From assembly GCF_900230285.1 (NCBI RefSeq), contig NZ_OCNK01000002.1, positions 186,001 through 250,000 on the forward strand: a stretch of DNA of 64,000 nt, given 5' to 3'. The notes under the pieces are model-generated. The model made no database searches. It worked only from the letters and a program-made list of their open reading frames with translations, and was not told the origin of the DNA. Each line of letters begins with the position of its first letter. Position 1 is the first letter of the stretch. Below, piece after piece: positions 1-64,000 of this stretch. The translations under genes and the position numbers were made by a program. The DNA is from Blastococcus haudaquaticus (GTDB lineage: Bacteria > Actinomycetota > Actinomycetes > Mycobacteriales > Geodermatophilaceae).

Positions 1-571
1 GGATGGTCTTCCAGGCCGCCGCGGTCGCCTTGTCGGCCAGCGCGTCCCCGATGATCGGCCGCTGCGTGACGGCCATCAGCTCGGCGACGTCCGCCGGCAC
101 GTCCGCGGCGAAGATCGCCCGGAACTTCTCCTGCTCGATGTAGAGGTCGTCGACGGACTGCCCGCCGGGACCGCGGACGGTCACCGGGCGCAGCGCCGAC
201 CCCAGCTCGTTGCCGGGGAACTTCCCGGCCAGCTCGCCGGTGCTCTCCCCCTCGTCGAGGAGGAAGCTGGCGACGTACACCAGCGCCTTGACCTGCGGGT
301 GCCCGTCGGCTGCCTCGCTCATCACGCTGCCGCCGTAGGAGTGGCCGGCGAGGACGATCGGCCCGTCGACGCCGTCCAGGACGTCGCGCAGGAACCTTGC
401 GTCGCCGTGCAGCGAGCGGAGCGGGTTGGCCACCCCGATCACCGGATAGTCGTCCTGCCGGAGCCGCGCGATCACGTCGTTCCAGCTCGACGAGTCGGCG
501 AAGGCGCCGTGCACGAGCACCACCGTGGGCTTGGTCGTGCCGGTGCGGGAGTCGAGCGTGCTGCTGGTCAT
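1..571 (-). CDS. alpha/beta hydrolase, C-terminus beyond window edge
   Basis: Alpha/beta-hydrolase fold enzyme, probably cytosolic since no signal peptide is seen; substrate unknown. The first 190 codons are present. The oxyanion-hole motif HGAFADSSSW is at residues 21-30 and the nucleophile elbow GHSYGG puts the catalytic serine near residue 78; the acid and histidine of the triad would lie in the missing part. The ATG start has AGAGGA about 7 nt upstream. The gene is divergent from a GntR-family regulator and shares a 183-bp promoter region holding a palindrome, so repression by that regulator is likely (inference). The small EstC-like esterase group is the closest match I recognise; the specific reaction cannot be named. 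Confidence 0.85.
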   Translation of the reverse strand, partial: MTSSTLDSRTGTTKPTVVLVHGAFADSSSWNDVIARLRQDDYPVIGVANPLRSLHGDARFLRDVLDGVDGPIVLAGHSYGGSVMSEAADGHPQVKALVYVASFLLDEGESTGELAGKFPGNELGSALRPVTVRGPGGQSVDDLYIEQEKFRAIFAADVPADVAELMAVTQRPIIGDALADKATAAAWKTI

Positions 572-655
572 GGGTCGGTCCTCTCTGGGTTGCGGACGAT
601 TCCTTCGCCCGTCCGTTGGGCTCCAGGTGCGCCGTCCCCCGCCAACGCTGCTGGT

Positions 656-671
656 ATGCGATATATTGCAT
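656..671. promoter_or_regulatory. candidate GntR operator (14/16 palindrome)
   Basis: ATGCGATATATTGCAT is a near-perfect palindrome (14 of 16 positions symmetric) and by far the most AT-rich stretch locally. It lies between the divergent hydrolase and GntR genes. FCD-subfamily GntR repressors bind such AT-centred dyads next to their own gene, so autoregulation and control of the hydrolase are likely. The TATATT core could also serve as a -10 element. Confidence 0.55.
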
Positions 672-754
672 GCTGAATAGGTGGTCCGGAAGACTTCTTT
701 CCGCCCTTCTTCGTTCCGCAGCGAGCACCCGGTTCCCGCCCCGAGAGGCCCCAC

Positions 755-1402
755 ATGCCGATCCCCCCGACGGACCCCGGGCTGGACCGCGGTCTGCTCC
801 GCGACGACGTCTACCGCCACCTCCGGGACGCGATCGTCGACGGCACCTTCGCCCCCGGCGAACAGCTCAAGGACCTCGAGCTGGCCGCCTGGCTCGGGGT
901 CAGCCGGACACCGGTCCGCGAGGCGCTGCTGCGCCTCGCACAGAGCGGGCTGGTCCTGGCCCACCCGGGCCGGTCGACGGTCGTGAGCCCGCTCGACGTC
1001 CGCGAGGTCCGGGACGCCCGGGACGTCGTCGCGGCGATGCACGAGCTCGCGGTCCGCGAGGCCGTGCCCGTGGTCACCGAGGCGGACCTGGATGCCATGC
1101 GCGACGCCAACCGCCGGTTCGCCGCCGCCGTCGGGTCCGGCGACGTGGAGGCCGCCGTCCGCGTCGACGACGAGCTGCACGGCGTGCTGGTGCGCCTCTC
1201 CGGAAATCGCGCGGTCGCGACGGTGCTCGAGCAGTTCACGCCCACGGTGCGTCGCGCCGAACGGATGCGGTTCGGCTCCCGTGGCGCCGTGTCGGTCACC
1301 CAGCACGAGGAGCTCATCCGGCTCTGCGCCGCCGGGGACACCGAGGGCGCGGCCGCCGTCGCCTACGACACCTGGCACAGCCTGCCGAGCGGCGAGGGGT
1401 GA
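755..1402 (+). CDS. GntR family transcriptional regulator (FCD subfamily)
   Basis: Metabolite-responsive DNA-binding repressor of the FadR/FCD type, 215 aa. Residues about 14-75 form the winged helix-turn-helix with the typical run GVSRTPVREALLRL; residues about 82-205 form the all-helical FCD effector domain, with an Asp/His-rich set (DDELH near 136-140, QHEEL near 189-193) compatible with the usual metal site. Family members usually sense organic acids. It is divergent from the partial hydrolase, with a 16-bp palindrome in between, which suggests local autoregulation. The effector is not predictable. The upstream open frame continuing from 397 is spurious. Confidence 0.9.
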   Translation: MPIPPTDPGLDRGLLRDDVYRHLRDAIVDGTFAPGEQLKDLELAAWLGVSRTPVREALLRLAQSGLVLAHPGRSTVVSPLDVREVRDARDVVAAMHELAVREAVPVVTEADLDAMRDANRRFAAAVGSGDVEAAVRVDDELHGVLVRLSGNRAVATVLEQFTPTVRRAERMRFGSRGAVSVTQHEELIRLCAAGDTEGAAAVAYDTWHSLPSGEG

Positions 1403-1422
1403 CTGCTCGCGGCCCCTCGTCG

Positions 1423-1776
1423 TCATGGCGCGATGACGAGCTCGGCGATGAGGTCGCCGTCCAGGGCGAAGCGGTAGCGGAGCTCGACGACGCCTCCGGG
1501 GAAGTCGCCCTCCAGGCGGTTCACGGCGACCCAGTGCGCCTCGTCGACGCGCTCGGCTCCGACGAGCTGGGTGGTGTAGCTGAACTCGGTTCCCGACTCG
1601 GTGAGGAACCGCCAGACCTCCTCGGACCCCCGGTAGGTGGTGCCGTCGTCGACGACCACAGCGGTCGGGGTGAAGGCGCGGAGGGCGGTGTCGGCGTTCC
1701 GGGTCACGTGCGCGGTGAGGAAGCCGCGGATGGTGGCGGGCAGCTGATCCGGCTGGATGCTGGTCGGTGTGGTCAT
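1423..1776 (-). CDS. SnoaL/NTF2-like domain protein
   Basis: A 117-aa single-domain protein of the NTF2-like (SnoaL/ketosteroid-isomerase) fold. The N-terminal helix carries FLTAHVTRNADTALRAFTPTA, shortened here, followed by the VVVDDGTTYRGSEEVWRFL pattern in which a small cone-shaped pocket is formed, and alternating beta strands to the end. Such proteins are hydrolases, isomerases or simple ligand binders; no catalytic residue set can be assigned. It is divergent from a MerR-type regulator across a 78-bp region with two dyads, so it is a likely target of that regulator. Confidence 0.8.
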   Translation of the reverse strand: MTTPTSIQPDQLPATIRGFLTAHVTRNADTALRAFTPTAVVVDDGTTYRGSEEVWRFLTESGTEFSYTTQLVGAERVDEAHWVAVNRLEGDFPGGVVELRYRFALDGDLIAELVIAP

Positions 1777-1791
1777 GGCTCCACGGTGCGG

Positions 1792-1808
1792 CCTCCCGGC
1801 GCGGGAGG
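1792..1808. promoter_or_regulatory. perfect 7-bp inverted repeat in NTF2/MerR intergenic region
   Basis: CCTCCCG-GCG-CGGGAGG has perfect 7-bp arms. It lies 16 bp upstream of the NTF2-like ATG and close to the MerR dyad, so it is either a second operator half or a 5' leader hairpin of the NTF2-like mRNA. Confidence 0.35.
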
Positions 1809-1820
1809 GTCAAGATCTGG

Positions 1821-1841
1821 ACCTTCCCCCGGGGGGAGGGT
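1821..1841. promoter_or_regulatory. candidate MerR-type operator dyad
   Basis: The arms ACCTTCCCCC and GGGGGAGGGT (9 of 10 complementary) flank a single central G. ACCTTCCCC...GGGGAAGGT-like dyads within elongated promoter spacers are typical targets of actinobacterial MerR/GyrI-type regulators. It ends 14 bp before the GTG start of the MerR gene. Confidence 0.5.
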
Positions 1842-1854
1842 GCAGGGTGCGGGG

Positions 1855-2652
1855 GTGCTGGCGATCGGCGAGTTCTCCCGGCTGACCCACCTCAGCGTGC
1901 GCACGCTGCGCCGCTACCACGACGCCGGCCTGCTCGAGCCGGCGACCGTGGACGACGTGACCGGCTACCGCTACTACAGCGCGGACCAGATCCCGACCGC
2001 CCAGGTCATCCACCGCCTGCGCGAGCTCGACGTCCCCCTGCCCGACGTGCAGCGCATCCTGCGCTCCCCCGACCCGCGGGCCCGTGCCGGCCTCGTCGCC
2101 GACCACCTGCGCCGTCTCGAGGTGGAGCTGGACCGCACCCGTTCCGCGGTGGCCTCGCTGCGCCGCCTGCTGCGACCCGAGCCGGCGCGGTTGGCCGTCG
2201 AGCTGCGCGCGGTCCCGGCGACGACGGTGGCCGCGGTGGAGGACGACGTGGCGCACGACCAGGTCCTCGCCTGGTACGCCGGCGCCATGGCCGAGCTGGA
2301 CGCCGTCGTCGACGAACCGACCGGCGCGCCGGGCGGGCTGTACGACAACGCCCTGTTCGAGGACGGCCGGGGGCACGTGCTCGTGTACCGGCCGACGGCA
2401 CGCCCCCCGCGCAGCGGCCGCGTGCACCCGGTGACCCTCCCGGCCGCCGAACTGGCCGTCACCACCCACGTCGGCGAGCACCACGACATCGACGTCACCT
2501 ACGGCGAGCTGGGTTCCTGGGTGGTGGGCAACGCGCTCGCCGTGGCCGGCCCGGTGCGCGAGACCTACCTGGTGGGCCCGCGCGACACGGCCGACCCGGG
2601 CGCCTGGCGCACCGAGATCGGCTGGCCGGTCTTCCGCGTCTCCCCGCGCTGA
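1855..2652 (+). CDS. MerR family transcriptional regulator with GyrI-like ligand domain
   Basis: Promoter-distorting transcription factor of 265 aa. The N-terminal MerR helix-turn-helix (residues about 2-70) contains IGEFSRLTHLSVRTLRRYHD and the GYRYYS wing; residues about 75-112 form the dimerisation coiled coil; residues about 120-265 match the GyrI-like effector-binding domain (ELRAVPATTVAAVE start, YLVGP near the end) seen in BmrR/TipA-like multidrug sensors. The GTG start is chosen because it begins the conserved LAIGEFS motif; the longer in-frame extension is low-complexity and non-coding. A C-rich dyad sits immediately upstream. It likely controls the divergent NTF2-like gene; the ligand is unknown. 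Confidence 0.88.
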   Translation: MLAIGEFSRLTHLSVRTLRRYHDAGLLEPATVDDVTGYRYYSADQIPTAQVIHRLRELDVPLPDVQRILRSPDPRARAGLVADHLRRLEVELDRTRSAVASLRRLLRPEPARLAVELRAVPATTVAAVEDDVAHDQVLAWYAGAMAELDAVVDEPTGAPGGLYDNALFEDGRGHVLVYRPTARPPRSGRVHPVTLPAAELAVTTHVGEHHDIDVTYGELGSWVVGNALAVAGPVRETYLVGPRDTADPGAWRTEIGWPVFRVSPR

Positions 2653-2664
2653 ACTCCCCCGGCG

Positions 2665-4071
2665 TCACCGGCCGCGCGCGGCCAGGATGCGGGCCTCGGC
2701 ATCCGGCCCCGGGCCGACCGAGGGCAGGCGCAGCAGGAAGAACAGCCCCAGTGCCCACCAGGCCGCCAGGACCAGCCATTCGTAGGGCCAGATCAGCGCC
2801 GCCGGCATCCCGGGCAGGAAGAGGACACCGAGGCCGATGGCCAGCACGGCCGCGAGGACGCCGGTCGTCTGGCCCCCCGGCGCGCGGAAGGGGCGGTCCA
2901 TGTCCGGTTCCCGGCGCCGGAGCACGACGAAGCTCACCGCGACCATGACGTAGGCGACGACGATGCTGAACCCGCCGGCGTCGACCATCCAGACCAGGGT
3001 CTGCCGTCCGAAGAACGGCGCGATCACCGACAGCGCTCCGATGAACAGGAGCGCGTTGCCGGGCGTCCGGAAGCGTGGGTGCAACCGCCCGAACCAGGCG
3101 GGCACCATGCCGGACTGACCCAGCGCGTAGAGGAGTCGGCTCGCCCCGATGAGGAAGCCGTTCCACGAGGTCAGGATGCCCGCGATGCCGCCGATCACCA
3201 GGACGTCACCCATCAGGCCGCTGCCCCACAGTGCCGTCATGCCGTCGGCGGCGGCCAGGTCCGAGGCGGCGAGCTCGCCGGCGGGCAGCGACGAGCCGAC
3301 CGTCAGCATGATCATCACGTACCAGCCGACGGCCAGTGCGACGGAGACCAGGAGCAGCTGACCGATCCGGCGGTAGGACATGTCGATCTCCTCCGCCGAC
3401 TGCGGGATGACGTCGAACCCCACGAACAGGAACGGCGTCGCGACCAGCACCGTGATCAGGCCGGCCAGGCCCCCGGTGAACAGCGGTTGCATGTTCGCGG
3501 TGTCACCGCCGACGAAGCTCCCCACGACCAGGGCGAGCCCGACCCCGAGCAGGAACAGGACCGCCACGGTCTGGAAGACCGCTGCCGGCCGGACTCCGAC
3601 GTAGTTCAACGCGGTCATCACCACGGCCGCGCCCACGCCGATCGCGACCCAGCTGGCGTACACGTCGTAGTCGGCAACGGTCCACAGCCGCCCGGCCAGC
3701 ATGTCGGGGAAGAGGTAGAGCATGGTCTGCGGCAGGGCGACCGCCTCGAACGCGACGACGGAGACGTACCCGAGGACCAGCGCCCACGAGGTCACGAACG
3801 CCGGTCGGCTGCCCAGCGCACGGAGGGCGTAGTTGTGCTCTCCACCCACGTGGGGCATCGCGGAGACCAGCTCGGCGTAGGTCAGGCCGACCAGGGCGAC
3901 CACAACTCCGCCGATGACGAAGGCGAGGGCGGCCCCGAGCGTGCCGGCGCCCTCGAGGAAGCCGCCCGTGAGGACGATCCAGCCGAAGCCGATCATGGCG
4001 CCGAAGGCCACCGCCAGCACGTCCCACCGGCCGAGCGTCCGGATGAATCCGCCGTGCTCCTGCTCAGTCAT
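2665..4071 (-). CDS. APC superfamily amino acid permease
   Basis: Inner-membrane transporter of the amino acid-polyamine-organocation superfamily, 468 aa, the usual length. About twelve hydrophobic segments can be followed, beginning with FGAMIGFGWIVLTGGFLEGAG, which is the unwound TM1 substrate region (written here only partly: GAMIGFGWI). Other family marks are PHVGGEHNYALRA after TM2 and the TM6 region FVGFDVIPQSAEE. The substrate is probably an amino acid or amine. The ATG start has GAAGGAG seven bases upstream. It stands alone, downstream of and co-oriented with the two-component genes but separated by 193 bp. Confidence 0.88.
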   Translation of the reverse strand: MTEQEHGGFIRTLGRWDVLAVAFGAMIGFGWIVLTGGFLEGAGTLGAALAFVIGGVVVALVGLTYAELVSAMPHVGGEHNYALRALGSRPAFVTSWALVLGYVSVVAFEAVALPQTMLYLFPDMLAGRLWTVADYDVYASWVAIGVGAAVVMTALNYVGVRPAAVFQTVAVLFLLGVGLALVVGSFVGGDTANMQPLFTGGLAGLITVLVATPFLFVGFDVIPQSAEEIDMSYRRIGQLLLVSVALAVGWYVMIMLTVGSSLPAGELAASDLAAADGMTALWGSGLMGDVLVIGGIAGILTSWNGFLIGASRLLYALGQSGMVPAWFGRLHPRFRTPGNALLFIGALSVIAPFFGRQTLVWMVDAGGFSIVVAYVMVAVSFVVLRRREPDMDRPFRAPGGQTTGVLAAVLAIGLGVLFLPGMPAALIWPYEWLVLAAWWALGLFFLLRLPSVGPGPDAEARILAARGR

Positions 4072-4264
4072 CGCGACTCCTTCGCCGGGCCCGTAGGAAC
4101 AGGGAGGGACCTCCGTCGATCGAAGCGATGGTGCCCCGTTCGCGCCGTGCGGGCAGGGCGAACCGGCCGGGGACCGGAGCCGGGAGACCGGACCGCGTCC
4201 CGGTGGCCGACCCGACTTCTCGGGGGCGCAAGCGATCGGCGGAGCCGGCGCCGTGCCACCACGG

Positions 4265-5383
4265 CTACGGAGCGGTTCCCCGGCCGCCCGCCGAGGGCAG
4301 CTCGACCGTGATGCGGAGCCCGCCGCCTCGGCGCGGAGCGATCGTGAGCTCCCCGTCGTGCGCCTGCACGATGCTCTTGACGATCGCCAGGCCGAGCCCG
4401 ACGCCCGCATGGTCGCCGCGGATGCGTTCGGTGCCGCGCTGGAAGGGCTCGGCGAGCGTCGAGACCAGCCCGGGCGTCAGCGTCGCGCCGGTGTTCTCGA
4501 CGGTGAGCACCGCGGCGCCGGGTCGGACGCCGGTCCTGATCCACACGGCGCCGTCCTCGCGGACGTTGTGGACGATCGCGTTGTGCAGCAGGTTCGTGAT
4601 CATCTGCAGCAGGAGCGCGCGCGACCCGCAGGCGGGGGTGATGCCGCCGGAGGTCGTGATGGTGACGCCGCGCTCCTCCGCGAGCGGGAGCAGGGTCTCG
4701 GTGGCCTCCTCCGCGAGGAGGGACAGGTCGACGTCCTCCCGGATGAAGGACCGTTGATCCGCGCGGCTGAGCAGGAGCAGCGCTTCGGTGAGCTCGATCG
4801 CCCGCGCGTTCACGGTGTAGAGGCGGTCGAGGAGCTCGCCGGTGTCGCGGCCGGGGTCCTTGCGCGCGACGTCGAGCAGCGTCTGGGTGACCGCCAGCGG
4901 GGTGCGCAGCTCGTGGGAGGCGTTGGCGGCGAACCGCTGCTGCTCGGCGACCTGCGCCTCCAGCCGGGCGAGCATGCCGTCGAAGGCGTCGGCCAGCTCC
5001 CGGAACTCGTCGCTCCGGCCCGGTAGCCGGATCCGGTGGGACAGCGATCCGGCGGCGGCCAACCGCGTCGCGTCCGTGATGCGGGTCAGCGGGGCGAGCA
5101 TCCGGCCGGCGAGGATCCAGCCTCCCGCCAGACCGAGCACGAGCAGGAACGCCATCGCGGCCGCAGCCCTCGGCGCGAAGGCACGCTGGAGGTCCGACCG
5201 GCTCGGGATGAAGGGCGCGGGGCCGCTACCGGGCCGCGACGGGACGTTGAGCACGCCGTCGGGCACGTACCGCAGCAGGAACACCCACACGACCGCCAGG
5301 AGCAGGCCTCCGGCGAGCAGGAGGAAGCCGGCATAGCTGAGGGTGAGCCGTAGGCGTGCACTGGGACCCGCTGCTCTATCCAC
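4265..5383 (-). CDS. sensor histidine kinase (VanS/OmpR-type partner)
   Basis: Membrane histidine kinase, 372 aa, second gene of a two-component pair. Order: TM1 (about 14-37), a short proline-rich extracytoplasmic loop (about 40-70), TM2 (about 73-95), HAMP, then the dimerisation H-box NASHELRTPLAV with the phosphorylated His near 157, and an HATPase_c domain with N-box NLLHNAIVHN and G-box GVGLGLAIV. The G1 box is degenerate (VENTGATL). The GTG start lies inside the last unit of a 16-bp tandem repeat and has only a weak ribosome site. It is probably the partner of the response regulator just upstream and, by context, a sensor of cell-envelope state or glycopeptide, comparable to VanS. Confidence 0.88.
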   Translation of the reverse strand: MDRAAGPSARLRLTLSYAGFLLLAGGLLLAVVWVFLLRYVPDGVLNVPSRPGSGPAPFIPSRSDLQRAFAPRAAAAMAFLLVLGLAGGWILAGRMLAPLTRITDATRLAAAGSLSHRIRLPGRSDEFRELADAFDGMLARLEAQVAEQQRFAANASHELRTPLAVTQTLLDVARKDPGRDTGELLDRLYTVNARAIELTEALLLLSRADQRSFIREDVDLSLLAEEATETLLPLAEERGVTITTSGGITPACGSRALLLQMITNLLHNAIVHNVREDGAVWIRTGVRPGAAVLTVENTGATLTPGLVSTLAEPFQRGTERIRGDHAGVGLGLAIVKSIVQAHDGELTIAPRRGGGLRITVELPSAGGRGTAP

Positions 5384-5466
5384 CTGCTGCTCTATCCACC
5401 CGCTGCTCTATCCACCCGCTGCTCTATCCACCTGCTGCTCTATCCACCTGCATCTCTATCCACGGC
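5371..5466 (-). repeat. six tandem copies of a 16-bp unit at the regulator-kinase junction
   Basis: Unit CTGCTCTATCCACC(C/T)G on the + strand, six consecutive copies (starts 5371, 5387, 5403, 5419, 5435, 5451; the last is degenerate). On the coding (-) strand each unit reads GTGGATAGAGCAGC(A/G)G, which holds both a GTG and a TAG. The first unit met by the ribosome supplies the TAG stop of the response regulator and the final unit supplies the GTG start of the kinase, so copy-number change would alter spacing without altering either protein. Confidence 0.95.
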
Positions 5467-6151
5467 CCGGTTCCGCGCGCCCGGCGCCCGGGGCCGTGTC
5501 GATCCGGTACCCGACGCCGGGCACCGTGCCGATGATCCCCGGCTCACCGAGGCGTTTGCGCAGTGCCGAGACGGTGATGCGGACCGCGTTCGTGAAGGGG
5601 TCGGCGTTCTCGTCCCACGCCCGTTCCAGCAGCTCCTCGGCGCTGACGACACCGCCCTCGGCGGCGACGAGGACCTCGAGCACGGCGAACTGCTTCCGGG
5701 TGAGCGCGACGTAGCGGCCCTCGCGATAGACCTCCCGGCGGAACGGGTCCAGCCGCAGACCGGCGATCTCCCGCACGGGTGGTCGGTTGTGCGCACGCCT
5801 GCGGTCCAGTGCCCGGAGCCGGAGCACGAGCTCCCGCAGCTCGAACGGCTTGGTGAGGTAGTCGTCGGCGCCGAGCCCGAACCCGGAGGCCTTGTCGTCG
5901 AGGCGGTCGGCGGCGGTGAGCATCAGGATCGGCATGCCGCTGCCGGACGCGACGATGCGCGTGGCGATCTCGTCACCGGAGGGGCCGGGGATGTCGCGGT
6001 CGAGCACGGCGATGTCGTAGGCGTTGATGCCCAGCAGCTCCAGTGCGGTGTCCCCGTCGCCGGCGAGGTCGGCCGCGATCGCCTCGAGACGCAGCCCGTC
6101 CCGGATGGCCTCACCCAGGAAGGGTTCGTCCTCGACGATCAGCACGCGCAC
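5456..6151 (-). CDS. OmpR/PhoB family response regulator (VanR-like)
   Basis: DNA-binding response regulator of 231 aa. The receiver domain (residues 1-115) has the acidic pair EDE at 7-9, the phosphoacceptor Asp51 in VLDRDIPG, Thr in MLTAAD and Lys in TKPFELREL. The C-terminal winged helix (about 130-222) has the transactivation-loop pattern LTRKQFAVLEVLV and ends with GVGYRID. GTG is chosen as start because VRVLIVEDE is the conserved beginning and GGAG lies close upstream; an ATG nine codons earlier would fall inside the upstream direct repeat. It is divergent from the carboxypeptidase-racemase-ligase operon, which it probably activates. Confidence 0.88.
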   Translation of the reverse strand: MRVLIVEDEPFLGEAIRDGLRLEAIAADLAGDGDTALELLGINAYDIAVLDRDIPGPSGDEIATRIVASGSGMPILMLTAADRLDDKASGFGLGADDYLTKPFELRELVLRLRALDRRRAHNRPPVREIAGLRLDPFRREVYREGRYVALTRKQFAVLEVLVAAEGGVVSAEELLERAWDENADPFTNAVRITVSALRKRLGEPGIIGTVPGVGYRIDTAPGAGRAEPGRG

Positions 6152-6167
6152 GGCTCCGAGGCTAGAG

Positions 6168-6193
6168 CGCCGGTGCATATCGCCGGCGTATCG
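6168..6193. promoter_or_regulatory. 13-bp direct repeat, candidate response-regulator site
   Basis: CGCCGGTGCATAT is followed directly by CGCCGGCGTATCG (CGCCGG core plus similar 3' half). It sits in the 88-bp divergent region between the response regulator and the VanY-like gene. Tandem half-sites are the usual target of OmpR-type regulators, so this is the best local candidate for control of both operons. Confidence 0.4.
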
Positions 6194-6239
6194 AAATGCG
6201 CGTACGGGGTGACAACACGCCGCTGGCTTCGCTGTCGGC

Positions 6240-6950
6240 ATGTCCAACACCACGCAGGAACGGACGACGACCCACCACCGCCGATCGACCCCCGTCGTCG
6301 TCCTGGCCGCGGCGATCGCGGCGATCGTCGGAGCGATCCTCGGGTACCAGGCGGTGACCGCCCCGTCCTCCTCGACGGCGTCGCCGCTCGTCGCGCTCGG
6401 CGACACCCCCGGCCCGCACCCACCGGAGGCCCGGAGCACCGTCCCCGATGCGCACGGCCCGCCGGGTGCGCCCGGGCGGGCCGTCCCCGGCGGCCTGACG
6501 GTCGACGACGGCGTCGTCCCGGCCGGCGTGACCGTCTTCGACGACGGAGTACCCGCCGTGGCCAACCTCGATCCGGCGCTCCTGGCCGCCCTCCGCCAGG
6601 CCGCGCGCACAGCGGAGGACGACGGCGTCCGGTTCACCGTCAACAGCGGCTGGCGCTCCCCCGAGTACCAGGAGGAACTCCTCCGCGAGGCCATCGCCGA
6701 GTACGGCTCGGCCGAGGAGGCAGCCCGCTGGGTCTCCACCCCGGACACGTCCACCCACGTGACCGGGGACGGGGTCGATCTCGGGCCCGCCGAGGCCACG
6801 GACTGGCTGTCGGAGCACGGCGCCGGGTACGGGCTGTGCCAGATCTACCGGAACGAGCCCTGGCACTACGAACTGCGTCCCCAGGCGATCGACCACGGGT
6901 GCCCGCGGATGTACGCCGACCCCACCCACGACCCGAGGACGCAGCAGTGA
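6240..6950 (+). CDS. M15 family D,D-carboxypeptidase (VanY-like), membrane-anchored
   Basis: Zinc D-alanyl-D-alanine carboxypeptidase of the VanY/VanXY type, 236 aa, removing the terminal D-Ala from peptidoglycan stems. One N-terminal membrane anchor (about 18-38) is followed by a proline-rich extracytoplasmic linker (about 45-95) and the catalytic domain. Metal and catalytic residues are visible: STHVTGDGVD gives His173 and Asp180 (SxHxxGxxxD motif), and NEPWHYE gives Glu206 and His209. The GWRSPEYQ motif before it is also family-typical. First gene of a three-gene operon; its stop overlaps the racemase GTG. The context with a racemase, a ligase and VanRS-like regulators suggests cell-wall precursor editing. 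Confidence 0.88.
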   Translation: MSNTTQERTTTHHRRSTPVVVLAAAIAAIVGAILGYQAVTAPSSSTASPLVALGDTPGPHPPEARSTVPDAHGPPGAPGRAVPGGLTVDDGVVPAGVTVFDDGVPAVANLDPALLAALRQAARTAEDDGVRFTVNSGWRSPEYQEELLREAIAEYGSAEEAARWVSTPDTSTHVTGDGVDLGPAEATDWLSEHGAGYGLCQIYRNEPWHYELRPQAIDHGCPRMYADPTHDPRTQQ

Positions 6951-8077
6951 CCGGCACCCTGGCCCGGTCGCGCCCTCACCTCGGCGGCGTCGTCCCGCCG
7001 ACGCTGCAGACGCTGCCCGCGGCGGTGGCGGAGAACCTCGCGATCGTCCGGCGACGGACCCGCGCCCGGGTCATGGCGGTGGTCAAGGCCGACGGGTACG
7101 GGCACGGTGCCCGCGCGGTCGCGCACGCCGCGGTCGAGGCCGGCGCGGACTGGCTCGGGACGACGGACGTCGCCGAGGCGTCCGCGCTGCGCGCGGCAGG
7201 GCTCACCGTGCCGATCCTGACGTGGTTGCACCCCTCCGGCGTGGACGCCGAGACCGCCGCCGTGGACCGGATCGACGTCGCGGTCGGCTCCGTCGACGAA
7301 CTGGAGGCATGGCTGCCGGACGCCTGCCGCAGCGTCCGGGTCCACCTGAACATGGACACCGGCATGGCGCGGGAGGGGTGCCCTCCACCCGAATGGGAGG
7401 CACTGATCGCGCGGGCCCAGCAGGCACAGCGACAGGGCAGGATCCGCGTCGTCGGCCTCATGGGACACCTCCCGTCGGCCGACCGGGCACGACCCGAGGC
7501 GAACGAGGCAGCCGTCGTGCAGCTGAGGCGCGCCGGGCGAGCGCTCACGGCGGCGGGCTTCGGCGCGCCGCTCACCCACCTGGCCGCCACCTCCGGAACG
7601 CTGACGGACCCGGCCACCCATTTCGGGATGGTCCGCGTGGGCGCCGGCCTCGTCGGCATCGACCCGTCGGGGACGACCGACCTGCACGGCGCGTCGAGGC
7701 TGACCGCCCCGATCGTGCACCGGACGACCGCCGGTCCGGGGACACCGGTGGGCTACGACGGAGCATTCGTCACCACGAGGCCCACCAACCTCGGCGTCCT
7801 GCCACTCGGGTACGCCGACGGGATCCCGCGGGAGATCGCTTCCGCGGCCTCGGTGGAGATCCGGGGACGGCGGTACCCGGTCGTCGGGCGGGTCTCGATG
7901 GACCAGATCGTCATCGACACCGGTGCGGACGCCTTCCCGCTCGGCACGACCGCGACGGTGTTCGGCCCACGGGGTGGCGCGGCACCGACCGTCCACGACT
8001 GGGCCCGCTGGGCGGGGACCATCCCGCACACCGTCGTCACGGGCATCGGCCCCCGCGTGCGACGGACGGTCGCATGA
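6947..8077 (+). CDS. alr: alanine racemase (soluble; possible VanT-like role)
   Basis: PLP-dependent amino-acid racemase, 376 aa, interconverting L- and D-alanine (or serine in Van-type systems). The PLP lysine is Lys47 in VVKADGYGHG; the opposite catalytic tyrosine is Tyr270 in VGYDGAF; the MDTGM and GYADGIPR motifs are conserved. The C-terminus reads TIPHTVVTGIGPRV where many alanine racemases have T-I-x-Y-E, so the conserved Tyr-Glu pair is absent. There is no membrane domain, unlike VanT of VanC/VanG operons. GTG start overlaps the preceding stop (GTGA), and the stop overlaps the ligase start (ATGA), so the three proteins are translationally coupled. Confidence 0.9.
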   Translation: MTGTLARSRPHLGGVVPPTLQTLPAAVAENLAIVRRRTRARVMAVVKADGYGHGARAVAHAAVEAGADWLGTTDVAEASALRAAGLTVPILTWLHPSGVDAETAAVDRIDVAVGSVDELEAWLPDACRSVRVHLNMDTGMAREGCPPPEWEALIARAQQAQRQGRIRVVGLMGHLPSADRARPEANEAAVVQLRRAGRALTAAGFGAPLTHLAATSGTLTDPATHFGMVRVGAGLVGIDPSGTTDLHGASRLTAPIVHRTTAGPGTPVGYDGAFVTTRPTNLGVLPLGYADGIPREIASAASVEIRGRRYPVVGRVSMDQIVIDTGADAFPLGTTATVFGPRGGAAPTVHDWARWAGTIPHTVVTGIGPRVRRTVA

Positions 8078-9066
8078 CCCCGCACGTGCTGGTCATCGGC
8101 GGCGGGCAGAACGCCGAGCACGACGTCTCCCTCGGATCGGCAGCGGGCGTCGAGGAGGCGCTGCGCAGCCGCGGGATCGAGGTCACCGCCGTCACCGTCG
8201 GCCGCGACGGGCGATGGAGGCACCAGGCGGAACCGCTGGGCGCGAACGCGGCCGACTCCGTGGTCGCGGCCCTACCGCTGCTCGCCCGGGCCGACGTGGT
8301 CTTCCCGGCGATCCACGGCCCGCTGGGCGAGGACGGGACGCTCGCCGCGCTGTGCGCCCTCACCCACACCCCGGTGGTCGGCTCGGGCACGCGGGCCGGC
8401 GCGATCGGCATGGACAAGTGGGCCACCAAGCTCGTCGCCGAGGCGATCGGGATACCCACCGCCCCCGGACGGCTGGTGCACGCGGGCGACGTGGCCGGCA
8501 TCGAGTTCGACGAGCCGGTCGTCGTCAAACCGGTCTCTGCCGGGTCGAGCCACGGCGTGGGGCTCGCCCGCGACGCCGGCCGGCTCGCGGTGGCGCTTCG
8601 GGCCGCGGCCCGCCACGACGACCGGATCCTGGTCGAGCGGGTGGTCCGCGGCCGCGAGATCGACGTCGCCGTCCTGCGGGAGGCCGACGGGCGCTGCTGG
8701 GCGCCGCCGCCGTTGGAGATCCACGCCGACGGGCTGTTCGACACCGCCACGAAGTACGACGGCACCGCACGGTTCACCGTGCCCGCCGACCTGAGCGACG
8801 CGGAGTGCGCCGCACTGACGCGCGCGGCGCTGCGGATGTTCGACGCCCTCGGCTGCGCCGGGGTCGCGCGCGTCGACTTCTTCCTCACCGACGACGGCCC
8901 CGTGCTCAACGAGGTCAACACGATGCCGGGGATGACCGCCCGGTCCCAGGTGCCCATGATGTTCGCGGCGGCGGGGGTGTCGTACGAGGACCTGGTCGTC
9001 CGGCTGGTCGACGCCGCCATGACGTCGGCACCGCCACGCGGTGCCGGGGAGGGGCCGGGAGCGTGA
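8074..9066 (+). CDS. ddl: D-alanine--D-alanine ligase family enzyme
   Basis: ATP-grasp ligase joining two D-amino acids for peptidoglycan precursors, 330 aa. Conserved features: EHDVSLGSA at 15-23 (N-terminal D-Ala binding glutamate), VVVKPVSAGSSHGVG for ATP binding, omega-loop LysTyr at 227-228 (TKYDG), and the metal-binding end LNEVNTMPGMTARS. A Lys-Tyr omega-loop is typical of D-Ala-D-Ala and D-Ala-D-Ser ligases, whereas VanA/VanB-type D-lactate ligases lack it, so depsipeptide formation is unlikely (family knowledge). It ends a carboxypeptidase-racemase-ligase operon. Whether it is the housekeeping enzyme or a second, inducible ligase depends on the rest of the genome. Confidence 0.9.
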   Translation: MTPHVLVIGGGQNAEHDVSLGSAAGVEEALRSRGIEVTAVTVGRDGRWRHQAEPLGANAADSVVAALPLLARADVVFPAIHGPLGEDGTLAALCALTHTPVVGSGTRAGAIGMDKWATKLVAEAIGIPTAPGRLVHAGDVAGIEFDEPVVVKPVSAGSSHGVGLARDAGRLAVALRAAARHDDRILVERVVRGREIDVAVLREADGRCWAPPPLEIHADGLFDTATKYDGTARFTVPADLSDAECAALTRAALRMFDALGCAGVARVDFFLTDDGPVLNEVNTMPGMTARSQVPMMFAAAGVSYEDLVVRLVDAAMTSAPPRGAGEGPGA

Positions 9067-9078
9067 GCCGACGGCGCC

Positions 9079-9846
9079 TCACCCCAGCAGTGGCCGGATG
9101 TTCTCCACCCACACGTCCCAGCCCAGCCGGCCGATCAACGCCGTCACGACCACGAGGAAGACGACCCGGATGAAGCGGCTGCCCCGGGCGGTCGCCGTCC
9201 GGGCACCGAGATAGCCGCCGAGCATGTTGGCGGCACCCAGGACGAGCCCCAGGCCCCAGAAGACCGCTCCGTAGGGCGCGAAGTAGAGCAACGCCCCGAC
9301 GTTGGTGGCGACGTTGACGATCTTGGCCTTGGCGCTGGCGTTGAGGAAGTCGTAGCCCAGCAGCGACACCATGGCGAAGACGAGGAACGAACCGGTCCCG
9401 GGGCCCAGGACGCCGTCGTAGAAGCCGATGCCGCCGCCCACCGCCGCGGCGACGCCGTGGTGTCGCCGCCCGGTGTGCCGCAACGCGGTCACCTCCCCCA
9501 GTGCCGGGCGCAGCACGGTGAACGTCGCGATGGCCACCAGTGCCACGACGATGACCGGCTTGAACACCTCGGCCGGCAGCGCCGCGGCGACGGACGCCCC
9601 GGCGAAGCTGCTCACCAGGGCGACGCCGGCCATCGGCAGCGCGGTCCGCAGGTCGGGGCGCACCCGGCGGTAGTAGGTGACGGCGCTGGTCGTGGTGCCG
9701 AAGACCGAGGCCAGCTTGTTCGTCGCCAGGGCCTGCACCGGGCTCATCCCGGGAACGAGCAACAGGGCCGGCAGCTGCAGGAGACCGCCGCCACCGACGA
9801 CCGCGTCGATCCACCCGGCCGCGAGCGCCGCCACCAGGAGGAGCAC
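9079..9846 (-). CDS. TauE/SafE family sulfite exporter-like membrane protein
   Basis: Membrane permease of the TSUP (TauE/SafE, COG0730) family, about 255 aa with seven or eight membrane segments, handling sulfite, sulfonates or related anions. The two diagnostic half-repeats are AGWIDAVVGGGGLLQLPALL near the N-terminus and GIGFYDGVLGPGTGSFLVFA in the second half. No ATG is available; the GTG at 9846 is chosen because GGAG lies five bases upstream and it precedes the first membrane segment. A CTG overlapping the upstream stop would add 18 residues. It follows the phospholipase D gene closely and is convergent with the ligase gene. Confidence 0.85.
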   Translation of the reverse strand: MLLLVAALAAGWIDAVVGGGGLLQLPALLLVPGMSPVQALATNKLASVFGTTTSAVTYYRRVRPDLRTALPMAGVALVSSFAGASVAAALPAEVFKPVIVVALVAIATFTVLRPALGEVTALRHTGRRHHGVAAAVGGGIGFYDGVLGPGTGSFLVFAMVSLLGYDFLNASAKAKIVNVATNVGALLYFAPYGAVFWGLGLVLGAANMLGGYLGARTATARGSRFIRVVFLVVVTALIGRLGWDVWVENIRPLLG

Positions 9847-9899
9847 CAGGACTCCGGGCGTCAGCCCCTCCGGGAACAGGCCGCCCGGTAGCTCGACCG

Positions 9900-11480
9900 T
9901 CAGGAGCGCGTCCGGTTCCGCGGCTTCCGGCGGCGGGCGAAGAACCGCTCCACCCGTCGCCAGCGGTTCGGCGTCTTCTCCGGGTCCATCAGCTCGGACT
10001 CGGCGAGCGCCCGGTCGGCCGGACCCAGCTCGGGCGGTTCGAACGGCACCAGCGAGCGACCGGTCGGCCGGCGCAGTCGCTCGATGCCCCGCACGAGCGA
10101 GCCGGTGTCGGCGACCGCGGCGGCGACCTCGTCCGGCTCGCAGCCGAGGTGCTCGGCGAGCAGGCGGTCCCGGATGCCGACGATGGTCGCGGCCAGCCGG
10201 TCGGCACCCGGTCGCCCCTCGACCGCCTCCACCGCCACGTCGAGCTCGGTGTCCAGGCCCATCGAGCGGTTGTTCACGTTGCTCGATCCCAGGCGCAGCA
10301 GACGGTCGTCGATCACGGTCACCTTGGCGTGCACGTAGATGTGCTCGCGCTGCTCCGTCACCGGGGTGTAGAGCCGGAACCGGTCGTGGACGTCGGCCTC
10401 GCGGACGATCTCCAGGACCCGGGCCCGCGCGGTTCCCATCGCCTTCTCGGAGAGCCACCCGTCGGCGGTCCACGGGTTGAGCACGACGACCTCCGGCCCG
10501 TCCGGCTCGCGCAGCCGCTCGGCGATCGCCTCCGCGATGCGGCGGCTGGCGAAGTACTGGCTCTCCACGTAGATCGACCGGACGGCAGCGGCGATCGCGG
10601 CCAGCCACAGCAGCTCGACCTCGTGCACCAGGCTCGTCCCGCCGTGCTCGGGGTGGGTGCGGGAGATGGCGACGTCGACGTCGGTGAGCAGGGGCTCGAC
10701 GTCCTGGGGCCAGCAGTCCCGCGACTCGGGGATCGGCTCGAGCCGCTCCCCGGTGCCGCTCTGCCACCGCTCGCGCGCGAGCTCGGCAACTGCCCGTGCG
10801 GCGGGCCCCGTCATGATGCTGGTCGCGTCGTGCCAGGGCCCGGTCAGCCGGCCCGGGACGCGCCCGGTCGCCGGGCGGCGCCGGTGCGGGTTGGCGTCGG
10901 TGTGGTCGGAGGTGTCCCACCGGTCGGCGGTGACGTCGATGCCGCCGGTGAAGACCAGGCAGTCGTCGATCACGACGATCTTCTGGTGGTGCGCGCCGCC
11001 GACCGGGTGGTGGGTGTCCACGGTGAAGGTGAGCCGGTCGGGCGTGCGGCGGTCGAGGAGCACGATGGGCTTGAGGCCCCGACCGAGCGCGCGCAGCATG
11101 CCGAGGTCCCACTGCAGGACCCCGATCTCCAGCCGCGGCTCGGCCTGCACCGCCGTCTCGAGGACGGCCCCCAGCCGATCGTCCTCCGGCCGGCCGCCGC
11201 CGAGGGGATCGAGCCGGATCCGCGGGTCGAAGTCCCAGCCGATGAAGAGCACCCGTCGTTCGGCCTGGAGCACGGCACGCTTCAACGTGGCGAAGTAGCC
11301 GGCGGCGTCGACGAAGATCCCGAAGCGGGTGGCCCGCTCGACCCGCCAGCAGGTCTCCCCGGGGATCAGCAGCGGTGCACCCTGCTCGGGCCGGCCGTCG
11401 TCGCGGGCGTCCTGTTGCGTGGGCAGCGCGATACCCGGGTCCGTATCGGGCTCCGTCGTCGCCTCGCCGCCGTCGATCAC
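9900..11480 (-). CDS. phospholipase D-like protein (cardiolipin synthase family)
   Basis: PLD-superfamily phosphodiesterase or transphosphatidylase, 526 aa. Two HKD motifs are seen: HHQKIVVIDDCLVFTGGID (His165, Lys167, Asp172) and HAKVTVIDDRLLRLGSSN near residue 385. This two-motif arrangement fits cardiolipin synthases and bacterial PLDs acting on membrane phospholipids. There are no transmembrane segments at the N-terminus, so it is more like a soluble or peripheral PLD than a canonical Cls. Residues 1-40 are acidic and low complexity. The TauE-like gene follows, overlapping or within a few tens of bases, so the two are likely co-transcribed. Confidence 0.88.
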   Translation of the reverse strand: MIDGGEATTEPDTDPGIALPTQQDARDDGRPEQGAPLLIPGETCWRVERATRFGIFVDAAGYFATLKRAVLQAERRVLFIGWDFDPRIRLDPLGGGRPEDDRLGAVLETAVQAEPRLEIGVLQWDLGMLRALGRGLKPIVLLDRRTPDRLTFTVDTHHPVGGAHHQKIVVIDDCLVFTGGIDVTADRWDTSDHTDANPHRRRPATGRVPGRLTGPWHDATSIMTGPAARAVAELARERWQSGTGERLEPIPESRDCWPQDVEPLLTDVDVAISRTHPEHGGTSLVHEVELLWLAAIAAAVRSIYVESQYFASRRIAEAIAERLREPDGPEVVVLNPWTADGWLSEKAMGTARARVLEIVREADVHDRFRLYTPVTEQREHIYVHAKVTVIDDRLLRLGSSNVNNRSMGLDTELDVAVEAVEGRPGADRLAATIVGIRDRLLAEHLGCEPDEVAAAVADTGSLVRGIERLRRPTGRSLVPFEPPELGPADRALAESELMDPEKTPNRWRRVERFFARRRKPRNRTRS

Positions 11481-11630
11481 GTCGGCAGTCTGCCCGTCGC
11501 GGTGGACGGAACCAACGACCGACTGCTCCTCGGCATGGCCCGGCCGGCCCCGACCCGGCCGCGTCCGGACACCCGGCGGCCCGACCCTGGCCGGACCCGG
11601 ATCCCGTGCCTCCTCCGGCAGGATGGCGGC

Positions 11631-12086
11631 ATGAACGTTCCTCCGAAGCCGTCACGAACCGTTGCGGCCCTGGTCGCGGGCACGGCCACGACGGCGTACT
11701 ACGCCACGCCGGATCTCGTCACGTCCCGCCGGGCGCGCGGCTGGGTCAAGGCGGGACTGGTCGCGATCTCCTCCGCCGCGGCCGTGCCGGAGGTACGGGC
11801 AGCATGGGCCGGGTCCCGCGAGCAGCAGGACCCCGACGGCGTGACACTCGGCTCGCTGCCACTCCGGAGCAAGGTCGTCGTGTTCGGCGTCGTGGGCGCT
11901 GCGCTCGCGTGCGCCGTCAGCGGCGCGCGCATCGCGGAACGCTGGGCCTTCCGGCACGGCGAGGCGCGGGCGGCGGCCGGCAAGCGGCTGCCGCACACCG
12001 GTCCGGCCCTGGTCTACGGCGCCGTGGCTACCGGGCTCGCGCTCCTCCCGGCTCCGTCGCCGACACCGGGGGCAGCCCCGGAGTGA
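11631..12086 (+). CDS. small membrane protein, function unknown
   Basis: A 151-aa protein not matched to a family I can name. It has a weakly hydrophobic N-terminus (VAALVAGTATTAYYAT), a middle membrane segment (VVVFGVVGAALACAVSG near 81-97) and a C-terminal one (ALVYGAVATGLALLPA near 126-141). The PEVRAAWAGSREQQDPDGVTL loop lies between. The ATG is preceded by GGCAGGATGGCGGC, a modest ribosome site. It is divergent from the phospholipase D gene and convergent with the next membrane protein. The opposite-strand reading is a shadow. Confidence 0.7.
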   Translation: MNVPPKPSRTVAALVAGTATTAYYATPDLVTSRRARGWVKAGLVAISSAAAVPEVRAAWAGSREQQDPDGVTLGSLPLRSKVVVFGVVGAALACAVSGARIAERWAFRHGEARAAAGKRLPHTGPALVYGAVATGLALLPAPSPTPGAAPE

Positions 12087-12142
12087 CGCGGCGACGGTGC
12101 CGCACCCGGTTGCCGGAGCGCGCACGCGCTCGCGCGCTGGGG

Positions 12143-12778
12143 TCAGGCAGTCCGGTGGGCGCGGTCGTCGGCCGGCACGGCGGCCTGTCGTCGCGCGGTC
12201 ACCCGGTCGGGATATCGCCCGGTGAACTCCGCCAGGCCCCACAGGACGGCGATCGGCACGACCCAGTTCAGCGCCAGTTCGAGCAGGTGACCGGACGCGC
12301 GGCTCGTGGCGTGCGCGTCCAGCACCGTGACCAGGACTCCCGCCGACCCGATCACCACGAGCCCGCCACCCCAGGCCGCGCTGATGACCCGGTTGACGGA
12401 GCGGAAGGTCGGCGATCCCCAGTACTCACGGGGGGTCGACTGCCGCGCGTACTCCTCCGTGAACGGCCGCACCGACGCGGTCCCGAGGACGAACAGGCCG
12501 AGGACCACCCCGACCAGCGGCCGTCCCCACGTGTAGAGCCAGTCGTCCACGTCACGGCCACCGATGAAACCGGCCACCGCGACGACGGCGAACAGCACGA
12601 GGGAGGCCGCGTCGAGGGTCACCGGTCCGTGCCCTCGCCCCGCGAGTGCGAGCGCCACGACGGTCATCGCCACCGCGAGCACGGCGCCCCAGGCCACCGC
12701 GTCGGCCGCCGGCCGGTGGGCCACGACGGTGAACGCGATCCAGGGCAGGAATCCGGAGACGAAGGCAGCGGGCTTCAT
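12143..12778 (-). CDS. integral membrane protein, function unknown
   Basis: A 211-aa polytopic membrane protein with about six hydrophobic segments beginning at the N-terminus (FVSGFLPWIAFTVVAHRP, then VAWGAVLAVAMTVVALALAG and further). Between segments four and five is a soluble loop with RPFTEEYARQSTPREYWGSPTF, shared by a widespread uncharacterised bacterial membrane family. The ATG has GAGGAG immediately upstream. It is divergent from a CPA2-type antiporter, and its promoter has paired TTGGAG boxes with 11-bp period followed eight bases later by GGCAGC, mirrored on the antiporter side, so both genes are probably co-regulated, perhaps by the SARP protein encoded downstream. Confidence 0.78.
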   Translation of the reverse strand: MKPAAFVSGFLPWIAFTVVAHRPAADAVAWGAVLAVAMTVVALALAGRGHGPVTLDAASLVLFAVVAVAGFIGGRDVDDWLYTWGRPLVGVVLGLFVLGTASVRPFTEEYARQSTPREYWGSPTFRSVNRVISAAWGGGLVVIGSAGVLVTVLDAHATSRASGHLLELALNWVVPIAVLWGLAEFTGRYPDRVTARRQAAVPADDRAHRTA

Positions 12779-12801
12779 GCTCCTCACGCTGCCCCCGCCC
12801 T

Positions 12802-12819
12802 CTCCAAGCGCACTCCAAC
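12802..12819 (-). promoter_or_regulatory. paired TTGGAG boxes, 11-bp period, facing the membrane protein gene
   Basis: On the - strand this reads TTGGAG-TGCGC-TTGGAG, two identical hexamers with an 11-bp period. The second hexamer is followed by 8 bp and GGCAGCGT, then the ribosome site and ATG of the membrane protein. Direct repeats with 11-bp period ending 8 bp before the -10 region are the known architecture of SARP-activated promoters. Confidence 0.55.
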
Positions 12820-12860
12820 CGCCGGCGCAGGGCGCCCGGCGCCTCCGGCTGCCGCGACGC

Positions 12861-12878
12861 GTTGGCGCCCGCTTGGAG
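12861..12878 (+). promoter_or_regulatory. paired TTGG(A/C)G boxes, 11-bp period, facing the antiporter gene
   Basis: TTGGCG-CCCGC-TTGGAG followed by 8 bp and GGCAGCAT. It is the mirror image of the box at 12802-12819; the two form a 14-of-18 inverted repeat. Likely activator site for the antiporter, bound by the same SARP- or OmpR-type winged-helix protein. Confidence 0.55.
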
Positions 12879-12935
12879 CACCGCACGGCAGCATGGCCCG
12901 CACGCCGCCGGCCGCGGGGGCCGTGAGGAGGAGCG

Positions 12936-14141
12936 GTGGACGACGTCGTCTCGATCGACACGCTCGCCGCCGTCGCCGCGGTCGCGCTGATCGCGGCGGT
13001 GCTGGCCGGGCTGCTCCCCCGCCTTCCGGTGCCGCAGGTGGTGCTGCTGCTGGCCGGCGGAATCCTGATCGGACCCGACGTCCTGGCGCTGGGCACGCCG
13101 GCCGACGTGCGGGTGCTCGCCGACGTCGGGCTCGGCTTCGTCTTCCTGCTGGCCGGCTACGAGATCGACCTGCGGCTGTTCCGGGAGGACGCCGGACGGC
13201 GCGCGCTGCTGGCGTGGGCGGTCTCCTTCGGACTCGCAGCCGGCGTCGTCGGCCTCCTCGGCGCCGCCGGGGTGGTGGAGTCCTTCCTCCCGATCGCCCT
13301 GGGCCTCACCACCACGGCCCTCGGGACGCTGCTGCCGGTCCTGCGGGAGGCGGGTCTCCTCCGCGGCCGGCTCGGGCGGTACCTGCTGGCCACCGGCGGC
13401 GTCGGTGAGCTGTTGCCGGTGCTGGTGATCGCCGTCTTCCTCGGCAGCCAGGGCCGCGCCAGCGCCGTCGTCGCCCTCGGTGGGGTGGCGGTCCTCGCCC
13501 TCGCACTGGGGCTGCTGCGGCACGGCGTGCGTGAAGGCAGCCGCCTGGCCGACGTCGTCCGTGCGGGGCAGAACGAGACCGCCCAGATCACGCTGCGCGG
13601 CACGATCCTGCTGCTGCTGGCGCTCGTCGCCGTCACCGACCGGTTCCACCTCGACGCGGTGCTCGGCGCCTTCCTCGCCGGCCTGGTGCTCCGGCACTGG
13701 GTGGGCACCGCCGCCCCGCTGCTGGAGTCGAAGCTCGACGCCGTGGGCTACGGCTTCTTCGTCCCGTTGTTCTTCGTCTACTCCGGCATGAGCCTCGACC
13801 TGCACGCGATCGGCGAGGCCCCGCTGGCGGTGGTCATGTTCCTGCTCCTCCTCCTGGCCGTCCGGGGCGGGCCGGTCCTGCTGGTCCACCGCGGAGCGCT
13901 GGCCTGGCGCGAGCGCTGCCAGTGCGCTCTGGTGAGCGCGACGGCGCTGCCGGTGCTCGTCGCGCTCACCGAGATCGCCGTCCGCAGCGGCACGCTGACC
14001 TCGGAGGACGCCGCGGCGCTCGTCGGTGCCGGCGCGGTGACGGTGCTGGTGCTGCCGGCCCTCGTGGTCACGCTCGCGCGCCGCGCCGCCGAGCCGTCGC
14101 CCCAGCCGTCACCCGGAGGCCCGGTCGGTCCCGGACGATGA
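12936..14141 (+). CDS. cation/H+ antiporter (CPA2, KefB-like membrane domain)
   Basis: Monovalent cation:proton antiporter membrane domain, 401 aa, about twelve hydrophobic segments. Typical features are VPQVVLLLAGGILIGPDVL in the first segments, FVFLLAGYEIDLRLF, the AFLAGLVLRHW region in the unwound helix and FFVPLFFVYSGMSLDL near the end. There is no TrkA-N or C regulatory domain, so it is shorter than E. coli KefB/KefC. The GTG start follows GAGGAGGAGCG. It is divergent from the membrane protein with mirrored TTGGAG boxes between them; a role in pH or ion homeostasis is likely, but the cation cannot be told. Confidence 0.85.
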   Translation: MDDVVSIDTLAAVAAVALIAAVLAGLLPRLPVPQVVLLLAGGILIGPDVLALGTPADVRVLADVGLGFVFLLAGYEIDLRLFREDAGRRALLAWAVSFGLAAGVVGLLGAAGVVESFLPIALGLTTTALGTLLPVLREAGLLRGRLGRYLLATGGVGELLPVLVIAVFLGSQGRASAVVALGGVAVLALALGLLRHGVREGSRLADVVRAGQNETAQITLRGTILLLLALVAVTDRFHLDAVLGAFLAGLVLRHWVGTAAPLLESKLDAVGYGFFVPLFFVYSGMSLDLHAIGEAPLAVVMFLLLLLAVRGGPVLLVHRGALAWRERCQCALVSATALPVLVALTEIAVRSGTLTSEDAAALVGAGAVTVLVLPALVVTLARRAAEPSPQPSPGGPVGPGR

Positions 14142-14284
14142 CCGCGTCGTCCCACGGGCCCTGGTCCCCCGTGGCGCGCCGCCGCCGGCCCCCTACCGCC
14201 GTCGCGTCGGATGCGGTACGCAGGGGTCCGACGACGCATCGGGACACCCGGTGACCGAGCGGCCTCGCGGCGCTCACGTCGACC

Positions 14285-14304
14285 GAGGTGGGGACGCCCA
14301 CCTC
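14285..14304. promoter_or_regulatory. 8-bp perfect inverted repeat upstream of SARP gene
   Basis: GAGGTGGG-GACG-CCCACCTC, perfect arms with a 4-bp spacer, ending 36 bp before the SARP GTG start. It is either an operator or a 5' leader hairpin. Confidence 0.35.
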
Positions 14305-14340
14305 CACCACGTCACGGGGACGGCTCGGTAGGAGGCCCCG

Positions 14341-16653
14341 GTGCTGTCGGAACCCCCCGGCGGTCCTCTGCACATCCGTGACCTCGGCCCGCTCGAGGTC
14401 GAACGCTCCGGGATCCCGGTCGGCCTGGCCGGCACCCGGCTCGGCGCCGCGCTGTCCCTGTTGCTCGTGAACGCCGGACAGCACGTCGGCGTCGACGCCC
14501 TGTCCGACGCGATGTGGGGGGCGCAGTCCCCGGCCCGCTCGTCCTCGACCCTCGACTCGCACATCTGGCGGCTGCGCAAGGCACTGGAACCCCACCGGGA
14601 GCGCGGCGCCCCGTCGACGGTGCTGCGCCACGACCTCGGCGGGTACCGGCTGGTGGCCGATGCCGCGACCATCGACTCGCTGACGTTCGGCGCCGCGGCC
14701 GACGAGGCGCGGAACCTGCTCGCCGCCGGCCGCACCATCGACGCCCTCCGGCAGACCGAGCGGGCGCTCCGTCTCTGGCGGGGCCGGCCCTACGCCGGCT
14801 TCGACGACGAGCCCTGGGCCGTCCCGGCGGTGGCCCGGATGACCGAGGTCCGCGACCAGCTGCGCGAGATGCAGGCCGAGGCACTGCTGTCCTCCGGATC
14901 GCCGGAGCGGGCACTCCTCGCGATCGCCCCGGGCCTGGCCCACACCCCGCTGCGCGAGCGGCTGTGGGTCCTGCGGATGCTCGCCCAGCACCGCCTGGGC
15001 CGTACCGAGGAGGCTCTGCGCAGCTACGCCGGGATCCGCGCGATGCTGCTCGACGAGCTGGGCCTCGAACCGGGCCGCGAGCTGCGTGAGCTGCACGGCC
15101 GCATCCTCGCCGACGACGCCGGGCTGCCGGCCCAGAGGCCGCGGCGGACGTCACCGGGAGGCGGTCCGGTCGTTCTGCGCCGCCCGCCTCCAGGCCCCGC
15201 GCAACGGCCCGCGCCGGCCGGCGACGGGGCCGACGGCCAGGGTCCCGCCCGAGGTGACCAGCTCGCTGGAACCCGTCGAGGCCGAACGGGCCCGGGCGGC
15301 CGGTGCCCGCCTGAGCCCGGCCGACCCGAGCGGCGCTCCGGACGCATGCGGTCGGGATCCCGCGACGCCGTTGGAGACGCATTGGAGCCGGCACCTGCAC
15401 AGTCCGCTCAGCTGGCGGGAACACCGCCTCCCGGGATCGGAGAGACCGACGTGCACGCCTTCTTCACCGACGACGACTTCCAGTTCGCCGTCGAGAACGT
15501 CCTCGGCAGCGCCTACACCCGGGCGGCCGACATCGGCGAGGTCCTGACGACCGTCGACCGCATCCCCAACCGCTCGGCGAAGGCCTGGGTCGAGCAGTGG
15601 GGCGCCACGGCCGACCGGATCGCCGCCGAGGCGCGGGCGGCCGAGGCCGCCGGCCACGTCCGCACCGCCGCCGCCCGCTGGCTGCGTGCCTCGAGCTACT
15701 ACTCCGAGGCGTCCGACAAGGCCGACGCCACAGGCGGCTTCGCAGACCTGTGGGAGCGGCACCGCGATGCGTGGGACCGCTTCGTGGACCTCACCGCGGA
15801 GATCGGCGACATCGCCGTCGAGCGCCTCGAGATCCCCTACGAGGGCACCACCCTGCCCGGCTACTTCTTCCGCCGGGCCTCGGCCGACGGTGCCCGACGC
15901 ACCCTCGTCCACACGAACGGCAGCGACGGCTCGGTGACCGGCGCGTGGAGCCGCGGCATCGCCGACGCGCTCGCCCGCGGCTGGAACGCGATGACCTACG
16001 ACGGCCCCGGCCAGAACGCCGCGCTGATGCGTCAGGGGCTGCCGTTCCGCCCCGACTGGGAGAACGTGCTCACGCCGGTCCTCGACCACCTGACGAAGCG
16101 GGCGGACGTCGACCCGGCACGGATCGCGGTGATGGGCATCAGTCAGGGCGGCTACTGGGTCCCCCGCGCGGCGGCCTTCGAGCACCGCATCGCCGCCGCG
16201 GTCGCCGATCCCGGGGTCGTCGACGTCTCCACCACCATGCTCGCCCAGCTGCCCCACTTCCTGATCAAGCTCCTCGACGCCGGGAACCGGGAGAATTTCG
16301 ACGCGGACATGGCCTGGGCGCTGAAGGTCTCCCCTGCCACGCGCACCCTGCTGCGCTGGCGGATGCGCCCGTACGGCGTCACCTCGCCCTTCGACTTCTT
16401 CACCGCGGCCCGCGAGTACGCGCTGACGGACGAGCAGCTGGCCGCGGTCGCCTGTCCCGTGCTGATCACCGATCCCGAGCACGAGCAGTTCTGGCCGGGT
16501 CAGTCCGCGCGGCTGGCCGCGGCACTCACCTGCCCGGTCACCCTGCTGCCGTTCACCGCGGAGGAGGGGGCGGACTCGCACTGCGAACCGGTGGCGTCGG
16601 GACTGCGGGGCGAGCGGATCTTCGACTGGCTCGACGAGCAGGTACCCGCCTGA
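14341..16653 (+). CDS. SARP/BTAD regulator read in frame into an alpha/beta hydrolase
   Basis: One uninterrupted 770-codon frame with two parts. Residues about 8-100 are an OmpR-type winged helix (VDALSDAMWG, STLDSHIWRLRKAL) and about 105-255 a BTAD domain (RLWRGRPYAGFDDEPW, DELGLEPGRELRELH), the SARP activator architecture. After a 100-residue Pro/Gly/Arg-rich linker, residues about 371-770 form an alpha/beta hydrolase of the 2,6-dihydropseudooxynicotine-hydrolase-like group, with nucleophile GISQGG, acid in DPEHEQFW and histidine in DSHCEP. The linker contains a TTGGAG-N5-TTGGAG box and, at 15451, a GTG with GGAGAGA upstream that begins the usual hydrolase start (HAFFTDDDFQF). So a fusion and a separately made 400-aa hydrolase are both possible. 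The SARP start is preceded by AGGAGG. Confidence 0.75.
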   Translation: MLSEPPGGPLHIRDLGPLEVERSGIPVGLAGTRLGAALSLLLVNAGQHVGVDALSDAMWGAQSPARSSSTLDSHIWRLRKALEPHRERGAPSTVLRHDLGGYRLVADAATIDSLTFGAAADEARNLLAAGRTIDALRQTERALRLWRGRPYAGFDDEPWAVPAVARMTEVRDQLREMQAEALLSSGSPERALLAIAPGLAHTPLRERLWVLRMLAQHRLGRTEEALRSYAGIRAMLLDELGLEPGRELRELHGRILADDAGLPAQRPRRTSPGGGPVVLRRPPPGPAQRPAPAGDGADGQGPARGDQLAGTRRGRTGPGGRCPPEPGRPERRSGRMRSGSRDAVGDALEPAPAQSAQLAGTPPPGIGETDVHAFFTDDDFQFAVENVLGSAYTRAADIGEVLTTVDRIPNRSAKAWVEQWGATADRIAAEARAAEAAGHVRTAAARWLRASSYYSEASDKADATGGFADLWERHRDAWDRFVDLTAEIGDIAVERLEIPYEGTTLPGYFFRRASADGARRTLVHTNGSDGSVTGAWSRGIADALARGWNAMTYDGPGQNAALMRQGLPFRPDWENVLTPVLDHLTKRADVDPARIAVMGISQGGYWVPRAAAFEHRIAAAVADPGVVDVSTTMLAQLPHFLIKLLDAGNRENFDADMAWALKVSPATRTLLRWRMRPYGVTSPFDFFTAAREYALTDEQLAAVACPVLITDPEHEQFWPGQSARLAAALTCPVTLLPFTAEEGADSHCEPVASGLRGERIFDWLDEQVPA
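15371..15403 (+). promoter_or_regulatory. internal SARP-type promoter box ahead of the hydrolase part
   Basis: TTGGAG-ACGCA-TTGGAG, then 8 bp, then TGCACAGT, inside the linker of the SARP-hydrolase frame and 48 bp before the internal GTG at 15451. It matches the boxes at 12802 and 12861 in hexamer, in 11-bp period and in the 8-bp distance to the following element, suggesting that the SARP part drives the hydrolase part from an internal promoter. Confidence 0.5.
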
Positions 16654-16744
16654 GCAGCGGGGATGCGCGGTCCGGGCAGGCGACCTCCTGCCGGCGGCCG
16701 TACGGTGGCGGACGCCGCACGTTCACGCCCACCGGGAGAATCCG

Positions 16745-18190
16745 ATTACCGCGTCCGAGGGCCAGGCCCCCAGTCCGTCCACCACGACCACCGGCGACGC
16801 GGAGCAGCACGACGGCGGTGGGCTCACCGGTGCCGTCGTCGTCGTGGCCCTGGTGTCGGCGATCTCGGGTCTCCTGTACGGCTACGACACCGGGATCATC
16901 TCCGGGGCGCTGCTGCAGATCAGTGACGAGTTCGGCATCGGCAGCGGCTGGGAGCAGGTGATCGCGGCCTCGATCCTGGCGGGCGCGGTGATCGGCGCCC
17001 TCGTGTGCAGCAGGCTCAGCGAGCGGCTGGGTCGGCGCACCACGCTGCTGATCGTCGCCGCGGTGTTCGTCGTCGGCTCGCTCGCGGCATCCCTGGCGCC
17101 GAACCCGGTGACGCTGTCGGTGGCCCGGGTCGTGCTCGGCTTCGCCGTCGGCGGTGCCACGCAGACCGCCCCGGTGTACGTCGCGGAGCTGGCCCCCTCG
17201 AAGTACCGCGGCCGCCTGGTGCTGTTCTTCCAGATCGCCATCGGCGTCGGCATCCTCATCGCCACCATCGTCGGCGCGACGGAGCGCGTCGACTGGCGGC
17301 TCGCCATCGGCGCGGCCGTGGTACCGAGCGCACTGATGCTCCTGCTGATGCTGCGCCTGCCCGACAGCCCCCGCTGGCTGGTCAAGGCCGGCCAGGACGA
17401 CCGCGCGCGTCAGGCGCTGGAGGACGTGCGCCCGCAGGGCACCGACGTCTCCCCCGAGCTGCGCGACATCGAGGAACTGGTCGAGGCCGAGCGCTCGGCG
17501 AGCACCAGCGGCTGGCGGGGGCTCCGGAAGCCCTGGGTCCGCCCGGCGCTGATCGTCGGGTGCGGCCTGGCGATCTTCACCCAGCTCTCGGGCATCGAGA
17601 TGATCGTCTACTACTCGCCGACGATCCTGACCGACAACGGCTTCTCCGACAGCGCGGCACTGCGGGTGTCGGTCGCCCTGGGCGCCACGTACCTGATCAC
17701 CCAGCTGATCGGGCTGGCGATCATCGACCGCGTCGGCCGTCGGCGGCTGACCCTGCTCACCCTGCCGGGCGCCGCGCTGGCGCTGATCGTGCTGGGCACC
17801 TTCTTCGTCACCGGCAACGACGGGGAGGCGCAGGTGCCCTACATCGTCGCCACCCTGATCGTCTTCATGGCCTTCACCGCCGGCGGCATCCAGCTCATGG
17901 GGTGGCTCACCGGGTCGGAGATCTACCCGCTCGCCACCCGCGAGGCCGGGGCCGCCGCGCAGTCGGCGTCGCTGTGGGGCACCAACCTGCTCATCACCCT
18001 GACGTTGCTGAGCATCATCGACACGATCGGCACCGGCCAGACCTTCTGGTTGTACGCCGCGTTCAACGTCGCCGGCTTCGTCTTCCTCTACCGGCGCATG
18101 CCCGAGCTCACCGGCCGCAGCCTGGAGCAGATCGAGAAGCGGCTGTCCGACGGGCGTTTCACGCCCGCCGACTTCGCCGGCTCCCGCTAG
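16745..18190 (+). CDS. MFS sugar porter, probable ATT start
   Basis: Proton-coupled sugar transporter of the sugar porter family, 481 aa, twelve membrane segments. Diagnostic motifs: GLLYGYDTGIISGAL in TM1, RLSERLGRR and VYVAELAPSKYRGRLV, LPDSPRWLV before the central loop, and DRVGRRRL plus GSEIYPLATRE in the second half. The first ATG/GTG in frame (GTG at 16844) would cut into TM1. The ATT at 16745, with CGGGAGA upstream and followed by Thr-Ala-Ser-Glu, gives a complete soluble leader and is preferred; no ATG, GTG or TTG exists between the two. The hydrolase gene ends 91 bp upstream. Confidence 0.82.
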   Translation: MTASEGQAPSPSTTTTGDAEQHDGGGLTGAVVVVALVSAISGLLYGYDTGIISGALLQISDEFGIGSGWEQVIAASILAGAVIGALVCSRLSERLGRRTTLLIVAAVFVVGSLAASLAPNPVTLSVARVVLGFAVGGATQTAPVYVAELAPSKYRGRLVLFFQIAIGVGILIATIVGATERVDWRLAIGAAVVPSALMLLLMLRLPDSPRWLVKAGQDDRARQALEDVRPQGTDVSPELRDIEELVEAERSASTSGWRGLRKPWVRPALIVGCGLAIFTQLSGIEMIVYYSPTILTDNGFSDSAALRVSVALGATYLITQLIGLAIIDRVGRRRLTLLTLPGAALALIVLGTFFVTGNDGEAQVPYIVATLIVFMAFTAGGIQLMGWLTGSEIYPLATREAGAAAQSASLWGTNLLITLTLLSIIDTIGTGQTFWLYAAFNVAGFVFLYRRMPELTGRSLEQIEKRLSDGRFTPADFAGSR

Positions 18191-18200
18191 GCACGGGGCC

Positions 18201-19430
18201 TCAGGGGGAGCCCAGCAACCGGAGCACGTTCTCCCGCGCCTTGCTCGCCTGCGCCAGCATCGCCGTACCGGCTTCGGCGAGGACCTGGCTCCGGCTGAGC
18301 AGGACCATCTCGGCGGCCATGTCCGCATCGCGGATGCGCGACTCGGCGGCGGTCCCGTTCTCGATCGACACGCCCAGCCGCCGGACGGTGTGCTCCAGCC
18401 GGTTCTCGTAGGCACCGAGGTCGGCCCGCACCTCCGACACCCGCCCGATGGCCGCGTCGACCGCCCGGATCACCGCGGCCATCCCGCCATGCACGTAGTA
18501 CCGGGGGCTGACGGCGACCGCGTCCTCCGCGGTCGAGCCGGGACCGGGGGTCGCGCCGGTCGTGGTCAGCCCCGTCGCGGTCGCGGTGAACGGGGTGAAC
18601 CCGGGGCCGAGCGCCGCCTGCGCCGCCGCGTTGAGCGCGTCGAGGTGCTCCTGCGCGGTGTCCGCGCCGGAGTAGTCGACGGCGGACAGGTCGAGGTGGT
18701 CGTCGCCGTACCGCACCCAGCCCGTCAACGCGCGGAAGCCGGCCTCGTACTCGCCGGTGACGAAGTCACCGCCGTGCAGGGTCAGCGTGCCGGGCGCCGG
18801 GGTGCCCTCGTCGTCGGAGACAGCCGGGACGCGCCCCGCCTGGACGCCGACCCAGCCGTTCCCCCACTCACCCGTCTCCTCGCTCCGGTACCGGGTGATG
18901 TGGACCGCGGACAGCCCGAGATCGACGGCGCCCATCCCCTCGCCGACGGACCCGATGGCGATCCGCAGGGTGTCACCCGGGGCGGATCCGATCTGCAGGA
19001 TCCCGTCGTAGCTCCCGTCCAGCAGCGCCATGCCGTTGAACGCGGTGGTGCGCGCGACCCGCTCGATCTCCGCCTTCAGCTGCTCGAACTCCACGCCGAC
19101 GGCCCGTGTCGGGTCCGCACCCATCACGCCGGTGCTGGCTGCCTGCACGGCCAGGTCCCGCATGCGACGCAGCACCGCCGAGACCTCGTGCAGCGCGCCC
19201 TCCGCCGTCCGGACGACGTTGATGCCGTTCTGCACGTTGTCGACGGCCTGCGCCATCCCGCGGACCTGGGACCGCAGCCCCTCGGAGATGGCCAGCCCCG
19301 CCGCGTCGTCGGCGGCGCTCGTGATGCGCTGCCCCGAGGACAGCCGACGAACTGCGTCGGCTCGGGAGGCGTCGGTCAGCGACAGCATGCGGGAGGCGTT
19401 CAGCGCGGCGATGTTCGTCGCGATCCTCAT
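18201..19430 (-). CDS. flagellin
   Basis: Flagellar filament subunit, 409 aa. The N-terminal D0/D1 region is intact (MRIATNIAALNASRML, RLSSGQRITSAADDAAGLAI, then GINVVRTAEGAL) and so is the C-terminal D0/D1 (YENRLEHTVRRLGVSIEN and SQVLAEAGTAMLAQASKA ending in LRLLG). The middle, about residues 140-330, is a variable surface domain. No other flagellar, chaperone or export gene is in the window, so this is an isolated flagellin. A sigma-28-like promoter lies about 45 bp upstream and a GGAGAAG ribosome site precedes the ATG, which argues for a functional, motility-regulon gene rather than a relic. Confidence 0.93.
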   Translation of the reverse strand: MRIATNIAALNASRMLSLTDASRADAVRRLSSGQRITSAADDAAGLAISEGLRSQVRGMAQAVDNVQNGINVVRTAEGALHEVSAVLRRMRDLAVQAASTGVMGADPTRAVGVEFEQLKAEIERVARTTAFNGMALLDGSYDGILQIGSAPGDTLRIAIGSVGEGMGAVDLGLSAVHITRYRSEETGEWGNGWVGVQAGRVPAVSDDEGTPAPGTLTLHGGDFVTGEYEAGFRALTGWVRYGDDHLDLSAVDYSGADTAQEHLDALNAAAQAALGPGFTPFTATATGLTTTGATPGPGSTAEDAVAVSPRYYVHGGMAAVIRAVDAAIGRVSEVRADLGAYENRLEHTVRRLGVSIENGTAAESRIRDADMAAEMVLLSRSQVLAEAGTAMLAQASKARENVLRLLGSP

Positions 19431-19476
19431 GGCTGCGCTTCTCCGTCCATCGACGCCCCCGCGGCGCGCACGTCTG

Positions 19477-19503
19477 ACTACGGCCGGCACGACCGGGAGT
19501 TGA
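19477..19503 (-). promoter_or_regulatory. sigma-28 (FliA/WhiG)-like promoter of flagellin
   Basis: On the - strand, TCAA, a spacer of exactly 15 bp, then GCCGTAGT, against the consensus TAAA-N15-GCCGATAA. The expected start of transcription is about 40 bp before the flagellin ATG. It is bracketed by an imperfect inverted repeat (CGTCTGACT at 19471 and AGTCCAGACG at 19503) that could instead terminate the upstream GyrI-like gene. Confidence 0.6.
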
Positions 19504-19547
19504 GTCCAGACGTGCAGGTCGCGGCCGCGCCGACCGCCGGAGGCCAG

Positions 19548-20204
19548 CTAGCGCACCGGCCGCCTGGCGCCGGTGGTGGCCGCTCGGGTGGCCGCCGTGA
19601 CCGGTTGCCGCAGGATGGTCCGGAGCTTCGCGGGCTCGGTGCGCCGCGCGTCCGAGAGGTAGATCTCGTGGTGCGGGCCTCCCGGGGCGAGACCGTTGGC
19701 CGGCAGGAAGTCGTCGTGGAGGCGTGCCAGCACCGGGCCCTCGTCGTCGTAGGAGCCGATGTGCAGGACTTGCGCGCTCGGCCCCTCGGCATACCGCTCG
19801 ACGCGGACGAGACCCGCGGCGGGCAGCTGCTTCCTCTCCCGCACGGTGCCCAGGGCGTGGTCGACGATGTCGGCCGTGATCCAGTCCGGCTGGGCGATCA
19901 TCATCGTCCAGTCCCAGGCGCTCTTGTCCCGGGTCCGGAAGACGTCGAGGTCCGCTGCGGACCAGAGCCCCTCGAGCGGCGCCACCGTGTGCACCGTCCC
20001 CAGCTCCGCCTTCGCGACCGCCCGGACCGCGTAGGAGAGCGTGTACAGCGCCTCGACCGCGTCCCGGTAGGCCACGGAGGTGTTCGGGTCGCCGTGCCCG
20101 TCGATCATGAGGAAGCCCATCTCCGGGACGTCGACGAGTTCGATGACGCCCCGTCTCGGGGCGTAGAGGTCCCTGCGCTCCTTCTTGACGTCGTAGGTCT
20201 GCAC
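19548..20204 (-). CDS. GyrI-like small-molecule-binding domain protein
   Basis: Stand-alone GyrI-like protein of 218 aa (COG4832-type), containing no DNA-binding domain. The start of the fold is YDVKKERRDLYAPRRG followed by VDVPEMGFLMIDGHGDPNTS; the end has QVLHIGSYDDEGPVLARLHDDF and HHEIYLSDARRTEPAKLRTI, all family-typical. Such proteins bind or hydrolyse small hydrophobic or toxic molecules; the ligand is unknown. The GTG is chosen because GGAGGGG lies seven bases upstream; the in-frame upstream extension is a shadow of the dehydrogenase gene. It stands alone between the hydroxyacid dehydrogenase and flagellin genes. Confidence 0.85.
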   Translation of the reverse strand: MQTYDVKKERRDLYAPRRGVIELVDVPEMGFLMIDGHGDPNTSVAYRDAVEALYTLSYAVRAVAKAELGTVHTVAPLEGLWSAADLDVFRTRDKSAWDWTMMIAQPDWITADIVDHALGTVRERKQLPAAGLVRVERYAEGPSAQVLHIGSYDDEGPVLARLHDDFLPANGLAPGGPHHEIYLSDARRTEPAKLRTILRQPVTAATRAATTGARRPVR

Positions 20205-20320
20205 CGCGCCCCCTCCGATGTCTTCGCCCGACGCGGTCCGCTCCGCGGCCGGATCCCGGGCGAGCCTGGTGCGTCCGGCGGCGGCGGGCAATCCCCCGCC
20301 GTCCCCCGGAGGCCCCACCG

Positions 20321-21274
20321 TCAGCGACCCTCGACGACGGGGTGGTCGGGGCGCCCCGTCCGCGCCCACGTGACGACGTTCTGCGCCGCCTTGCGGCGCA
20401 GCTCCCGCTCGGACTCCGCGGAGAACCACGCGACGTGCGGGGTGACCAGGGCGAGCGGGTGCGTCAGCAGGGCATGGTCCGCCGGCGGCGGTTCCTCGGG
20501 GAGCACGTCCAGGGCCACGCCCCCGAGCCGACCTCCGGTCAGCGCCCCGAGCACCGCGTCGACGTCGACCAGCGCGCCCCGGGCGGTGTTCACGAGGTAG
20601 GCCCCGGCCGGCAGGAGCTCCAGCAGGTCGGTCCCGACCAGCCCCTGCGTCTCCGCGGTCAGCGGCAGGTGCAGGGTCACCGCGTTGCTGCGGGTGAACA
20701 GCTCCTCGAGCCCGACCCGTTCGACGCCGGCGGGCCAGGCGTCGTCCGGCAGGTGCGGGTCGTACCCCACGCACGTCCCGAACCACGGGGACGCCCGCTC
20801 CATGGTCATCCGTCCGATCCGGCCGAGGCCGACCACCCCCAGGGTCAGCTCCCCCGGTCGCCGGAGCTGCCCGCCGAGCCGGTAGTCCCACCGTCCCGCC
20901 CGGACGTTCCGGGCGTGCTCCGGGAGGCCGCGCAGCAGGGCCAGCAGCATCGCGACCGCATGCAGCGCCACCTCGACGGTCCCGTAGTCGGGCACGTTGC
21001 ACACCCAGACGCCTCGCGCCCTGGCGGCCTCGAGGTCGACGACGTCCACGCCCACGCCGTAGCGGCTGACCAGCCGCAGCCCCGGCAGCGCCTCGAGCAC
21101 GCCGGCCGTGATGGGGGCGTACTGCACGAGGACGGCGTCGACGTCGCGTGCCGCCGCGATGACGTCCGCCGGGGTCCGGCATCGGGCGGTGACCAGCTCG
21201 TGGCCGGCGGCGGCGAGGACCTCCTCCTCGATGTCCAGCACGTCGTACTCCGCGTCGGTGACGAGCACGCGCAC
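20321..21274 (-). CDS. D-2-hydroxyacid dehydrogenase (C-terminal-binding-protein-like)
   Basis: NAD(P)-dependent D-isomer 2-hydroxyacid dehydrogenase, 317 aa. The substrate domain shows SRYGVGVDVVDLEAARARG; the nucleotide domain shows VVGLGRIG; catalytic residues are Arg in NTARGALVD, Glu in LPEEPPP and His in TPHVAWFS. Closest to the CtBP/phosphoglycerate-dehydrogenase-like group acting on short 2-oxo acids. GTG start is supported by GAGGAG eight bases upstream. It lies 11 bp downstream of the DHDPS-family gene and is last in a leftward run with the kinase and transporter, so reduction of a 2-oxo acid from sugar-acid breakdown is likely. It is not close to the Van-like locus and is not VanH. 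Confidence 0.87.
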   Translation of the reverse strand: MRVLVTDAEYDVLDIEEEVLAAAGHELVTARCRTPADVIAAARDVDAVLVQYAPITAGVLEALPGLRLVSRYGVGVDVVDLEAARARGVWVCNVPDYGTVEVALHAVAMLLALLRGLPEHARNVRAGRWDYRLGGQLRRPGELTLGVVGLGRIGRMTMERASPWFGTCVGYDPHLPDDAWPAGVERVGLEELFTRSNAVTLHLPLTAETQGLVGTDLLELLPAGAYLVNTARGALVDVDAVLGALTGGRLGGVALDVLPEEPPPADHALLTHPLALVTPHVAWFSAESERELRRKAAQNVVTWARTGRPDHPVVEGR

Positions 21275-21285
21275 GCCGGTGCTCC

Positions 21286-22188
21286 TCAGCCGGTCGGCGC
21301 CGTCGTGGCCCGCGCGGCCGCGGCGGCCGCGTCGAACGACGGCGGCAGGGGCTCCAGCGGCGGCCGGACGGTGCCCATCGGGTGGCCGTGCCGCGCCTCG
21401 GCGACGCGCTTGAGCACCCCGGCGGAGACGTACTCCTTCGTCATCGCCCGGACCTGCTGCAGGTGCGCGGACAGCGCGGCCGCCTCGGCCCGGCGTCCCT
21501 CTCGGACGTGCCGGTAGAGCGCGACGACCTGCTCGGGGACGATGTTGGCGAGCGCGGAGATCGAGCCCTGGGCGGTCGGCAACCGCCCCGGAAGGTCGTC
21601 CTCCGTGCCGACGAGCACCCCCTTCCCCGCGCCATGGACCGCCTCGGCAAAGCCGGCCTCGCCGCCCGAGTCCTTCACGCCCCACGCGGGCAGGCCGGTG
21701 ACGAGGTCGACCGGGAGCGGGACCGCGTACTTCGGGATGTGGTACATGACCACCGGGTGGCGGGTGGCGGCCAGGACGCGGTCGTAGAACAGCCGCAGCC
21801 CCTCGGCCGACACCGGCTTGAAGTAGTAGGGCGGCAGCACCAGGACCGCCCGCACCGGGAGGTCGTCCAGATAGGCCAGCAGGTCCAGGGTGTCGGGGAG
21901 GTTCCCCTCGGCGACCGTGGGGACCACGTGCAGGGAGCCCGCCGCCGGCACGAGTGCGTCCAGCACGGCGCGCTTCTCGTGCGTGGCGATCGACGGCCCC
22001 TCGCCGTTGGTCCCGAACGGGATCACGCCGGTGACGCCGGATGCGGCCAGCCACCGGACGTGACCCAGGTAGGCGTCGACGTCGATGCTGAACCGGTCGT
22101 CGTCGCGGAACGGCGTCACGTTGGCGGCGTAGACACCCTGCAGGACGCTGGCCGCTGGGGCCGGGGGCATGGTCATCGGGTGGGTCAT
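21286..22188 (-). CDS. dihydrodipicolinate synthase/N-acetylneuraminate lyase family aldolase
   Basis: Class I aldolase of the DHDPS/NAL TIM-barrel family, 300 aa. The Schiff-base lysine is Lys172 in WGVKDSGGE, the catalytic tyrosine Tyr149 in VVMYHIPKY, and the pyruvate-carboxylate loop is GTNGEGPS at 59-66 (family GTTGE). The family includes 2-keto-3-deoxy-gluconate/galactonate aldolases and dehydratases as well as lysine biosynthesis. Its start overlaps the stop of a KDG-type kinase (ATGA), and galactonate dehydratase is nearby, so cleavage of a 2-keto-3-deoxy sugar acid to pyruvate is the preferred role. Three ATGs occur in the first seven codons; the first gives the overlap. Confidence 0.85.
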   Translation of the reverse strand: MTHPMTMPPAPAASVLQGVYAANVTPFRDDDRFSIDVDAYLGHVRWLAASGVTGVIPFGTNGEGPSIATHEKRAVLDALVPAAGSLHVVPTVAEGNLPDTLDLLAYLDDLPVRAVLVLPPYYFKPVSAEGLRLFYDRVLAATRHPVVMYHIPKYAVPLPVDLVTGLPAWGVKDSGGEAGFAEAVHGAGKGVLVGTEDDLPGRLPTAQGSISALANIVPEQVVALYRHVREGRRAEAAALSAHLQQVRAMTKEYVSAGVLKRVAEARHGHPMGTVRPPLEPLPPSFDAAAAAARATTAPTG

Positions 22189-23153
22189 CTCCCGAGGTCG
22201 ACGGTCCGGTCGAGGAACGAGGTCAGCTCGCGGCGGCTGGGCAGCCCTTCGTAGTCGCCCAGGCTCTGCACGCAGTAGGCGCCCATGGCGTTCGCCGTCC
22301 GCAGGCGCTCCGCCGGGTCCATGTCCCACAGCCGGGCGGCGAGATAGCCGGCGGCGAAGGCGTCGCCGGCGCCGATCGGGTCGACCTGGCGCGCCGGGAA
22401 GCCGGGAGAGCTCAGCCGCTCCCCGTCCACGACCGCCGCGCAGCCCCGGGCGCCGAGCTTCAGCACGACCTCCCCGGGGCCCCGGTCGGCCAGGTGGTCC
22501 AGGCAGGTGTCCTCGTCCCAGCCCCACAGGGCCCGGGCCTCCTCGTCGCCGACGAGCAGGACGTCGACGTGCGGCAGCATCGCCTCGCTCGCCGCGCGCG
22601 CCGCCGCGGCGTCCCAGAGCCGGCTCCGGTAGTTGACGTCGTAGCTCACCCGCACACCCGCCGCCCGGGCGGTCCGCGCCGCCCACGGCAGGAACTCGGC
22701 CGCCTCGGGCGACAGCGCGCCGGTGATCCCGGTGAGATGCAGGAAGTCGGCACCCCCGAGGACCGCGGGGTCGAACGCGCCCGGCGCGAGCGTCGAGGCC
22801 GCCGATCCGCGCCGGTAGTAGTACACCCGGTGGGCGCCGGCCACCTCCTCGCGCAGGTACAGCCCGGTGGGCCGGTCGGGCACCCGCCGCACGGCCCTGG
22901 TGTCCACGCCCTCGGCGCGGATCCGGTGCAGGACGAGCTCCCCCGGCTCGTCCTCCCCCACCGCGCTCACCCAGGCGGCCGGGACGCCGAGCCGCGAGAG
23001 ACCGATGGCGACGTTGCTCTCGGCACCGCCGATGGACAGCGTCACCGCCCCCGCATGACGGAGCCGGCCCGGAGCGGTGGGGACGACGAGCACCATCGTC
23101 TCACCCGCGGTGACCACCCGGACCTGTGCCGCGTCCGCCGTCGGCTCACTCAC
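22185..23153 (-). CDS. kdgK: PfkB family kinase, 2-keto-3-deoxygluconate kinase-like
   Basis: Ribokinase-fold sugar kinase, 322 aa. Motifs: GGAESNVAIGLSRLG at the N-terminal substrate site, YYYRRGSAAS (typical of 2-keto-3-deoxygluconate kinases), YDVNYRSRLWD and the anion-hole/catalytic base motif DPIGAGDAFAAG. It would phosphorylate a 2-keto-3-deoxy sugar acid with ATP in the cytoplasm. Its GTG start overlaps the transporter stop by 8 bp and its stop overlaps the aldolase ATG, so all three are translationally coupled. Galactonate dehydratase, which makes 2-keto-3-deoxygalactonate, is encoded about 4 kb away, supporting the assignment. Confidence 0.85.
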   Translation of the reverse strand: MSEPTADAAQVRVVTAGETMVLVVPTAPGRLRHAGAVTLSIGGAESNVAIGLSRLGVPAAWVSAVGEDEPGELVLHRIRAEGVDTRAVRRVPDRPTGLYLREEVAGAHRVYYYRRGSAASTLAPGAFDPAVLGGADFLHLTGITGALSPEAAEFLPWAARTARAAGVRVSYDVNYRSRLWDAAAARAASEAMLPHVDVLLVGDEEARALWGWDEDTCLDHLADRGPGEVVLKLGARGCAAVVDGERLSSPGFPARQVDPIGAGDAFAAGYLAARLWDMDPAERLRTANAMGAYCVQSLGDYEGLPSRRELTSFLDRTVDLGR

Positions 23154-24591
23154 CGAAGAGCTTGCGGATCTGCTCGTTGAAGGTGAGGACGAACAGGAAG
23201 CCGAAGAGGAGGAAGGACCAGACCAGCGCCGCGATGCGCCCGGCGCCGGGCCGGATCTCCTTCGGCAGCGTCCGCCGGTTCACCAGCAGCAGTAGGGCCG
23301 AGTAGATGAACATCATCAGCCCACCGGTGACGGCGGCGATGACCAGCAGCACGAGCGGCTGGTCGAGCCCCGACAGCAGCACCACGACGCCGATGAGGAC
23401 CAGGCCCCAGACCAGGCCGAAGTAGATCTTGCTCTCGTTCGCGTCCTTCAGGTAGGCGGTCTTGAGGACGTCGGCGCCGAGGCGGCTGGTGTAGTCGACG
23501 ATGCCGAGCGCCGCCGCGAACAGCGAGAAGGCCCCGATGATCCAGAAGAAGGTGCCGAACCAGCCACCGACGGTGTCGTTGAGGACGTCGCCCTCCGCCT
23601 CGAGGAAGGAGATGTCGCTGGCCAACCCCTCCTGGCCGAAGACCGTGGCATAGGCGAGGAGGGAGGTGAAGAGGATGGTGAGGAAGCTGATCAGCACGAA
23701 GGTGGTCAGCTGCTCGGTGTTGGCGAACCTCCACCAGCGCCGCCACCGGCCCAGGTTGTCGGGGGTCGGCTCGAACACGAAGCCGGTCGACGGCGCGGCC
23801 TCGGGGTGGCCGGTCACCGGGCTGACGATCCGCGGCACGTAGGCGCCCATGCCGAAGCCCTTGTCGCGGATCCAGTTGCTCTGGCACAGGTTCTGACCGC
23901 CCCCGGCCCCGGCGAACGCCAGGGCTCCCATGAGCAGCGCGAATCCGAGCTCCTCGGCGGGCAGCCCGGCCTCGGTGATGATCTGGGGTGTGTCGGCCCA
24001 CGTCGACGCGCCGATGGCGGCGAACGAGGCGACGACGATCAGCAGCAGCACCGCCGCCACCTTGACCATCTGGATCTTCTCGAGGGCCTGGTACACCACC
24101 GGGGCCATCGTCAGGATCAGGCCGATGGCCAGCAGCATGCCGATCGCGATCGGCACCACGCTGCCGCCGACCAGGTAGGTCACCAGCGTGGCGGAGCTGG
24201 TCGCCCAGCCGGGCCAGATGTTCGCGAAGTACGCCAGCATCGCGAACACCAGGCCCCAGTGCCGCCAGTAGCGGCTGAAGCCGGTGAGCGCGGTCTCCCC
24301 GGTGGCGAGCGTGTACCGCTCGATCTCCATGTTGAGGAAGTACTGGGTCGCCAGGCCGACGAAGGCGGCCCAGACGAACACCAGCCCGACCTGGGAGGCG
24401 ATGTACGGGTAGAGGATGAACTCACCGCTGGCCATGCCGACGCCGGCGGCGATGATGCCGGGCCCGATGACCTTGCGGAAGCTGGACGGCGGTTCCGGCA
24501 TGTCCCGGACCGCGGGCGCGGCCAGGTACTTGGTCGGGAACCGGTCCACCACGGAGGAGGGGCGCCCCTCCGACTGACGGGTCGTGGCCAT
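23146..24591 (-). CDS. Nramp-fold transporter lacking the DPGN metal motif
   Basis: Membrane transporter of the Nramp/MntH superfamily, 481 aa, about eleven or twelve segments. The TM1 region is GPGIIAAGVGMASGEFILYPY, shown here as GVGMASGE; canonical Nramp proteins have DPGN there, and the TM6 MPH motif is replaced by AGAGGGQN. So the manganese/iron-binding residues are missing. Such Nramp-related proteins often sit in sugar-acid or organic-acid gene clusters, as here, first in an operon with a KDG-type kinase and an aldolase. Uptake of an organic substrate rather than a metal is the likely role (inference). The ATG is preceded by AGGAGACGAG. Confidence 0.83.
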   Translation of the reverse strand: MATTRQSEGRPSSVVDRFPTKYLAAPAVRDMPEPPSSFRKVIGPGIIAAGVGMASGEFILYPYIASQVGLVFVWAAFVGLATQYFLNMEIERYTLATGETALTGFSRYWRHWGLVFAMLAYFANIWPGWATSSATLVTYLVGGSVVPIAIGMLLAIGLILTMAPVVYQALEKIQMVKVAAVLLLIVVASFAAIGASTWADTPQIITEAGLPAEELGFALLMGALAFAGAGGGQNLCQSNWIRDKGFGMGAYVPRIVSPVTGHPEAAPSTGFVFEPTPDNLGRWRRWWRFANTEQLTTFVLISFLTILFTSLLAYATVFGQEGLASDISFLEAEGDVLNDTVGGWFGTFFWIIGAFSLFAAALGIVDYTSRLGADVLKTAYLKDANESKIYFGLVWGLVLIGVVVLLSGLDQPLVLLVIAAVTGGLMMFIYSALLLLVNRRTLPKEIRPGAGRIAALVWSFLLFGFLFVLTFNEQIRKLFGE

Positions 24592-24672
24592 CTCGTCTCC
24601 TGTGCCCAGGGTCACATGCGAGCGGGTCATTCCTGCCACGTCGGGAGCCGCTCGGCAACCCCGGCGCGGTGA

Positions 24673-25977
24673 TCAGCCCGAGACGTCCGGGTAGCCGCCG
24701 GTTCCGTGCGGCGTGAAGCCGACGTGCCGGTCGGACAGGTCCTCGGTGCGCCGCACGCCCAGCAGCTGCATCGAGCGCTGGTACTCCTCGGCGAGGATCC
24801 GGTACGCGCGCAGCACGCCCTCCTGGCCGCCGGCCATGAGCCCGTACAGGTACGCCCGGCCGATCATCGCGGCGTCGGCACCGAGTGCGCGGGCGGCGAC
24901 GATGTCCTGGCCGTGCAGGATCCCGCCGTCGATGAGCACCGTGGCCCGCGGTCCCACGGCCGCCCGGATGGCGGGGAGGACGTCCAGCGTCGCGGGGGTG
25001 CGGTCCAGCTGCCGCCCGCCGTGGTTGGACACGACCACCCCGTCGGCGCCGTGGTCCATGATCTCGCGGGCCGACGCCGGGTTCGTCACCCCCTTGACCA
25101 GGATCGGGCCGGCCCATCGAGCACGCAGCCAGTCCAGCGAGGTGAAGTCCAGCCCGGGGTCGAAGAGCATGCTCGCCACCTCGGCCGGGGAGGGGTTCCC
25201 CTCCACCTCGTCCAGCGAGGCGAAGCCGATGGTCGGGGTGGTCAGCTTGTGCAACCACCATCCCGGGAAGCGCGACATGTTGAGGAAGGTCTTCGCCGTG
25301 AGCGTCGGCGGGATCGTCAGGCCGTTGACGACGTCCCGGAGACGCATGCCCGACACCGAGGTGTCGACGGTGAGCACGAGGGTGGAGTAGCCCTGCGCCT
25401 CGGCCCGGGAGAGCAGCATCTCGTTCATCGCCCGGTCCGACGTGTAGTAGACCTGGAACCACAGCTCGGCCCCGGGCGCGGCGGCGCGCACGTCCTCGAT
25501 GGACGTGGAACCCACCGTCGACAGCGCGTACGGCACCCCGACGTGCTGGGCAACGCGCGCCACGGCCGCCTCGCCGTGGTGGTGCATCATCCGGGTGTAG
25601 CCGGTGGGCCCGAAGACGAGCGGCAGCGGCAGCCGCCGACCGAGCAGCTCGACGCCGGTGTCGGGATCGGCGACCGAGCGCAGCGCGTCCGGCCGGAACA
25701 CGACCCGCCGGTAGGCCGCCACGTTGCGGGCCGCGGTGATCTCCTCCTCGGCCGCGCCGTCGACGTAGTCGAAGACCGCCCGCGGCGTGGTCCGCTGCGC
25801 CGCCGCACGGAGGTCGCGGACGGTGAGCGCGCCGTCGAGACGTCGTGCCGTCCGGCCGAACCGGGGTCTCCGGAACTGCACGAGCTCCCGGAGCTCGGAC
25901 CACCTCGGCACCTGCCGGACGGTCCGGACCGGCGGAAGCGGCTCCTCGGCCCCCATGTCCCTCACCCCCGTGTCCAT
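24673..25977 (-). CDS. FMN-dependent alpha-hydroxy acid dehydrogenase/oxidase
   Basis: FMN-binding TIM-barrel enzyme of the glycolate oxidase/L-lactate dehydrogenase/mandelate dehydrogenase family, 434 aa, oxidising an L-2-hydroxy acid to a 2-oxo acid. Seen: YVDGAAEEEITA, FGPTGYTRMMH, STVGSTSIEDV, ILVKGV with the flavin lysine, the catalytic histidine/arginine motif VVSNHGGRQLD, and the phosphate loop LIDGGILHGQD. The N-terminal 45 residues are an extension. The ATG eight codons in (25956) has a better ribosome site (GAGGG) and may be the true start. It is 81 bp upstream of the transporter gene in the same direction. Confidence 0.88.
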   Translation of the reverse strand: MDTGVRDMGAEEPLPPVRTVRQVPRWSELRELVQFRRPRFGRTARRLDGALTVRDLRAAAQRTTPRAVFDYVDGAAEEEITAARNVAAYRRVVFRPDALRSVADPDTGVELLGRRLPLPLVFGPTGYTRMMHHHGEAAVARVAQHVGVPYALSTVGSTSIEDVRAAAPGAELWFQVYYTSDRAMNEMLLSRAEAQGYSTLVLTVDTSVSGMRLRDVVNGLTIPPTLTAKTFLNMSRFPGWWLHKLTTPTIGFASLDEVEGNPSPAEVASMLFDPGLDFTSLDWLRARWAGPILVKGVTNPASAREIMDHGADGVVVSNHGGRQLDRTPATLDVLPAIRAAVGPRATVLIDGGILHGQDIVAARALGADAAMIGRAYLYGLMAGGQEGVLRAYRILAEEYQRSMQLLGVRRTEDLSDRHVGFTPHGTGGYPDVSG

Positions 25978-26080
25978 CGGGCGTTCGCGTCGTCGTCCCG
26001 GTGTGGGACGGGTGCACCCAGAGTGTCAGCTCGGCGGTCCGGGCGCCGTTCCGCCGCGTCCCCCGGCAACGCCGACCGCG

Positions 26081-27022
26081 TCAGCGCTCGACCGGGTTCC
26101 GTAGCTCCTCACCGGCCAGCAGCGCGGCCAGGTTGGCCGAGATCAGCGCGTCCGCACCCACCGGCCGGCCGCCGGCTGCGTGCGGGGTGAGGAGCAGGTT
26201 CGGCGCGTCCCAGAGCGGGGAGTCGGCCGGCAACGGCTCGACGGCGGTGACGTCGAGCGCGGCCCCCGCGATGCGCCCCTCCGCCAGCGCCGCGACCAGC
26301 GCCGGCTCGTCGACGGTGGAGCCCCTCCCGACGTTGACCACGAGGGCGTGCGACGGGAGAGCGGCCAGCCGGGCGGCGTCCAGGGCGTTCCGGGTGCCCG
26401 CGGTGGAGGGCAGGATCATGACGAGGACGTCGGTCGGGCCGAGCTCCGCCTCCAGGTCGTGCTCGGTGACCACGGGGAACCCCGACCGCTCCCCCGCACT
26501 GCGGCCGATCCCCCGGACGCGGGCCCCCAGCCGGCGCAGCAGGGGGGCGAGGGTCTGCCCGATGTTGCCGAAGCCCCAGACGAGGACGCGGGCGTCCAGC
26601 AGGGTGGTCACCGCGCCGGCCGGGTGCAGCGGCTGCAGGCCACCCAGTTCGTCGGCCCAGCGGTGTGCGGTCTGCGCCGCCGTCGCGGCGGGCAGCCGGC
26701 GCACCAGGGAGAGCACCAGCGCCAGCGCGTGCTCGGTGACGGGGCGGTCGTGCAGACCGGTGCCGGAGGTGAGGAGCACGCTGCCGGGGAAGCCCGCGGC
26801 GAGGACGGCGTCCGGCCCGGCCGCGAGGGTCTGCACCCAGCGCAGCCCTGGCATCCGGCCGGAGACGGTGGCGAGGTCGTCGACCGCATTGCCCCAGACC
26901 ACCAGCGCCTCGGCGTCCAGGTGCTCGTCCGGGACCGGGGCCGAGACGTCGTAGGTCACCGCCTCGACCCCCTCGGGCAGGGTCGGGTCGAGTGGGAGCG
27001 AGTCCGGCAGCAGCAGTTTCAT
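26081..27022 (-). CDS. D-2-hydroxyacid dehydrogenase
   Basis: NAD-dependent D-2-hydroxyacid dehydrogenase, 313 aa, distinct from the one at 20.3 kb. The N-terminal domain is degenerate and short ([16 protein letters not shown]), the Rossmann motif is WGFGNIGQ, catalytic Arg is in NVGRGSTVD, Glu in DVTAVEPLP and His in TPHAAGG. Such proteins reduce hydroxypyruvate, glyoxylate or related acids. It is divergent from galactonate dehydratase with a 166-bp gap and so probably belongs to the same sugar-acid regulon. The start is a good hydrophobic first strand; the longer reading frame upstream is spurious. Confidence 0.87.
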
Positions 27023-27188
27023 CGGATGACCGCCTCCATCGGTCCGACGGCGCCGGGGCGGCCTCCGTCGTGCGCGGAGCGATGGCGGGACCCGCCCGGC
27101 CGCAGCACACTGCCATCGTGCAGAGCGGCCGCACAGCTGTCCTCCTGGGGGGCCCGGGAAGCGCCGGACCCGCCGGACGGTCGGCCGG

Positions 27189-28337
27189 ATGAGGATCAGG
27201 CAGATCGAGACGTTCCTGGTACCGCCCCGCTGGCTGTTCGTGAAGGTGTCCACCGACGAGGGCGTCAGCGGCTGGGGCGAGGCGACGCTCGAGGGACGCA
27301 GCGCCACCGTCCAGGCGGCGGTCCAGGAGCTGGCGGACCTCCTCGTGGGTCGTGACCCGCTCCGGATCGAGGACCACTGGCAGGTGATGACCAGGTCCGG
27401 TTTCTACCGCGGCGGGCCGGTGCTCGCGTCGGCCGTCGCGGGGCTGGACCAGGCGCTGTGGGACATCGCCGGCAGGACCTACGGCGCGCCGGTCCACCAG
27501 CTGCTCGGTGGCCCCGTGCGCGACCGCGTGCGGGTCTACAGCTGGATCGGTGGCGACGAGCCGGCGGAGGTGGCCGATCGGGCCGCGGCGCAACGGGCCG
27601 CGGGTTTCACCGCGGTGAAGCTGAACGCGTCCGGCCGGATGGGCCTGCTTGACACGTCGGCGGCGATCGACCACACCCTCGGGCTGGCCGCCGCGGCCCG
27701 CGAGGCCATGGGGCCCGACGGCGACTTCGCCCTGGACTTCCACGGCCGGTTCACGACGCCGATGGCGCGTCGCGTCGTGGCGGAGCTCGAGCCCTTGCGA
27801 CCACTGTTCGTGGAGGAGCCCGTTCTCCCGGAGTACGCCGGCGACCGTCTCCGCGACGTCGTCGGGGCCACGACCATCCCTATCGCCACGGGCGAGCGCC
27901 TCTACAGCCGCACCGAGTTCCTCCCCGTCCTCCGGGCCGGGATCGCCGTGGCCCAACCGGACGTGTCCCATGCGGGCGGCATCTCCGAGTGCCGCCGGAT
28001 CGCGGCCCTGGCGGAGACGTTCGACGTCCTCCTTGCGCCGCACTGCCCGATCGGGCCGATCGCGCTCGCCGCGTGCCTGCAGGTGGACTTCGCGACACCC
28101 AACGTGCTGATCCAGGAGCAGAGCCTGGGCATCCACTACAACACCACCTCGGACCTGCTCGACTACCTCGTCGACCCGACCGTGTTCACGTTCGACCAGG
28201 GGTGGTGCGCCCGTCCCACCGGTCCCGGCCTCGGCATCGAGATCGACGAGGCCGCCGTCCGGCGGGCGGCTGAGACCGGGCACGCATGGCGCGGACCGGT
28301 CTGGCGCCATCCCGACGGCTCGTTCGCGGAGTGGTGA
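27189..28337 (+). CDS. dgoD: D-galactonate dehydratase (enolase superfamily)
   Basis: Enolase-superfamily dehydratase of 382 aa, the same length as E. coli DgoD. It removes water from D-galactonate to give 2-keto-3-deoxy-D-galactonate (De Ley-Doudoroff pathway). Signature residues: [10 protein letters not shown] and GLDQALWDI in the capping region, KLNASG near the second strand, metal/general-acid ligands in LDFHGRF (Asp and His), VEEPVLPEY (Glu), ATGERLYSR (Glu), and [10 protein letters not shown]. DgoD enzymes carry this histidine after the first metal aspartate, as here. No strong ribosome site precedes the ATG. The kinase and aldolase that could process the product are encoded a few kb away on the opposite strand. 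Confidence 0.88.
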
Positions 28338-28351
28338 TCCGCGACGTCAAT

Positions 28352-28372
28352 CCCCCTGGTGACCGACGGGGG
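28352..28372. terminator. possible bidirectional terminator between convergent genes
   Basis: CCCCC-T-GGT-G-ACC-GAC-GGGGG forms a nested hairpin (5-bp outer, 3-bp inner stem) in the 39-bp space between the convergent dgoD and hydrolase genes. There is no U-tract, as is common in actinobacteria. Confidence 0.4.
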
Positions 28373-28376
28373 CTGA

Positions 28377-29111
28377 TCAGCCCAGGTCGCCGAGGGCGCC
28401 CAGCACCGCCGGCCAGGCTGCGCTGCGCGGATCGATCAGCGCGAAGTGCCCGCCGTCGACGCGGGTGAGCACCGCCCCGGGGTGGGAGCGCCGGTAGGAC
28501 TCGCTCACCTCCAGGGGCACGATGCCGTCCTCGATGCCGTGCACGATCCGGACCGGGCACGCGGGTGCGGGCAGCCGCGCGGGATCGAGGTCCGCGCGCG
28601 CGTCGGCGTCCTCCCCCAGGAAGGCCGGCACCGCGTTCCCGTCCAGCCGCAGCTGCTGGGCCAGACGGAGGTCCGCGACCGGAGCCAGCGCCAGCACGCC
28701 GGCCGGCTCCTCGAGCGCTGCGGCGACCTGCAGCACCAGGTGGCCTCCGGCCGAGTGCCCGACGAGGACGACCCGCCGGCTCGCGAACTCCGGCATACCG
28801 GCGACCATCCGTACCGCCTCGTGGACGTCTCGCACGGCGAGGTCCGGCCGGCCGGGAACGCGCCGGTACTCCGGCATGACCGACGCCCACCCGGCCGCCG
28901 CGAGGGCCTCGGTCAGCGGCCTCAGGTGCACCCGGTCGAACGACGGGCGCCAGAACCCGCCGTGCACCACGACGAGCACCGGCCGGTCGGCCGCCGATCC
29001 CCCGGCGAACCGGACGTCGGCCACCTGGTCGCCGGTGCCGAACGCCCGAACGGCGTCCGGTGCCGGCGCGGGACGACTCAGCACCGACCGGTCCTCCGCG
29101 CGGCTCCCCAT
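28377..29111 (-). CDS. alpha/beta hydrolase with HGGFW motif (kynurenine formamidase-like)
   Basis: Esterase-type alpha/beta hydrolase, 244 aa. The HGGFW motif at about 50-54 (consensus HGG(Y/F)W) and nucleophile GHSAGGH near 118 are shared with alpha/beta-fold kynurenine formamidases and BD-FAE esterases; the acid lies in HGIEDGIVPL and the histidine in DGGHFALID. A kynureninase gene lies 1.8 kb away, which makes N-formylkynurenine hydrolysis plausible (inference). The first ATG is used; the upstream extension is a shadow of the TetR gene. It follows the TetR gene by 34 bp in the same direction and may be co-transcribed. Confidence 0.83.
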   Translation of the reverse strand: MGSRAEDRSVLSRPAPAPDAVRAFGTGDQVADVRFAGGSAADRPVLVVVHGGFWRPSFDRVHLRPLTEALAAAGWASVMPEYRRVPGRPDLAVRDVHEAVRMVAGMPEFASRRVVLVGHSAGGHLVLQVAAALEEPAGVLALAPVADLRLAQQLRLDGNAVPAFLGEDADARADLDPARLPAPACPVRIVHGIEDGIVPLEVSESYRRSHPGAVLTRVDGGHFALIDPRSAAWPAVLGALGDLG

Positions 29112-29145
29112 GCGCCAGTAGTACCCCGCCCGGCGCCGGGGCAGG

Positions 29146-29733
29146 TCAGGAGCGGTGCCGGGCGATCGCGGCGGCGGCCAGGGCGCGCGCCCGCGGTGGC
29201 GTCCCACCGGGCACGAGGCGGTGACGGGTGCGCGCGGCGAGGGCGCCGTCGTAGAGGAGGAGGAGCTCGGCAGCGAGGGCGTCCGGGTCGGCAGCACCGG
29301 CGTCCGCGGCCAGCGCACGCAACCGGTCGTCGAGCAGCCGGGTGTCCGCGACGAGCCACTCCTGCGCCGGATGCCCGGAGTCGCAGATCTCGACGGCGGC
29401 GGCGAGGAAGGCACACCCCCGCGTCGACCCCTGGGGGCCCGGGAACACGTCCAGGGCGTCGAAGACCGCCAGGGCGCGCGCGTCGGGGTCGTCGCCGCAA
29501 CGCTGCAGCGCGTCGTCCCACGCCGCGCGCCACCGCTCGTGCCGGCGGCGCAGGTAGGCGGCGACGAGGTGGTCCTTGCCCGGGAAGTGCGCGTAGAGCG
29601 TCGCCGGTGCCACCCGGGCTCGCCGGAGGACGGCGTCGACACCGGTCGCCGCGATGCCGCGCTCGAAGAACAGCTCCTCGGCGGCGTCCAGCAGACGCTC
29701 GCGCGCCGGTGCCCGCCCGCTGTCCCCGACCAC
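29146..29733 (-). CDS. TetR family transcriptional regulator
   Basis: Repressor of the TetR family, 195 aa (202 if started at the GTG at 29754). The helix-turn-helix is at about residues 12-55 with GVDAVLRRARVAPATLYAHFPGK, shown partly, and the rest is the helical ligand-binding domain (GCAFLAAAVEICD, then EWLVADTRLLDDRL). The start at 29733 has AGGGG close upstream; the outer GTG would be a single base away from the start codon of the divergent MFS gene. A large dyad covers both starts, so it likely represses itself and the MFS-kynureninase-MBL operon. The inducer is unknown. Confidence 0.88.
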   Translation of the reverse strand: MVGDSGRAPARERLLDAAEELFFERGIAATGVDAVLRRARVAPATLYAHFPGKDHLVAAYLRRRHERWRAAWDDALQRCGDDPDARALAVFDALDVFPGPQGSTRGCAFLAAAVEICDSGHPAQEWLVADTRLLDDRLRALAADAGAADPDALAAELLLLYDGALAARTRHRLVPGGTPPRARALAAAAIARHRS

Positions 29734-29740
29734 GTCCCCT

Positions 29741-29777
29741 ACTGTAACGATCACTATGGTGAAGCGATCGTTTCAGT
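29741..29777. promoter_or_regulatory. TetR operator covering both divergent starts
   Basis: ACTGTAACGATC (29741-29752) and GATCGTTTCAGT (29766-29777) are inverted repeats matching at 11 of 12 positions around a 13-bp spacer. The spacer contains the MFS ATG, and the left arm contains TGTAAC, a possible -10 element for a leaderless MFS transcript. Confidence 0.65.
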
Positions 29778-30931
29778 CCGGCACGGCCACGACCGGGGCA
29801 CCGGCCCTGGTGGCCTCGGGAGCGGGCCTGATCGCGGTGACCTACGGGGTGGTCCGCTACGGGTACGGCCTGCAGCTCCCTCGGCTGACGGCGGAGTTCT
29901 CGCTGTCGCCGCGCGCAGCGGGCGCCATCGCAGCGGGCAGCTTCGCCGCCTACTGCGCCGCTGCCCTGGCCGCCCAGCGGATGATCGCCCGTCGGGGAGC
30001 CCGGGTGCTCCTGTGGCTGGCCGCCGGTCTGGCGGCGTCGGGGGCCCTCCTGGTCGCGCTGTCCTGGTCCGCGCCGACCCTGGCGCTGGGCGTCCTCGTG
30101 GCGGGCAGCGCCGCCGGCGCCGCCTCTCCGGCCCTGGTCGTCGCCATCGCCTCGACGGTGCGCCACCCGCTGGCCGCCCGGGCGCAGGCGGTGGTCAACG
30201 CGGGCACCGGCCTCGGCGTCGCGCTGACCGGCGCCGCGGTCCTGGCCGCGCCGCAGGCCTGGCGCCCGGTCTGGGTCGGCGCCGCTGCCGCCGCCCTGCT
30301 CACCGCCGCGGCGGTGGACCGCCGCGCCCGCTGGCCCGCGGTCGCCCAGCGTCCGGCAGCCACGGCGCACTCCCCCGCGACGCCGATGCGGCGTCCTGTC
30401 CTCGCCGCGGCCGTCGCCGGGACCGGCAGCGCGGCGGTGTGGACCTTCGGACGCGACCTGATCACCACCACCGGCGGCCTGCCCGAGCGGACCACCGCGG
30501 TGCTCTGGTGCCTGCTCGGTGCGGCGGCCGTGCTCGGGGCGCTCAGCGGCGACGCCGTCCGGGTGCTCGGCCTCCGGCGCGCATGGGGCCTGACCGCGAC
30601 GCTGTCCGCCGCCGGTACCGCCGTGCTCGCCCTCGCGCCCGGCTCGGCGCCGAGCGCAGCTCTCGCCGGTGCGGTGTTCGGCGGCGCGTACACCGCGCTC
30701 AGCGGAGTGCTCATCGCCTGGGCCGGTGTCCTGCGGCCGGCCGCCGCGGGCCGCGGGACGGCCACCCTGTTCACCGCCCTGACGGCCGGGCAGGCCGTCG
30801 GCGCGCTGGCAACCGGCGTCCTCGCGGACCAGGCCGGCACCCAGACCGCGTTCTGGGCCGGCGCGGCGGTGCTGCTCGCCGCGGCCGGCGTCCTTCCTGC
30901 CGGGACGACGGCCGATCGACACGCCGGATAA
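29756..30931 (+). CDS. MFS transporter
   Basis: Major facilitator superfamily permease, 391 aa with about eleven to twelve hydrophobic segments and a small cytoplasmic loop around residues 185-215. The YGVVRYGYGLQLPRL segment in the first helix is seen in the YbfB/CynX-like drug-efflux and uptake subgroup. The substrate is unknown; since it is followed by kynureninase, a tryptophan or kynurenine metabolite is a reasonable guess. The ATG is directly opposite the TetR start, inside the operator, and has no ribosome site, consistent with a leaderless mRNA. The next gene starts 26 bp after the stop. Confidence 0.85.
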   Translation: MVKRSFQSGTATTGAPALVASGAGLIAVTYGVVRYGYGLQLPRLTAEFSLSPRAAGAIAAGSFAAYCAAALAAQRMIARRGARVLLWLAAGLAASGALLVALSWSAPTLALGVLVAGSAAGAASPALVVAIASTVRHPLAARAQAVVNAGTGLGVALTGAAVLAAPQAWRPVWVGAAAAALLTAAAVDRRARWPAVAQRPAATAHSPATPMRRPVLAAAVAGTGSAAVWTFGRDLITTTGGLPERTTAVLWCLLGAAAVLGALSGDAVRVLGLRRAWGLTATLSAAGTAVLALAPGSAPSAALAGAVFGGAYTALSGVLIAWAGVLRPAAAGRGTATLFTALTAGQAVGALATGVLADQAGTQTAFWAGAAVLLAAAGVLPAGTTADRHAG

Positions 30932-30957
30932 CGTCCGGAGCGGACCAGGGAGGCGCC

Positions 30958-32265
30958 ATGACGATCGAGGACGGGGTCCGTGCCGTCGACGTCGGTGTGG
31001 CCACGGACGGCACCGTGCCCGAAGACGAGGTGCGGCTGCCATCGGAGTTCGTCGACCTCGCCGCGGAGCTGGACGGACGCGACCCGCTGGCCGCCCACCG
31101 GTCGGAGTTCGTGCTGCCCGACGGGGTGCTCGCCTACCTGGACGGCAACTCCCTCGGCCGGCCGCTGCGGGTCACCCGCGAGCGTCTCGCCGGATTCGTG
31201 GACGGCGAGTGGGGCGAGCGGCTGATCCGCGCCTGGGACGAGTCGTGGATGGACCGCCCCACGACGGTCGGCGACCAGGTCGGGCGCGCCGTCCTGGGTG
31301 CCGCGCCCGGACAGACGGTGGTCGGCGACTCGACCACCGTGATGCTCTACAAGCTCATCCGCGCCGCGGTCGACGCCCGGCCCGAGCGCACCGAGATCGT
31401 CGCCGACACCGAGAACTTCCCGACCGACCGCTTCGTCCTCGCGCGGATCGCGGCGGAGACCGGCCGCACCATCCGCTGGATCGAACCCGACCCGGCGACC
31501 GGCGTGCAGAGGCACGAGGTGGACGCGCTGCTCGGGGACCGGACCGCGCTCGTCGTGCTCAGCCACGTCGCCTACAAGTCGGCCTACATCGCCGACCTGC
31601 CCGGTATCACCGCCGCCGCGCACCGGGCCGGAGCGCTGGTCCTCTGGGACCTCTGCCACTCGGCCGGCGTGGTGGGGACCGAGCTGGACGCCGCCGACGT
31701 CGACCTCGCCGTCGGCTGCACCTACAAGTTCCTCAACGGCGGGCCGGGCGCACCGGCCTTCGGCTACGTCGCCCGGCGGCTGCAGGACGAGCTGACCCAG
31801 CCGATCCCGGGCTGGATGGGGCACGCCGAGCCGTTCGCGATGGGGCCCGACTACGTGCCGGCGACCGGCATCCGCCGCTTCCTGAGCGGCACTCCCCCGA
31901 TCCTGTCGATGATCCCGATCGAGGACATGCTGGCGCTGATCGAGCGGGCCGGGATGCCCGCCGTCCGCGAGAAATCGGTGCGGCTCACCGAGTACGCGAT
32001 CCAGGTGGCCGACGAGGTCCTCGCCCCGCTCGGCGTCGTCGTCGCCTCACCGCGGGACGCCGCCGTCCGAGGAGGGCACGTCACTCTCGAGCACGACGCG
32101 ATGAGGACCGTCGTCGAGGAGCTGTGGCGCCGCGGCGTCATCCCCGACTTCCGCCCTCCCCGGGGCCTGCGCGTCGGGCTGTCGCCGTTGAGCACCAGCT
32201 TCGGCGAGCTGGCCACGGCGCTGGCGCACGTCCGGCAGATCCTCGAGGAGGGGCCGTGCGCCTGA
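30958..32265 (+). CDS. kynU: kynureninase
   Basis: PLP-dependent hydrolase cleaving L-kynurenine to anthranilate and alanine, 435 aa. Fold-type I motifs are clear: YLDGNSLGRPLR near the N-terminus, DSTTVMLYKL, ENFPTDRFVLA, WDLCHSAGVV with the PLP aspartate, and the Schiff-base lysine in CTYKFLNGGPG. GGHVTLEHDAM and GLRVGLSPLSTSF close the small domain, all kynureninase-specific. The ATG follows AGGGAGG. It lies between an MFS gene and an overlapping MBL-fold gene under a TetR operator. A hydrolase that could supply kynurenine from formylkynurenine is encoded on the other side of TetR; no tryptophan dioxygenase is in the window. Confidence 0.92.
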   Translation: MTIEDGVRAVDVGVATDGTVPEDEVRLPSEFVDLAAELDGRDPLAAHRSEFVLPDGVLAYLDGNSLGRPLRVTRERLAGFVDGEWGERLIRAWDESWMDRPTTVGDQVGRAVLGAAPGQTVVGDSTTVMLYKLIRAAVDARPERTEIVADTENFPTDRFVLARIAAETGRTIRWIEPDPATGVQRHEVDALLGDRTALVVLSHVAYKSAYIADLPGITAAAHRAGALVLWDLCHSAGVVGTELDAADVDLAVGCTYKFLNGGPGAPAFGYVARRLQDELTQPIPGWMGHAEPFAMGPDYVPATGIRRFLSGTPPILSMIPIEDMLALIERAGMPAVREKSVRLTEYAIQVADEVLAPLGVVVASPRDAAVRGGHVTLEHDAMRTVVEELWRRGVIPDFRPPRGLRVGLSPLSTSFGELATALAHVRQILEEGPCA

Positions 32266-33179
32266 AGCGGGGCCGCCCCGACCTGACCGCCTACGCCGAC
32301 CGGTTCGACGTCCCGGCGGCGACCGGGCCCGTGGGCGTCACCTTCCTGGGCGTCTCGAGCCTGCTGTTCGACGACGGCGAGCACGCGCTGATGACCGACG
32401 GGTTCTTCTCCCGCCCGTCGCTGCTGCGGGTGGGGCTGCGGACGATCGCCCCCGACGACGCGCGCATCGACGCCGCCCTCGGGCGACTGGATCTCGGCGA
32501 TCGGTTGCGCGCCGTCCTGCCGGTGCACACGCACGTCGACCACGTCCTGGACTCCGCTGTCGTCGCGCAGCGCACCGGGGCCGTGCTCGTGGGCGGATCA
32601 TCCGCGGCCAACGTGGGCCGCGGCGCCGGTCTCCCGGCCGAACGGATCCGTGTCGCGCGACCGCACGAGCCGATGACCTTCGGCAGCTTCACCGTGACCG
32701 CCGTGGTGTCCGACCACTGCCCGCCCGACCGCTTTCCCGGCGAGATCACCGAGCCCGTCGTCCCACCCGTACGAGCCGCCGCCTACCGGTGCGGCGAGGC
32801 GTGGTCGCTGCTGGTCGGCCACCACAGCGGCCGCACCGCGCTCGTGCAGGGCAGCGCGGGCTTCGTGCCCGGGGCACTCGACGGCTGCCCGGCCGATGTC
32901 GCCTACCTGGGCGTCGGCCAGCTCGGCGTGCTGGACGAGCCGTACCTCCGGGACTACTGGCGGTACACCGTCGAGGCGGTGGGCGCGAAGGTGGTCGTCC
33001 TGACCCACTGGGACGACTTCTTCCGCCCCCTCGACCGGCCGCTGCGGGCCCTGCCCTATGCCGGCGACGACCTCGACGTCACCCTCCGGGTGCTGACCCG
33101 CCTCGCCGGCGAGCAGGGCATCGGCCTGCACCTGCCCACCGTGTGGCGGCGCGAGGACCCCTGGGCCGCCCTGCCCTGA
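32256..33179 (+). CDS. MBL-fold metallo-hydrolase
   Basis: Metallo-beta-lactamase-fold hydrolase, 307 aa. The metal motif is HTHVDHV (HxHxDH), with further ligands in SDHCPPDRF and LTHWDDFF; an N-terminal strand pair FLGVSSLLFDDGEHALMTDG begins the fold. It resembles the UlaG/RomA-type cytosolic lactonase-like group. The GTG start overlaps the kynureninase 3' end by 10 bp and follows GAGGAGGGG, so the two are translationally coupled. A step downstream of, or detoxifying within, kynurenine/anthranilate metabolism is possible but not shown. Confidence 0.85.
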   Translation: MRLKRGRPDLTAYADRFDVPAATGPVGVTFLGVSSLLFDDGEHALMTDGFFSRPSLLRVGLRTIAPDDARIDAALGRLDLGDRLRAVLPVHTHVDHVLDSAVVAQRTGAVLVGGSSAANVGRGAGLPAERIRVARPHEPMTFGSFTVTAVVSDHCPPDRFPGEITEPVVPPVRAAAYRCGEAWSLLVGHHSGRTALVQGSAGFVPGALDGCPADVAYLGVGQLGVLDEPYLRDYWRYTVEAVGAKVVVLTHWDDFFRPLDRPLRALPYAGDDLDVTLRVLTRLAGEQGIGLHLPTVWRREDPWAALP

Positions 33180-33247
33180 GCCGGCGCCCGCTGAGTTCTC
33201 GCCGCTCGACACGTCCTAGGAGCAGCCACCCGTCGAGGAGAGCCGCC

Positions 33248-33730
33248 ATGCAGCCACACACAGAGCCACCCACGCAGCCACAGCGTCGGTCCGGCGGACC
33301 CCACCCGTGGGGACCCCTGCTCGGGGAGTGGTCGATCGAGGGGACCCACCCGGGGTTGCCCGGCACCGTCGTCCACGGGCACGCCGTGTTCGAGTGGCTG
33401 CCGGACCAGGCGTTCCTGATCCAGCGCTCGCACTACGACCACCCGGAGATCCCCGACGGGCTCACGGTCACGGGGATCCTCGACGGGAAGCCGGTGATGC
33501 ACTACTTCGACCCCCGCGGCGTGCACCGGGTGTTCGAGGTCGAGATCACCGCCGGCACGTGGCGCTACCGGAACGACACCCCCGGCTTCTCGCAGCGGTT
33601 CACCGGCACCCTGAGCCCGGACACGATCGTCGGGCACGGCGAGCTGTCGCGCGACGGGGTCACCTGGGACGACGACCTCGACCTCACCTACCGGCGGATC
33701 GGCCGAGCCGGGCGTCCCTCCACCGCGTAG
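33248..33730 (+). CDS. DUF1579-like protein of unknown function
   Basis: A 160-aa soluble protein. After a 20-residue Pro/Gln-rich leader come WGPLLGEWSIEGTHP, an all-beta pattern with VVHGHAVFEWLPDQAFLIQRS, and TGILDGKPVMHYFDPRGVHR; this is the lipocalin-like pattern of proteins annotated as DUF1579 or hypothetical. Function is unknown. The ATG has GAGGAG upstream. Its last 43 bp overlap the 3' end of the convergent DHFR-family gene. The gap from the MBL gene is 68 bp, so co-transcription is possible. Confidence 0.78.
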   Translation: MQPHTEPPTQPQRRSGGPHPWGPLLGEWSIEGTHPGLPGTVVHGHAVFEWLPDQAFLIQRSHYDHPEIPDGLTVTGILDGKPVMHYFDPRGVHRVFEVEITAGTWRYRNDTPGFSQRFTGTLSPDTIVGHGELSRDGVTWDDDLDLTYRRIGRAGRPSTA

Positions 33731-34275
33731 CGCAGGTGGGTGACGTCGGGGGCGTGCAGAGTGCGGGTCAGCCGGAGTTCGACGTGGTCCGGACCGAGGT
33801 GGTCGAAGAGCCGCCGTCCCTCGCCGAGCAGTACGGGCACCAGGTGGATCTCCAGCTCGTCGAGCAGCCCGGCCCGAAGCAGCGCCTGCGCGGCGCCGGC
33901 GCCGTGCACCATCACGTCGCGCTCCCCCGCACCGGCTCTGGCCAGGGTCGCGGCCTCCGCGGCGTCGGTGACGTAGCGCGCCGACCCCGGCGGATCGTCG
34001 TCCGGGATCTCGTGCGTCAGGACCAGGATCGGCACCTGGTCGTGGTGGTCGCCGTTCCATCGTCCGGCGAGCTCGAACGTGCGCCGGCCGGTGATCACCG
34101 CGCCGGTGTCCAGCGCCTCCACGTACACCTGACCGCTGGGCCCCGGTTCCAGCCGATGGTCGAGCCAGTTGAACAGGCGTCCGCCACGCACCCCGAGCGG
34201 TTGCTCGGGACCGTCGTCGGGGCCGCTGATGAACCCGTCCAGCGACATCGACATGTACAGCCTGACCCGGCCCAT
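33688..34275 (-). CDS. dihydrofolate reductase family protein (RibD C-terminal type)
   Basis: NADPH-dependent reductase of the DHFR/RibD_C family (YwjB/YyaP-like), 195 aa. Motifs: YMSMSLDGFISGPDD at the N-terminus, ITGRRTFELAG for the cofactor loop, MVHGAGAAQALLRAGLLDELEIH and HLVPVLLGEGRRLFD. These stand-alone proteins are common in actinobacteria, and the substrate is generally unknown. It is convergent with the DUF1579-like gene with overlapping 3' ends, and divergent from an SDR gene 167 bp away. Confidence 0.87.
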   Translation of the reverse strand: MGRVRLYMSMSLDGFISGPDDGPEQPLGVRGGRLFNWLDHRLEPGPSGQVYVEALDTGAVITGRRTFELAGRWNGDHHDQVPILVLTHEIPDDDPPGSARYVTDAAEAATLARAGAGERDVMVHGAGAAQALLRAGLLDELEIHLVPVLLGEGRRLFDHLGPDHVELRLTRTLHAPDVTHLRYAVEGRPARPIRR

Positions 34276-34442
34276 GACCGCTCCTCTCCCGACTCCTCGC
34301 AGCTCCGACCGGCGGGATCCCGGGAAGTCATCGCCCGACCGCGCGCACGGGTCACTCGCGGCGGACCTGCGACGCCTCCGTAGCGTGCCGGCATGACCTC
34401 CCGCCGCGGCGTGCCCGTCGGAACCCAGCCGGACCGCGCCCG

Positions 34443-35234
34443 ATGAGCCGCAGGGTGCTGGTCACCGGGGGCGCCTCCGGGCTGGGCGCGGCCCTCGCCG
34501 CCCGGTACGCGGACCGGGGCGACCGCGTCCTGGTCACCGACCTGGCCGAGACGGCGGACGTCCCGGCCGGCGCGACCTACGCGCGCCTGGACATCACCTC
34601 CGAGGACGACTGGGCAGCAGCCCTGGGACGCGTGCGTGCCGACCTCGGTGGCCTCGACGTCCTGGTGAACAACGCCGGCATCGCGGCCGGCGGGCGAATC
34701 GACCGGCTGGGCGCCGAGCACTGGCGACGGGTCCTCGACATCAACGTGCTCGGCGCGGTGACCGGCTGCCGGACCTTCGTGCCGCTGTTCAAGGAGCAGG
34801 GCGCGGGCCACATCGTCAACGTCGCGTCCGCGGCCGGGCTCGTGCACCCGCCGGCGATGACCTCCTACGACGCCGGCAAGGCCGCGGTCGTCGCGCTGTC
34901 GGAGAGCCTGCGCTGGGAGCTGGGCCCGTGGGGCATCGACGTCTCCGTCGTCTGCCCCACCTTCTTCCGCACGAACCTGGCAGCCTCGCTGGGCGACGAC
35001 GACCCGTTGATGAACACGGTGGCGACCCGGCTCATCGAGAGGTCGAAGCTCGGCGCCGACGAGATCGCCGACCGGGTGGTGGCCGCGGTCGACGCGAAGC
35101 GGTTCCTCGTCCTCCCCGACCGCAACGCCCGCCTCGCGTTCTGGACCAAGCGCCTGGCCCGGCCGCTGTACGACCGGCAGATGCGCGGCATGGGGGCCCG
35201 GATCCACCGCGCCGGGCAGGAGAGCGACGCGTGA
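34443..35234 (+). CDS. short-chain dehydrogenase/reductase
   Basis: Classical SDR oxidoreductase, 263 aa. Cofactor motif TGGASGLG at 8-15 (NAD-type, with Asp in TDLAE after the second strand), NNAG, Ser in NVASAAG and the catalytic SYDAGKAAV (YxxxK). A C-terminal extension with FLVLPDRNARLAFWTKRLARP is typical of SDRs in lipid or steroid-type operons. It begins a three-gene operon: its stop overlaps the next GTG (GTGA). The substrate is not known. Confidence 0.88.
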   Translation: MSRRVLVTGGASGLGAALAARYADRGDRVLVTDLAETADVPAGATYARLDITSEDDWAAALGRVRADLGGLDVLVNNAGIAAGGRIDRLGAEHWRRVLDINVLGAVTGCRTFVPLFKEQGAGHIVNVASAAGLVHPPAMTSYDAGKAAVVALSESLRWELGPWGIDVSVVCPTFFRTNLAASLGDDDPLMNTVATRLIERSKLGADEIADRVVAAVDAKRFLVLPDRNARLAFWTKRLARPLYDRQMRGMGARIHRAGQESDA

Positions 35235-35977
35235 GCACGCGCACCGTCCTCGTCACCGGGGCCAGCTCCGGCCTCGGCGAGGAGATGGCCCGCCAGTTCG
35301 CCGCCCTGGGCTACGACCTCGCGCTGTGCGCGCGGCGGACCGAGCGGCTCGACGCGCTCGCGACCGAGATCCGGACGGCGACCGGACGACGGGTCGAGAC
35401 GGCGGCCCTCGACGTCACCGACGCCGATGCCGTCCCCGCCGTCTTCGCCCGGTTCGCGGTCTCCTTCGGCAGCATCGACCGGGTGGTCGTCAACGCGGGC
35501 CTGGGCAAGGGCGCACCGCTGGGCACCGGCCGGGCCGACGCCAACCGCGAGACCGCGATGACCAACTTCGTCGGCGCCCTGGCGCAGACCGAGGCGGCGC
35601 TGGAGATCTTCCGCCGGCAGCAGCGCGGGCACCTGGTGCTGATCTCCTCCATGTCGGCGCTGCGGGGTATGCGGAGGTCGATGACGACCTACGCGGCCAC
35701 CAAGGCCGGCGTCGCCGCGATCGCCGAGGGCCTGCGGTCGGAGCGCATCCCCGGCCTGGACGTGTCGGTGGTCTACCCGGGCTACATCCGCTCCGAGATG
35801 AACGCGCACGTGCAGCAGAAGACCCGCTTCATGGTCGACACCGCGACCGGTGTGCGGAGCATGGTCGCCGCGATCGAGGCCCGCCGGGCGAAGGCCTACG
35901 TCCCGGCCTGGCCGTGGGTGCCGATCGGGTTCGCCATGCGCGTGCTGCCGCTGTCCGTCGTCCGGAAGCTGGCGTGA
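35231..35977 (+). CDS. short-chain dehydrogenase/reductase
   Basis: Second classical SDR, 248 aa. NADP-type cofactor motif TGASSGLGEE at 8-17 with CARR basic residues after strand two, VNAGLG, SSMSALRG for the catalytic serine region and TYAATKAGV (YxxxK). PGYIRSEMN follows. The C-terminal AWPWVPIGFAMRVLPL is hydrophobic and may attach to membrane, as in acyl-lipid SDRs. Start and stop both overlap neighbouring genes by four bases, giving tight coupling with the first SDR and the phosphotransferase; a shared lipid or acyl-CoA pathway is likely. Confidence 0.88.
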   Translation: MSTRTVLVTGASSGLGEEMARQFAALGYDLALCARRTERLDALATEIRTATGRRVETAALDVTDADAVPAVFARFAVSFGSIDRVVVNAGLGKGAPLGTGRADANRETAMTNFVGALAQTEAALEIFRRQQRGHLVLISSMSALRGMRRSMTTYAATKAGVAAIAEGLRSERIPGLDVSVVYPGYIRSEMNAHVQQKTRFMVDTATGVRSMVAAIEARRAKAYVPAWPWVPIGFAMRVLPLSVVRKLA

Positions 35978-37110
35978 CGGCTCCGGACACCGCGGGCGCC
36001 CGGGACGTCCGGGCCGAGGACGCCTTCGACGTCCCGGCGGTGGCCGCGTGGCTGGCGGCGTCCGCCGACCCGGCGCGCGCCGGCGTCGACGTGTCGGCGG
36101 TGCCGGAGGTGCGCCAGTTCTCCGGCGGGGTCTCGAACCTGACGTACCTGCTGCGCTACCCCGACGGTGACCTGATCCTGCGCCGCCCGCCCGGCGGCAC
36201 CCACCACAAGGGCGCGCACGACATGGCCCGCGAGCACCGCATCCAGACCGAGCTCGGCCGGGTCCTGCCCTACGTGCCGCGGACCGTGGCGCTGTGCGAG
36301 GACGCCTCGGTCATCGGCACGCCGTTCTACGTGATGCAGCGGATCGACGGTCCGATCCCGCGCAAGGAGCTGCCACCCGGCATGCGGCTGACCGAGGAGC
36401 AGGTCGCCGACCTCTGCCGGAACGTCGTGGACCTGCTGGTCGAGCTGCACTCGGTGGACGTCGCCGCCTCTGGCCTGGCGGATCTCGGCAAGGGTCCCGG
36501 CTACGTCCGGCGGCAGGTCGAGGGCTGGACCGAGCGCTACCGTCGGGCGCGCACCTGGAACGTCGGGAGCTTCGAGCGGGTCATGCGCTGGCTCGAGGAG
36601 AACCAGCCGGCGGACCGGCCGCACACCCTGGTGCACAACGACTTCCGCTTCGACAACGTCGTCCTCGACCCGGACGACCCGATGCGCCCGATCGGCCTGC
36701 TGGACTGGGAGCTGGCCACCGTGGGCGACCCGCTGATGGACCTCGCCGGCTCGCTGGGCTACTGGCTGCAGGCCGACGACGGCCGGCTCATGCAGGCCTT
36801 CCGGCGCCAGCCCACCCACCTGCCGGGGATGATGACCCGCCGGCAGGTCGTCGCCCACTACGCCGACCGCACCGGGCAGCGGGTCAGCCACCGCGACTGG
36901 GCCTGGTACGAGGTGTTCGGCCTGTTCCGCGTCGCGGTGATCGCCCAGCAGGTCTACCAGCGGTACATGACCCGGCAGACGACGAACAAGCAGTTCCGGC
37001 TCTTCGGCGTCGCGGTCGTGCTCCTGGAGCTGCGCTGCCGCCGGGTCATCGCCCGGGCCGGCCGCATGGACGCCGCTCGTGCGGCGGCTCCGGTGGGCAG
37101 CCCGGCCTGA
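35974..37110 (+). CDS. phosphotransferase family protein (APH/ACAD10-like)
   Basis: Kinase-fold protein of the aminoglycoside phosphotransferase superfamily, 378 aa, in the subgroup related to the kinase domain of ACAD10. Nucleotide region FSGGVSNLTYLLRY and LILRRPPGG; catalytic loop VHNDFRFDNVV (HxDxxxxN); metal motif LLDWELATVGDP. ACAD10-type kinases phosphorylate 4-hydroxy acyl-CoAs, and together with the two SDRs this suggests hydroxy-acyl or hydroxylated lipid catabolism (inference). The GTG start overlaps the preceding stop. Confidence 0.87.
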   Translation: MTAPDTAGARDVRAEDAFDVPAVAAWLAASADPARAGVDVSAVPEVRQFSGGVSNLTYLLRYPDGDLILRRPPGGTHHKGAHDMAREHRIQTELGRVLPYVPRTVALCEDASVIGTPFYVMQRIDGPIPRKELPPGMRLTEEQVADLCRNVVDLLVELHSVDVAASGLADLGKGPGYVRRQVEGWTERYRRARTWNVGSFERVMRWLEENQPADRPHTLVHNDFRFDNVVLDPDDPMRPIGLLDWELATVGDPLMDLAGSLGYWLQADDGRLMQAFRRQPTHLPGMMTRRQVVAHYADRTGQRVSHRDWAWYEVFGLFRVAVIAQQVYQRYMTRQTTNKQFRLFGVAVVLLELRCRRVIARAGRMDAARAAAPVGSPA

Positions 37111-37122
37111 CCCGGCGCGGGG

Positions 37123-37365
37123 TCATCCCCGCGGAGCGACCCGGTCGTGCCCGTCGGTCGCCGGGTCGGGCCGCGGGCTCGACCGTGCGTCCAGCCAGGC
37201 CTGCCACTCCGTCCGGTCGTCGCGTCCGGCCCGCAGGGCACCGAATGCGAGGAACGCGACGGCCACCACCACCAGCAGGACCAGCCCCACCAGGACGACC
37301 TCCCACCCGAACAGGAACGGGACGGTCATGCTGCCGGGAGCCGGCGGGGTGGTCGCGGGGGTCAT
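37123..37365 (-). CDS. small single-pass membrane protein
   Basis: An 80-aa protein with a Pro/Thr leader, one strong membrane helix (FGWEVVLVGLVLLVVVAVAF, about 19-38) and a charged cytoplasmic tail ending in DPATDGHDRVAPRG. Function unknown. It may start at the ATG 13 codons in. It is convergent with the phosphotransferase gene, and the 223 bp on its other side hold no clear gene. Confidence 0.6.
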   Translation of the reverse strand: MTPATTPPAPGSMTVPFLFGWEVVLVGLVLLVVVAVAFLAFGALRAGRDDRTEWQAWLDARSSPRPDPATDGHDRVAPRG

Positions 37366-37588
37366 GCGACGAGAGTGCGCCTCCGTCGTGGTCCCCGAAA
37401 CGCCCGGCGCCCCTCCCTCACCCCCGGGAGCGAGATCTCCTCCGACGTCGCCCGGCCCGGGCGGAAGGGAGTCGGCCGCCCCACCCCGCTCCTCCGGGTG
37501 ACGGCCAGGCAGTACGGCATGTCATCGAGCCACCACGGAACGTAGCGTTTCCTGCAGTGGGAGCGACGAGCGTCGGAAGGCGGCTGGG

Positions 37589-38602
37589 TTGAGCAACGAA
37601 CTGCACATCGACGGCGAGGCGACGGGGGCTCCGGACGCGGTCGCCGGTTCACCGGACCGCGCGCGTCCGAACCTCTCCGGCGACCTGCCCACGCTGTTCC
37701 AGGCCGGGCCGATGTTCCGCCGCACCGTCGCCGGCTACGACCGCTTCCAGGTCGACACGTACGTGCGGTGGGCCGAGGACGAGCTCGCGGCCGCGGATCG
37801 CCAGCGCGAGCACCTGCTGGCCCGCCACCTCGAGACGCAGGCGGCCCTCGCCGATGCCCGGACGCTGGCCGCCCACTCGGCGGCCGGCGGTGAGTTCCTC
37901 CGGGTGTCGAAGCGGATCGGCGCGATGCTCGCGGCCGCGGCGGACGAGGCCCAGAACATCCGGGCCGAGGCCGACAACCACCGGTCCGTCGCCTGCGCCC
38001 AGGCAGCCGTCGTCACCGGCGACGCCCGACGCGTGCTCGCCGAGGCGGAGGCCGAGGCGGCGCGGACGGCCGCCCGCGCCGCCGTCCAGCTGGCCGACAC
38101 GACCGCGCAGGCGGAGCTCGTCGCCGCCGAGGCGGAGCGGGCCGGGCAGGCCGTACGCGCCGAAGCGGCGGCCCTCCTCGACGAGGCACGGGCCGTGGAG
38201 GCCCGCGCTCTCGAGCAGGCCGACCGGATCAGGCAGCAGGCGGCCGCCGAGGCGCTGGCCGCCCGGCTCGAGGCCCGTGCCGAGATCGTGCGGATGCTGG
38301 ACGGCGCCCGCGAGCAGCGGCGGCGGGCGGACGCCGAGGCGGCTGCGATCCGCGAGGGCCTCGACCGGGATGCCGCCACCCGACGTGCCGCCCTCCTCGC
38401 GGAGACGGCCGAGCTCGAGCACCGGCGCGACGCCCTCCGGGCGGAGCTGGAGACCGGGCCGGCACCGGTCGTCCCGTCCTCCGCCACCCTGCATCAGCAT
38501 GCCCGGGCCTACCTGGAACGCCTCCAGGGTCGGCTCGGCCGGACGACACCGGGGCAGGCGCCCTCCGTCCCCACCCGGAGCAGGGAGCGCACCGCCGCCT
38601 GA
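37589..38602 (+). CDS. DivIVA-like coiled-coil protein
   Basis: A 337-aa mostly helical protein. A DivIVA-like N-terminal segment (MFRRTVAGYDRFQVDTYVRW, about 42-61) is followed by an alanine/glutamate-rich coiled coil from about residue 65 to 285, then a short tail. Such proteins act at cell poles or septa as scaffolds, in the style of Wag31/Scy/FilP, but this one is a distant relative. The TTG start is supported by GGAAGG eight bases upstream. It stands alone, 96 bp before the peptidase gene. Confidence 0.78.
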   Translation: MSNELHIDGEATGAPDAVAGSPDRARPNLSGDLPTLFQAGPMFRRTVAGYDRFQVDTYVRWAEDELAAADRQREHLLARHLETQAALADARTLAAHSAAGGEFLRVSKRIGAMLAAAADEAQNIRAEADNHRSVACAQAAVVTGDARRVLAEAEAEAARTAARAAVQLADTTAQAELVAAEAERAGQAVRAEAAALLDEARAVEARALEQADRIRQQAAAEALAARLEARAEIVRMLDGAREQRRRADAEAAAIREGLDRDAATRRAALLAETAELEHRRDALRAELETGPAPVVPSSATLHQHARAYLERLQGRLGRTTPGQAPSVPTRSRERTAA

Positions 38603-38698
38603 CCCCGGGTCCTTGCCGGGGCTCGCGCCGCGCCGGTCTGCTCCACCGGCATCATGGTCGTCGGCAGGAACACCGGCCACGGCCCGGGAGGGTGCGCG

Positions 38699-39370
38699 AT
38701 GGGCACGACCGACCCCGTCGCGCTCGCCCTGCCGTTCCGCGGCACCTGGATCGCGCAGAACAGCCCCGCCCGGCGAGTGCCCAGCCACGGCACGGATCTG
38801 TTCGCCACCACCTACGCCATGGACTTCGTCGCGGTCCGCGGGCGGCGCACCGCCACGACGCGGGACTGGCGGACCGTGCTGTCCACCGAACCCGTCGACC
38901 GGTTCCTCGCCTTCGGGCAACCGATCCTCGCACCCGCGGCGGGGCGGGTCGTCTCGGTGCACGAGGGCGAGCCCGATCACGAGGCGCGGCGATCCCAGCC
39001 GGCGCTGATCCCCTACGCCCTGACCCAGGCGGCCCGGGTGCGCGGCGGTGCCGGCGCGATCGCGGGCAACCACGTCGTCCTCGAGTGCGCGGACGGCGGC
39101 TACGTCCTCCTCGCCCACCTCCGCGCCGGCTCGCTCCAGGTGACCCCCGGACAGGTGGTGGAGGCCGGCCAGGAGCTGGGGAGCTGCGGTAACTCGGGCA
39201 ACTCCACGCAGCCCCACGTGCACGTGCAGGTCATGGACCGCGCGGACGCCGTGAAGGCGACGGCGTTGCCCATGACGTTCCGGGACTACCGGGTGTGGCC
39301 GCGCCGCGGTGAGCCGTTCGTCGTCGATGAGGGCGTCCCGCGTGAGGCGGAGGTCGTCGAGCCGATCTGA
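38699..39370 (+). CDS. M23-like metallopeptidase domain protein
   Basis: LytM/M23-type domain, 223 aa, without signal peptide. Visible: SHGTDLFATTYAMDFVAV (first His and Asp), LAPAAGRVVSVHEG, NHVVLECADGGYVLLAHLRAGSL, GSCGNSGNSTQPHVHVQV (HxH). The His-x-x-Asp spacing differs from the classical HxxxD, so catalytic activity is uncertain; a number of cytosolic M23-like proteins are known without an export signal. The ATG at the conserved start has GGGAGG upstream; the ATG 15 codons earlier has none. Confidence 0.8.
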   Translation: MGTTDPVALALPFRGTWIAQNSPARRVPSHGTDLFATTYAMDFVAVRGRRTATTRDWRTVLSTEPVDRFLAFGQPILAPAAGRVVSVHEGEPDHEARRSQPALIPYALTQAARVRGGAGAIAGNHVVLECADGGYVLLAHLRAGSLQVTPGQVVEAGQELGSCGNSGNSTQPHVHVQVMDRADAVKATALPMTFRDYRVWPRRGEPFVVDEGVPREAEVVEPI

Positions 39371-39401
39371 CCGCCGGCCGGCGAGGGCGGCCGGGGGCCC
39401 G

Positions 39402-39755
39402 TCAGCGCCGCGGCTGGGCGGTGCCCGCCTCGGCCAGGGCCAACATCCGGGCCAGCATGCCGCCCGGTCGGGTCACCACCAGGGTGCACCCGGCCTGCTC
39501 CGCCACCGCGCGGGCGTGGAGCAGACCGCGCAACCCGGCGACGTCGAAGAAGGTGATCCCGGCGGCGTCGATGGTCCACTGCGCGGCGTGGGAGCAGGAG
39601 AGGACGTCGACTGCGTCGAGGAGCTGGGAGACGTGCGCACGGTCGAGGTCACCGCGGACGGTGATCCGGCCGCGGGCGAGGTGGACGAGCACCGTGAACG
39701 CGGTGGGTTCCGGGACCGGGGCAGGCGGGGCGGGACGGGACGACAACGACGTCAT
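39402..39755 (-). CDS. STAS domain protein (anti-anti-sigma-like)
   Basis: Small STAS protein of 117 aa, the fold of SpoIIAA/RsbV antagonists. The core is GRITVRGDLDRAHVSQLLDAV followed by WTIDAAGITFFDVAGLRGLLHA. The position of the phosphorylated serine in DS(S/T)GL of SpoIIAA is occupied by Val-Ala (DVAGL), so regulation by kinase phosphorylation is not expected. No anti-sigma kinase gene is adjacent. It is divergent from CheB across a 225-bp region rich in inverted repeats, one of which can pair with the ribosome site. Confidence 0.82.
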   Translation of the reverse strand: MTSLSSRPAPPAPVPEPTAFTVLVHLARGRITVRGDLDRAHVSQLLDAVDVLSCSHAAQWTIDAAGITFFDVAGLRGLLHARAVAEQAGCTLVVTRPGGMLARMLALAEAGTAQPRR

Positions 39756-39760
39756 GGGCG

Positions 39761-39774
39761 GTCCTCTGGAGGAC
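39761..39774 (-). promoter_or_regulatory. hairpin able to hide the STAS gene ribosome site
   Basis: GTCCTC-TG-GAGGAC forms a 6-bp stem with a 2-nt tip. On the - strand RNA it includes the AGAGGA ribosome site six bases before the STAS ATG, so folding would limit translation. Confidence 0.4.
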
Positions 39775-39776
39775 GT

Positions 39777-39796
39777 TCCGGGAGGCTGCTCCCGGA
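39777..39796. promoter_or_regulatory. 8-bp perfect inverted repeat
   Basis: TCCGGGAG-GCTG-CTCCCGGA in the leader region of the STAS gene; a hairpin or a protein-binding dyad. Confidence 0.35.
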
Positions 39797-39858
39797 GGCC
39801 GCTCGAACACCGAGCGGGCTACCGGGCCGGAGCTTCGACCCGTTCCGAAAGTAGCAGG

Positions 39859-39875
39859 GGTGCGGGGCCCGCACC
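39859..39875. promoter_or_regulatory. dyad in STAS-CheB divergent region
   Basis: GGTGCGG-GGC-CCGCACC, perfect 7-bp arms around 3 bp. Candidate operator for the divergent STAS and CheB promoters. Confidence 0.35.
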
Positions 39876-39885
39876 AGGCAGGACG

Positions 39886-39900
39886 GCTGTCGTCGACAGC
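39886..39900. promoter_or_regulatory. 15-bp odd palindrome upstream of CheB
   Basis: GCTGTCG-T-CGACAGC, perfect 7-bp arms around a single T, about 80 bp before the CheB ATG. Candidate operator. Confidence 0.4.
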
Positions 39901-39980
39901 ACCCCAGGGGCGTTACGGTCTGGGTGCACGCCGCCGGTCCACCGGCTGCAGCTGACGGTCGGCGGCGAAGAGGAGTCGGT

Positions 39981-41006
39981 ATGGCGCGGCGCGATCTCGT
40001 GGTGGTCGGTGCCTCGGCCGGCGGAGTCGAGGCGCTGGTCCAGCTCCTGCGCACCCTCCCGGCCGACCTGCCGGCGGCCGTCCTCGTCGTCCTGCACCTG
40101 CCCACCGGGGCCCGCAGCGCACTGCCGCAGATCCTCGACCGCGTCTGCGCCCTCCCGGTCGCCCAGGCCGTGGACGGCGCCCCGCTCGAGCCGGGGACCG
40201 TGCGCGTGGCCGTACCGGACCGGCACCTGCTCGTGGCCGATGACCACATCGTCCTCGCGCGGGGACCGCGGGAGAACAGTCACCGGCCGGCAGTCGACGT
40301 CCTGTTCCGTTCCGCCGCCCGCTCGGCGGGCCGCCGGGTGGTGGCCATCGTGCTCTCCGGCGCGCTGGACGACGGCGCCGCCGGCATGATCGCCGTCCGC
40401 GCTCGCGGCGGGACGGGCATCGCCCAGGACCCCGCGGACGCGATGTACCCCAGCATGCCGCGGCACGCCGCCGAGGAGGGCGGCGCAGAGCACGTCGTGC
40501 CGGTCGACGACATGGGAGCCCTCCTGGGCGAACTGCTGAGCGAGGACATCTCCCTCGCGCCCGAGCCCCCGGCAAGCGGTCTGATGGACACGGAGACGGC
40601 CATGGCCAACCTTGACAGCGATGCCTTGAATGCCGACGACCGGCCCGGGACCCCCTCCGGTTTCGGGTGCCCGAGCTGCCACGGCGCGCTGTTCTCCATC
40701 GCCGAGGGCGGGATGGAGCGCTTCCGCTGCCGGGTCGGCCACGCCTGGTCCCCGGACGCCCTCGCGGCCGAGCAGTCCCACGCGCTCGAGAGTGCGCTGT
40801 GGATGGCGCTGCGCGGGCTGGAGGAGCGCGCCGCACTGAGCCTGCGGATGGGTGACCGGGCCGAGCAGCGTGGTCACCGGCTCAGCGCGCGCACGTTCCA
40901 GCAGCGGCACGACGAGGCACAGGAGGCTGCCGTCGTCCTGCGGCAGCTCCTGCTGAAGGGTGAGCTGAACGGGGAGGGCCTCCCCGACGACGTCGAGGAG
41001 GCGTGA
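39981..41006 (+). CDS. cheB: CheB-type protein-glutamate methylesterase with C-terminal zinc-ribbon-like tail
   Basis: Stand-alone CheB catalytic domain, 341 aa, with no receiver domain. Catalytic triad: Ser12 in GASAGG, His39 in VVLHLP and Asp131 in LSGALDDGAAG. Residues about 205-340 are an added part with CPSCHGAL and CRVGHAW (a C-x2-C...C-x3-H pattern) followed by helices. The usual role is to demethylate methylated glutamates on sensor proteins; with CheR next door and no CheA/CheW/receptor, this is a non-chemotactic signalling module. GAGGAG precedes the ATG. It is four bases upstream of the CheR-like gene. Confidence 0.87.
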   Translation: MARRDLVVVGASAGGVEALVQLLRTLPADLPAAVLVVLHLPTGARSALPQILDRVCALPVAQAVDGAPLEPGTVRVAVPDRHLLVADDHIVLARGPRENSHRPAVDVLFRSAARSAGRRVVAIVLSGALDDGAAGMIAVRARGGTGIAQDPADAMYPSMPRHAAEEGGAEHVVPVDDMGALLGELLSEDISLAPEPPASGLMDTETAMANLDSDALNADDRPGTPSGFGCPSCHGALFSIAEGGMERFRCRVGHAWSPDALAAEQSHALESALWMALRGLEERAALSLRMGDRAEQRGHRLSARTFQQRHDEAQEAAVVLRQLLLKGELNGEGLPDDVEEA

Positions 41007-41010
41007 CCGC

Positions 41011-42939
41011 GTGAGCCAGCCACAGGAGGCCGAGCAGGAGGAGTCGGAGCTCCGCGACGAGGACGTCACCACGCCGGACGGCGCGGATACGGACACCGGC
41101 GTGCAGGGCCTGGACCCGGCCTTCGAGGCGTTGCTGATCTTCCTCCGCGAACGCCGCGGGTTCGACTTCACCGGCTACAAGCGCCCCAGCCTGATGCGGC
41201 GGGTGCGGCGCCGCATGGCCGAGGTGGGCATCGAGTCGACGGCGGAGTACCAGGACTTCCTCGAGGTGCACCCCGAGGAGTTCGCGCCGCTGTTCAACAC
41301 CGTGCTGATCAACGTGACCAGCTTCTTCCGCGACCGGACATCGTGGGAGCACCTCAAGGACCGGCTCCTGCCGGACCTGCTGGCCTCCGCCGGCCCGACG
41401 ATCCGCGTGTGGAGCGCCGGGTCCGCGTCGGGCCAGGAGGCCTACAGCCTCGCGATCCTGCTGGCCGAGACGCTCGGCGCCGAGCAGTTCCGGCAGCGGG
41501 TGAAGGTCTACGCGACCGACGTGGACGAGGAGGCCCTGGCCCACGCCCGGACGGCGACCTTCTCCGAGCGCGAGCTGGCGGGTCTCAGCCCGGCGCAGGT
41601 GGAGGAGTACTTCACCCCGGAAGGCGGCCGGTTCAGCTTCCGGAAGGACCTGCGCCGCTCGGTGATCTTCGGCCGGAACGACCTGGTGCAGGACGCGCCG
41701 ATCTCCCACGTCGACCTGCTGCTGTGCCGCAACACCCTGATGTACTTCAACGCCGAGACGCAGAGCCGGATCCTGGGCCGGCTGCACTTCGCGCTCAACC
41801 CCGAGGGCCTGCTGTTCCTGGGCAAGGCGGAGATGCTCCCCTCGCACAGCCAGCTCTTCGCGCCCGTGGACCTCGGCCGGCGGTTCTTCCGCCGCCGCGG
41901 GGTGCAGCCCACCGCACCGCGGAGGGCCGTGCTCGCCCTCGCGCCGGACGGCTTCGGGGTGGGCGAGGGCGAGCTGTCCCGGCTGCGCCGGGAGGCGATG
42001 CTGGCGTCACCGGCGGCCCAGCTGGCCCTCGACGCCGACGGCCGGCTCGCCATGGTGAACCGGGAGGCCGAGCGGGTGCTCGGCGTGGACGCGCGGGACG
42101 TCGGCCGCCCCATCCAGGACCTCGAGGTCTCCTACCGGCCGGTCGAGCTGCGCACCGCGCTCGCCGACGCGCAGGCGGCACGGACGACGGTGCAGCTGCG
42201 CGGCGTCGAGCGCCGTCGTCCCGGGCAGGAGCCCGACGTGTTCGACGTGCAGGTCGTCCCCCTCTACCGGGAGGACGGGACGCTGCTCGGCACCACGGCC
42301 ATCTTCGAGGACGTCACCCAGTACAACCGGCTCCGGCAGGAGCTGGAGTACGCCAACCGGCAGCTGGAGACCGCGTACGAGGAGCTCCAGTCCACCAACG
42401 AGGAACTGGAGACCACCAACGAAGAACTCCAGTCCACCGTCGAGGAGCTGGAGACCACCAACGAGGAGCTCCAGTCGACCAACGAGGAACTGGAGACGAT
42501 GAACGAGGAGCTCCAGTCGATGAACGACGAGCTCCATTCGACGAACGAGGAACTACGCACCACGACCGACGAGGTCGCGGCCCTGAACCGCTTCATGGGG
42601 GGCGTGCTCGGCAGTTTCCGGGTGGGCGTCGTCGTGGTCGACCCCGAGCTGCGCGTCCTCGCCTGGAACGCCGCTGCCGAGGACCTGTGGGGGGTCCGGG
42701 CCGACGAGGCACAGGGACAGCACCTGCTGGGCCTCGACATCGGCCTTCCCGTCGCGGACCTGCAGCCGCTGCTGCGACGACAGGTGGCCGGCGCCGCGGA
42801 ACCGCACGAGACGGTGGAGATCGACGCGGTCAACCGGCGGGGGCGCCAGATCCGGGTGCGGGTGACCGTGAGCCCCTTCTCGCAGCTGCCCGACCAGCGC
42901 AGCGGGGCGGTCGTGCTGATCGACCCGACGGACGGCTGA
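41011..42939 (+). CDS. cheR: CheR methyltransferase-PAS-coiled coil-PAS fusion
   Basis: A 642-aa signalling protein. Residues about 35-285 are a CheR-type methyltransferase (TSFFRDRTSWEHL, SAM motif VWSAGSASGQEAYSLA, CRNTLMYF). A first PAS lies at about 330-435, an unusually regular coiled coil at about 457-518 (heptad EEL(Q/E)(S/T)TN), and a second PAS at about 530-640. There is no kinase domain, unlike the long CheB-CheR-kinase fusions found elsewhere. It probably methylates, or relays signal to, an unknown partner, with CheB as counter-enzyme. The GTG start lies four bases after CheB. Confidence 0.88.
   Translation: MSQPQEAEQEESELRDEDVTTPDGADTDTGVQGLDPAFEALLIFLRERRGFDFTGYKRPSLMRRVRRRMAEVGIESTAEYQDFLEVHPEEFAPLFNTVLINVTSFFRDRTSWEHLKDRLLPDLLASAGPTIRVWSAGSASGQEAYSLAILLAETLGAEQFRQRVKVYATDVDEEALAHARTATFSERELAGLSPAQVEEYFTPEGGRFSFRKDLRRSVIFGRNDLVQDAPISHVDLLLCRNTLMYFNAETQSRILGRLHFALNPEGLLFLGKAEMLPSHSQLFAPVDLGRRFFRRRGVQPTAPRRAVLALAPDGFGVGEGELSRLRREAMLASPAAQLALDADGRLAMVNREAERVLGVDARDVGRPIQDLEVSYRPVELRTALADAQAARTTVQLRGVERRRPGQEPDVFDVQVVPLYREDGTLLGTTAIFEDVTQYNRLRQELEYANRQLETAYEELQSTNEELETTNEELQSTVEELETTNEELQSTNEELETMNEELQSMNDELHSTNEELRTTTDEVAALNRFMGGVLGSFRVGVVVVDPELRVLAWNAAAEDLWGVRADEAQGQHLLGLDIGLPVADLQPLLRRQVAGAAEPHETVEIDAVNRRGRQIRVRVTVSPFSQLPDQRSGAVVLIDPTDG
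42379..42564 (+). repeat. 21/42-bp coding repeat for a perfect heptad coiled coil
   Basis: About nine repeats of a 21-bp unit, alternating GAGGAGCTCCAG- and GAGGAACTGGAG-type units, encode the heptads EELQSTN and EELETTN. The protein repeat is common in CheR-PAS fusions; here DNA identity between units is also high, making slippage or recombination possible. Confidence 0.85.
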
Positions 42940-42958
42940 CCATCGGTCGTCCGCGGCG

Positions 42959-44353
42959 TCACTGCCCCGGGCCGCGCTCCCCGGCGCGCAGCAGCTCGTC
43001 CACGTGCCCTTCCACGATCAGACCGGCCAGGTCGCGCAGCTTCACGTTCAGGCGCGAGCTCAGCTTCACCAGCCGGGCGAACGCCTCGTCCGCGTCGACG
43101 CCGAGCCGGGCCATCACCATCCCCTTGGCCTGGTCGATCACCGCGCGCGAGGTCAGCGCGCGCTCGAGGTTGGCGGCGAGCGCCTGCATGGCCTCCCGCT
43201 CCGACACGTTCTGCAGGATGCCGGCGACCGCCGCGCCGGCGAGCTCGGCGATGCGTCGACCCGCCGGGCCGAACGTCGCGGTGCGACCGGAGTACACGTT
43301 CACGGCACCGGTCGTCGTCCCCTCCTCGCTCACCGGGACGGAGATGACGCTGCGGACCGCGCCCTGCTGCGCCAGACGGGCGAGGGCCGGCCACCGGGGG
43401 TCGGACGTGACGTCGTCGGTGAGCACCACGGTCCCGGACCGGTAGGCGTCCCAGCAGGGCCCCTCTCCTGCCCGGACCTGACGACCGTCGAAGTCCTGGG
43501 CCTCAGCCGAGTCGCTGCCCAGGCGCTGCGGGTCCAACGGCGAGCCCACGGTGATGCTCACCCAGTCGCCCCCGGGCACGGCGCCGCCCACCAGCGTGGC
43601 CATCCGGCCCAAGAGGCGGTGCCGGTCGTGCTCACCCGTGGGGAGGGCGGAGAGCTCCGCGAGGGCGGACGCAAGTCCGATCACCTCCTCGGCCGGGATG
43701 GACGCTTCCGCCGCGGGGTTCCGCTCGAGCGCAGGTGACGCCTCCCCGACGGGCGCGACGGAGGCCGCCGTCGCCGGGTCGGCATCTCCCGGCACCAGGA
43801 CCCACTGGACGCGGGCCGTCGAGCTGCGGTGGTCGGCGATCTCGGTGAACCCGAACAGCTGCGCGGGGGCCGGCGGGAGGTGTCGCGGTTTGAACGTGAC
43901 CGTCAGCCTCGTCTCGGAGACCTCTCCCGTGCCGAGCGTCCTCAGAGCCGCCCTCAAGGCGGCGACGTCCTCCGGCAGCAGGAAGACGCTCAGGGGCTTG
44001 CCGCGCAGGCGCGGCAGGTTCGTGCCCAGGAACGTGGCGAACGCCTGGTTCACGTCGACCAGGGCCCCGGTCCCGTCGGTGGCGCACAGCCCGATGGGCA
44101 CGAGGGCGGCCATGTGCCCCCGCCACCTGCGCTCGGTGTCGTGCTGTACCAGCAGCTGGGTGATCTGCTCCTGCTGGGCCCGCATCTCCTCCTCCGCCGT
44201 CCGCAGCTCCTCGTGCGCCACCTGGACAGCGGCGAGTTCGGCCATCACCCGGTCGGCCACGTCCCGTCCGCCCGGCAGCGAGCGCAGGAGGTCGGCCAAC
44301 TCCGACGGACCGGCCGCCTCCTCCGGCTCCGCCGGTTCCGGTAGGGCGGTCAT
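42959..44353 (-). CDS. PAS-GAF-ANTAR signalling protein
   Basis: RNA-binding antitermination-type sensor, 464 aa. Order: a helical lead (about 25-80, VAHEELRTAEEEMRAQQEQI), PAS (about 80-190), a linker rich in Pro/Ala, GAF (about 225-385, with GEGPCWDAYRSGTVVLTDD), and a C-terminal ANTAR domain (about 400-455, VIDQAKGMVMARLGVDADEAFARL). ANTAR proteins bind paired-hairpin RNA leaders and prevent termination. Start overlaps the stop of the small coiled-coil gene (ATGA). It is convergent with the CheR fusion and likely belongs to the same response system. Confidence 0.87.
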   Translation of the reverse strand: MTALPEPAEPEEAAGPSELADLLRSLPGGRDVADRVMAELAAVQVAHEELRTAEEEMRAQQEQITQLLVQHDTERRWRGHMAALVPIGLCATDGTGALVDVNQAFATFLGTNLPRLRGKPLSVFLLPEDVAALRAALRTLGTGEVSETRLTVTFKPRHLPPAPAQLFGFTEIADHRSSTARVQWVLVPGDADPATAASVAPVGEASPALERNPAAEASIPAEEVIGLASALAELSALPTGEHDRHRLLGRMATLVGGAVPGGDWVSITVGSPLDPQRLGSDSAEAQDFDGRQVRAGEGPCWDAYRSGTVVLTDDVTSDPRWPALARLAQQGAVRSVISVPVSEEGTTTGAVNVYSGRTATFGPAGRRIAELAGAAVAGILQNVSEREAMQALAANLERALTSRAVIDQAKGMVMARLGVDADEAFARLVKLSSRLNVKLRDLAGLIVEGHVDELLRAGERGPGQ

Positions 44354-44754
44354 ACCGGCTCGGCCTCGCTGCCGGCCGGCGGATGGGCGGCCTCGCGGCG
44401 CGCCCGATCCGCCGCGGCCCCCTCGCGATCCGCCGCGGCATCACGCCGGTGCTGCTCCGCGAGCCGCGCGTGCTCCGCCGCATCGCCGAAACCACGCCGG
44501 CGGGCCTCGTCGTGCACCGCCGCCGTCCGCTCGTGACTGAGCGCCGCGCGCTCGTGCCCGATCACCGCACGGTCCAGCGACTTCTTCGCGCGTTCCTGGG
44601 CGTCGTCGGCGCGCTGCTGAGCGTCCTTCAGGTCGGTCTCGCTCGGCCGCTGTCCCTCGGCCAGCCGGGTGAGCCGGTCGGAGATCTCCCGGGTCCGCCG
44701 TCCCGCTGCCTCGGCCCGCGCTTCTGCCGCTTCTCTGGCGTCCTGTGGCTCCAT
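44350..44754 (-). CDS. small highly charged helical protein
   Basis: A 134-aa protein, almost entirely Ala/Arg/Glu-rich helix (AAEARAEAAGRRTREI, DAQQRADDAQERAKKSLDRA). No known domain. It is translationally coupled to the PAS-GAF-ANTAR gene by a 4-bp overlap and has GGAGG upstream of its ATG, so it is a real, conserved-looking partner; a scaffold or chaperone-like role is only a guess. Confidence 0.7.
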   Translation of the reverse strand: MEPQDAREAAEARAEAAGRRTREISDRLTRLAEGQRPSETDLKDAQQRADDAQERAKKSLDRAVIGHERAALSHERTAAVHDEARRRGFGDAAEHARLAEQHRRDAAADREGAAADRARREAAHPPAGSEAEPV

Positions 44755-44906
44755 GGCGTACGCCTCCCAGCGGGCCGAGCACCGGTGTACAGCTCAGCAT
44801 GTCAGCACCGTCGCCGCCAGGGTCGCGATGTTGCGGATCAGGAGTGTGCAGCAACGCCGGCACGCCCGGAGGTGACGCCTGCGGCCGGACGTGACACCGT
44901 CGTCCC

Positions 44907-45242
44907 ATGGACGAGGCGGCGACCGCGCCGGACCCGGCGGAGCCACCGGCCGAGGAGGCCGCCGCCTGGCGCAGGCGGCCGGCGGAGAACCGCGCGACCA
45001 TCGCAGGCCTGCCGCGAGGCACAGCCCGGGTGCCGAAGGCGATCGCGGCGGCTGACCGGCGGGAGGCCCGTGCGCTCGACGCCGAGCAGTTCGCCGACCG
45101 GGAGATCGGTGTCGCCGAGGAGCTCACCGGACGCACGGCGCCCGGTCCGCCGTCGTCCGAGGATCGCCGGCTCCCCGGGTCCGTGGGCTCGGGATACCGT
45201 CGACCTGTCGATGGAGGTGGCCGTGCCCATTCCGGATCTTGA
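44907..45242 (+). CDS. doubtful small charged protein, possible gene remnant
   Basis: A 111-codon frame. The first 80 residues (AEEAAAWRRRPAENRATI, AAADRREARALDAEQFADREIGVAEEL) resemble the charged helical protein encoded on the other strand nearby, while the last 30 are low complexity and overlap the next gene by 20 bp. No ribosome site precedes the ATG. It may be a degraded or frameshifted relative. The 152 bp before it (44755-44906) hold the promoter region of the leftward genes; nothing else is clear there. Confidence 0.4.
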   Translation: MDEAATAPDPAEPPAEEAAAWRRRPAENRATIAGLPRGTARVPKAIAAADRREARALDAEQFADREIGVAEELTGRTAPGPPSSEDRRLPGSVGSGYRRPVDGGGRAHSGS

Positions 45243-45621
45243 GCTCACTGCCCGGCTCGTCGGGCTGCCGATCCCGGAGCTGTGGAGCCGTTACACGGCC
45301 GTCGGCGGCAGCTGCACCCCGGGCGAGCTCGCCGAGCACATCGCCGGCCGGAGCACGTGGCCGTCGCGCGAGGACCTCTTCCTCGCGGTGGCCCTGAACG
45401 ACGCACTCCTCGACGAATCGCTGAGCCCGCTCCGTCCGCTCGCTGGCTTCCTGGAGAACGAGCCCTCCGGTGCGCCGGCGACCGTCGCGGACCTGGAGGC
45501 GCTCATCGCCCGCGCGCGGCAGACACGGGCGTCCGCACGCCTGACCCGCCGCTGGGCCCAAGAGGTGCGCGCCCGGCTCGCCGCTCCCATGACTCCGGCT
45601 GTCGGCGAGGCCGCCGGCTGA
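45223..45621 (+). CDS. hypothetical protein
   Basis: A 132-aa soluble protein of unknown function, all-helical in appearance. It starts PIPDLELTARLVGLPIPELWSRY and has a possible helix-turn-helix stretch around CTPGELAEHIAGRSTWPSRED, written in two parts because it is not a clear match, then VADLEALIARARQTRAS. GTG is chosen because GGAGG lies six bases upstream; an ATG four codons earlier has no such site. Downstream is a convergent acyltransferase. I cannot name a family. Confidence 0.6.
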   Translation: MPIPDLELTARLVGLPIPELWSRYTAVGGSCTPGELAEHIAGRSTWPSREDLFLAVALNDALLDESLSPLRPLAGFLENEPSGAPATVADLEALIARARQTRASARLTRRWAQEVRARLAAPMTPAVGEAAG

Positions 45622-45687
45622 GGCCGGCGCGGCTCGTCATGCGGTCCCGGCTCACCGGACGGAACGGCTCGCCCGCGGGCTGACCGG

Positions 45688-46737
45688 TCACACTGCGCTC
45701 TCCTCGGTGGACGCGGCCGCCGAGGTGGTGGCGATCCACGCGTCGATCCGCTCCCACCACCGGTACAGCCACTCCGTCTGCTGTGCCTCGTCCCGCGGCA
45801 CCTCCGCCGCCGGCACGAACCACCAGCGCAGGTGCAGCGTCTTGTCCATGGGCAGGCCCCGCCAGACGTCCCGCACCGTGCTGAGGTGCTCCAGCCCGGT
45901 GTGCGCGACGAAGACGACGTCGGCGTGCGGGGCGGCGCGCAGCGCCGCGACCACCCCGCCCGGGCGTGGGGGCAGCACGTGCCGCATCGCCTCGGCGCGG
46001 CGCATCGCGGACAGCAGTCCCCGGTCGCGCAGTCGCTGGATGGCCCGGGTCCGGCGCTCGGGGGTGAAGTTCGCCCCCTCCGGGAAGATGAGCAGCGCGT
46101 CCTCGTCGCCCAGCCCCCGGGCGAGGTCCGCGATGGCAGCCTCGGAGCCTCGTCCGGCGACGGCCGGATCGCTCGTGACGAAGTGGTTGGGCAGCCGGTT
46201 GAGGTAGACGTCGATCAACGGGTCCAGCTGCAGCACGTCCTTGAGCACGATCCTCGGCTGCCGCAGGTGGTCGCGGTTCATCAGGGTGTGCACGAGGAGG
46301 AACGAGTCGCCCGGGCCGGCATGGCGGGAGAGCACGACCATGGCGTTCGTCGACCCGGGGACCCCGTCGTCGAGCGGTGACCAGGAGTCGCCCTCGGTGA
46401 CCAGGCGCAGGGCGAACAGCCGCTGGGCCATCCGCATCAGCGCGTCGAGCAGCAGACGCAGCACGGTGTAGTGCGCCGCTCGTGCGGCCGGCGTGTCCCA
46501 CCGGCGCCCGAACCCGAAGCGCACCCACAGCAGCGCGGCGGCCGCGAGCGCGGCCACCTCCGCCCCCAGGTACGCCAGGGCGAAGGCCAGCAACCGCAGG
46601 CCGCGCCAGCGCCCGGGCAACCACACGGAGACGACGACCGCCACCACCAGGAGCACCGGCAGCAGGACCACCCCGGCCGTCAGCGCGGCGAGCAGGAGCG
46701 GGCCGGTGATCCGCCGGACGCGGCGGGGCGGGAGCAC
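45688..46737 (-). CDS. 1-acyl-sn-glycerol-3-phosphate acyltransferase-like protein (PlsC)
   Basis: Membrane acyltransferase, 349 aa. Two N-terminal hydrophobic segments (about 13-35 and 45-70) are followed by the PlsC domain with SRHAGPGDSFLL (the H-x4-D catalytic motif), DVYLNRLPNHFV, FPEGANFTPERR (the EGT-like substrate motif) and VFVAHTGLE. It would transfer an acyl chain to a lysophospholipid or a related alcohol. The GTG start lies one base after the patatin stop, so patatin and acyltransferase genes are coupled, pointing to phospholipid deacylation/reacylation. Confidence 0.87.
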   Translation of the reverse strand: MLPPRRVRRITGPLLLAALTAGVVLLPVLLVVAVVVSVWLPGRWRGLRLLAFALAYLGAEVAALAAAALLWVRFGFGRRWDTPAARAAHYTVLRLLLDALMRMAQRLFALRLVTEGDSWSPLDDGVPGSTNAMVVLSRHAGPGDSFLLVHTLMNRDHLRQPRIVLKDVLQLDPLIDVYLNRLPNHFVTSDPAVAGRGSEAAIADLARGLGDEDALLIFPEGANFTPERRTRAIQRLRDRGLLSAMRRAEAMRHVLPPRPGGVVAALRAAPHADVVFVAHTGLEHLSTVRDVWRGLPMDKTLHLRWWFVPAAEVPRDEAQQTEWLYRWWERIDAWIATTSAAASTEESAV

Positions 46738-46738
46738 G

Positions 46739-47569
46739 TCAGGCCACCCCGGCCTTGTCCAGGTAGGCGCCGGCCGCCAGGTGAGCCTGCTCGATGCGGG
46801 CGGGCACACCGGAGAAGTCGCGGTAGCGCAGGTTGGCGGCGCCGGGCGGGGACGGGTCTCCGGCAGGCAGCACGCGCACCGTGACGCCTGGCGGGAGCCC
46901 GGCCATGTCGGCGGCGAACCGGTGGCGGCGGGCGATCTCGAAGGCCACTGTCGCGACCTCCCACGGTCGGGTCGGCGGGCGCAGGGGGCGGTCGATCCGC
47001 CCGACGTGCAGCACGTAGACGGTATCGGCGCCCAGCGCTACCGCTCTGCCGACCGGGATGCTGTGCACGAGGCCGCCGTCCAGATAGTGCTCGCCGTCCA
47101 CCTCGACCGGCGGCAGCAGCCCGGGCACGGCGGAGGAGGCCAGCACCGCCTCGATCAGCGGGCCGTCGGTGAACCAGTGCTCGGCCGCCCGCTCGATGCT
47201 CGCCGCGACGCACTGGAACGGGACGCGGAGCTCGGCGAACGTCCGCACGGGCAGGTGCGCCGCGAGCAGGTCCCGCAGCGGTTCGCGTGCGTGCACGTGG
47301 GTCCGGGTCCGCGCGAGTGTGCTGATGCGGGAGATCACGGAACCGGCGAAGACCCGGTCCGAGGCGAGCTGCTCCCAGACGCCGCGCAGCCTGTCGACGG
47401 CGCCCGGTCCCGGGTCGGCTGCGACGAAGGCCCCGTTGATCGCCCCCACCGAGGTCCCGACGATGAGGTCGGGAAGGACGCCGCGCTCGAACAGGGCCTG
47501 CAGCATCCCGACCTCGGCCGCGCCCAGCACTCCCCCGCCACCGAGGACGAAGGCCGTTCCACCCGTCAC
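46739..47569 (-). CDS. patatin-like phospholipase
   Basis: Patatin-family lipid acyl hydrolase, 276 aa. Oxyanion loop GGGGVLGAAEVGML at about 10-23, nucleophile GTSVGAINGAF (Ser near 40) and the dyad aspartate in YLDGGLVHSIPVG near 164. Ser-Asp dyad enzymes of this type release fatty acids from phospholipids on the cytoplasmic face. It precedes a PlsC-type acyltransferase with almost no gap, suggesting a lipid remodelling pair. A 43-aa small gene ends 8 bp upstream. Confidence 0.9.
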   Translation of the reverse strand: MTGGTAFVLGGGGVLGAAEVGMLQALFERGVLPDLIVGTSVGAINGAFVAADPGPGAVDRLRGVWEQLASDRVFAGSVISRISTLARTRTHVHAREPLRDLLAAHLPVRTFAELRVPFQCVAASIERAAEHWFTDGPLIEAVLASSAVPGLLPPVEVDGEHYLDGGLVHSIPVGRAVALGADTVYVLHVGRIDRPLRPPTRPWEVATVAFEIARRHRFAADMAGLPPGVTVRVLPAGDPSPPGAANLRYRDFSGVPARIEQAHLAAGAYLDKAGVA

Positions 47570-47577
47570 CGGCGCGG

Positions 47578-47709
47578 TCAGTCCTGTGCCGCGGCGCCGC
47601 CGTCGTCCTCGGGCAAATCCTGGGGCACGCCCTCCGACGGCTTCTCGTGCCGCTCCGGGTCGAGGTCCTGCGCCAGCCGCTGCTCCACCCCGGGGTTCGG
47701 TTCAGTCAT
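47578..47709 (-). CDS. small acidic protein, 43 aa
   Basis: MTEPNPGVEQRLAQDLDPER begins a 43-codon acidic, proline- and glutamate-containing frame that ends 8 bp before the patatin gene on the same strand. It has no hydrophobic segment and no known domain. Regular composition and position favour a real small gene at the head of the patatin-PlsC operon; the ribosome site is weak. Confidence 0.5.
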   Translation of the reverse strand: MTEPNPGVEQRLAQDLDPERHEKPSEGVPQDLPEDDGGAAAQD

Positions 47710-47892
47710 GTCTCGACTGTCCCCCGGCCCCGCCCCGGCCAATCCTCGACCGACGGGCGCGCAGAGGGGCGCGCGCATGTGCACGGTGGTGGTGCGACGG
47801 TCCGGCGTCCGGCGAAGGGTGGGGCACCGCGGACTCCAGCCCGTGCCGTGACCACCACCGGCACGAGGTCCCGTCGGCCGTCGGCCCGTCCG

Positions 47893-48876
47893 CTACTTCA
47901 GGGCCAGGGCGTTCACCGGTGAGCCGGCGCCACCGGTGATCGGGAGGGGAGCCGCGGAGAGCATGAACTCGTAGACGCCGTCAGCAGCACAGTCCTCACC
48001 GATCGCCTGGAGGTCCCAGATCTCGCCGAACGGGATGCCCATGTGCACGAGGGCCACGACGTGCAGCGGCTGGAAGAGGTCGATCTCGTTCGGTCGCACC
48101 TCGCATCCCCACGTGTCCGACGCGACGGCGGCGACGTCGTGGGCGTGCAGCCAGGGTGCGACGTGCAGTGACAGGCCCGGTGCCGGGCCGCCGGCGAAAT
48201 CACCCCAGGCACCCCGGCGTGCCTCCAGCAGGCCCGTCCGCACGATCACGGTGTCCCCTGTGCGGATCTCGACGCCCTGCGCCTCCGCGGTGGCGTCCAG
48301 TTCGTCGGGGCTGATCGCGTGACCCGGGTCGAGGCTGTCGCGACCGAGATGCCGCGCGACGTCGAGAAGGACGCCGCGCGTGACGAAGTCCTGCTGGTAC
48401 TTCTCGATGCCGCAGCGACCGGCACCGGCCGAGGTCACCGTCGCGGCATCGAAACCGTTGTAGAGCTTGCCGTGCCAGAAGATGTGCGCCAGCGCGTCCC
48501 ACTGGGTTCCTGCCTGGTTGGGCATCACGAGGACGTCGTCGGCGAAACCGAAGCCCTTCGCCGGTCCGAAGCCGGCGGGCAGCGGATCCTGCGCACCGGC
48601 CAGGTGATCGGTGCCGGTGGCGGTCATCATGTTCAGCGGGTTGGCCCGGAACCCCCCCGACTGCGGCCCGTGCAGGTCGTAGGGAAGCGACATCGAGATG
48701 ACCTTCCCCTGCCGGACCAGCCGCGCCGCCGCGGTCACCTGTTCCGGCCCGACATGGTTCATGGCGCCGCGCTGGTCCTCGGCGCCCCAGCGTCCCCAGT
48801 TGGAGAACCGGGCGATGTAGTCCTCGATGATCTCTGCGCCGCGGAACGATGCTGCGGCTGAACTCGTAGGCGACAT
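47893..48876 (-). CDS. cyclase family protein (metal-dependent hydrolase)
   Basis: Member of the cyclase/kynurenine-formamidase/isatin-hydrolase family (PF04199), 327 aa. The metal-site motif is NQAGTQWDALAHIFWHGKLYNG, given partly: GTQWDALAH replaces the usual GTHxDxPxH, so the first histidine is a glutamine. DTVIVRTGLLEARRGAW and VASDTWGCEV follow, then HMGIPFGEIWDL. This Q-variant is a recognisable actinobacterial subgroup with unknown substrate. It is the last gene of the livGFHM-substrate-binding-protein operon, 40 bp after it, so it probably hydrolyses the imported compound. Confidence 0.85.
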   Translation of the reverse strand: MSPTSSAAASFRGAEIIEDYIARFSNWGRWGAEDQRGAMNHVGPEQVTAAARLVRQGKVISMSLPYDLHGPQSGGFRANPLNMMTATGTDHLAGAQDPLPAGFGPAKGFGFADDVLVMPNQAGTQWDALAHIFWHGKLYNGFDAATVTSAGAGRCGIEKYQQDFVTRGVLLDVARHLGRDSLDPGHAISPDELDATAEAQGVEIRTGDTVIVRTGLLEARRGAWGDFAGGPAPGLSLHVAPWLHAHDVAAVASDTWGCEVRPNEIDLFQPLHVVALVHMGIPFGEIWDLQAIGEDCAADGVYEFMLSAAPLPITGGAGSPVNALALK

Positions 48877-48916
48877 CGCCCGGTCCTCCTGGCTGTAGGC
48901 GGGTGTGCGGTCGGGA

Positions 48917-50194
48917 CTACTCGGTGATGCCGGACTCGTAGACGTCGATCAGCTCGCCGACGTCCTCCCAGGAGGTGCCGTCGAAACGCAGCATCTGGTA
49001 GTCGTGCACCAGGCGGCCGCTCTCCCCCGCGATCAGGTCGGCGCCGGGAACCAGCACGTCGCTCTCCTCGCCGTCGATCGCCATCCAGGCCTCGTTGAAG
49101 GCCTCGCTGGTGATCTCCTCGTCGCCGATCGACTCCAGCGCGGACAGGACCGCCTGGCAGGCCCCGTAGCCGTTGGCGGTGAAGGTGAGATCCGGGTCCG
49201 CCCCCTCGCCGTACTGCTCGATGACCTCGCGGTAGCGCTGGATGCCCTCGTCGTCGGCCCATCGGGAGTCGGACGGGTCCTTGAGCCAGGCTGCTCCGTA
49301 GATGCCCTCGGCCGCGTCCAGGCCGGCGGGCTCCAAGTTGGTCTTGATGGAGGTGCCACCCGAGTACACGATGACCTTCACCGGCCAGCCGATCTCGTCG
49401 ATGTACTTGATCGCGTTGGCCTGGCCCGCGGTGCCGGGGTTCATGTACAGGACGTTCACTCCGGCGGCCTGCAGCTGGTTGAGCTGCGAGGTCCAGTCGG
49501 CGAGCGTGGGCTCGACCCGCAGCCGGTTCTCCTCCGGGAAGACCGTCGCGGCGTCCCCGCCGAGACCTGCCTCGATGCCCGCGATGTGGCTGTCGGCCAG
49601 CGTGTTGTTCAGGGAGATCAGCCCGATCTCGGGCGCGGGGAACTCCTCCGGGTGGTCCATGACGTAGCTGGTGACGGCCTCGGCCTCCCAGCTGAGGTCC
49701 GGCCACCAGGCGTGCGTGAAGGGGAATTCGTCGACGCGGCTGAACTCCGCGTTCCCGGCCAGGACGATGTGCGGGACCTGGCTCTCGTTCATGTAGGGCT
49801 GGATGGCGACGTTGGTGCCGCCGAAGGAGATGAACGCCGCGACCTGCTCCTGCTCGACGGCCTCCCGGGCGTTGGCGGTCAGCCGTGCGGGGTCGTACGC
49901 ATCGTCGGCGGCGGTGTACTCGATCTGGCGCCCGTTGACGCCGCCGTCCTCGTTGGCCGCGGCGAAGCAGGCGGCGATGGCCTGGCTCGCGTTGGAGAAG
50001 ACGGCGTACGGCCCGCTGAACGGGAAGCTGCCGCCGATCTTGATGGCCTCGTCGGTGACCCCCTGCGCGCCACCGCCGCTCTCCGCCTCGCGGCGGTCGG
50101 AACCGCCACAGGCGGTGGCCGACATCGCCACCACCAACGTGATGGCGGCAACCCCCCGCGTCCGCGGGATCGTGCGTCTGGTGGACCGGCTCAT
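48917..50194 (-). CDS. branched-chain amino acid-type ABC substrate-binding lipoprotein
   Basis: Extracytoplasmic solute-binding protein of the LivJ/LivK type (Peripla_BP_6), 425 aa. The N-terminal signal with RTRGVAAITLVVAMSATACGG is a lipoprotein signal; the lipobox cysteine is in SATAC near residue 27. The mature protein begins with DEAIKIGGSFPFSGPYAVF and continues with two alternating alpha/beta lobes. The ATG has AGGAGG upstream, and it overlaps the livM stop (ATGA). In this family the ligand ranges from amino acids to aromatic acids and amides; the following cyclase-type hydrolase argues against a plain amino acid (inference). Confidence 0.9.
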   Translation of the reverse strand: MSRSTRRTIPRTRGVAAITLVVAMSATACGGSDRREAESGGGAQGVTDEAIKIGGSFPFSGPYAVFSNASQAIAACFAAANEDGGVNGRQIEYTAADDAYDPARLTANAREAVEQEQVAAFISFGGTNVAIQPYMNESQVPHIVLAGNAEFSRVDEFPFTHAWWPDLSWEAEAVTSYVMDHPEEFPAPEIGLISLNNTLADSHIAGIEAGLGGDAATVFPEENRLRVEPTLADWTSQLNQLQAAGVNVLYMNPGTAGQANAIKYIDEIGWPVKVIVYSGGTSIKTNLEPAGLDAAEGIYGAAWLKDPSDSRWADDEGIQRYREVIEQYGEGADPDLTFTANGYGACQAVLSALESIGDEEITSEAFNEAWMAIDGEESDVLVPGADLIAGESGRLVHDYQMLRFDGTSWEDVGELIDVYESGITE

Positions 50195-51294
50195 GACTGT
50201 TCCTCCTGTGATCGAGCGTTGGTTGAGCTGCGCCGGACGAGCCGGTTGCGCGCCTGCCTGACCAGTCCGGCCAGTCCGCGGGGGAAGAAGTAGATGACGA
50301 GCAGCAGGGCCGCGGCGTAGACCACCTGTTGCCACTGACCCGCCGCCGCGGGATCGACGAACCCGCCGAGGCTCTCGGGGACGAAGACGACGAACGCGGC
50401 GCCGATGATCGCCCCGACGAACGACCGGCTACCGCCGACGACGGCGCCGGCGATCAGCGAGATCGACAGCAGGAAGGTGAAGCTGTCCGGCGTCGACGTG
50501 CGGGTGGTCAGGTGGAACAGGGCACCGCCCAGGGCCGCCACCGCCGCACTCACGGCGAACACCGCGACGGTGATCCGGTTGGTCGGGATGGCGTGCGCCG
50601 CCGCCATGACGCGCGAGGACGCCGCGGCGTCGAGGGCTCGTCCCATCCGCCCGCGCAGCATGTTGGAGAGCAGCCAGAAGACGACCGCCAGGACGACGAG
50701 GTTGACGAGGAACAGCCACTGCGGGGACGAGAAGGGCAGGCCTGGTGGGGCCTCCACCCGCGGGGTGGTCTTCCCGAAGGGGCCGCCGGTCAGCCAGTCC
50801 AGCCGGGTGAGCAGCGGTGGCAGGAGCAAGGCGATGGCCAGAGTGATGAGCCCGAGGTTCATGCCACCCAGTCGCAACGCCGGCAGACCCAGCAGGGCCC
50901 CGACCACCAGGCCGACCACCAGCGACGCCAGGACCGCCAGCGGCCACGGGACGCCGTGGTCGGCCACCAGGATCGCCGTCGTGTACGCGCCGATCCCGAA
51001 CAGCGCGCCGTGGCCGGCCGAGATGGTGCCTGCCCAGCCCAGCAGCAGGTTCAGTCCGCCGATCGCGATGGCGAAGGTGACCACCCGGTTGAGCTGGAAG
51101 AACTGGAAGTCGCTGATGACGCTCGCCGGGGCGAGGGCGGCCAGCAGCAGGACGACGGCGAGAGCCGCCGTCCACCAGGCAGTCCGCAGGCCGACTCGCG
51201 GGGCGGGTGGAAGTGCGTGCGACGTCGACACGGTGATTTCGCTGTCCCTCTCGGCCGGGGGTCGGACGACGGCCGGGGTCCGCGCGCCGCTCAT
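50191..51294 (-). CDS. livM: branched-chain amino acid-type ABC permease, LivM
   Basis: Membrane permease of the HAAT family, 367 aa, with about nine to ten segments. Family marks are LNLLLGWAGTISAGHGALFGIGAY, shown partly, LRLGGMNLGLITLAIA and GRMGRALDAAASSRVMAAAHAIPTN, ending with YFFPRGLAGLV. The N-terminal 35 residues are a soluble extension; a GTG 20 codons in is an alternative start. The ATG overlaps the livH stop and the stop overlaps the binding-protein ATG. Confidence 0.9.
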   Translation of the reverse strand: MSGARTPAVVRPPAERDSEITVSTSHALPPAPRVGLRTAWWTAALAVVLLLAALAPASVISDFQFFQLNRVVTFAIAIGGLNLLLGWAGTISAGHGALFGIGAYTTAILVADHGVPWPLAVLASLVVGLVVGALLGLPALRLGGMNLGLITLAIALLLPPLLTRLDWLTGGPFGKTTPRVEAPPGLPFSSPQWLFLVNLVVLAVVFWLLSNMLRGRMGRALDAAASSRVMAAAHAIPTNRITVAVFAVSAAVAALGGALFHLTTRTSTPDSFTFLLSISLIAGAVVGGSRSFVGAIIGAAFVVFVPESLGGFVDPAAAGQWQQVVYAAALLLVIYFFPRGLAGLVRQARNRLVRRSSTNARSQEEQS

Positions 51295-52172
51295 GCCCGC
51301 ACGCTCGAGACCCGGCCGAACAAACCCTGCGGGCGGAGCAGCAGGACGAGGAAGATCACCGCGAACGGCACGACCAGCTGCAGGTCCGAGCCGATGCCCG
51401 GGATGTAGCGGCTGGCGAGGTTGGCGGCGACGCCGAGCACGAGGCCGCCCACGACTGCGCCGCCGCGGCTCTCGAACCCGCCCAGGGTGGCGGCGGCCAG
51501 CGCCAGCAGGAGGGAGCTGTCCATCATCGCGGGCGACACCCCCAGCGTCGGCGCGAAGATGACGCCGGCCACCGCACCGACGGTCGCGGCCAGCCCCCAG
51601 CCGAGCGCCAGCATCCGGCCCACGTCGATGGAGAGGAGTCGGGCCGAGGCGGGGTTCTGCGCGGCGGCCCGCATCCGCAGGCCGAGGGTCGTGAACCGGA
51701 AGAAGGCGCCGGCCAGCAGCAGCGTCACCAGGACGACTGCCGCGGCCCCGAGCTGCTGGGCGGTCAGCCGGGCGCCGAACACCTCGACGCTGCCGCCACC
51801 GAAGGGGCTCTGCAGCTGCTGCGGGTCGTCGCCCCAGATCAGCGCGACGACCGCCTGGAGCCCGATCAGCAGCGCGACCGTCACGGTGAGCATGACGAGG
51901 GGGCTCGATCCTTCGACCGGACGGATGAAGACCCGCTCGATCAGGGCCCCCAGGACGAAGCTGGCCGCCAGGACCAGCACGAGGGCGAGCCAGAAGTTCA
52001 TCCCGTTGCTCACCAGGCTCCACGCCAGGTAGGCCGACGCGGTCGCCATCACGCCCTGGGCGAAGTTGACCGCCCCGGTGCCCTGGAAGACGAGGCAGAT
52101 GGCCAGGGCGAGGCTGGCGTAGATGAAACCGCTGCCCAGGCCGGACAGGACCTGCTGCCAGAGCTCGGTCAT
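51291..52172 (-). CDS. livH: branched-chain amino acid-type ABC permease, LivH
   Basis: Membrane permease partner of LivM, 293 aa with about eight segments. Typical pattern: GLGSGFIYASLALAICLVFQGTGAVNFAQG (given partly: LVFQGTGAVNFAQG), ERVFIRPVEGSSPLV, LGLRMRAAAQNPASARLLSID and ALAAATLGGFESRGGAVVGG. ATG overlaps livF stop (ATGA); stop overlaps livM start. Together with LivM it forms the channel of the importer. Confidence 0.9.
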   Translation of the reverse strand: MTELWQQVLSGLGSGFIYASLALAICLVFQGTGAVNFAQGVMATASAYLAWSLVSNGMNFWLALVLVLAASFVLGALIERVFIRPVEGSSPLVMLTVTVALLIGLQAVVALIWGDDPQQLQSPFGGGSVEVFGARLTAQQLGAAAVVLVTLLLAGAFFRFTTLGLRMRAAAQNPASARLLSIDVGRMLALGWGLAATVGAVAGVIFAPTLGVSPAMMDSSLLLALAAATLGGFESRGGAVVGGLVLGVAANLASRYIPGIGSDLQLVVPFAVIFLVLLLRPQGLFGRVSSVRA

Positions 52173-52902
52173 GCCGGCCGGCCGGTCTGCTCGGCGCCGA
52201 GGTACGCGTCCTGCACGGCAGTGTTCTCCCTCAGTTCGGCGGCGCTGCCGGACGCGACGACGCGGCCGGATTCGAGGACGTAGGCGCGGTCGACCACCGC
52301 GAGAGCCCGCCGGGCGTTCTGCTCCGCGAGCAGGACGGCCAGCTGCCACTCCGCCTGGAGGACGCGGAGGCTGCGCAGGATCTCGGTGGTCACCATCGGG
52401 GCGAGCCCGAGCGACGGCTCGTCGACCAGCAGGAGCCGCGGACGGCCGAGGATGGCGCGCGCGATCGCGAGCATCTGCTGCTGGCCACCCGAGAGCGCGC
52501 CGGCCTGGCGCCGGGAGAAGTCGCGCAGAATCGGGAACAGCTCGTGAACCGCTGCGAGGTCCTCCTTCACCTGACCACGCAGCCGCGATCCGCGGGCGAG
52601 AGTCCCCAGCGTGAGGTTCTCCTCGACGGTCAGGTCGACGAAGGTGCCGCGGCCCTCCGGCACGTGGCCCACGCCGAGCCGGGCGACGCGGTGTGCCGCC
52701 CAGCCGGTGACGTCCCGCTCGTCGAAGACGACCGCGCCCTCCACCGAGACCGTTCCCGAGATGGCCCGCAGCGTCGTGGTCTTGCCGGCACCGTTGGCGC
52801 CCAGCAGGGCCACCATCTCCCCCCCGGTGACCGCGAGGTCCATGCCGTGCAGTGCCTGGACGCCGTCGTACGCGGCCCGCACCCCGGTGAGCTGCAGGAG
52901 GG

Positions 52903-52906
<4 letters not shown>
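52169..52906 (-). CDS. livF: ABC transporter ATP-binding protein, LivF
   Basis: ATPase subunit of 245 aa. Walker A GANGAGKTT at about 36-44, Q-loop region replaced by the LivF pattern GVGHVPEGRGTFVDLTVEENL, signature LSGGQQQMLAIARA, Walker B LLLVDEPSLGLAP and the switch histidine position occupied by glutamate-glutamine (LLAEQN), as is usual in LivF. Couples ATP hydrolysis to import through LivHM. Overlaps livG by four bases and livH by four. Confidence 0.92.
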
Positions 52907-53727
<821 letters not shown>

Positions 53728-53779
53728 GTGATCCGACCCGGTGGGCTCGTGTGACGCATGACACCGGACAGTACGGATT

Positions 53780-53791
53780 GATGGCGCCATC
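53780..53791. promoter_or_regulatory. perfect 12-bp palindrome upstream of livG
   Basis: GATGGCGCCATC, perfectly symmetric, 53 bp upstream of the livG ATG in the livG/MBL divergent region. Candidate operator. Confidence 0.45.
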
Positions 53792-53803
53792 TCGGTTGGC
53801 GCA

Positions 53804-53818
53804 GTGAACAGGATTCAC
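53804..53818. promoter_or_regulatory. GTGAA-N5-TTCAC inverted repeat
   Basis: GTGAA-CAGGA-TTCAC, perfect 5-bp arms with 5-bp spacer, 12 bp from the preceding palindrome. It may be a binding site for the PucR-type regulator encoded downstream or for another local factor. Confidence 0.45.
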
Positions 53819-54011
53819 CAGGTCTGTCGTGCACGCTGCCAAAGCGATGCCCAGGGTCAGCGCACTAGCGTCCGTCCTGAGCTGTCGCCCACATCACTTC
53901 CCGCCTCCCGGGCGTGGAGGCCTGCGCGGCGCGCGGCGCCTGTCCGGGCGCACGGCAGCTCGTCCGTCATCAGCGGGAGACCGGCGCTCCCCGAGCACCC
54001 GAGGAGAACCG

Positions 54012-54953
54012 ATGCACCCGACCTCCCTCAGCCCCTTCCCGCCGGGGCCGGCGACCCTGCAGGAGGTCAGCGACGGCATCTACGCCTACCTCCAGCCCGA
54101 CGGCAGCTGGTACCTCAACAACACCGGCTTCCTGGTCACGCGCACCGGCGTGATCAGCGTGGACGCGACGTCCACGGAACGGCGCACGCGCGCCTACCTC
54201 GAGACCATCAGCCGGATCTCCGACCAACCGGTGCGGACCCTGGTGAACACGCACCACCACGGTGACCACACCTACGGCAACTACCTGTTCGCCGGGGCCA
54301 CCATCGTCGCCCACGACCGGACCCGCGAGGAGCTGCTGGCCGCCGGCCCGCCGGCGAACCTGGGACTGTTCGACGACGTGGACTGGGGGGACGTCGCGGT
54401 GGCTCCTCCCTTCCTCACCTACGACCGCGGGGTCACGCTCTGGGCCGACGACCTCCGGTGCGAGGTCCGCCACGTCGGAACGCCCGCGCACACCACCAAC
54501 GACTCCATCGTCTGGATCCCGGAGCGGTCGGTGCTGTTCTGCGGCGACCTGCTGTTCAACGGCGGTACACCGTTCCTGCTGATGGGCTCGGTGGCCGGCG
54601 CGCTCGAGGTCCTCGAGACCGTCGTCCAGCCGCTGGGCGCCGAGACGATCGTCTCCGGCCACGGACCCGTCTCCGGACCGGAGCTCGTCGACGACATCGC
54701 CGGCTACCTGCGGTTCGTCCTCGACGTCGCGGCCAAGGGCCGGGCGGCCGGCCTCACCCCGCTCGAGACCGCCCGGGAGACCGACCTCGGCGCGTATGCC
54801 GAGCTCACCGACGCCGAGCGCATCGTCGGCAACCTGCACCGGGCCTACCGGGAGCTGGACGGTGCCGAGCGGGGCGCCCCGATCGACATCGTGGCCGCAC
54901 TCCAGGACATGGTCGCCTACAACGGCGGCCGCCCCCTCACCTGCCTCGCCTGA
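54012..54953 (+). CDS. MBL-fold metallo-hydrolase
   Basis: Metallo-beta-lactamase-superfamily hydrolase, 313 aa. The zinc motif is NTHHHGDHTYG (HxHxDH) at about 76-86, further ligands are His in VRHVGTPAHTTND, Asp in FCGDLLFNGGTPF and His in VSGHGPVSGPE. The group resembles SoxH/quinoprotein-relay-type and cyclase-like hydrolases seen beside aromatic or amide degradation genes. The ATG follows GAGGAG. It starts a rightward operon with a fumarylacetoacetate-hydrolase family gene (17-bp gap) and is divergent from the liv importer operon. Confidence 0.88.
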   Translation: MHPTSLSPFPPGPATLQEVSDGIYAYLQPDGSWYLNNTGFLVTRTGVISVDATSTERRTRAYLETISRISDQPVRTLVNTHHHGDHTYGNYLFAGATIVAHDRTREELLAAGPPANLGLFDDVDWGDVAVAPPFLTYDRGVTLWADDLRCEVRHVGTPAHTTNDSIVWIPERSVLFCGDLLFNGGTPFLLMGSVAGALEVLETVVQPLGAETIVSGHGPVSGPELVDDIAGYLRFVLDVAAKGRAAGLTPLETARETDLGAYAELTDAERIVGNLHRAYRELDGAERGAPIDIVAALQDMVAYNGGRPLTCLA

Positions 54954-54970
54954 CCGACAGGAGCACTCCC

Positions 54971-55906
54971 ATGCGCTGGTCCACCTACCTCTCCCCCACC
55001 GACGGCCGCGAGCACGTGGCCCTCTCCCGCGACGGCCGCCTGCACGGGCTGCGGAACGTCTCCAGCTTGCTCGAGTTGCTGGGCGACGGCTTCGAGGAGC
55101 GGATGGCCGAAGCCGCCGAGCTCGCTGTGCGCGACCCGTTCGAGGTCGTCGAGGAAGAGGGGGCCCGATTCCTCGCGCCGATCCCCTCGCCACCGTCCGT
55201 CCGCGACTTCATGGCCTTCGAGGAGCACGTCAGGACGAGCAGCGAGGCCCTGGGCCAGAGCGTCAACCCGGTCTGGTACGAGATCCCCCTGTTCTACTTC
55301 ACCAATCCGGCCGCGGTGCACGGCCCGCACGACGACGTCGCCGTCTCCCCCGGGTCCGTGCGGTTCGACTACGAGCTGGAGATCGCCGCGGTCGTCGGCC
55401 GTGGCGGCAGCAACCTGGAGCCGGCCACGGCGGAGGGCCACATCGCCGGCTACATGGTGCTGTGCGACTGGAGCGCGCGCGACCTGCAGGAGCAGGAGAT
55501 GCGCGGCCTGCTCGGGCCCGCCAAGGGCAAGGACGGGGCGACCAGCTTCAGCCGTTACCTCGTCACACCGGACGAGCTGGCGCCCTACCGCGCCGGCAAC
55601 GCCTACGACTTGGCCATGACGGCGCAGGTGAACGGTGAGCAGTACTCCCGGGGCACGTTCTCCACGATCTACTGGAGCTTCGCCGAACTCATGGCCTATG
55701 CCTCGCGGGGCACCACCCTGCGGCCGGGCGACGTCATCGGCAGCGGGACCGTGGGCACCGGCTGCATCCTCGAGCTGTCCCGCGTGCACGGGGAGGAGAA
55801 GTTTCCCTGGCTCCGAGCCGGCGACCAGGTCCGTCTCGAGGTCGAGCACGTCGGCGTGATCGACGCCAACGTCGTCCCCGGACCCGCGGCCGTGCCGCTG
55901 CGCTGA
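54971..55906 (+). CDS. fumarylacetoacetate hydrolase family protein
   Basis: Metal-dependent C-C hydrolase or decarboxylase of the FAH family, 311 aa. The FAH catalytic domain starts near residue 80 (VRDFMAFEEHV with the catalytic His/Glu) and has the metal ligands in FDYELEIAAVVGRGG (Glu-x-Glu) and the CDWSARDLQEQEM motif, then GDVIGSGTVGTGC. Members cleave fumarylacetoacetate, acylpyruvates or open-ring aromatic products. With an MBL hydrolase, an importer and a PucR regulator adjacent, it probably acts late in catabolism of the imported acid. AGGAG precedes the ATG. Confidence 0.88.
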   Translation: MRWSTYLSPTDGREHVALSRDGRLHGLRNVSSLLELLGDGFEERMAEAAELAVRDPFEVVEEEGARFLAPIPSPPSVRDFMAFEEHVRTSSEALGQSVNPVWYEIPLFYFTNPAAVHGPHDDVAVSPGSVRFDYELEIAAVVGRGGSNLEPATAEGHIAGYMVLCDWSARDLQEQEMRGLLGPAKGKDGATSFSRYLVTPDELAPYRAGNAYDLAMTAQVNGEQYSRGTFSTIYWSFAELMAYASRGTTLRPGDVIGSGTVGTGCILELSRVHGEEKFPWLRAGDQVRLEVEHVGVIDANVVPGPAAVPLR

Positions 55907-55987
55907 ACGATGGTCAGCGGACGACGGCGGAGGCGCTCCGGCGCTCCCGCGGTCGCTAGTCTCCGGCGATGCCCATGTGCACAGACA

Positions 55988-56014
55988 TGTCGGGTCTCGT
56001 AGTGCATCCCGACA
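55988..56014. promoter_or_regulatory. TGTCGGG...CCCGACA inverted repeat before the PucR-type gene
   Basis: TGTCGGG (55988-55994) and CCCGACA (56008-56014), perfect 7-bp arms with a 13-bp spacer, just upstream of the likely regulator start. Candidate autoregulatory site or leader hairpin. Confidence 0.4.
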
Positions 56015-56027
56015 ACCCGGGGCCCGC

Positions 56028-57935
56028 GTGACCGGCCGCCGCGCTCCTCGGGGGACGGGCGCCGTCGCGCCGCCGGTGGCCGGTCCCGATCACCGCTGGG
56101 CCGCGGCCATGTCGATCAGCGCCGACCTGCTGCGTGCCGTCAACCGGGACGCCACGGTCCCGGATGTGCTCGCCCTGGCGGCGCGCCACGCATGCCGGCT
56201 GCTGGGGACGGAGTTCGCCGCCGTCTTCCAGGTGGCCGACGGCGACCGCCTGGTGGTCGGTGGCTCGCACGGCCTCAGCGCCCAGTACGTCGACCTGGTG
56301 AACAACGCCGAACCGCTCACCTTGTCGGTCCGGAGCTTCCGGACACCGAGCACCAGCGCTGTGCTCGGCGGCCATGCCATCGCCCTGTCCGACGCCCTGG
56401 CCGATCCCGACAGTGCCCAGTGGGCCGACATGGCGAAGATGCAGGGCTACCGCGCGCTGCTCGCTGCCCCCATGCACGGGCTGGGTGGTGTCGCCCTGGG
56501 CTCGATCACGGCGTACAGCCGGACCGTTCGCGATTTCACCCCTGAGGACGTGCGTCTGATCGAACTGCTGGCCGAGCACACGGCGGGCGCCCTGGAAGCG
56601 GCGCGCCGTCGTGACGACCAGAACGTGGAGGCCGACCAGCTCCGGCTGCGGAGCGCACAGGCGGCCGCTGACGGTGAACGCCGCGCCCGGCTGCTGCGCC
56701 TGCACGTCGAGCTCTGCGACGCCGTGCTGGCCAGCCGAGGAGTCGCCGGCATCGTCGAGGCCGTGGCCGAGGCGGTCGACGGCTCCGCCGCAATGTGGGA
56801 CACCGGTCTGCGGGTCAGTGCCTGGTCGAGCACCGGACGGGGCACCGACGACCGTGAGGAGCTGCTGTCCCGCCTCCGCGCGGCGGCGGAGGCCGCGCAG
56901 ACGAGCCCGCCGACGAGCACGGTGGGGGTGCTGCGGGCCGGCTCTGTCGGTCCGCCGACCTGGGTCGCCCCCATCGCTGTCCACGACCACGTGCGCGGAT
57001 GGCTGACCGTCACAGGCCCCGGCCTGGACCTGCTGTCGTCGGCCGACCCGGCTGACATCACGCTGCCCGTGGCCCTCGAGCTGCAGGCCACCCAGCACCA
57101 GGTCGAGATCGAGGCCCGTATCGCGAGCGACCTGCTGACCGAGCTGCTGGCCGACACGGCGGAGATCCGGGCCCCCATGCTCCACTCGCGGGCCGAAGCG
57201 CTCGGCCACGACCTCCGCGCACCTCACTTCGCAGCTCTCCTGACTCCGACGCCGACAGCTGCGGGCCGGCGGCCCGAGCGCATCGCCCAGGCGCGAGACC
57301 TCTCTCGCCTCACGACGCGGCTCGTGCACATGTCACCCCGGCCGCTGATCGGGATCATGGACGGAAAGCTGCTGGCACTGGTCCCCCAGCGCGCCGCCGA
57401 GCCGTCCGGGCCGACACCGGTCGACACGGGCGACGGCGCCATGCTGACGCTCCTGACCGACGCAGCGGCGGCCCTGTACCCGGACCGCCGCGTGCACGTC
57501 CTGGTCAGGCGCGACGTCCTCGGCGTGGCGGCGTACCGCAGCACGTACCTCCTGCTCGCGCGAGCCGCCGAACTGCTGACCGAGCACTCCCCCGACCTGC
57601 TGGACATCGGCCAGTTCGGTCTCTACGGGGTCATGCTGGACTCGGGCCCCGGCGAGGCGCTGACCGACTTCGCCCGCACGCTCCTGGAACCGCTGGCGAC
57701 CTCGAACGCGAGCAGCAGATCAGCTCTGCTGGCGACGCTGGAGAACTGGCTGGCCAGCGGCACGTCCGTGCACGAGTGCAGCCGGCGCATGTACCTGCAC
57801 CGCAACACGGTGGCCTATCGGCTGCGCAAGATCGAGGAGATGCTGAGCGTCGACCTGTCGAAGCCCGACGACGTCCTGAGGATCCAGCTGGCCATGGTCG
57901 TCGCCACCGTGTCGGGATGGCTCACCGCGCGGTAG
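56028..57935 (+). CDS. PucR/CdaR-type GAF transcriptional regulator
   Basis: Regulator of about 635 aa (608 if the ATG at 56109 is the start; the intervening residues are low complexity). A GAF sensory domain lies at about 40-190 (ARHACRLLGTEFAAVFQVADGD shown partly, ending with LIELLAEHTAGALEAA), a long middle region follows, and the C-terminal HTH_30 domain has CSRRMYLHRNTVAYRLRKI. Such proteins activate catabolic genes in response to aromatic or purine-like compounds. It follows the FAH gene by 121 bp and probably controls the MBL-FAH and liv operons. Confidence 0.85.
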   Translation: MTGRRAPRGTGAVAPPVAGPDHRWAAAMSISADLLRAVNRDATVPDVLALAARHACRLLGTEFAAVFQVADGDRLVVGGSHGLSAQYVDLVNNAEPLTLSVRSFRTPSTSAVLGGHAIALSDALADPDSAQWADMAKMQGYRALLAAPMHGLGGVALGSITAYSRTVRDFTPEDVRLIELLAEHTAGALEAARRRDDQNVEADQLRLRSAQAAADGERRARLLRLHVELCDAVLASRGVAGIVEAVAEAVDGSAAMWDTGLRVSAWSSTGRGTDDREELLSRLRAAAEAAQTSPPTSTVGVLRAGSVGPPTWVAPIAVHDHVRGWLTVTGPGLDLLSSADPADITLPVALELQATQHQVEIEARIASDLLTELLADTAEIRAPMLHSRAEALGHDLRAPHFAALLTPTPTAAGRRPERIAQARDLSRLTTRLVHMSPRPLIGIMDGKLLALVPQRAAEPSGPTPVDTGDGAMLTLLTDAAAALYPDRRVHVLVRRDVLGVAAYRSTYLLLARAAELLTEHSPDLLDIGQFGLYGVMLDSGPGEALTDFARTLLEPLATSNASSRSALLATLENWLASGTSVHECSRRMYLHRNTVAYRLRKIEEMLSVDLSKPDDVLRIQLAMVVATVSGWLTAR

Positions 57936-57994
57936 ATGTCCGGGGGAACGCCGGACGGAACAGCGCGCAGCCGTCCGGCGCTGCACCACCTGTG

Positions 57995-59023
57995 ATGGAT
58001 GCGGCGGTGCGGCTCTCCCTGCTGGACCGGTCGCGCACCCGGGCCGGCGAGGCCGACTCCGCGGCCCTCGCCGGCACCGTCGGACGAGCCGTGTCCGCCG
58101 AGCAGCTCGGGTTCGAGCGCTTCTGGGTCGCCGAGCACCACGGCGTGCCCGGCGTCGCCGGCGCCGCGCCGGCGGTGCTGCTGGCGGCCATCGCAGGGCG
58201 GACGACGACGATGCGGCTGGGCTCGGCCGGCGTGATGCTGCCGCACCACCAGCCGCTCGTCGTCGCGGAGCAGTTCGCCACCCTGTCGGCGTTCGCGCCC
58301 GGCCGGATCGACCTCGGACTGGGCCGGTCCTCGGGCTTCACCGCGCCGGTGCGCCGGGCACTGCGCGAGACCGAGCACGATTTCGCCTCGGACCTGGCCG
58401 AACTGCGCTGCTACCTCACCGGCGACGCCGAGATCACCCTGCACCCGCAGCCGGACGGTCCGGTGCCACTGCACGTGCTCGCCACTGGTCGCGGCCTCGA
58501 CGTCGCCGCCGACCTCGGCCTGCCGGTCGTGGTGGGTGGCCCGCTGCTGGGTGTCGCGGGTGATCCGGAGCCGGGACTCGCGGCACTGGCCGGCTACCGC
58601 CGGTCCTTCCGGCCCTCGGCGCAGCAGCCGGCGCCTCGGGTGGCGATCAGCCTCGACGTGCTCGTCGCCGACACGGCCGCCGAGGCCGCGGACCTGGTGC
58701 TGCCCGAGGCGTGGGCGATGGCGCAGGCGCGCACCACCGGGATCTTCCCCCCGCTCGACCCGGTGGCCGTCGTCCGGAGGGCCACGCGCACGCCGCGGCA
58801 GCAGCAGTACCTCGACCAGACGGCCGCCGGTGCCGTCGCCGGCACTCCGGACCAGGTTGAGAGCCGGCTCGCCGAGCTCCTCGAGCGCACCGGCGCCGCC
58901 GAGCTGGTCGCCAGCAGCAGCACGTTCGACCGGGGCGCGCTGGCGGCGTCGGACGCCGCGCTGGCCGCGCTGTTCGGCCGTGGCTCCCGCACGCTCCCCT
59001 CCCCGGAGCAGCTGTCGGCTTGA
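57995..59023 (+). CDS. LLM-class flavin-dependent oxidoreductase
   Basis: Luciferase-like monooxygenase-family protein, 342 aa, using reduced FMN or F420. Signature: LGFERFWVAEHHGVPG near residue 40-55, LLAAIAGRTTTMRLGSAGVMLPHHQP given partly as RLGSAGVMLPHH, VAEQFATLSAFAPGRIDLGLGRSSG also partial (GRIDLGLGRS). It is in the MsnO8/alkanal-monooxygenase-like subgroup. The ATG at 57995 is preceded directly by a GTG codon; either may be used. It follows the regulator by 59 bp and probably belongs to the same catabolic cluster. Confidence 0.87.
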   Translation: MDAAVRLSLLDRSRTRAGEADSAALAGTVGRAVSAEQLGFERFWVAEHHGVPGVAGAAPAVLLAAIAGRTTTMRLGSAGVMLPHHQPLVVAEQFATLSAFAPGRIDLGLGRSSGFTAPVRRALRETEHDFASDLAELRCYLTGDAEITLHPQPDGPVPLHVLATGRGLDVAADLGLPVVVGGPLLGVAGDPEPGLAALAGYRRSFRPSAQQPAPRVAISLDVLVADTAAEAADLVLPEAWAMAQARTTGIFPPLDPVAVVRRATRTPRQQQYLDQTAAGAVAGTPDQVESRLAELLERTGAAELVASSSTFDRGALAASDAALAALFGRGSRTLPSPEQLSA

Positions 59024-59073
59024 CCTGGCGTGTCGGCCAGGACGACGACGGGGCCGCCGTCCCGCGGGACGCG

Positions 59074-59097
59074 GGTGGGGACATGCCTGGCCCCACC
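59074..59097. terminator. hairpin after the LLM gene
   Basis: GGTGGGG-N10-CCCCACC, a 7-bp GC stem about 50 bp after the LLM stop. A perfect 12-bp palindrome GTCCCGCGGGAC lies just before it (59059-59070). No U-tract follows. Possible terminator or regulatory dyad ahead of the histidine kinase. Confidence 0.35.
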
Positions 59098-59210
59098 GCC
59101 CTGACACGCGACGCCGGGCCGGTCGCGGACCTTCCCCGGCGGCCGGAGCATCGGCATGATCACGGAACCGCGACCGGAGAACCGGAGCACGCCCTGGGCG
59201 AGGAGGCGAC

Positions 59211-60605
59211 ATGGAGCTCGACGACCTCCGGGGCATCGGCCTCTTCTCCCGGACCGGGGACGACCAGTTGCGCACCCTGCTCGACAGCGGCACCGAGGTC
59301 CGCTTCGAACCCGGCGACGTGGTCTTCCGGGAGAACGAGCCGGCGGAGTTCTGGTGGGTCCTCCTGGACGGCGCCATCGACCTGGTGCGGCACGTCGGGC
59401 GCGAGGAGACCCGGCTCGGTGCCATGGACGTCCCCGGCAGGTGGGCCGGCGGGTTCCGCGCGTGGGACGAGCACGGCGCCTACCTCGCCACCGGACGGGC
59501 GACGACGTCCGGACGCATGCTGCGGGTGCCCGCCGGCGCCCTGCTCGCGCTCTGGACGGACCGCTTCCCGCTCGGGCTCTCCCTGATCGAAGGGGTGTCC
59601 CGCTCGGCGCGGAACTACGAGGCGATGGCCCGGCAGCGGGAGGCTCTCCTGGCGCTCGGCACGCTGGCCGCCGGACTCGCCCACGAGCTCAACAATCCGG
59701 CGGCCGCGGCCACCCGCGCCGTCGACGCGCTCGGGAGCGCGTTCGACGGGATGCTGTCCGCCCTCCGGCGGCTGGCCGCCGCCCCTGTCACCGCCGAGCA
59801 GTTCTCCCGGCTGGACGCGCTGCGCGCCGAGCTGGGCCCACGGCCGGCCGAGAGCCTGCTCGCCGCCGCGGATCGCGAGGACGAGGTGTCCGACTGGCTC
59901 ACCGGGCACGGCGTCGGACGCCAGTGGGTGCTGGCCCCGGCGCTCGCCGCCGCCGGAGCCGACGTCGCGTGGTGCGACCGGATGGCGGAGGCGCTGGGCG
60001 ATGACCGTCTCGACCCCGCCCTGGACTGGGTCGCGAGCACGGTGTCCGCGACGAGCCTGCTCGAGGAGGTGAAGGAGTCCACGCGGCGCATCTCCGACCT
60101 CGTCGCCGCGATGCGGAGCTACTCCCAGCTCGACCGCGCGGCGATGCAGCTGACAGATGTGGCCGAGGGGCTGGAGAGCACTCTCGCCATGCGCGCCTAC
60201 CGCATCCCCGCGGGTGTGGCCGTCGTCCGCGACCACGATCCGCAGGTCCCCCGCATCGAGGCCCTCGCGGCCGAGCTGAACCAGGTGTGGACCCAGCTGA
60301 TCGACAACGCCCTCGATGCGATGGACGGCTCCGGGACCCTGCGCGTGACGACGCGCCTCGAGCACGGCGATGTGGTCGTGGAGATCGGCGACACCGGCGC
60401 GGGCATGACACCGGAGACCCAGCGGCACGCCTTCGACCCCTTCTTCACGACCAAGGGCGTCGGCGAGGGGACCGGGCTCGGGCTGGACATCTCCCGTCGC
60501 ATCGTCGACCGGCACCACGGTGCCATCGGCATCGAGCTGCGTCCCGGGGAGACGGTGCTGGCGGTGCGCCTGCCGGCCGCCCGGCCGGAGGGCGCCCGGA
60601 GGTAG
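59211..60605 (+). CDS. cytosolic sensor histidine kinase with cyclic-nucleotide-binding-like domain
   Basis: Histidine kinase of 464 aa without membrane segments. Residues about 5-115 are a cNMP-binding/Crp-like beta-roll (VVFRENEPAEFWWVLLDGAIDLVRHV, shown partly), about 145-290 the dimerisation part with H-box GLAHELNNPAAAA, and about 310-460 the ATPase with NALDAM, GDTGAGM and GTGLGLDIS. No response regulator is next to it, so it is an orphan kinase that may read a nucleotide or redox signal. The ATG has GAGGAGG upstream. The NtrB-like H-box (HELNNP) is often found in kinases of energy or stress control. Confidence 0.87.
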   Translation: MELDDLRGIGLFSRTGDDQLRTLLDSGTEVRFEPGDVVFRENEPAEFWWVLLDGAIDLVRHVGREETRLGAMDVPGRWAGGFRAWDEHGAYLATGRATTSGRMLRVPAGALLALWTDRFPLGLSLIEGVSRSARNYEAMARQREALLALGTLAAGLAHELNNPAAAATRAVDALGSAFDGMLSALRRLAAAPVTAEQFSRLDALRAELGPRPAESLLAAADREDEVSDWLTGHGVGRQWVLAPALAAAGADVAWCDRMAEALGDDRLDPALDWVASTVSATSLLEEVKESTRRISDLVAAMRSYSQLDRAAMQLTDVAEGLESTLAMRAYRIPAGVAVVRDHDPQVPRIEALAAELNQVWTQLIDNALDAMDGSGTLRVTTRLEHGDVVVEIGDTGAGMTPETQRHAFDPFFTTKGVGEGTGLGLDISRRIVDRHHGAIGIELRPGETVLAVRLPAARPEGARR

Positions 60606-60658
60606 CCGGCCCTCGGAAGGCACTCCCGACGGATCGTCCGCCCTGGTTGACTCACCGC

Positions 60659-60829
60659 ATGGTCACCCCCCTGCCGGAGCCGGACCCGCTGATCGATCCG
60701 ACCGAGCCCGTGCCGGACGACCCGTCCGAACTGCTCCCGGACGCGCCCGAGCCGCTCCCGCCGCCGCCCATCGAGGCGACACCGGACGATCCGGGCGGCG
60801 ACCCCGGCGGCGTGCCCGAACCGGCCTGA
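60659..60829 (+). CDS. small proline-rich acidic protein, 56 aa
   Basis: A 56-codon frame of repeating proline, aspartate and glutamate (PLPEPDPLIDPTEPVPDDPS and on). No ribosome site is seen, and no family is recognised; similar short Pro/Asp-rich proteins are found in related actinobacteria. It sits between the kinase and the convergent GAF-ANTAR gene, ending 8 bp before it. It may be spurious. Confidence 0.4.
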   Translation: MVTPLPEPDPLIDPTEPVPDDPSELLPDAPEPLPPPPIEATPDDPGGDPGGVPEPA

Positions 60830-60837
60830 GGCTCCGC

Positions 60838-61578
60838 TCAGTCGCGCCGGTGCCGGCTCTCGGGCACCGAGCCCGTGTCGGTGAGCTCGCGGGCGATGTC
60901 CAGCAGCTTCCGGTTCAGCTCCTGCGAGACGCGGGCGAGGACGCCGAAGGCCTGATCCGCGGTGAGCCGGTGCCGCTCCATCAGGATGCCCTTGGCCTGC
61001 CCGATCACGTCCCGGTTCTGCATGCCCGTGCGCAGGTGCGCCTCGTGCTCGGCGCCGGCGAGGGCGACGGCGGCGTGGCTGGCGAAGACCAGGCCGATGT
61101 CGACGCTGTCGTCGTCGAACGCCCCCCTCGTGCGGGAGTACAGGTTCAGGGCACCGAGCTGGTCGCCGGCCACGAAGAGCTGGAAGCACAGCATGCTGCC
61201 GACCCCCAGGTCGGCGGCCCGGCGGGCGAACTGGGGCCAGCGGTCCTCGTTCGGCAGGTCGTCGACCCGGACGACCTCGTGGTCCCATGCCGCATCCAGG
61301 CAGGGGCCCTCGCCCCGCTCCTGCTGCGACGCGTCCAGGGTGCGCGGCAGGTCGCTCGTCGCGGCCCGCGACTCGATCGTGCGGCGTCCGACGACGTAGC
61401 TGACGCCGCACTCGTCGGTGTGCGGGACGGTGCGGACGGCGGCCGCGGTGATCGCCCGGAGGGTCTCCTCGACGTCGCCGTGCTCCGCCTGCAGGTGCCG
61501 CGCGACGCTGCTCATGACGTCGCCCAGGCGCGGCGGGGCGTCGCTCCGGTCCTGCCGGTCCTCCTGCGCAGCCGTCAT
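60838..61578 (-). CDS. GAF-ANTAR antitermination-type regulator
   Basis: A 246-aa protein with a GAF domain (about 35-175; QERGEGPCLDAAWDHEVVRVDDL shown partly, FASHAAVALAGA at its end) and an ANTAR RNA-binding domain (about 185-235; VIGQAKGILMERHRLTADQAF). It is likely to bind a two-hairpin RNA leader in response to a small ligand or redox signal. It is convergent with the cNMP-kinase gene. It resembles the other ANTAR protein at 43 kb but has no PAS domain. No ribosome site precedes the ATG, so it may be leaderless. Confidence 0.87.
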   Translation of the reverse strand: MTAAQEDRQDRSDAPPRLGDVMSSVARHLQAEHGDVEETLRAITAAAVRTVPHTDECGVSYVVGRRTIESRAATSDLPRTLDASQQERGEGPCLDAAWDHEVVRVDDLPNEDRWPQFARRAADLGVGSMLCFQLFVAGDQLGALNLYSRTRGAFDDDSVDIGLVFASHAAVALAGAEHEAHLRTGMQNRDVIGQAKGILMERHRLTADQAFGVLARVSQELNRKLLDIARELTDTGSVPESRHRRD

Positions 61579-61788
61579 GGGGAGAAGCTACCCGCAGGGC
61601 GGTCCCGCGAGGACTTCCTCCGCCTGGCCGGACGGGGGTGGCCCGGCCCGACCGCCGACGACCGTGACCGGAACCTCTCCGGCGACACGCCGTGCGGAGT
61701 TCGAGTAGCCGCCCGCGCGGGCATGACGCTCCCGCACACACCGGGTCCAACAGCCGCCCGTGTCCTTCCCCGCCGCTGAGGACCCTCG

Positions 61789-63288
61789 ATGACGCACGCC
61801 CCTGCCCGGACGCTCGCCCTGAACGACCAGACCCTCGACCAGCTGCCGTCGCACATCTCCACGCCGGACTACGATCGCGGCGCCCTCCGCCCCGGCATCG
61901 TGCACATCGGCGTCGGTGGCTTCCACCGTGCCCACCAGGCCGTCTACCTCGACGAGCTCGCCCGGCTCGGCGAGACCGGATGGGGCGTCGTCGGCGTGGG
62001 CCTGCACAGCCGGGAGATCGGCGAGGTGCTGGAGGCGCAGGATCGCCTCTACCTCGTCGTCGAGCGGGCCCCCGACGGCGACGAGGCCCGGGTGGTGGGC
62101 GCCATGACGCGCTACCTCTACGCGCCTGACGACCCGGAGGCGGTGCTCGCCGCCCTCGCCGACGAGAGCACCCGCGTGGTGTCGCTGACGATCACCGGCA
62201 CCGGCTACCGGATCGACGCCCACTCCGGGGAGTTCGACGCCGACGACATCCACATCGAGCGCGACCTCGAGGACCCGGGCAACCCGGACACCGTGTTCGG
62301 CTACCTCGTCGAGGGTCTGTGCCGGCGGCGCGACGCCGGGCTGCCGCCGTTCACCGTCCTGTCCTGCGACAACATGCAGAACAACGGTGCCGCCGCCCGC
62401 ACGGCCGTGGTGTCCTTCGCCCGGTTGCGCGACGGGGAGCTGGCCGACTGGATCGACGAGCACGTCGCCTTCCCGAGCAGCATGGTCGACCGGATCACGC
62501 CGTCCACGAGCCCGGAGGACCGCGACGCCGTCGCTGCCCACACCGGGGTGGACGACGGCTGGCCCGTCGTCACCGAGCCCTTCCGCCAGTGGGTGGTCGA
62601 GGACTCCTTCTGCAACGGTCGGCCGCCGCTCGAGCGGGTCGGCGTCCAGTTCGTGGACGACGTGCGGCCCTACGAGATCCTCAAGACCCGGCTGCTCAAC
62701 GCGGGCCACACCGCCATCGGCTACCTCGGCTACCTCGCCGGTCTGCGGACGACGGACGAGCTGATGGCCGACCCGGTGTTCTGCGCCTTCATCACCCGGC
62801 TGATGGCCGACGAGATCGCTCCCCTGCTCCCGCCGGTGCCCGGGGTGGACATCGAGGCCTACCAGGTGACGCTGCTCGAGCGGCTGAGCAACCCCCGCAT
62901 GGCCGACCAGCTGGCCCGGCTGGGCCGGCGGGGCTCCAGCAAGATCCCCTCCTACCTGCTCCCCTCGGTCCGCGAGGCGATCGACCAGGGCCGTCCGTAC
63001 GACCTGCTGTGCCTCGCCGTCGCCGGCTGGCTGCGCTACATCCGCGGCCATGACTACGCCGGCGAGGAGGTCCCGATCGAGGGGCCCCGCCCCGATCTGG
63101 TGCCCATCGCCCGCGAGGCGGGCATCGATCCCGGGCCGCTGCTGTCGGAGATGAGCATCTTTGACCACATCGGCCGCGACCCGCGGTTCGCCGAGCCGGT
63201 CCGGCTGGCCCTCGAGGCCCTGGAGCGGGAAGGCCCCCGCGAGGTCATCGAGCGCTACCTCGCGACCGGTCAGCAGGACGCGGCGTGA
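61789..63288 (+). CDS. mannitol dehydrogenase family protein (polyol/uronate dehydrogenase)
   Basis: NAD-dependent long-chain dehydrogenase of the mannitol 2-dehydrogenase/fructuronate reductase family, 499 aa. Rossmann motif VHIGVGGFHRAHQAVYLD at about 38-55, the catalytic motif KTRLLNAGHTAIGYLG (K-x4-N-x2-H), and CDNMQNNG in the middle. It oxidises a polyol to a ketose or reduces a uronate. The ATG has TGAGGA upstream. The stop overlaps the GTG of a HAD hydrolase (GTGA), so a polyol-phosphate route or clean-up phosphatase may be linked. No mannitol transporter is in the window. Confidence 0.9.
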   Translation: MTHAPARTLALNDQTLDQLPSHISTPDYDRGALRPGIVHIGVGGFHRAHQAVYLDELARLGETGWGVVGVGLHSREIGEVLEAQDRLYLVVERAPDGDEARVVGAMTRYLYAPDDPEAVLAALADESTRVVSLTITGTGYRIDAHSGEFDADDIHIERDLEDPGNPDTVFGYLVEGLCRRRDAGLPPFTVLSCDNMQNNGAAARTAVVSFARLRDGELADWIDEHVAFPSSMVDRITPSTSPEDRDAVAAHTGVDDGWPVVTEPFRQWVVEDSFCNGRPPLERVGVQFVDDVRPYEILKTRLLNAGHTAIGYLGYLAGLRTTDELMADPVFCAFITRLMADEIAPLLPPVPGVDIEAYQVTLLERLSNPRMADQLARLGRRGSSKIPSYLLPSVREAIDQGRPYDLLCLAVAGWLRYIRGHDYAGEEVPIEGPRPDLVPIAREAGIDPGPLLSEMSIFDHIGRDPRFAEPVRLALEALEREGPREVIERYLATGQQDAA

Positions 63289-64000
63289 CCGGGCACGTGG
63301 ACGTGCAGCCGGGGACGGTTCTGCTGTGCGACGCCGACGGGACGCTGTTCCCGTCCGAGGAGCCGGCCTACGAGGCGTCGGCAGGGGTGACCAACCGGTA
63401 CCTGGCCTCCCTCGGTGCCGACCGGCCGTACGGTCCCCGGGAGCTCCAGCGGATGACCAACGGCAAGAACTTCCGGGGCGCGGCGGCCGAGCTCGCCGGG
63501 GCCTTCGGGCGCGAGCCGGTCCCGTCCGACCTCGAGCGCTGGATCGCGGAGGAGAAGGACGTCGTCACCGCGCACCTGCGCACGGTGCTGCGTCCGGACC
63601 CGGAGGTGCAGAAGCCGCTGACCCGCCTGGCCGAGCGGTTCGGGCTGGCGATCGTCACCTCCAGCGCCCGCTCGCGCATGGACGCCTGCCTGGAGGTGAC
63701 CGGGCTGGCCCCGCTGTTCGCGGCCGACCGGCGGTTCAGCGCCGAGGACTCGCTGCCCGAGCCGGTCAGCAAGCCGGACCCCGCGGTCTACCTGCACGCG
63801 GGCCGGGAGCTCGGCATCGACCGGGCGCAGGGCATCGCCGTCGAGGACTCCCTCAACGGCGCCCGCTCGGCGGTCGCGGCCGGCTACCGGACCATCGGGA
63901 TCGTGCTCTTCGTCCCCGAGGAGGACCGGGCGGTGCGCTCGGCGGCGCTGCTGGCCACGGGCGCGGACACGGTCGTGTCGTCGTGGAGCGAGCTGGCCGA
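63285..64000 (+). CDS. HAD family hydrolase, C-terminus beyond window edge
   Basis: Haloacid dehalogenase-superfamily phosphatase (beta-phosphoglucomutase-like subgroup); 238 codons are present. Motif I is LLCDADGTLFPSEE (nucleophile and acid Asp), motif II VTSSARSRM, motif III SKPDPAVYL and motif IV VEDSLNGARSA. All catalytic residues are in the window; only the last part is cut. The GTG start overlaps the stop of the mannitol-dehydrogenase gene by four bases, so a sugar or polyol phosphate is the probable substrate. Confidence 0.85.
   Translation, partial: MTGHVDVQPGTVLLCDADGTLFPSEEPAYEASAGVTNRYLASLGADRPYGPRELQRMTNGKNFRGAAAELAGAFGREPVPSDLERWIAEEKDVVTAHLRTVLRPDPEVQKPLTRLAERFGLAIVTSSARSRMDACLEVTGLAPLFAADRRFSAEDSLPEPVSKPDPAVYLHAGRELGIDRAQGIAVEDSLNGARSAVAAGYRTIGIVLFVPEEDRAVRSAALLATGADTVVSSWSELA

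Follow-up and report, generated by a model that had tools for sequence, protein, structure and literature searches.

The window analysed here, a 64,000-nucleotide stretch of Blastococcus haudaquaticus DNA, carries a kinase–regulator pair that diverges from a three-gene enzyme operon, with a predicted regulatory element between them.

4265–5383, minus strand: VanS-like sensor histidine kinase, 372 aa (HAMP, HisKA and HATPase domains in Pfam)
5459–6151, minus strand: VanR-like OmpR-family response regulator, 231 aa (Pfam)
6178–6206, plus strand: predicted VanR box between vanR and vanY, three half-sites with 11-bp spacing (intergenic comparison)
6240–6950, plus strand: VanY-like (M15B) D,D-carboxypeptidase, 236 aa (PF02557, 47 bits)
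6947–8077, plus strand: Alr-fold racemase, 376 aa, with His at the inner-gate position (TIGR00492, 227 bits)
8027–8029, plus strand: codon of racemase His361, in the column of Geobacillus Tyr354 (alignments)
8074–9066, plus strand: Ddl-fold ligase, 330 aa, proposed D-Ala–D-X ligase (PF07478 and PF01820)
8737–8739, plus strand: codon of ligase Phe222, in the DdlB Tyr210/VanG Phe252 column (alignments)
8947–8949, plus strand: codon of ligase Gln292, in the DdlB Leu282/VanG Arg324 column (alignments)

Pfam matches and open reading frame coordinates agree on the five gene types named in a preliminary description of this DNA, and the enzyme genes are joined, as it had stated, by 4-bp overlaps (GTGA at 6947–6950 between vanY and alr; ATGA at 8074–8077 between alr and ddl). 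Its VanRS-type pair is also borne out, the best NCBIfam models being VanS-O for the kinase (485 bits, cut-off 720) and VanR-O for the regulator (453 bits, cut-off 505), both below cut-off; the genome's next-best regulator scores 127 bits with VanR-O. VanY is matched best by VanY-N (63 bits; the cut-off of 250 is not reached) and has, by eye, a hydrophobic N-terminus followed by the catalytic domain, and the strict forms of all three catalytic motifs are found in 38 of 42 VanY orthologues. No VanH dehydrogenase is among the five genes, and the absence of VanX noted earlier extends to the whole genome, in which PF01427 has no match at E 0.001. Rfam gave no match in the 64-kb window at the gathering threshold, and an anti-phage defence role was set aside since the five proteins have no PADLOC match.

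Examination of 80 related loci showed VanR (at least 80% identity) together with the ligase in 54, a recurrence indicating that the five-gene grouping is not due to chance. The divergent layout of the window is found in 41 of these (29 from Microbacterium), and the other 13 have the genes on one strand. All five genes are present in 39 of the 41 divergent loci; one of the others ends before vanS (L050) and one has no alr (L070). The remaining 26 loci comprise 18 with alr–ddl and no vanRS or vanY, and eight without a VanR match in the sequence stretch, several of them cut contigs (L051, L057, L059, L065, L071, L073, L076 and L111). Conserved neighbours were called by codon-position filtering and Pfam, as raw-ORF clustering gave mostly frame noise. 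Identity to the window's proteins within the same cluster elsewhere is 51–76% for the kinase and 83–94% for VanR. At up to three mismatches the predicted VanR box has a single match in the genome (backward control pattern, 0), and a relaxed form occurs in 38 of 42 divergent loci, the window included, making the three-repeat element a conserved candidate VanR box.

The five-gene arrangement itself is already published: vanRS–vanY–alr–ddl clusters were described in 2021 from Allonocardiopsis, Murinocardiopsis and, rarely, Geodermatophilales, with a proposed D-Ala-D-Ser-like mechanism (Andreo-Vidal et al., PMC8698665). Allonocardiopsis opalescens DSM 45601 (L062), an example given there, has the same layout as the window, with 62–89% identity per gene. 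The passages of that paper on these clusters analyse no residues and mention neither a regulatory box nor a fusion nor sister operons of the VanX type, and its section 2.1.5 describes mainly vanHAX types in Micrococcales, with Microbacterium clusters unmentioned. New here are the His at the gate column of ligase-coupled racemases, the Phe and Gln at specificity columns of the coupled ligases, a sister branch with a VanX-like dipeptidase ahead of the same pair, a racemase–ligase fusion on one plasmid, and the conserved three-repeat candidate box, present once in this genome. Microbacterium, Actinomadura and others are added as hosts of such operons.

The racemase passes the alanine-racemase model TIGR00492 (cut-off 168 bits) and scores 170 bits with the VanT-G catalytic model (cut-off 460). 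As the preliminary description had noted, it has no membrane domain, its Pfam content being two Alr domains alone, and it lacks the C-terminal Tyr-Glu pair, which reads His-Thr. The missing pair goes beyond a mere difference and is the most telling feature. In our tree, the gate column is His in 38 of 39 ligase-coupled racemases (Asn in the remaining one) and Tyr in 34 of 36 other alanine racemases; one uncoupled racemase (L212) nevertheless has His. The true housekeeping alr of relatives (L186–L190) were used in both the residue table and the tree. The gate position has been linked to substrate choice, with Asn given for VanT and Mycobacterium Alr residue 364 as the equivalent of position 354 (PMC3485190); Asn is also found at the gate in PDB 4ecl. 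Phylogenetically, the racemase groups with actinobacterial Alr, the coupled racemases forming a supported clade, and sits apart from the single VanT row, whose long branch leaves its exact place unsure.

The ligase passes two general D-Ala-D-Ala ligase models and falls short of the VanG (199 bits, cut-off 495), D_ala_D_ser (196 bits, cut-off 520) and D_ala_D_lac (181 bits, cut-off 550) models. Its omega-loop reads KY, confirming the Lys-Tyr noted earlier; this Tyr (DdlB 216) is retained as in D-Ala-D-Ala ligases, and VanG retains it too. Phe252/Arg324 of VanG and Phe250/Arg322 of VanC2 we take to be ligase specificity residues. At these columns, all 106 ligases with alr in the fetched stretch have Phe/Gln, although the 106 are not independent, having been retrieved via the window's ligase from two collections that share some genomes and all belonging to one clade; the 23 ligases without alr found in the fetched stretch have Tyr/Met. 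Another ATP-grasp protein of the genome (L004) was left out of these counts. The Phe is common to the window's ligase, VanA, VanB and the VanG-like ligase. The second column is Arg in VanA/B/G-like ligases and Met or Leu in housekeeping Ddl, and its Gln here proves no particular substrate. Passages of a VanC2 paper (PMC12004154) do not name the specificity residues. Racemase and ligase alike carry substitutions at positions believed to govern which substrate is used.

The 41 coupled ligases in the tree form one clade (support 100/100) separate from VanA, VanB and VanG-like ligases; VanC, VanE, VanL and VanN proteins were covered by model scores alone. Because none of 396 genomes of the phylum has a VanG ligase above cut-off, the VanG-type reference was taken from an RGI-labelled cluster of a Subdoligranulum record (L156, 51% to VanG). 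By the preliminary description, a ligase within housekeeping Ddl would speak against its reading, and this is half the case: the clade lies inside the actinobacterial Ddl radiation, yet stands there as a supported group of its own whose specificity columns are altered. The ligase and racemase clades show an identical first split, and the two enzymes were co-inherited.

In the sister branch (L101–L124), a VanX-like protein lies upstream of the racemase–ligase pair in 17 of the 18 loci without vanRS or vanY. This protein scores below both the VanX and DdpX cut-offs; PF01427 itself was run on two of its members. Extension of 12 non-VanRS pairs gave a VanX-like match in six (L172, L173, L174, L176, L178 and L184) and none in the other six (L175, L177 and L179–L182). 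Such a gene order would serve no purpose with a ligase that forms D-Ala-D-Ala, and so counts for a D-Ala–D-X product. On a Streptomyces plasmid, racemase and ligase are encoded as one fusion.

That the alr and ddl of the locus might be the only ones in the genome, which by the preliminary description would count against its reading, proved wrong: one further alr and two further ddl-like genes are present. The window's ligase was found in one of 16 Blastococcus genomes searched; the other 15 gave no match at the same threshold, five of these genomes being less than 90% complete. Together, these observations mark the gene set as accessory. Sequence similarity to four congeners ends just past ddl, and the set was apparently acquired; its presence alongside housekeeping copies is sporadic. 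Mobile carriage was examined and set aside, with no ligase at 60% identity or more on PLSDB plasmids (best 43.7%), and no relatives were encoded on viral contigs.

The VanC/E/G/L/N D-Ala-D-Ser systems combine a ligase, a D-amino-acid racemase, a D,D-peptidase and VanRS. The window has the same kinds of gene, and its ligase shares the Phe at the DdlB-210 column with VanG. However, the earlier label of VanC/VanG-like does not survive as family membership: the VanG, D-Ala-D-Ser and VanT scores are far below cut-offs, and in the trees both enzymes group with their actinobacterial counterparts, Ddl and Alr, and away from the VanG-like and VanT rows. In addition, VanG has Arg at the DdlB-282 column in place of Gln, VanT has Asn at the gate in place of His, the window's racemase has no membrane domain, and its peptidase is of the VanY type (VanXY model, 21 bits; cut-off 250). 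To all appearance the locus is a cousin of the VanC/VanG vancomycin-resistance systems of enterococci that evolved on its own. It differs from vanHOX, the source of its closest regulator models, and from VanHAX in that no VanX was found in the genome. The racemase in the operon and the position of the ligase outside the VanA/B clade uphold the view that D-Lac is unlikely. Unlike in the Nonomuraea A40926 producer, whose VanY-N is the best match, VanY here shares an operon with alr and ddl. The pdx operon of Micromonosporales, for which D-Ser-like remodelling was proposed, pairs a Ddl-like ligase with a VanX-like dipeptidase and VanRS (PMC8698665), with a PALP dehydratase-like enzyme in place of the Alr-fold racemase.

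The gate His, the Phe/Gln columns, the VanX-like protein of the sister branch, the fusion, the paired clades, the VanR box and the accessory status all count in favour of an acquired, inducible target-replacement system. On balance we favour VanRS-induced target replacement, from D-Ala-D-Ala to D-Ala–D-X, with trimming by VanY. The VanS-like kinase would sense a glycopeptide or cell-wall stress and phosphorylate the VanR-like regulator, which would bind the predicted box and switch on vanY–alr–ddl. The His-gated racemase would yield some D-amino acid instead of D-Ala or in addition to it, D-Ser being the likeliest. The ligase would then couple this residue to D-Ala, and peptidoglycan precursors would receive the D-Ala–D-X product in place of D-Ala-D-Ala. 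VanY, predicted to be membrane-anchored, would cut the terminal D-Ala off those precursors that still carry D-Ala-D-Ala; a vancomycin phenotype would presumably follow. Against this reading, no VanX was found in the genome, so D-Ala-D-Ala from housekeeping Ddl would compete. D-Ser-type cell-wall remodelling, as suggested earlier, is plausible, the other alr and ddl-like genes backing an accessory role. Judged from sequence, the way of working is rather probably that of VanC/E/G, with ligase and racemase having arisen separately from actinobacterial Ddl and Alr. With a few named positions and two enzymes to work on, a direct test of the idea is within reach.

It is possible, at perhaps half that likelihood, that the pair makes ordinary D-Ala-D-Ala and that VanY alone trims pentapeptide to tetrapeptide, alr–ddl refilling the pool during induction. 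In the survey of PMC8698665, no actinobacterial van-like set is more widespread than vanY, by itself or accompanied by vanRS, and the A40926 producer supplied, with its VanY, the first model of VanY self-resistance; the general alr and ddl models passed here and the retained omega-loop Tyr fit as well. However, the His gate and Phe/Gln are kept in the coupled enzymes and not in the genome's housekeeping copies, and the sister branch pairs racemase and ligase with a VanX-like protein. Rather unlikely is that the His-gated racemase and Phe/Gln ligase are a separate actinobacterial invention in which precursors would end in a residue new there, neither Ala nor Lac nor Ser; the versions with VanY, with a VanX-like protein and with fused enzymes would then be three packagings of one chemistry and VanRS a later recruit in one branch.

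Still more doubtful is D-cycloserine resistance, in which a racemase insensitive to the drug, together with an additional ligase, would shield both drug targets. Over-expression of ddl or alr confers such resistance, and a change at Mycobacterium Alr 364, the gate, is among the listed resistance mutations (PMC7691350), but VanY and VanRS are left unexplained and the effect would be counteracted by a neighbouring D-Ala-D-Ala dipeptidase such as the sister branch has. That these are housekeeping genes beside a vanRS–vanY triad by chance, although both enzymes fall with actinobacterial Ddl and Alr, is hardly credible and already refuted by the genome's separate alr (Tyr gate, TIGR00492 290 bits) and ddl (Tyr/Met columns) and by the congener search, and the same set is found in 54 other loci.

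The cluster at window positions 4265–9066 comprises five genes. Two of them, for a kinase and a regulator, lie on the minus strand; the other three point away from this pair, are joined by 4-bp overlaps and encode a carboxypeptidase of the VanY family, an enzyme with the alanine-racemase fold and a ligase with the Ddl fold. The best NCBIfam models for the kinase and regulator are VanS-O (485 bits, below the curated cut-off of 720) and VanR-O (about 453 bits, below the curated cut-off of 505). The carboxypeptidase matches VanY-N weakly (63 bits vs. a cut-off of 250). The racemase clears the cut-off of the general model for alanine racemases, and the ligase those of two general models for D-Ala-D-Ala ligases, but the ligase scores far under the VanG, D-Ser and D-Lac models. 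Across the vanS start and the vanR end (5366–5463) run 6.1 copies of a 16-bp repeat (93% matches), and a change in copy number could alter these ends or the coupling of the two genes.

In the mechanism we propose, the VanRS-type pair would induce the operon, D-Ala-D-Ala would be replaced by D-Ala–D-X, and VanY would trim the remaining D-Ala-D-Ala; X is most likely Ser. The cluster type itself is already published: PMC8698665 describes clusters in which vanRSY is joined by a racemase gene and ddl, in Allonocardiopsis, Murinocardiopsis and, rarely, Geodermatophilales, and suggests D-Ala-D-Ser-like remodelling. A residue-level or operon-family treatment was not found in the open-licence papers searched, among them passages of PMC9689679 and PMC11273654.

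One scan of named genomes, with the best 80 of 302 relatives kept, showed the same divergent arrangement in 41 named loci. Within these best 80, it occurs in 29 Microbacterium records, in Terrabacter, Amycolatopsis, Prauserella, Allonocardiopsis, Phytoactinopolyspora, Kocuria and Actinophytocola xinjiangensis, without alr in Umezawaea, and on four MAG contigs (Acidimicrobiia, Dehalococcoidia, Streptosporangiales and Micropruina), while 13 Actinomadura loci carry vanR on the operon strand, usually directly downstream of ddl (~6 kb from it in L056), often with an M15 peptidase farther off. VanR is the most conserved protein (83–94% identity; VanS, 51–76%). No close ligase was found on PLSDB plasmids or the viral contigs searched. 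In the Umezawaea endophytica locus (L070, 4000–6970), two VanY-like ORFs and no alr were detected; the specificity columns of the ligase encoded there read Val/Arg, and KKH replaces its omega-loop Lys-Tyr, so that racemase absence coincides with ligase changes at exactly these sites. The clusters on the contigs binned as Dehalococcoidia (L047) and Acidimicrobiia (L045) are nested among actinobacterial ones with 76–80% ligase identity, reflecting either transfer or wrong binning. The Streptosporangiales copy (L049, 2746–4880) looks altered: its vanY frame is without the stretch bearing the His-x-x-Gly motif, and alr starts ~1.8 kb further on.

Alanine racemases have a conserved Tyr (Tyr354 of the Geobacillus protein) as the inner gate of the substrate channel. 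PMC3485190 ties this position to substrate choice and gives Asn for VanT, Thr for lysine racemase and Ala for the broad-specificity racemase. PDB entry 4ecl, titled as a serine racemase, has Asn at the gate; the window racemase has His361. Among the racemases in our tree, the gate is His in 38 of the 39 coupled enzymes (those paired with a ligase of this kind) and Asn in one, whereas the 36 others have Tyr (34), Trp (L206) or His (L212). All 39 keep the residues at the columns that we take for the catalytic Lys and Tyr, the cofactor-ring Arg and the Met of the active site. The Asn enzyme (L040/L182, genome G284) is the sole coupled racemase seen with the VanT residue. L212 (genome G336) is a His-gate alanine racemase outside the coupled clade, and the window ligase as query found no relative in its fetched stretch.

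Two ligase positions are likewise distinctive. At column 210 (E. coli DdlB numbering), DdlA, DdlB and the own-genome Ddl carry Tyr, and the ligases VanA, VanB, one that is VanG-like and that of the window carry Phe; at column 282 the former group carries Leu/Met, the Van ligases Arg and the window ligase Gln. By manual count these are the VanG Phe252/Arg324 columns, which presumably set D-Ser choice. An alr lies in the fetched stretch of 106/106 Phe/Gln ligases, all obtained with the window ligase as query. None was found beside Tyr/Met (23), Phe/Arg (12), or Tyr/Leu, Tyr/Val, Phe/Met and Val/Arg (one each), in stretches of unequal flank (1.5 to 6 kb), with some genomes entered twice and the VanG-like row, entered under its reference name, scored as lacking alr though VanT adjoins.

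In an unrooted ligase tree, the 41 coupled ligases included (of the 106) form one clade (100/100). A branch (100/97) sets them, with ten housekeeping Ddl including the own genome's, apart from the rest; because the VanA/VanB/VanG-like clade (100/96) falls on its opposite side, the coupled ligases are not its sister. The coupled racemases occupy one side of a branch (98/85) and have as neighbours six rows of housekeeping Alr from the window's own family; the remaining 30 rows include the only VanT, on a long branch. In each tree the same eight rows, made up of Nocardia-like pairs and a fusion, are the earliest to diverge within the coupled group (ligase 99/91, racemase 97/92), so the two enzymes have been inherited jointly. 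The fusion, on a Streptomyces sp. SYP-A7193 plasmid (L158, 4861–7062), is a single annotated 733-residue protein (WP_322746733) with Alr and Ddl domains, the His gate and Phe/Gln, and speaks for use of the racemase product by the ligase.

In a sister branch, which includes Lentzea, Actinopolyspora, Actinokineospora and others, the alr-ddl pair occurs with neither VanRS nor VanY near. A VanX-like protein precedes it in 17 of 18 such loci within L101–L124 (the exception being L119), PF01427 having been tested on two loci and the others called as tblastn relatives. Fourteen further regions were extended; setting aside L171 (VanRS-VanY type) and L183 (without alr), a VanX-like match was present in six of the remaining 12, including L173 and L174 from the window's own family and L178, ~1.2 kb past the ligase, and not found in six. 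The one VanX-like protein scored reached 59 bits for DdpX and 34 bits for VanX, below both cut-offs, so it is a putative dipeptidase. Encoding an enzyme that cleaves D-Ala-D-Ala beside the pair would have little point were D-Ala-D-Ala the ligase product. In the strongest rival explanation, VanY alone does the trimming and alr-ddl refills D-Ala-D-Ala. The operon may also serve resistance to D-cycloserine, given that PMC7691350 lists a change at this racemase gate as a resistance mutation, but that reading leaves VanY and the VanX-like partner without explanation.

The proposed induction by VanRS is consistent with a conserved site. Three half-sites at 11-bp spacing lie between vanR and vanY (6178–6206); this block is the sole genome match at up to three mismatches (backward control pattern, 0). 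Of the 42 divergent loci, window counted, 38 have a relaxed box ≤150 bp upstream of vanR (L049, L050, L062 and L097 do not), and it occurs once elsewhere in these loci. Among the same-strand loci, a two-half-site core stands 38 bp before vanR in 12/13 (exception L068), and by manual count 7/13 have a copy ~60–215 bp upstream of the M15 match (L052, L053, L054, L056, L068, L084 and L118). Because the site follows both promoters when gene order changes, there is good evidence for a VanR box, to which VanR would bind; the genome's next best regulator scores 127 bits on the VanR-O model, against 452 for the cluster's own. By eye, many divergent loci retain CAAC downstream of the box (6207–6239 in the window) and, ~8 bp ahead of the vanY start, TTGACT or TTCACT (the window has TTCGCT), which may be the -10 element of a leaderless transcript.

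The cluster is accessory and looks acquired. Its alr and ddl are not the only ones in the genome (4.5 Mb, 11 contigs), which has one more alanine racemase and two more Ddl-like genes. At E 1e-60 or better, the ligase is found in one of 16 genomes of the genus, the window's own (five of the 16 are <90% complete), and order-wide in 28/298, all branches pooled, one of which (L044) has housekeeping ligase columns and no alr found. To the right, four congeners match the TauE gene, two of them with PLD farther out, and their DNA similarity to the window stops at 9074–9092, just beyond the ligase stop (9066). The cluster's G+C resembles that of neighbouring genes. The genome's third Ddl-like protein (L014, 7443–8435, C2) reads Phe/Met at the specificity columns, has its omega-loop Lys replaced by Arg and sits on a very long branch in the ligase tree.
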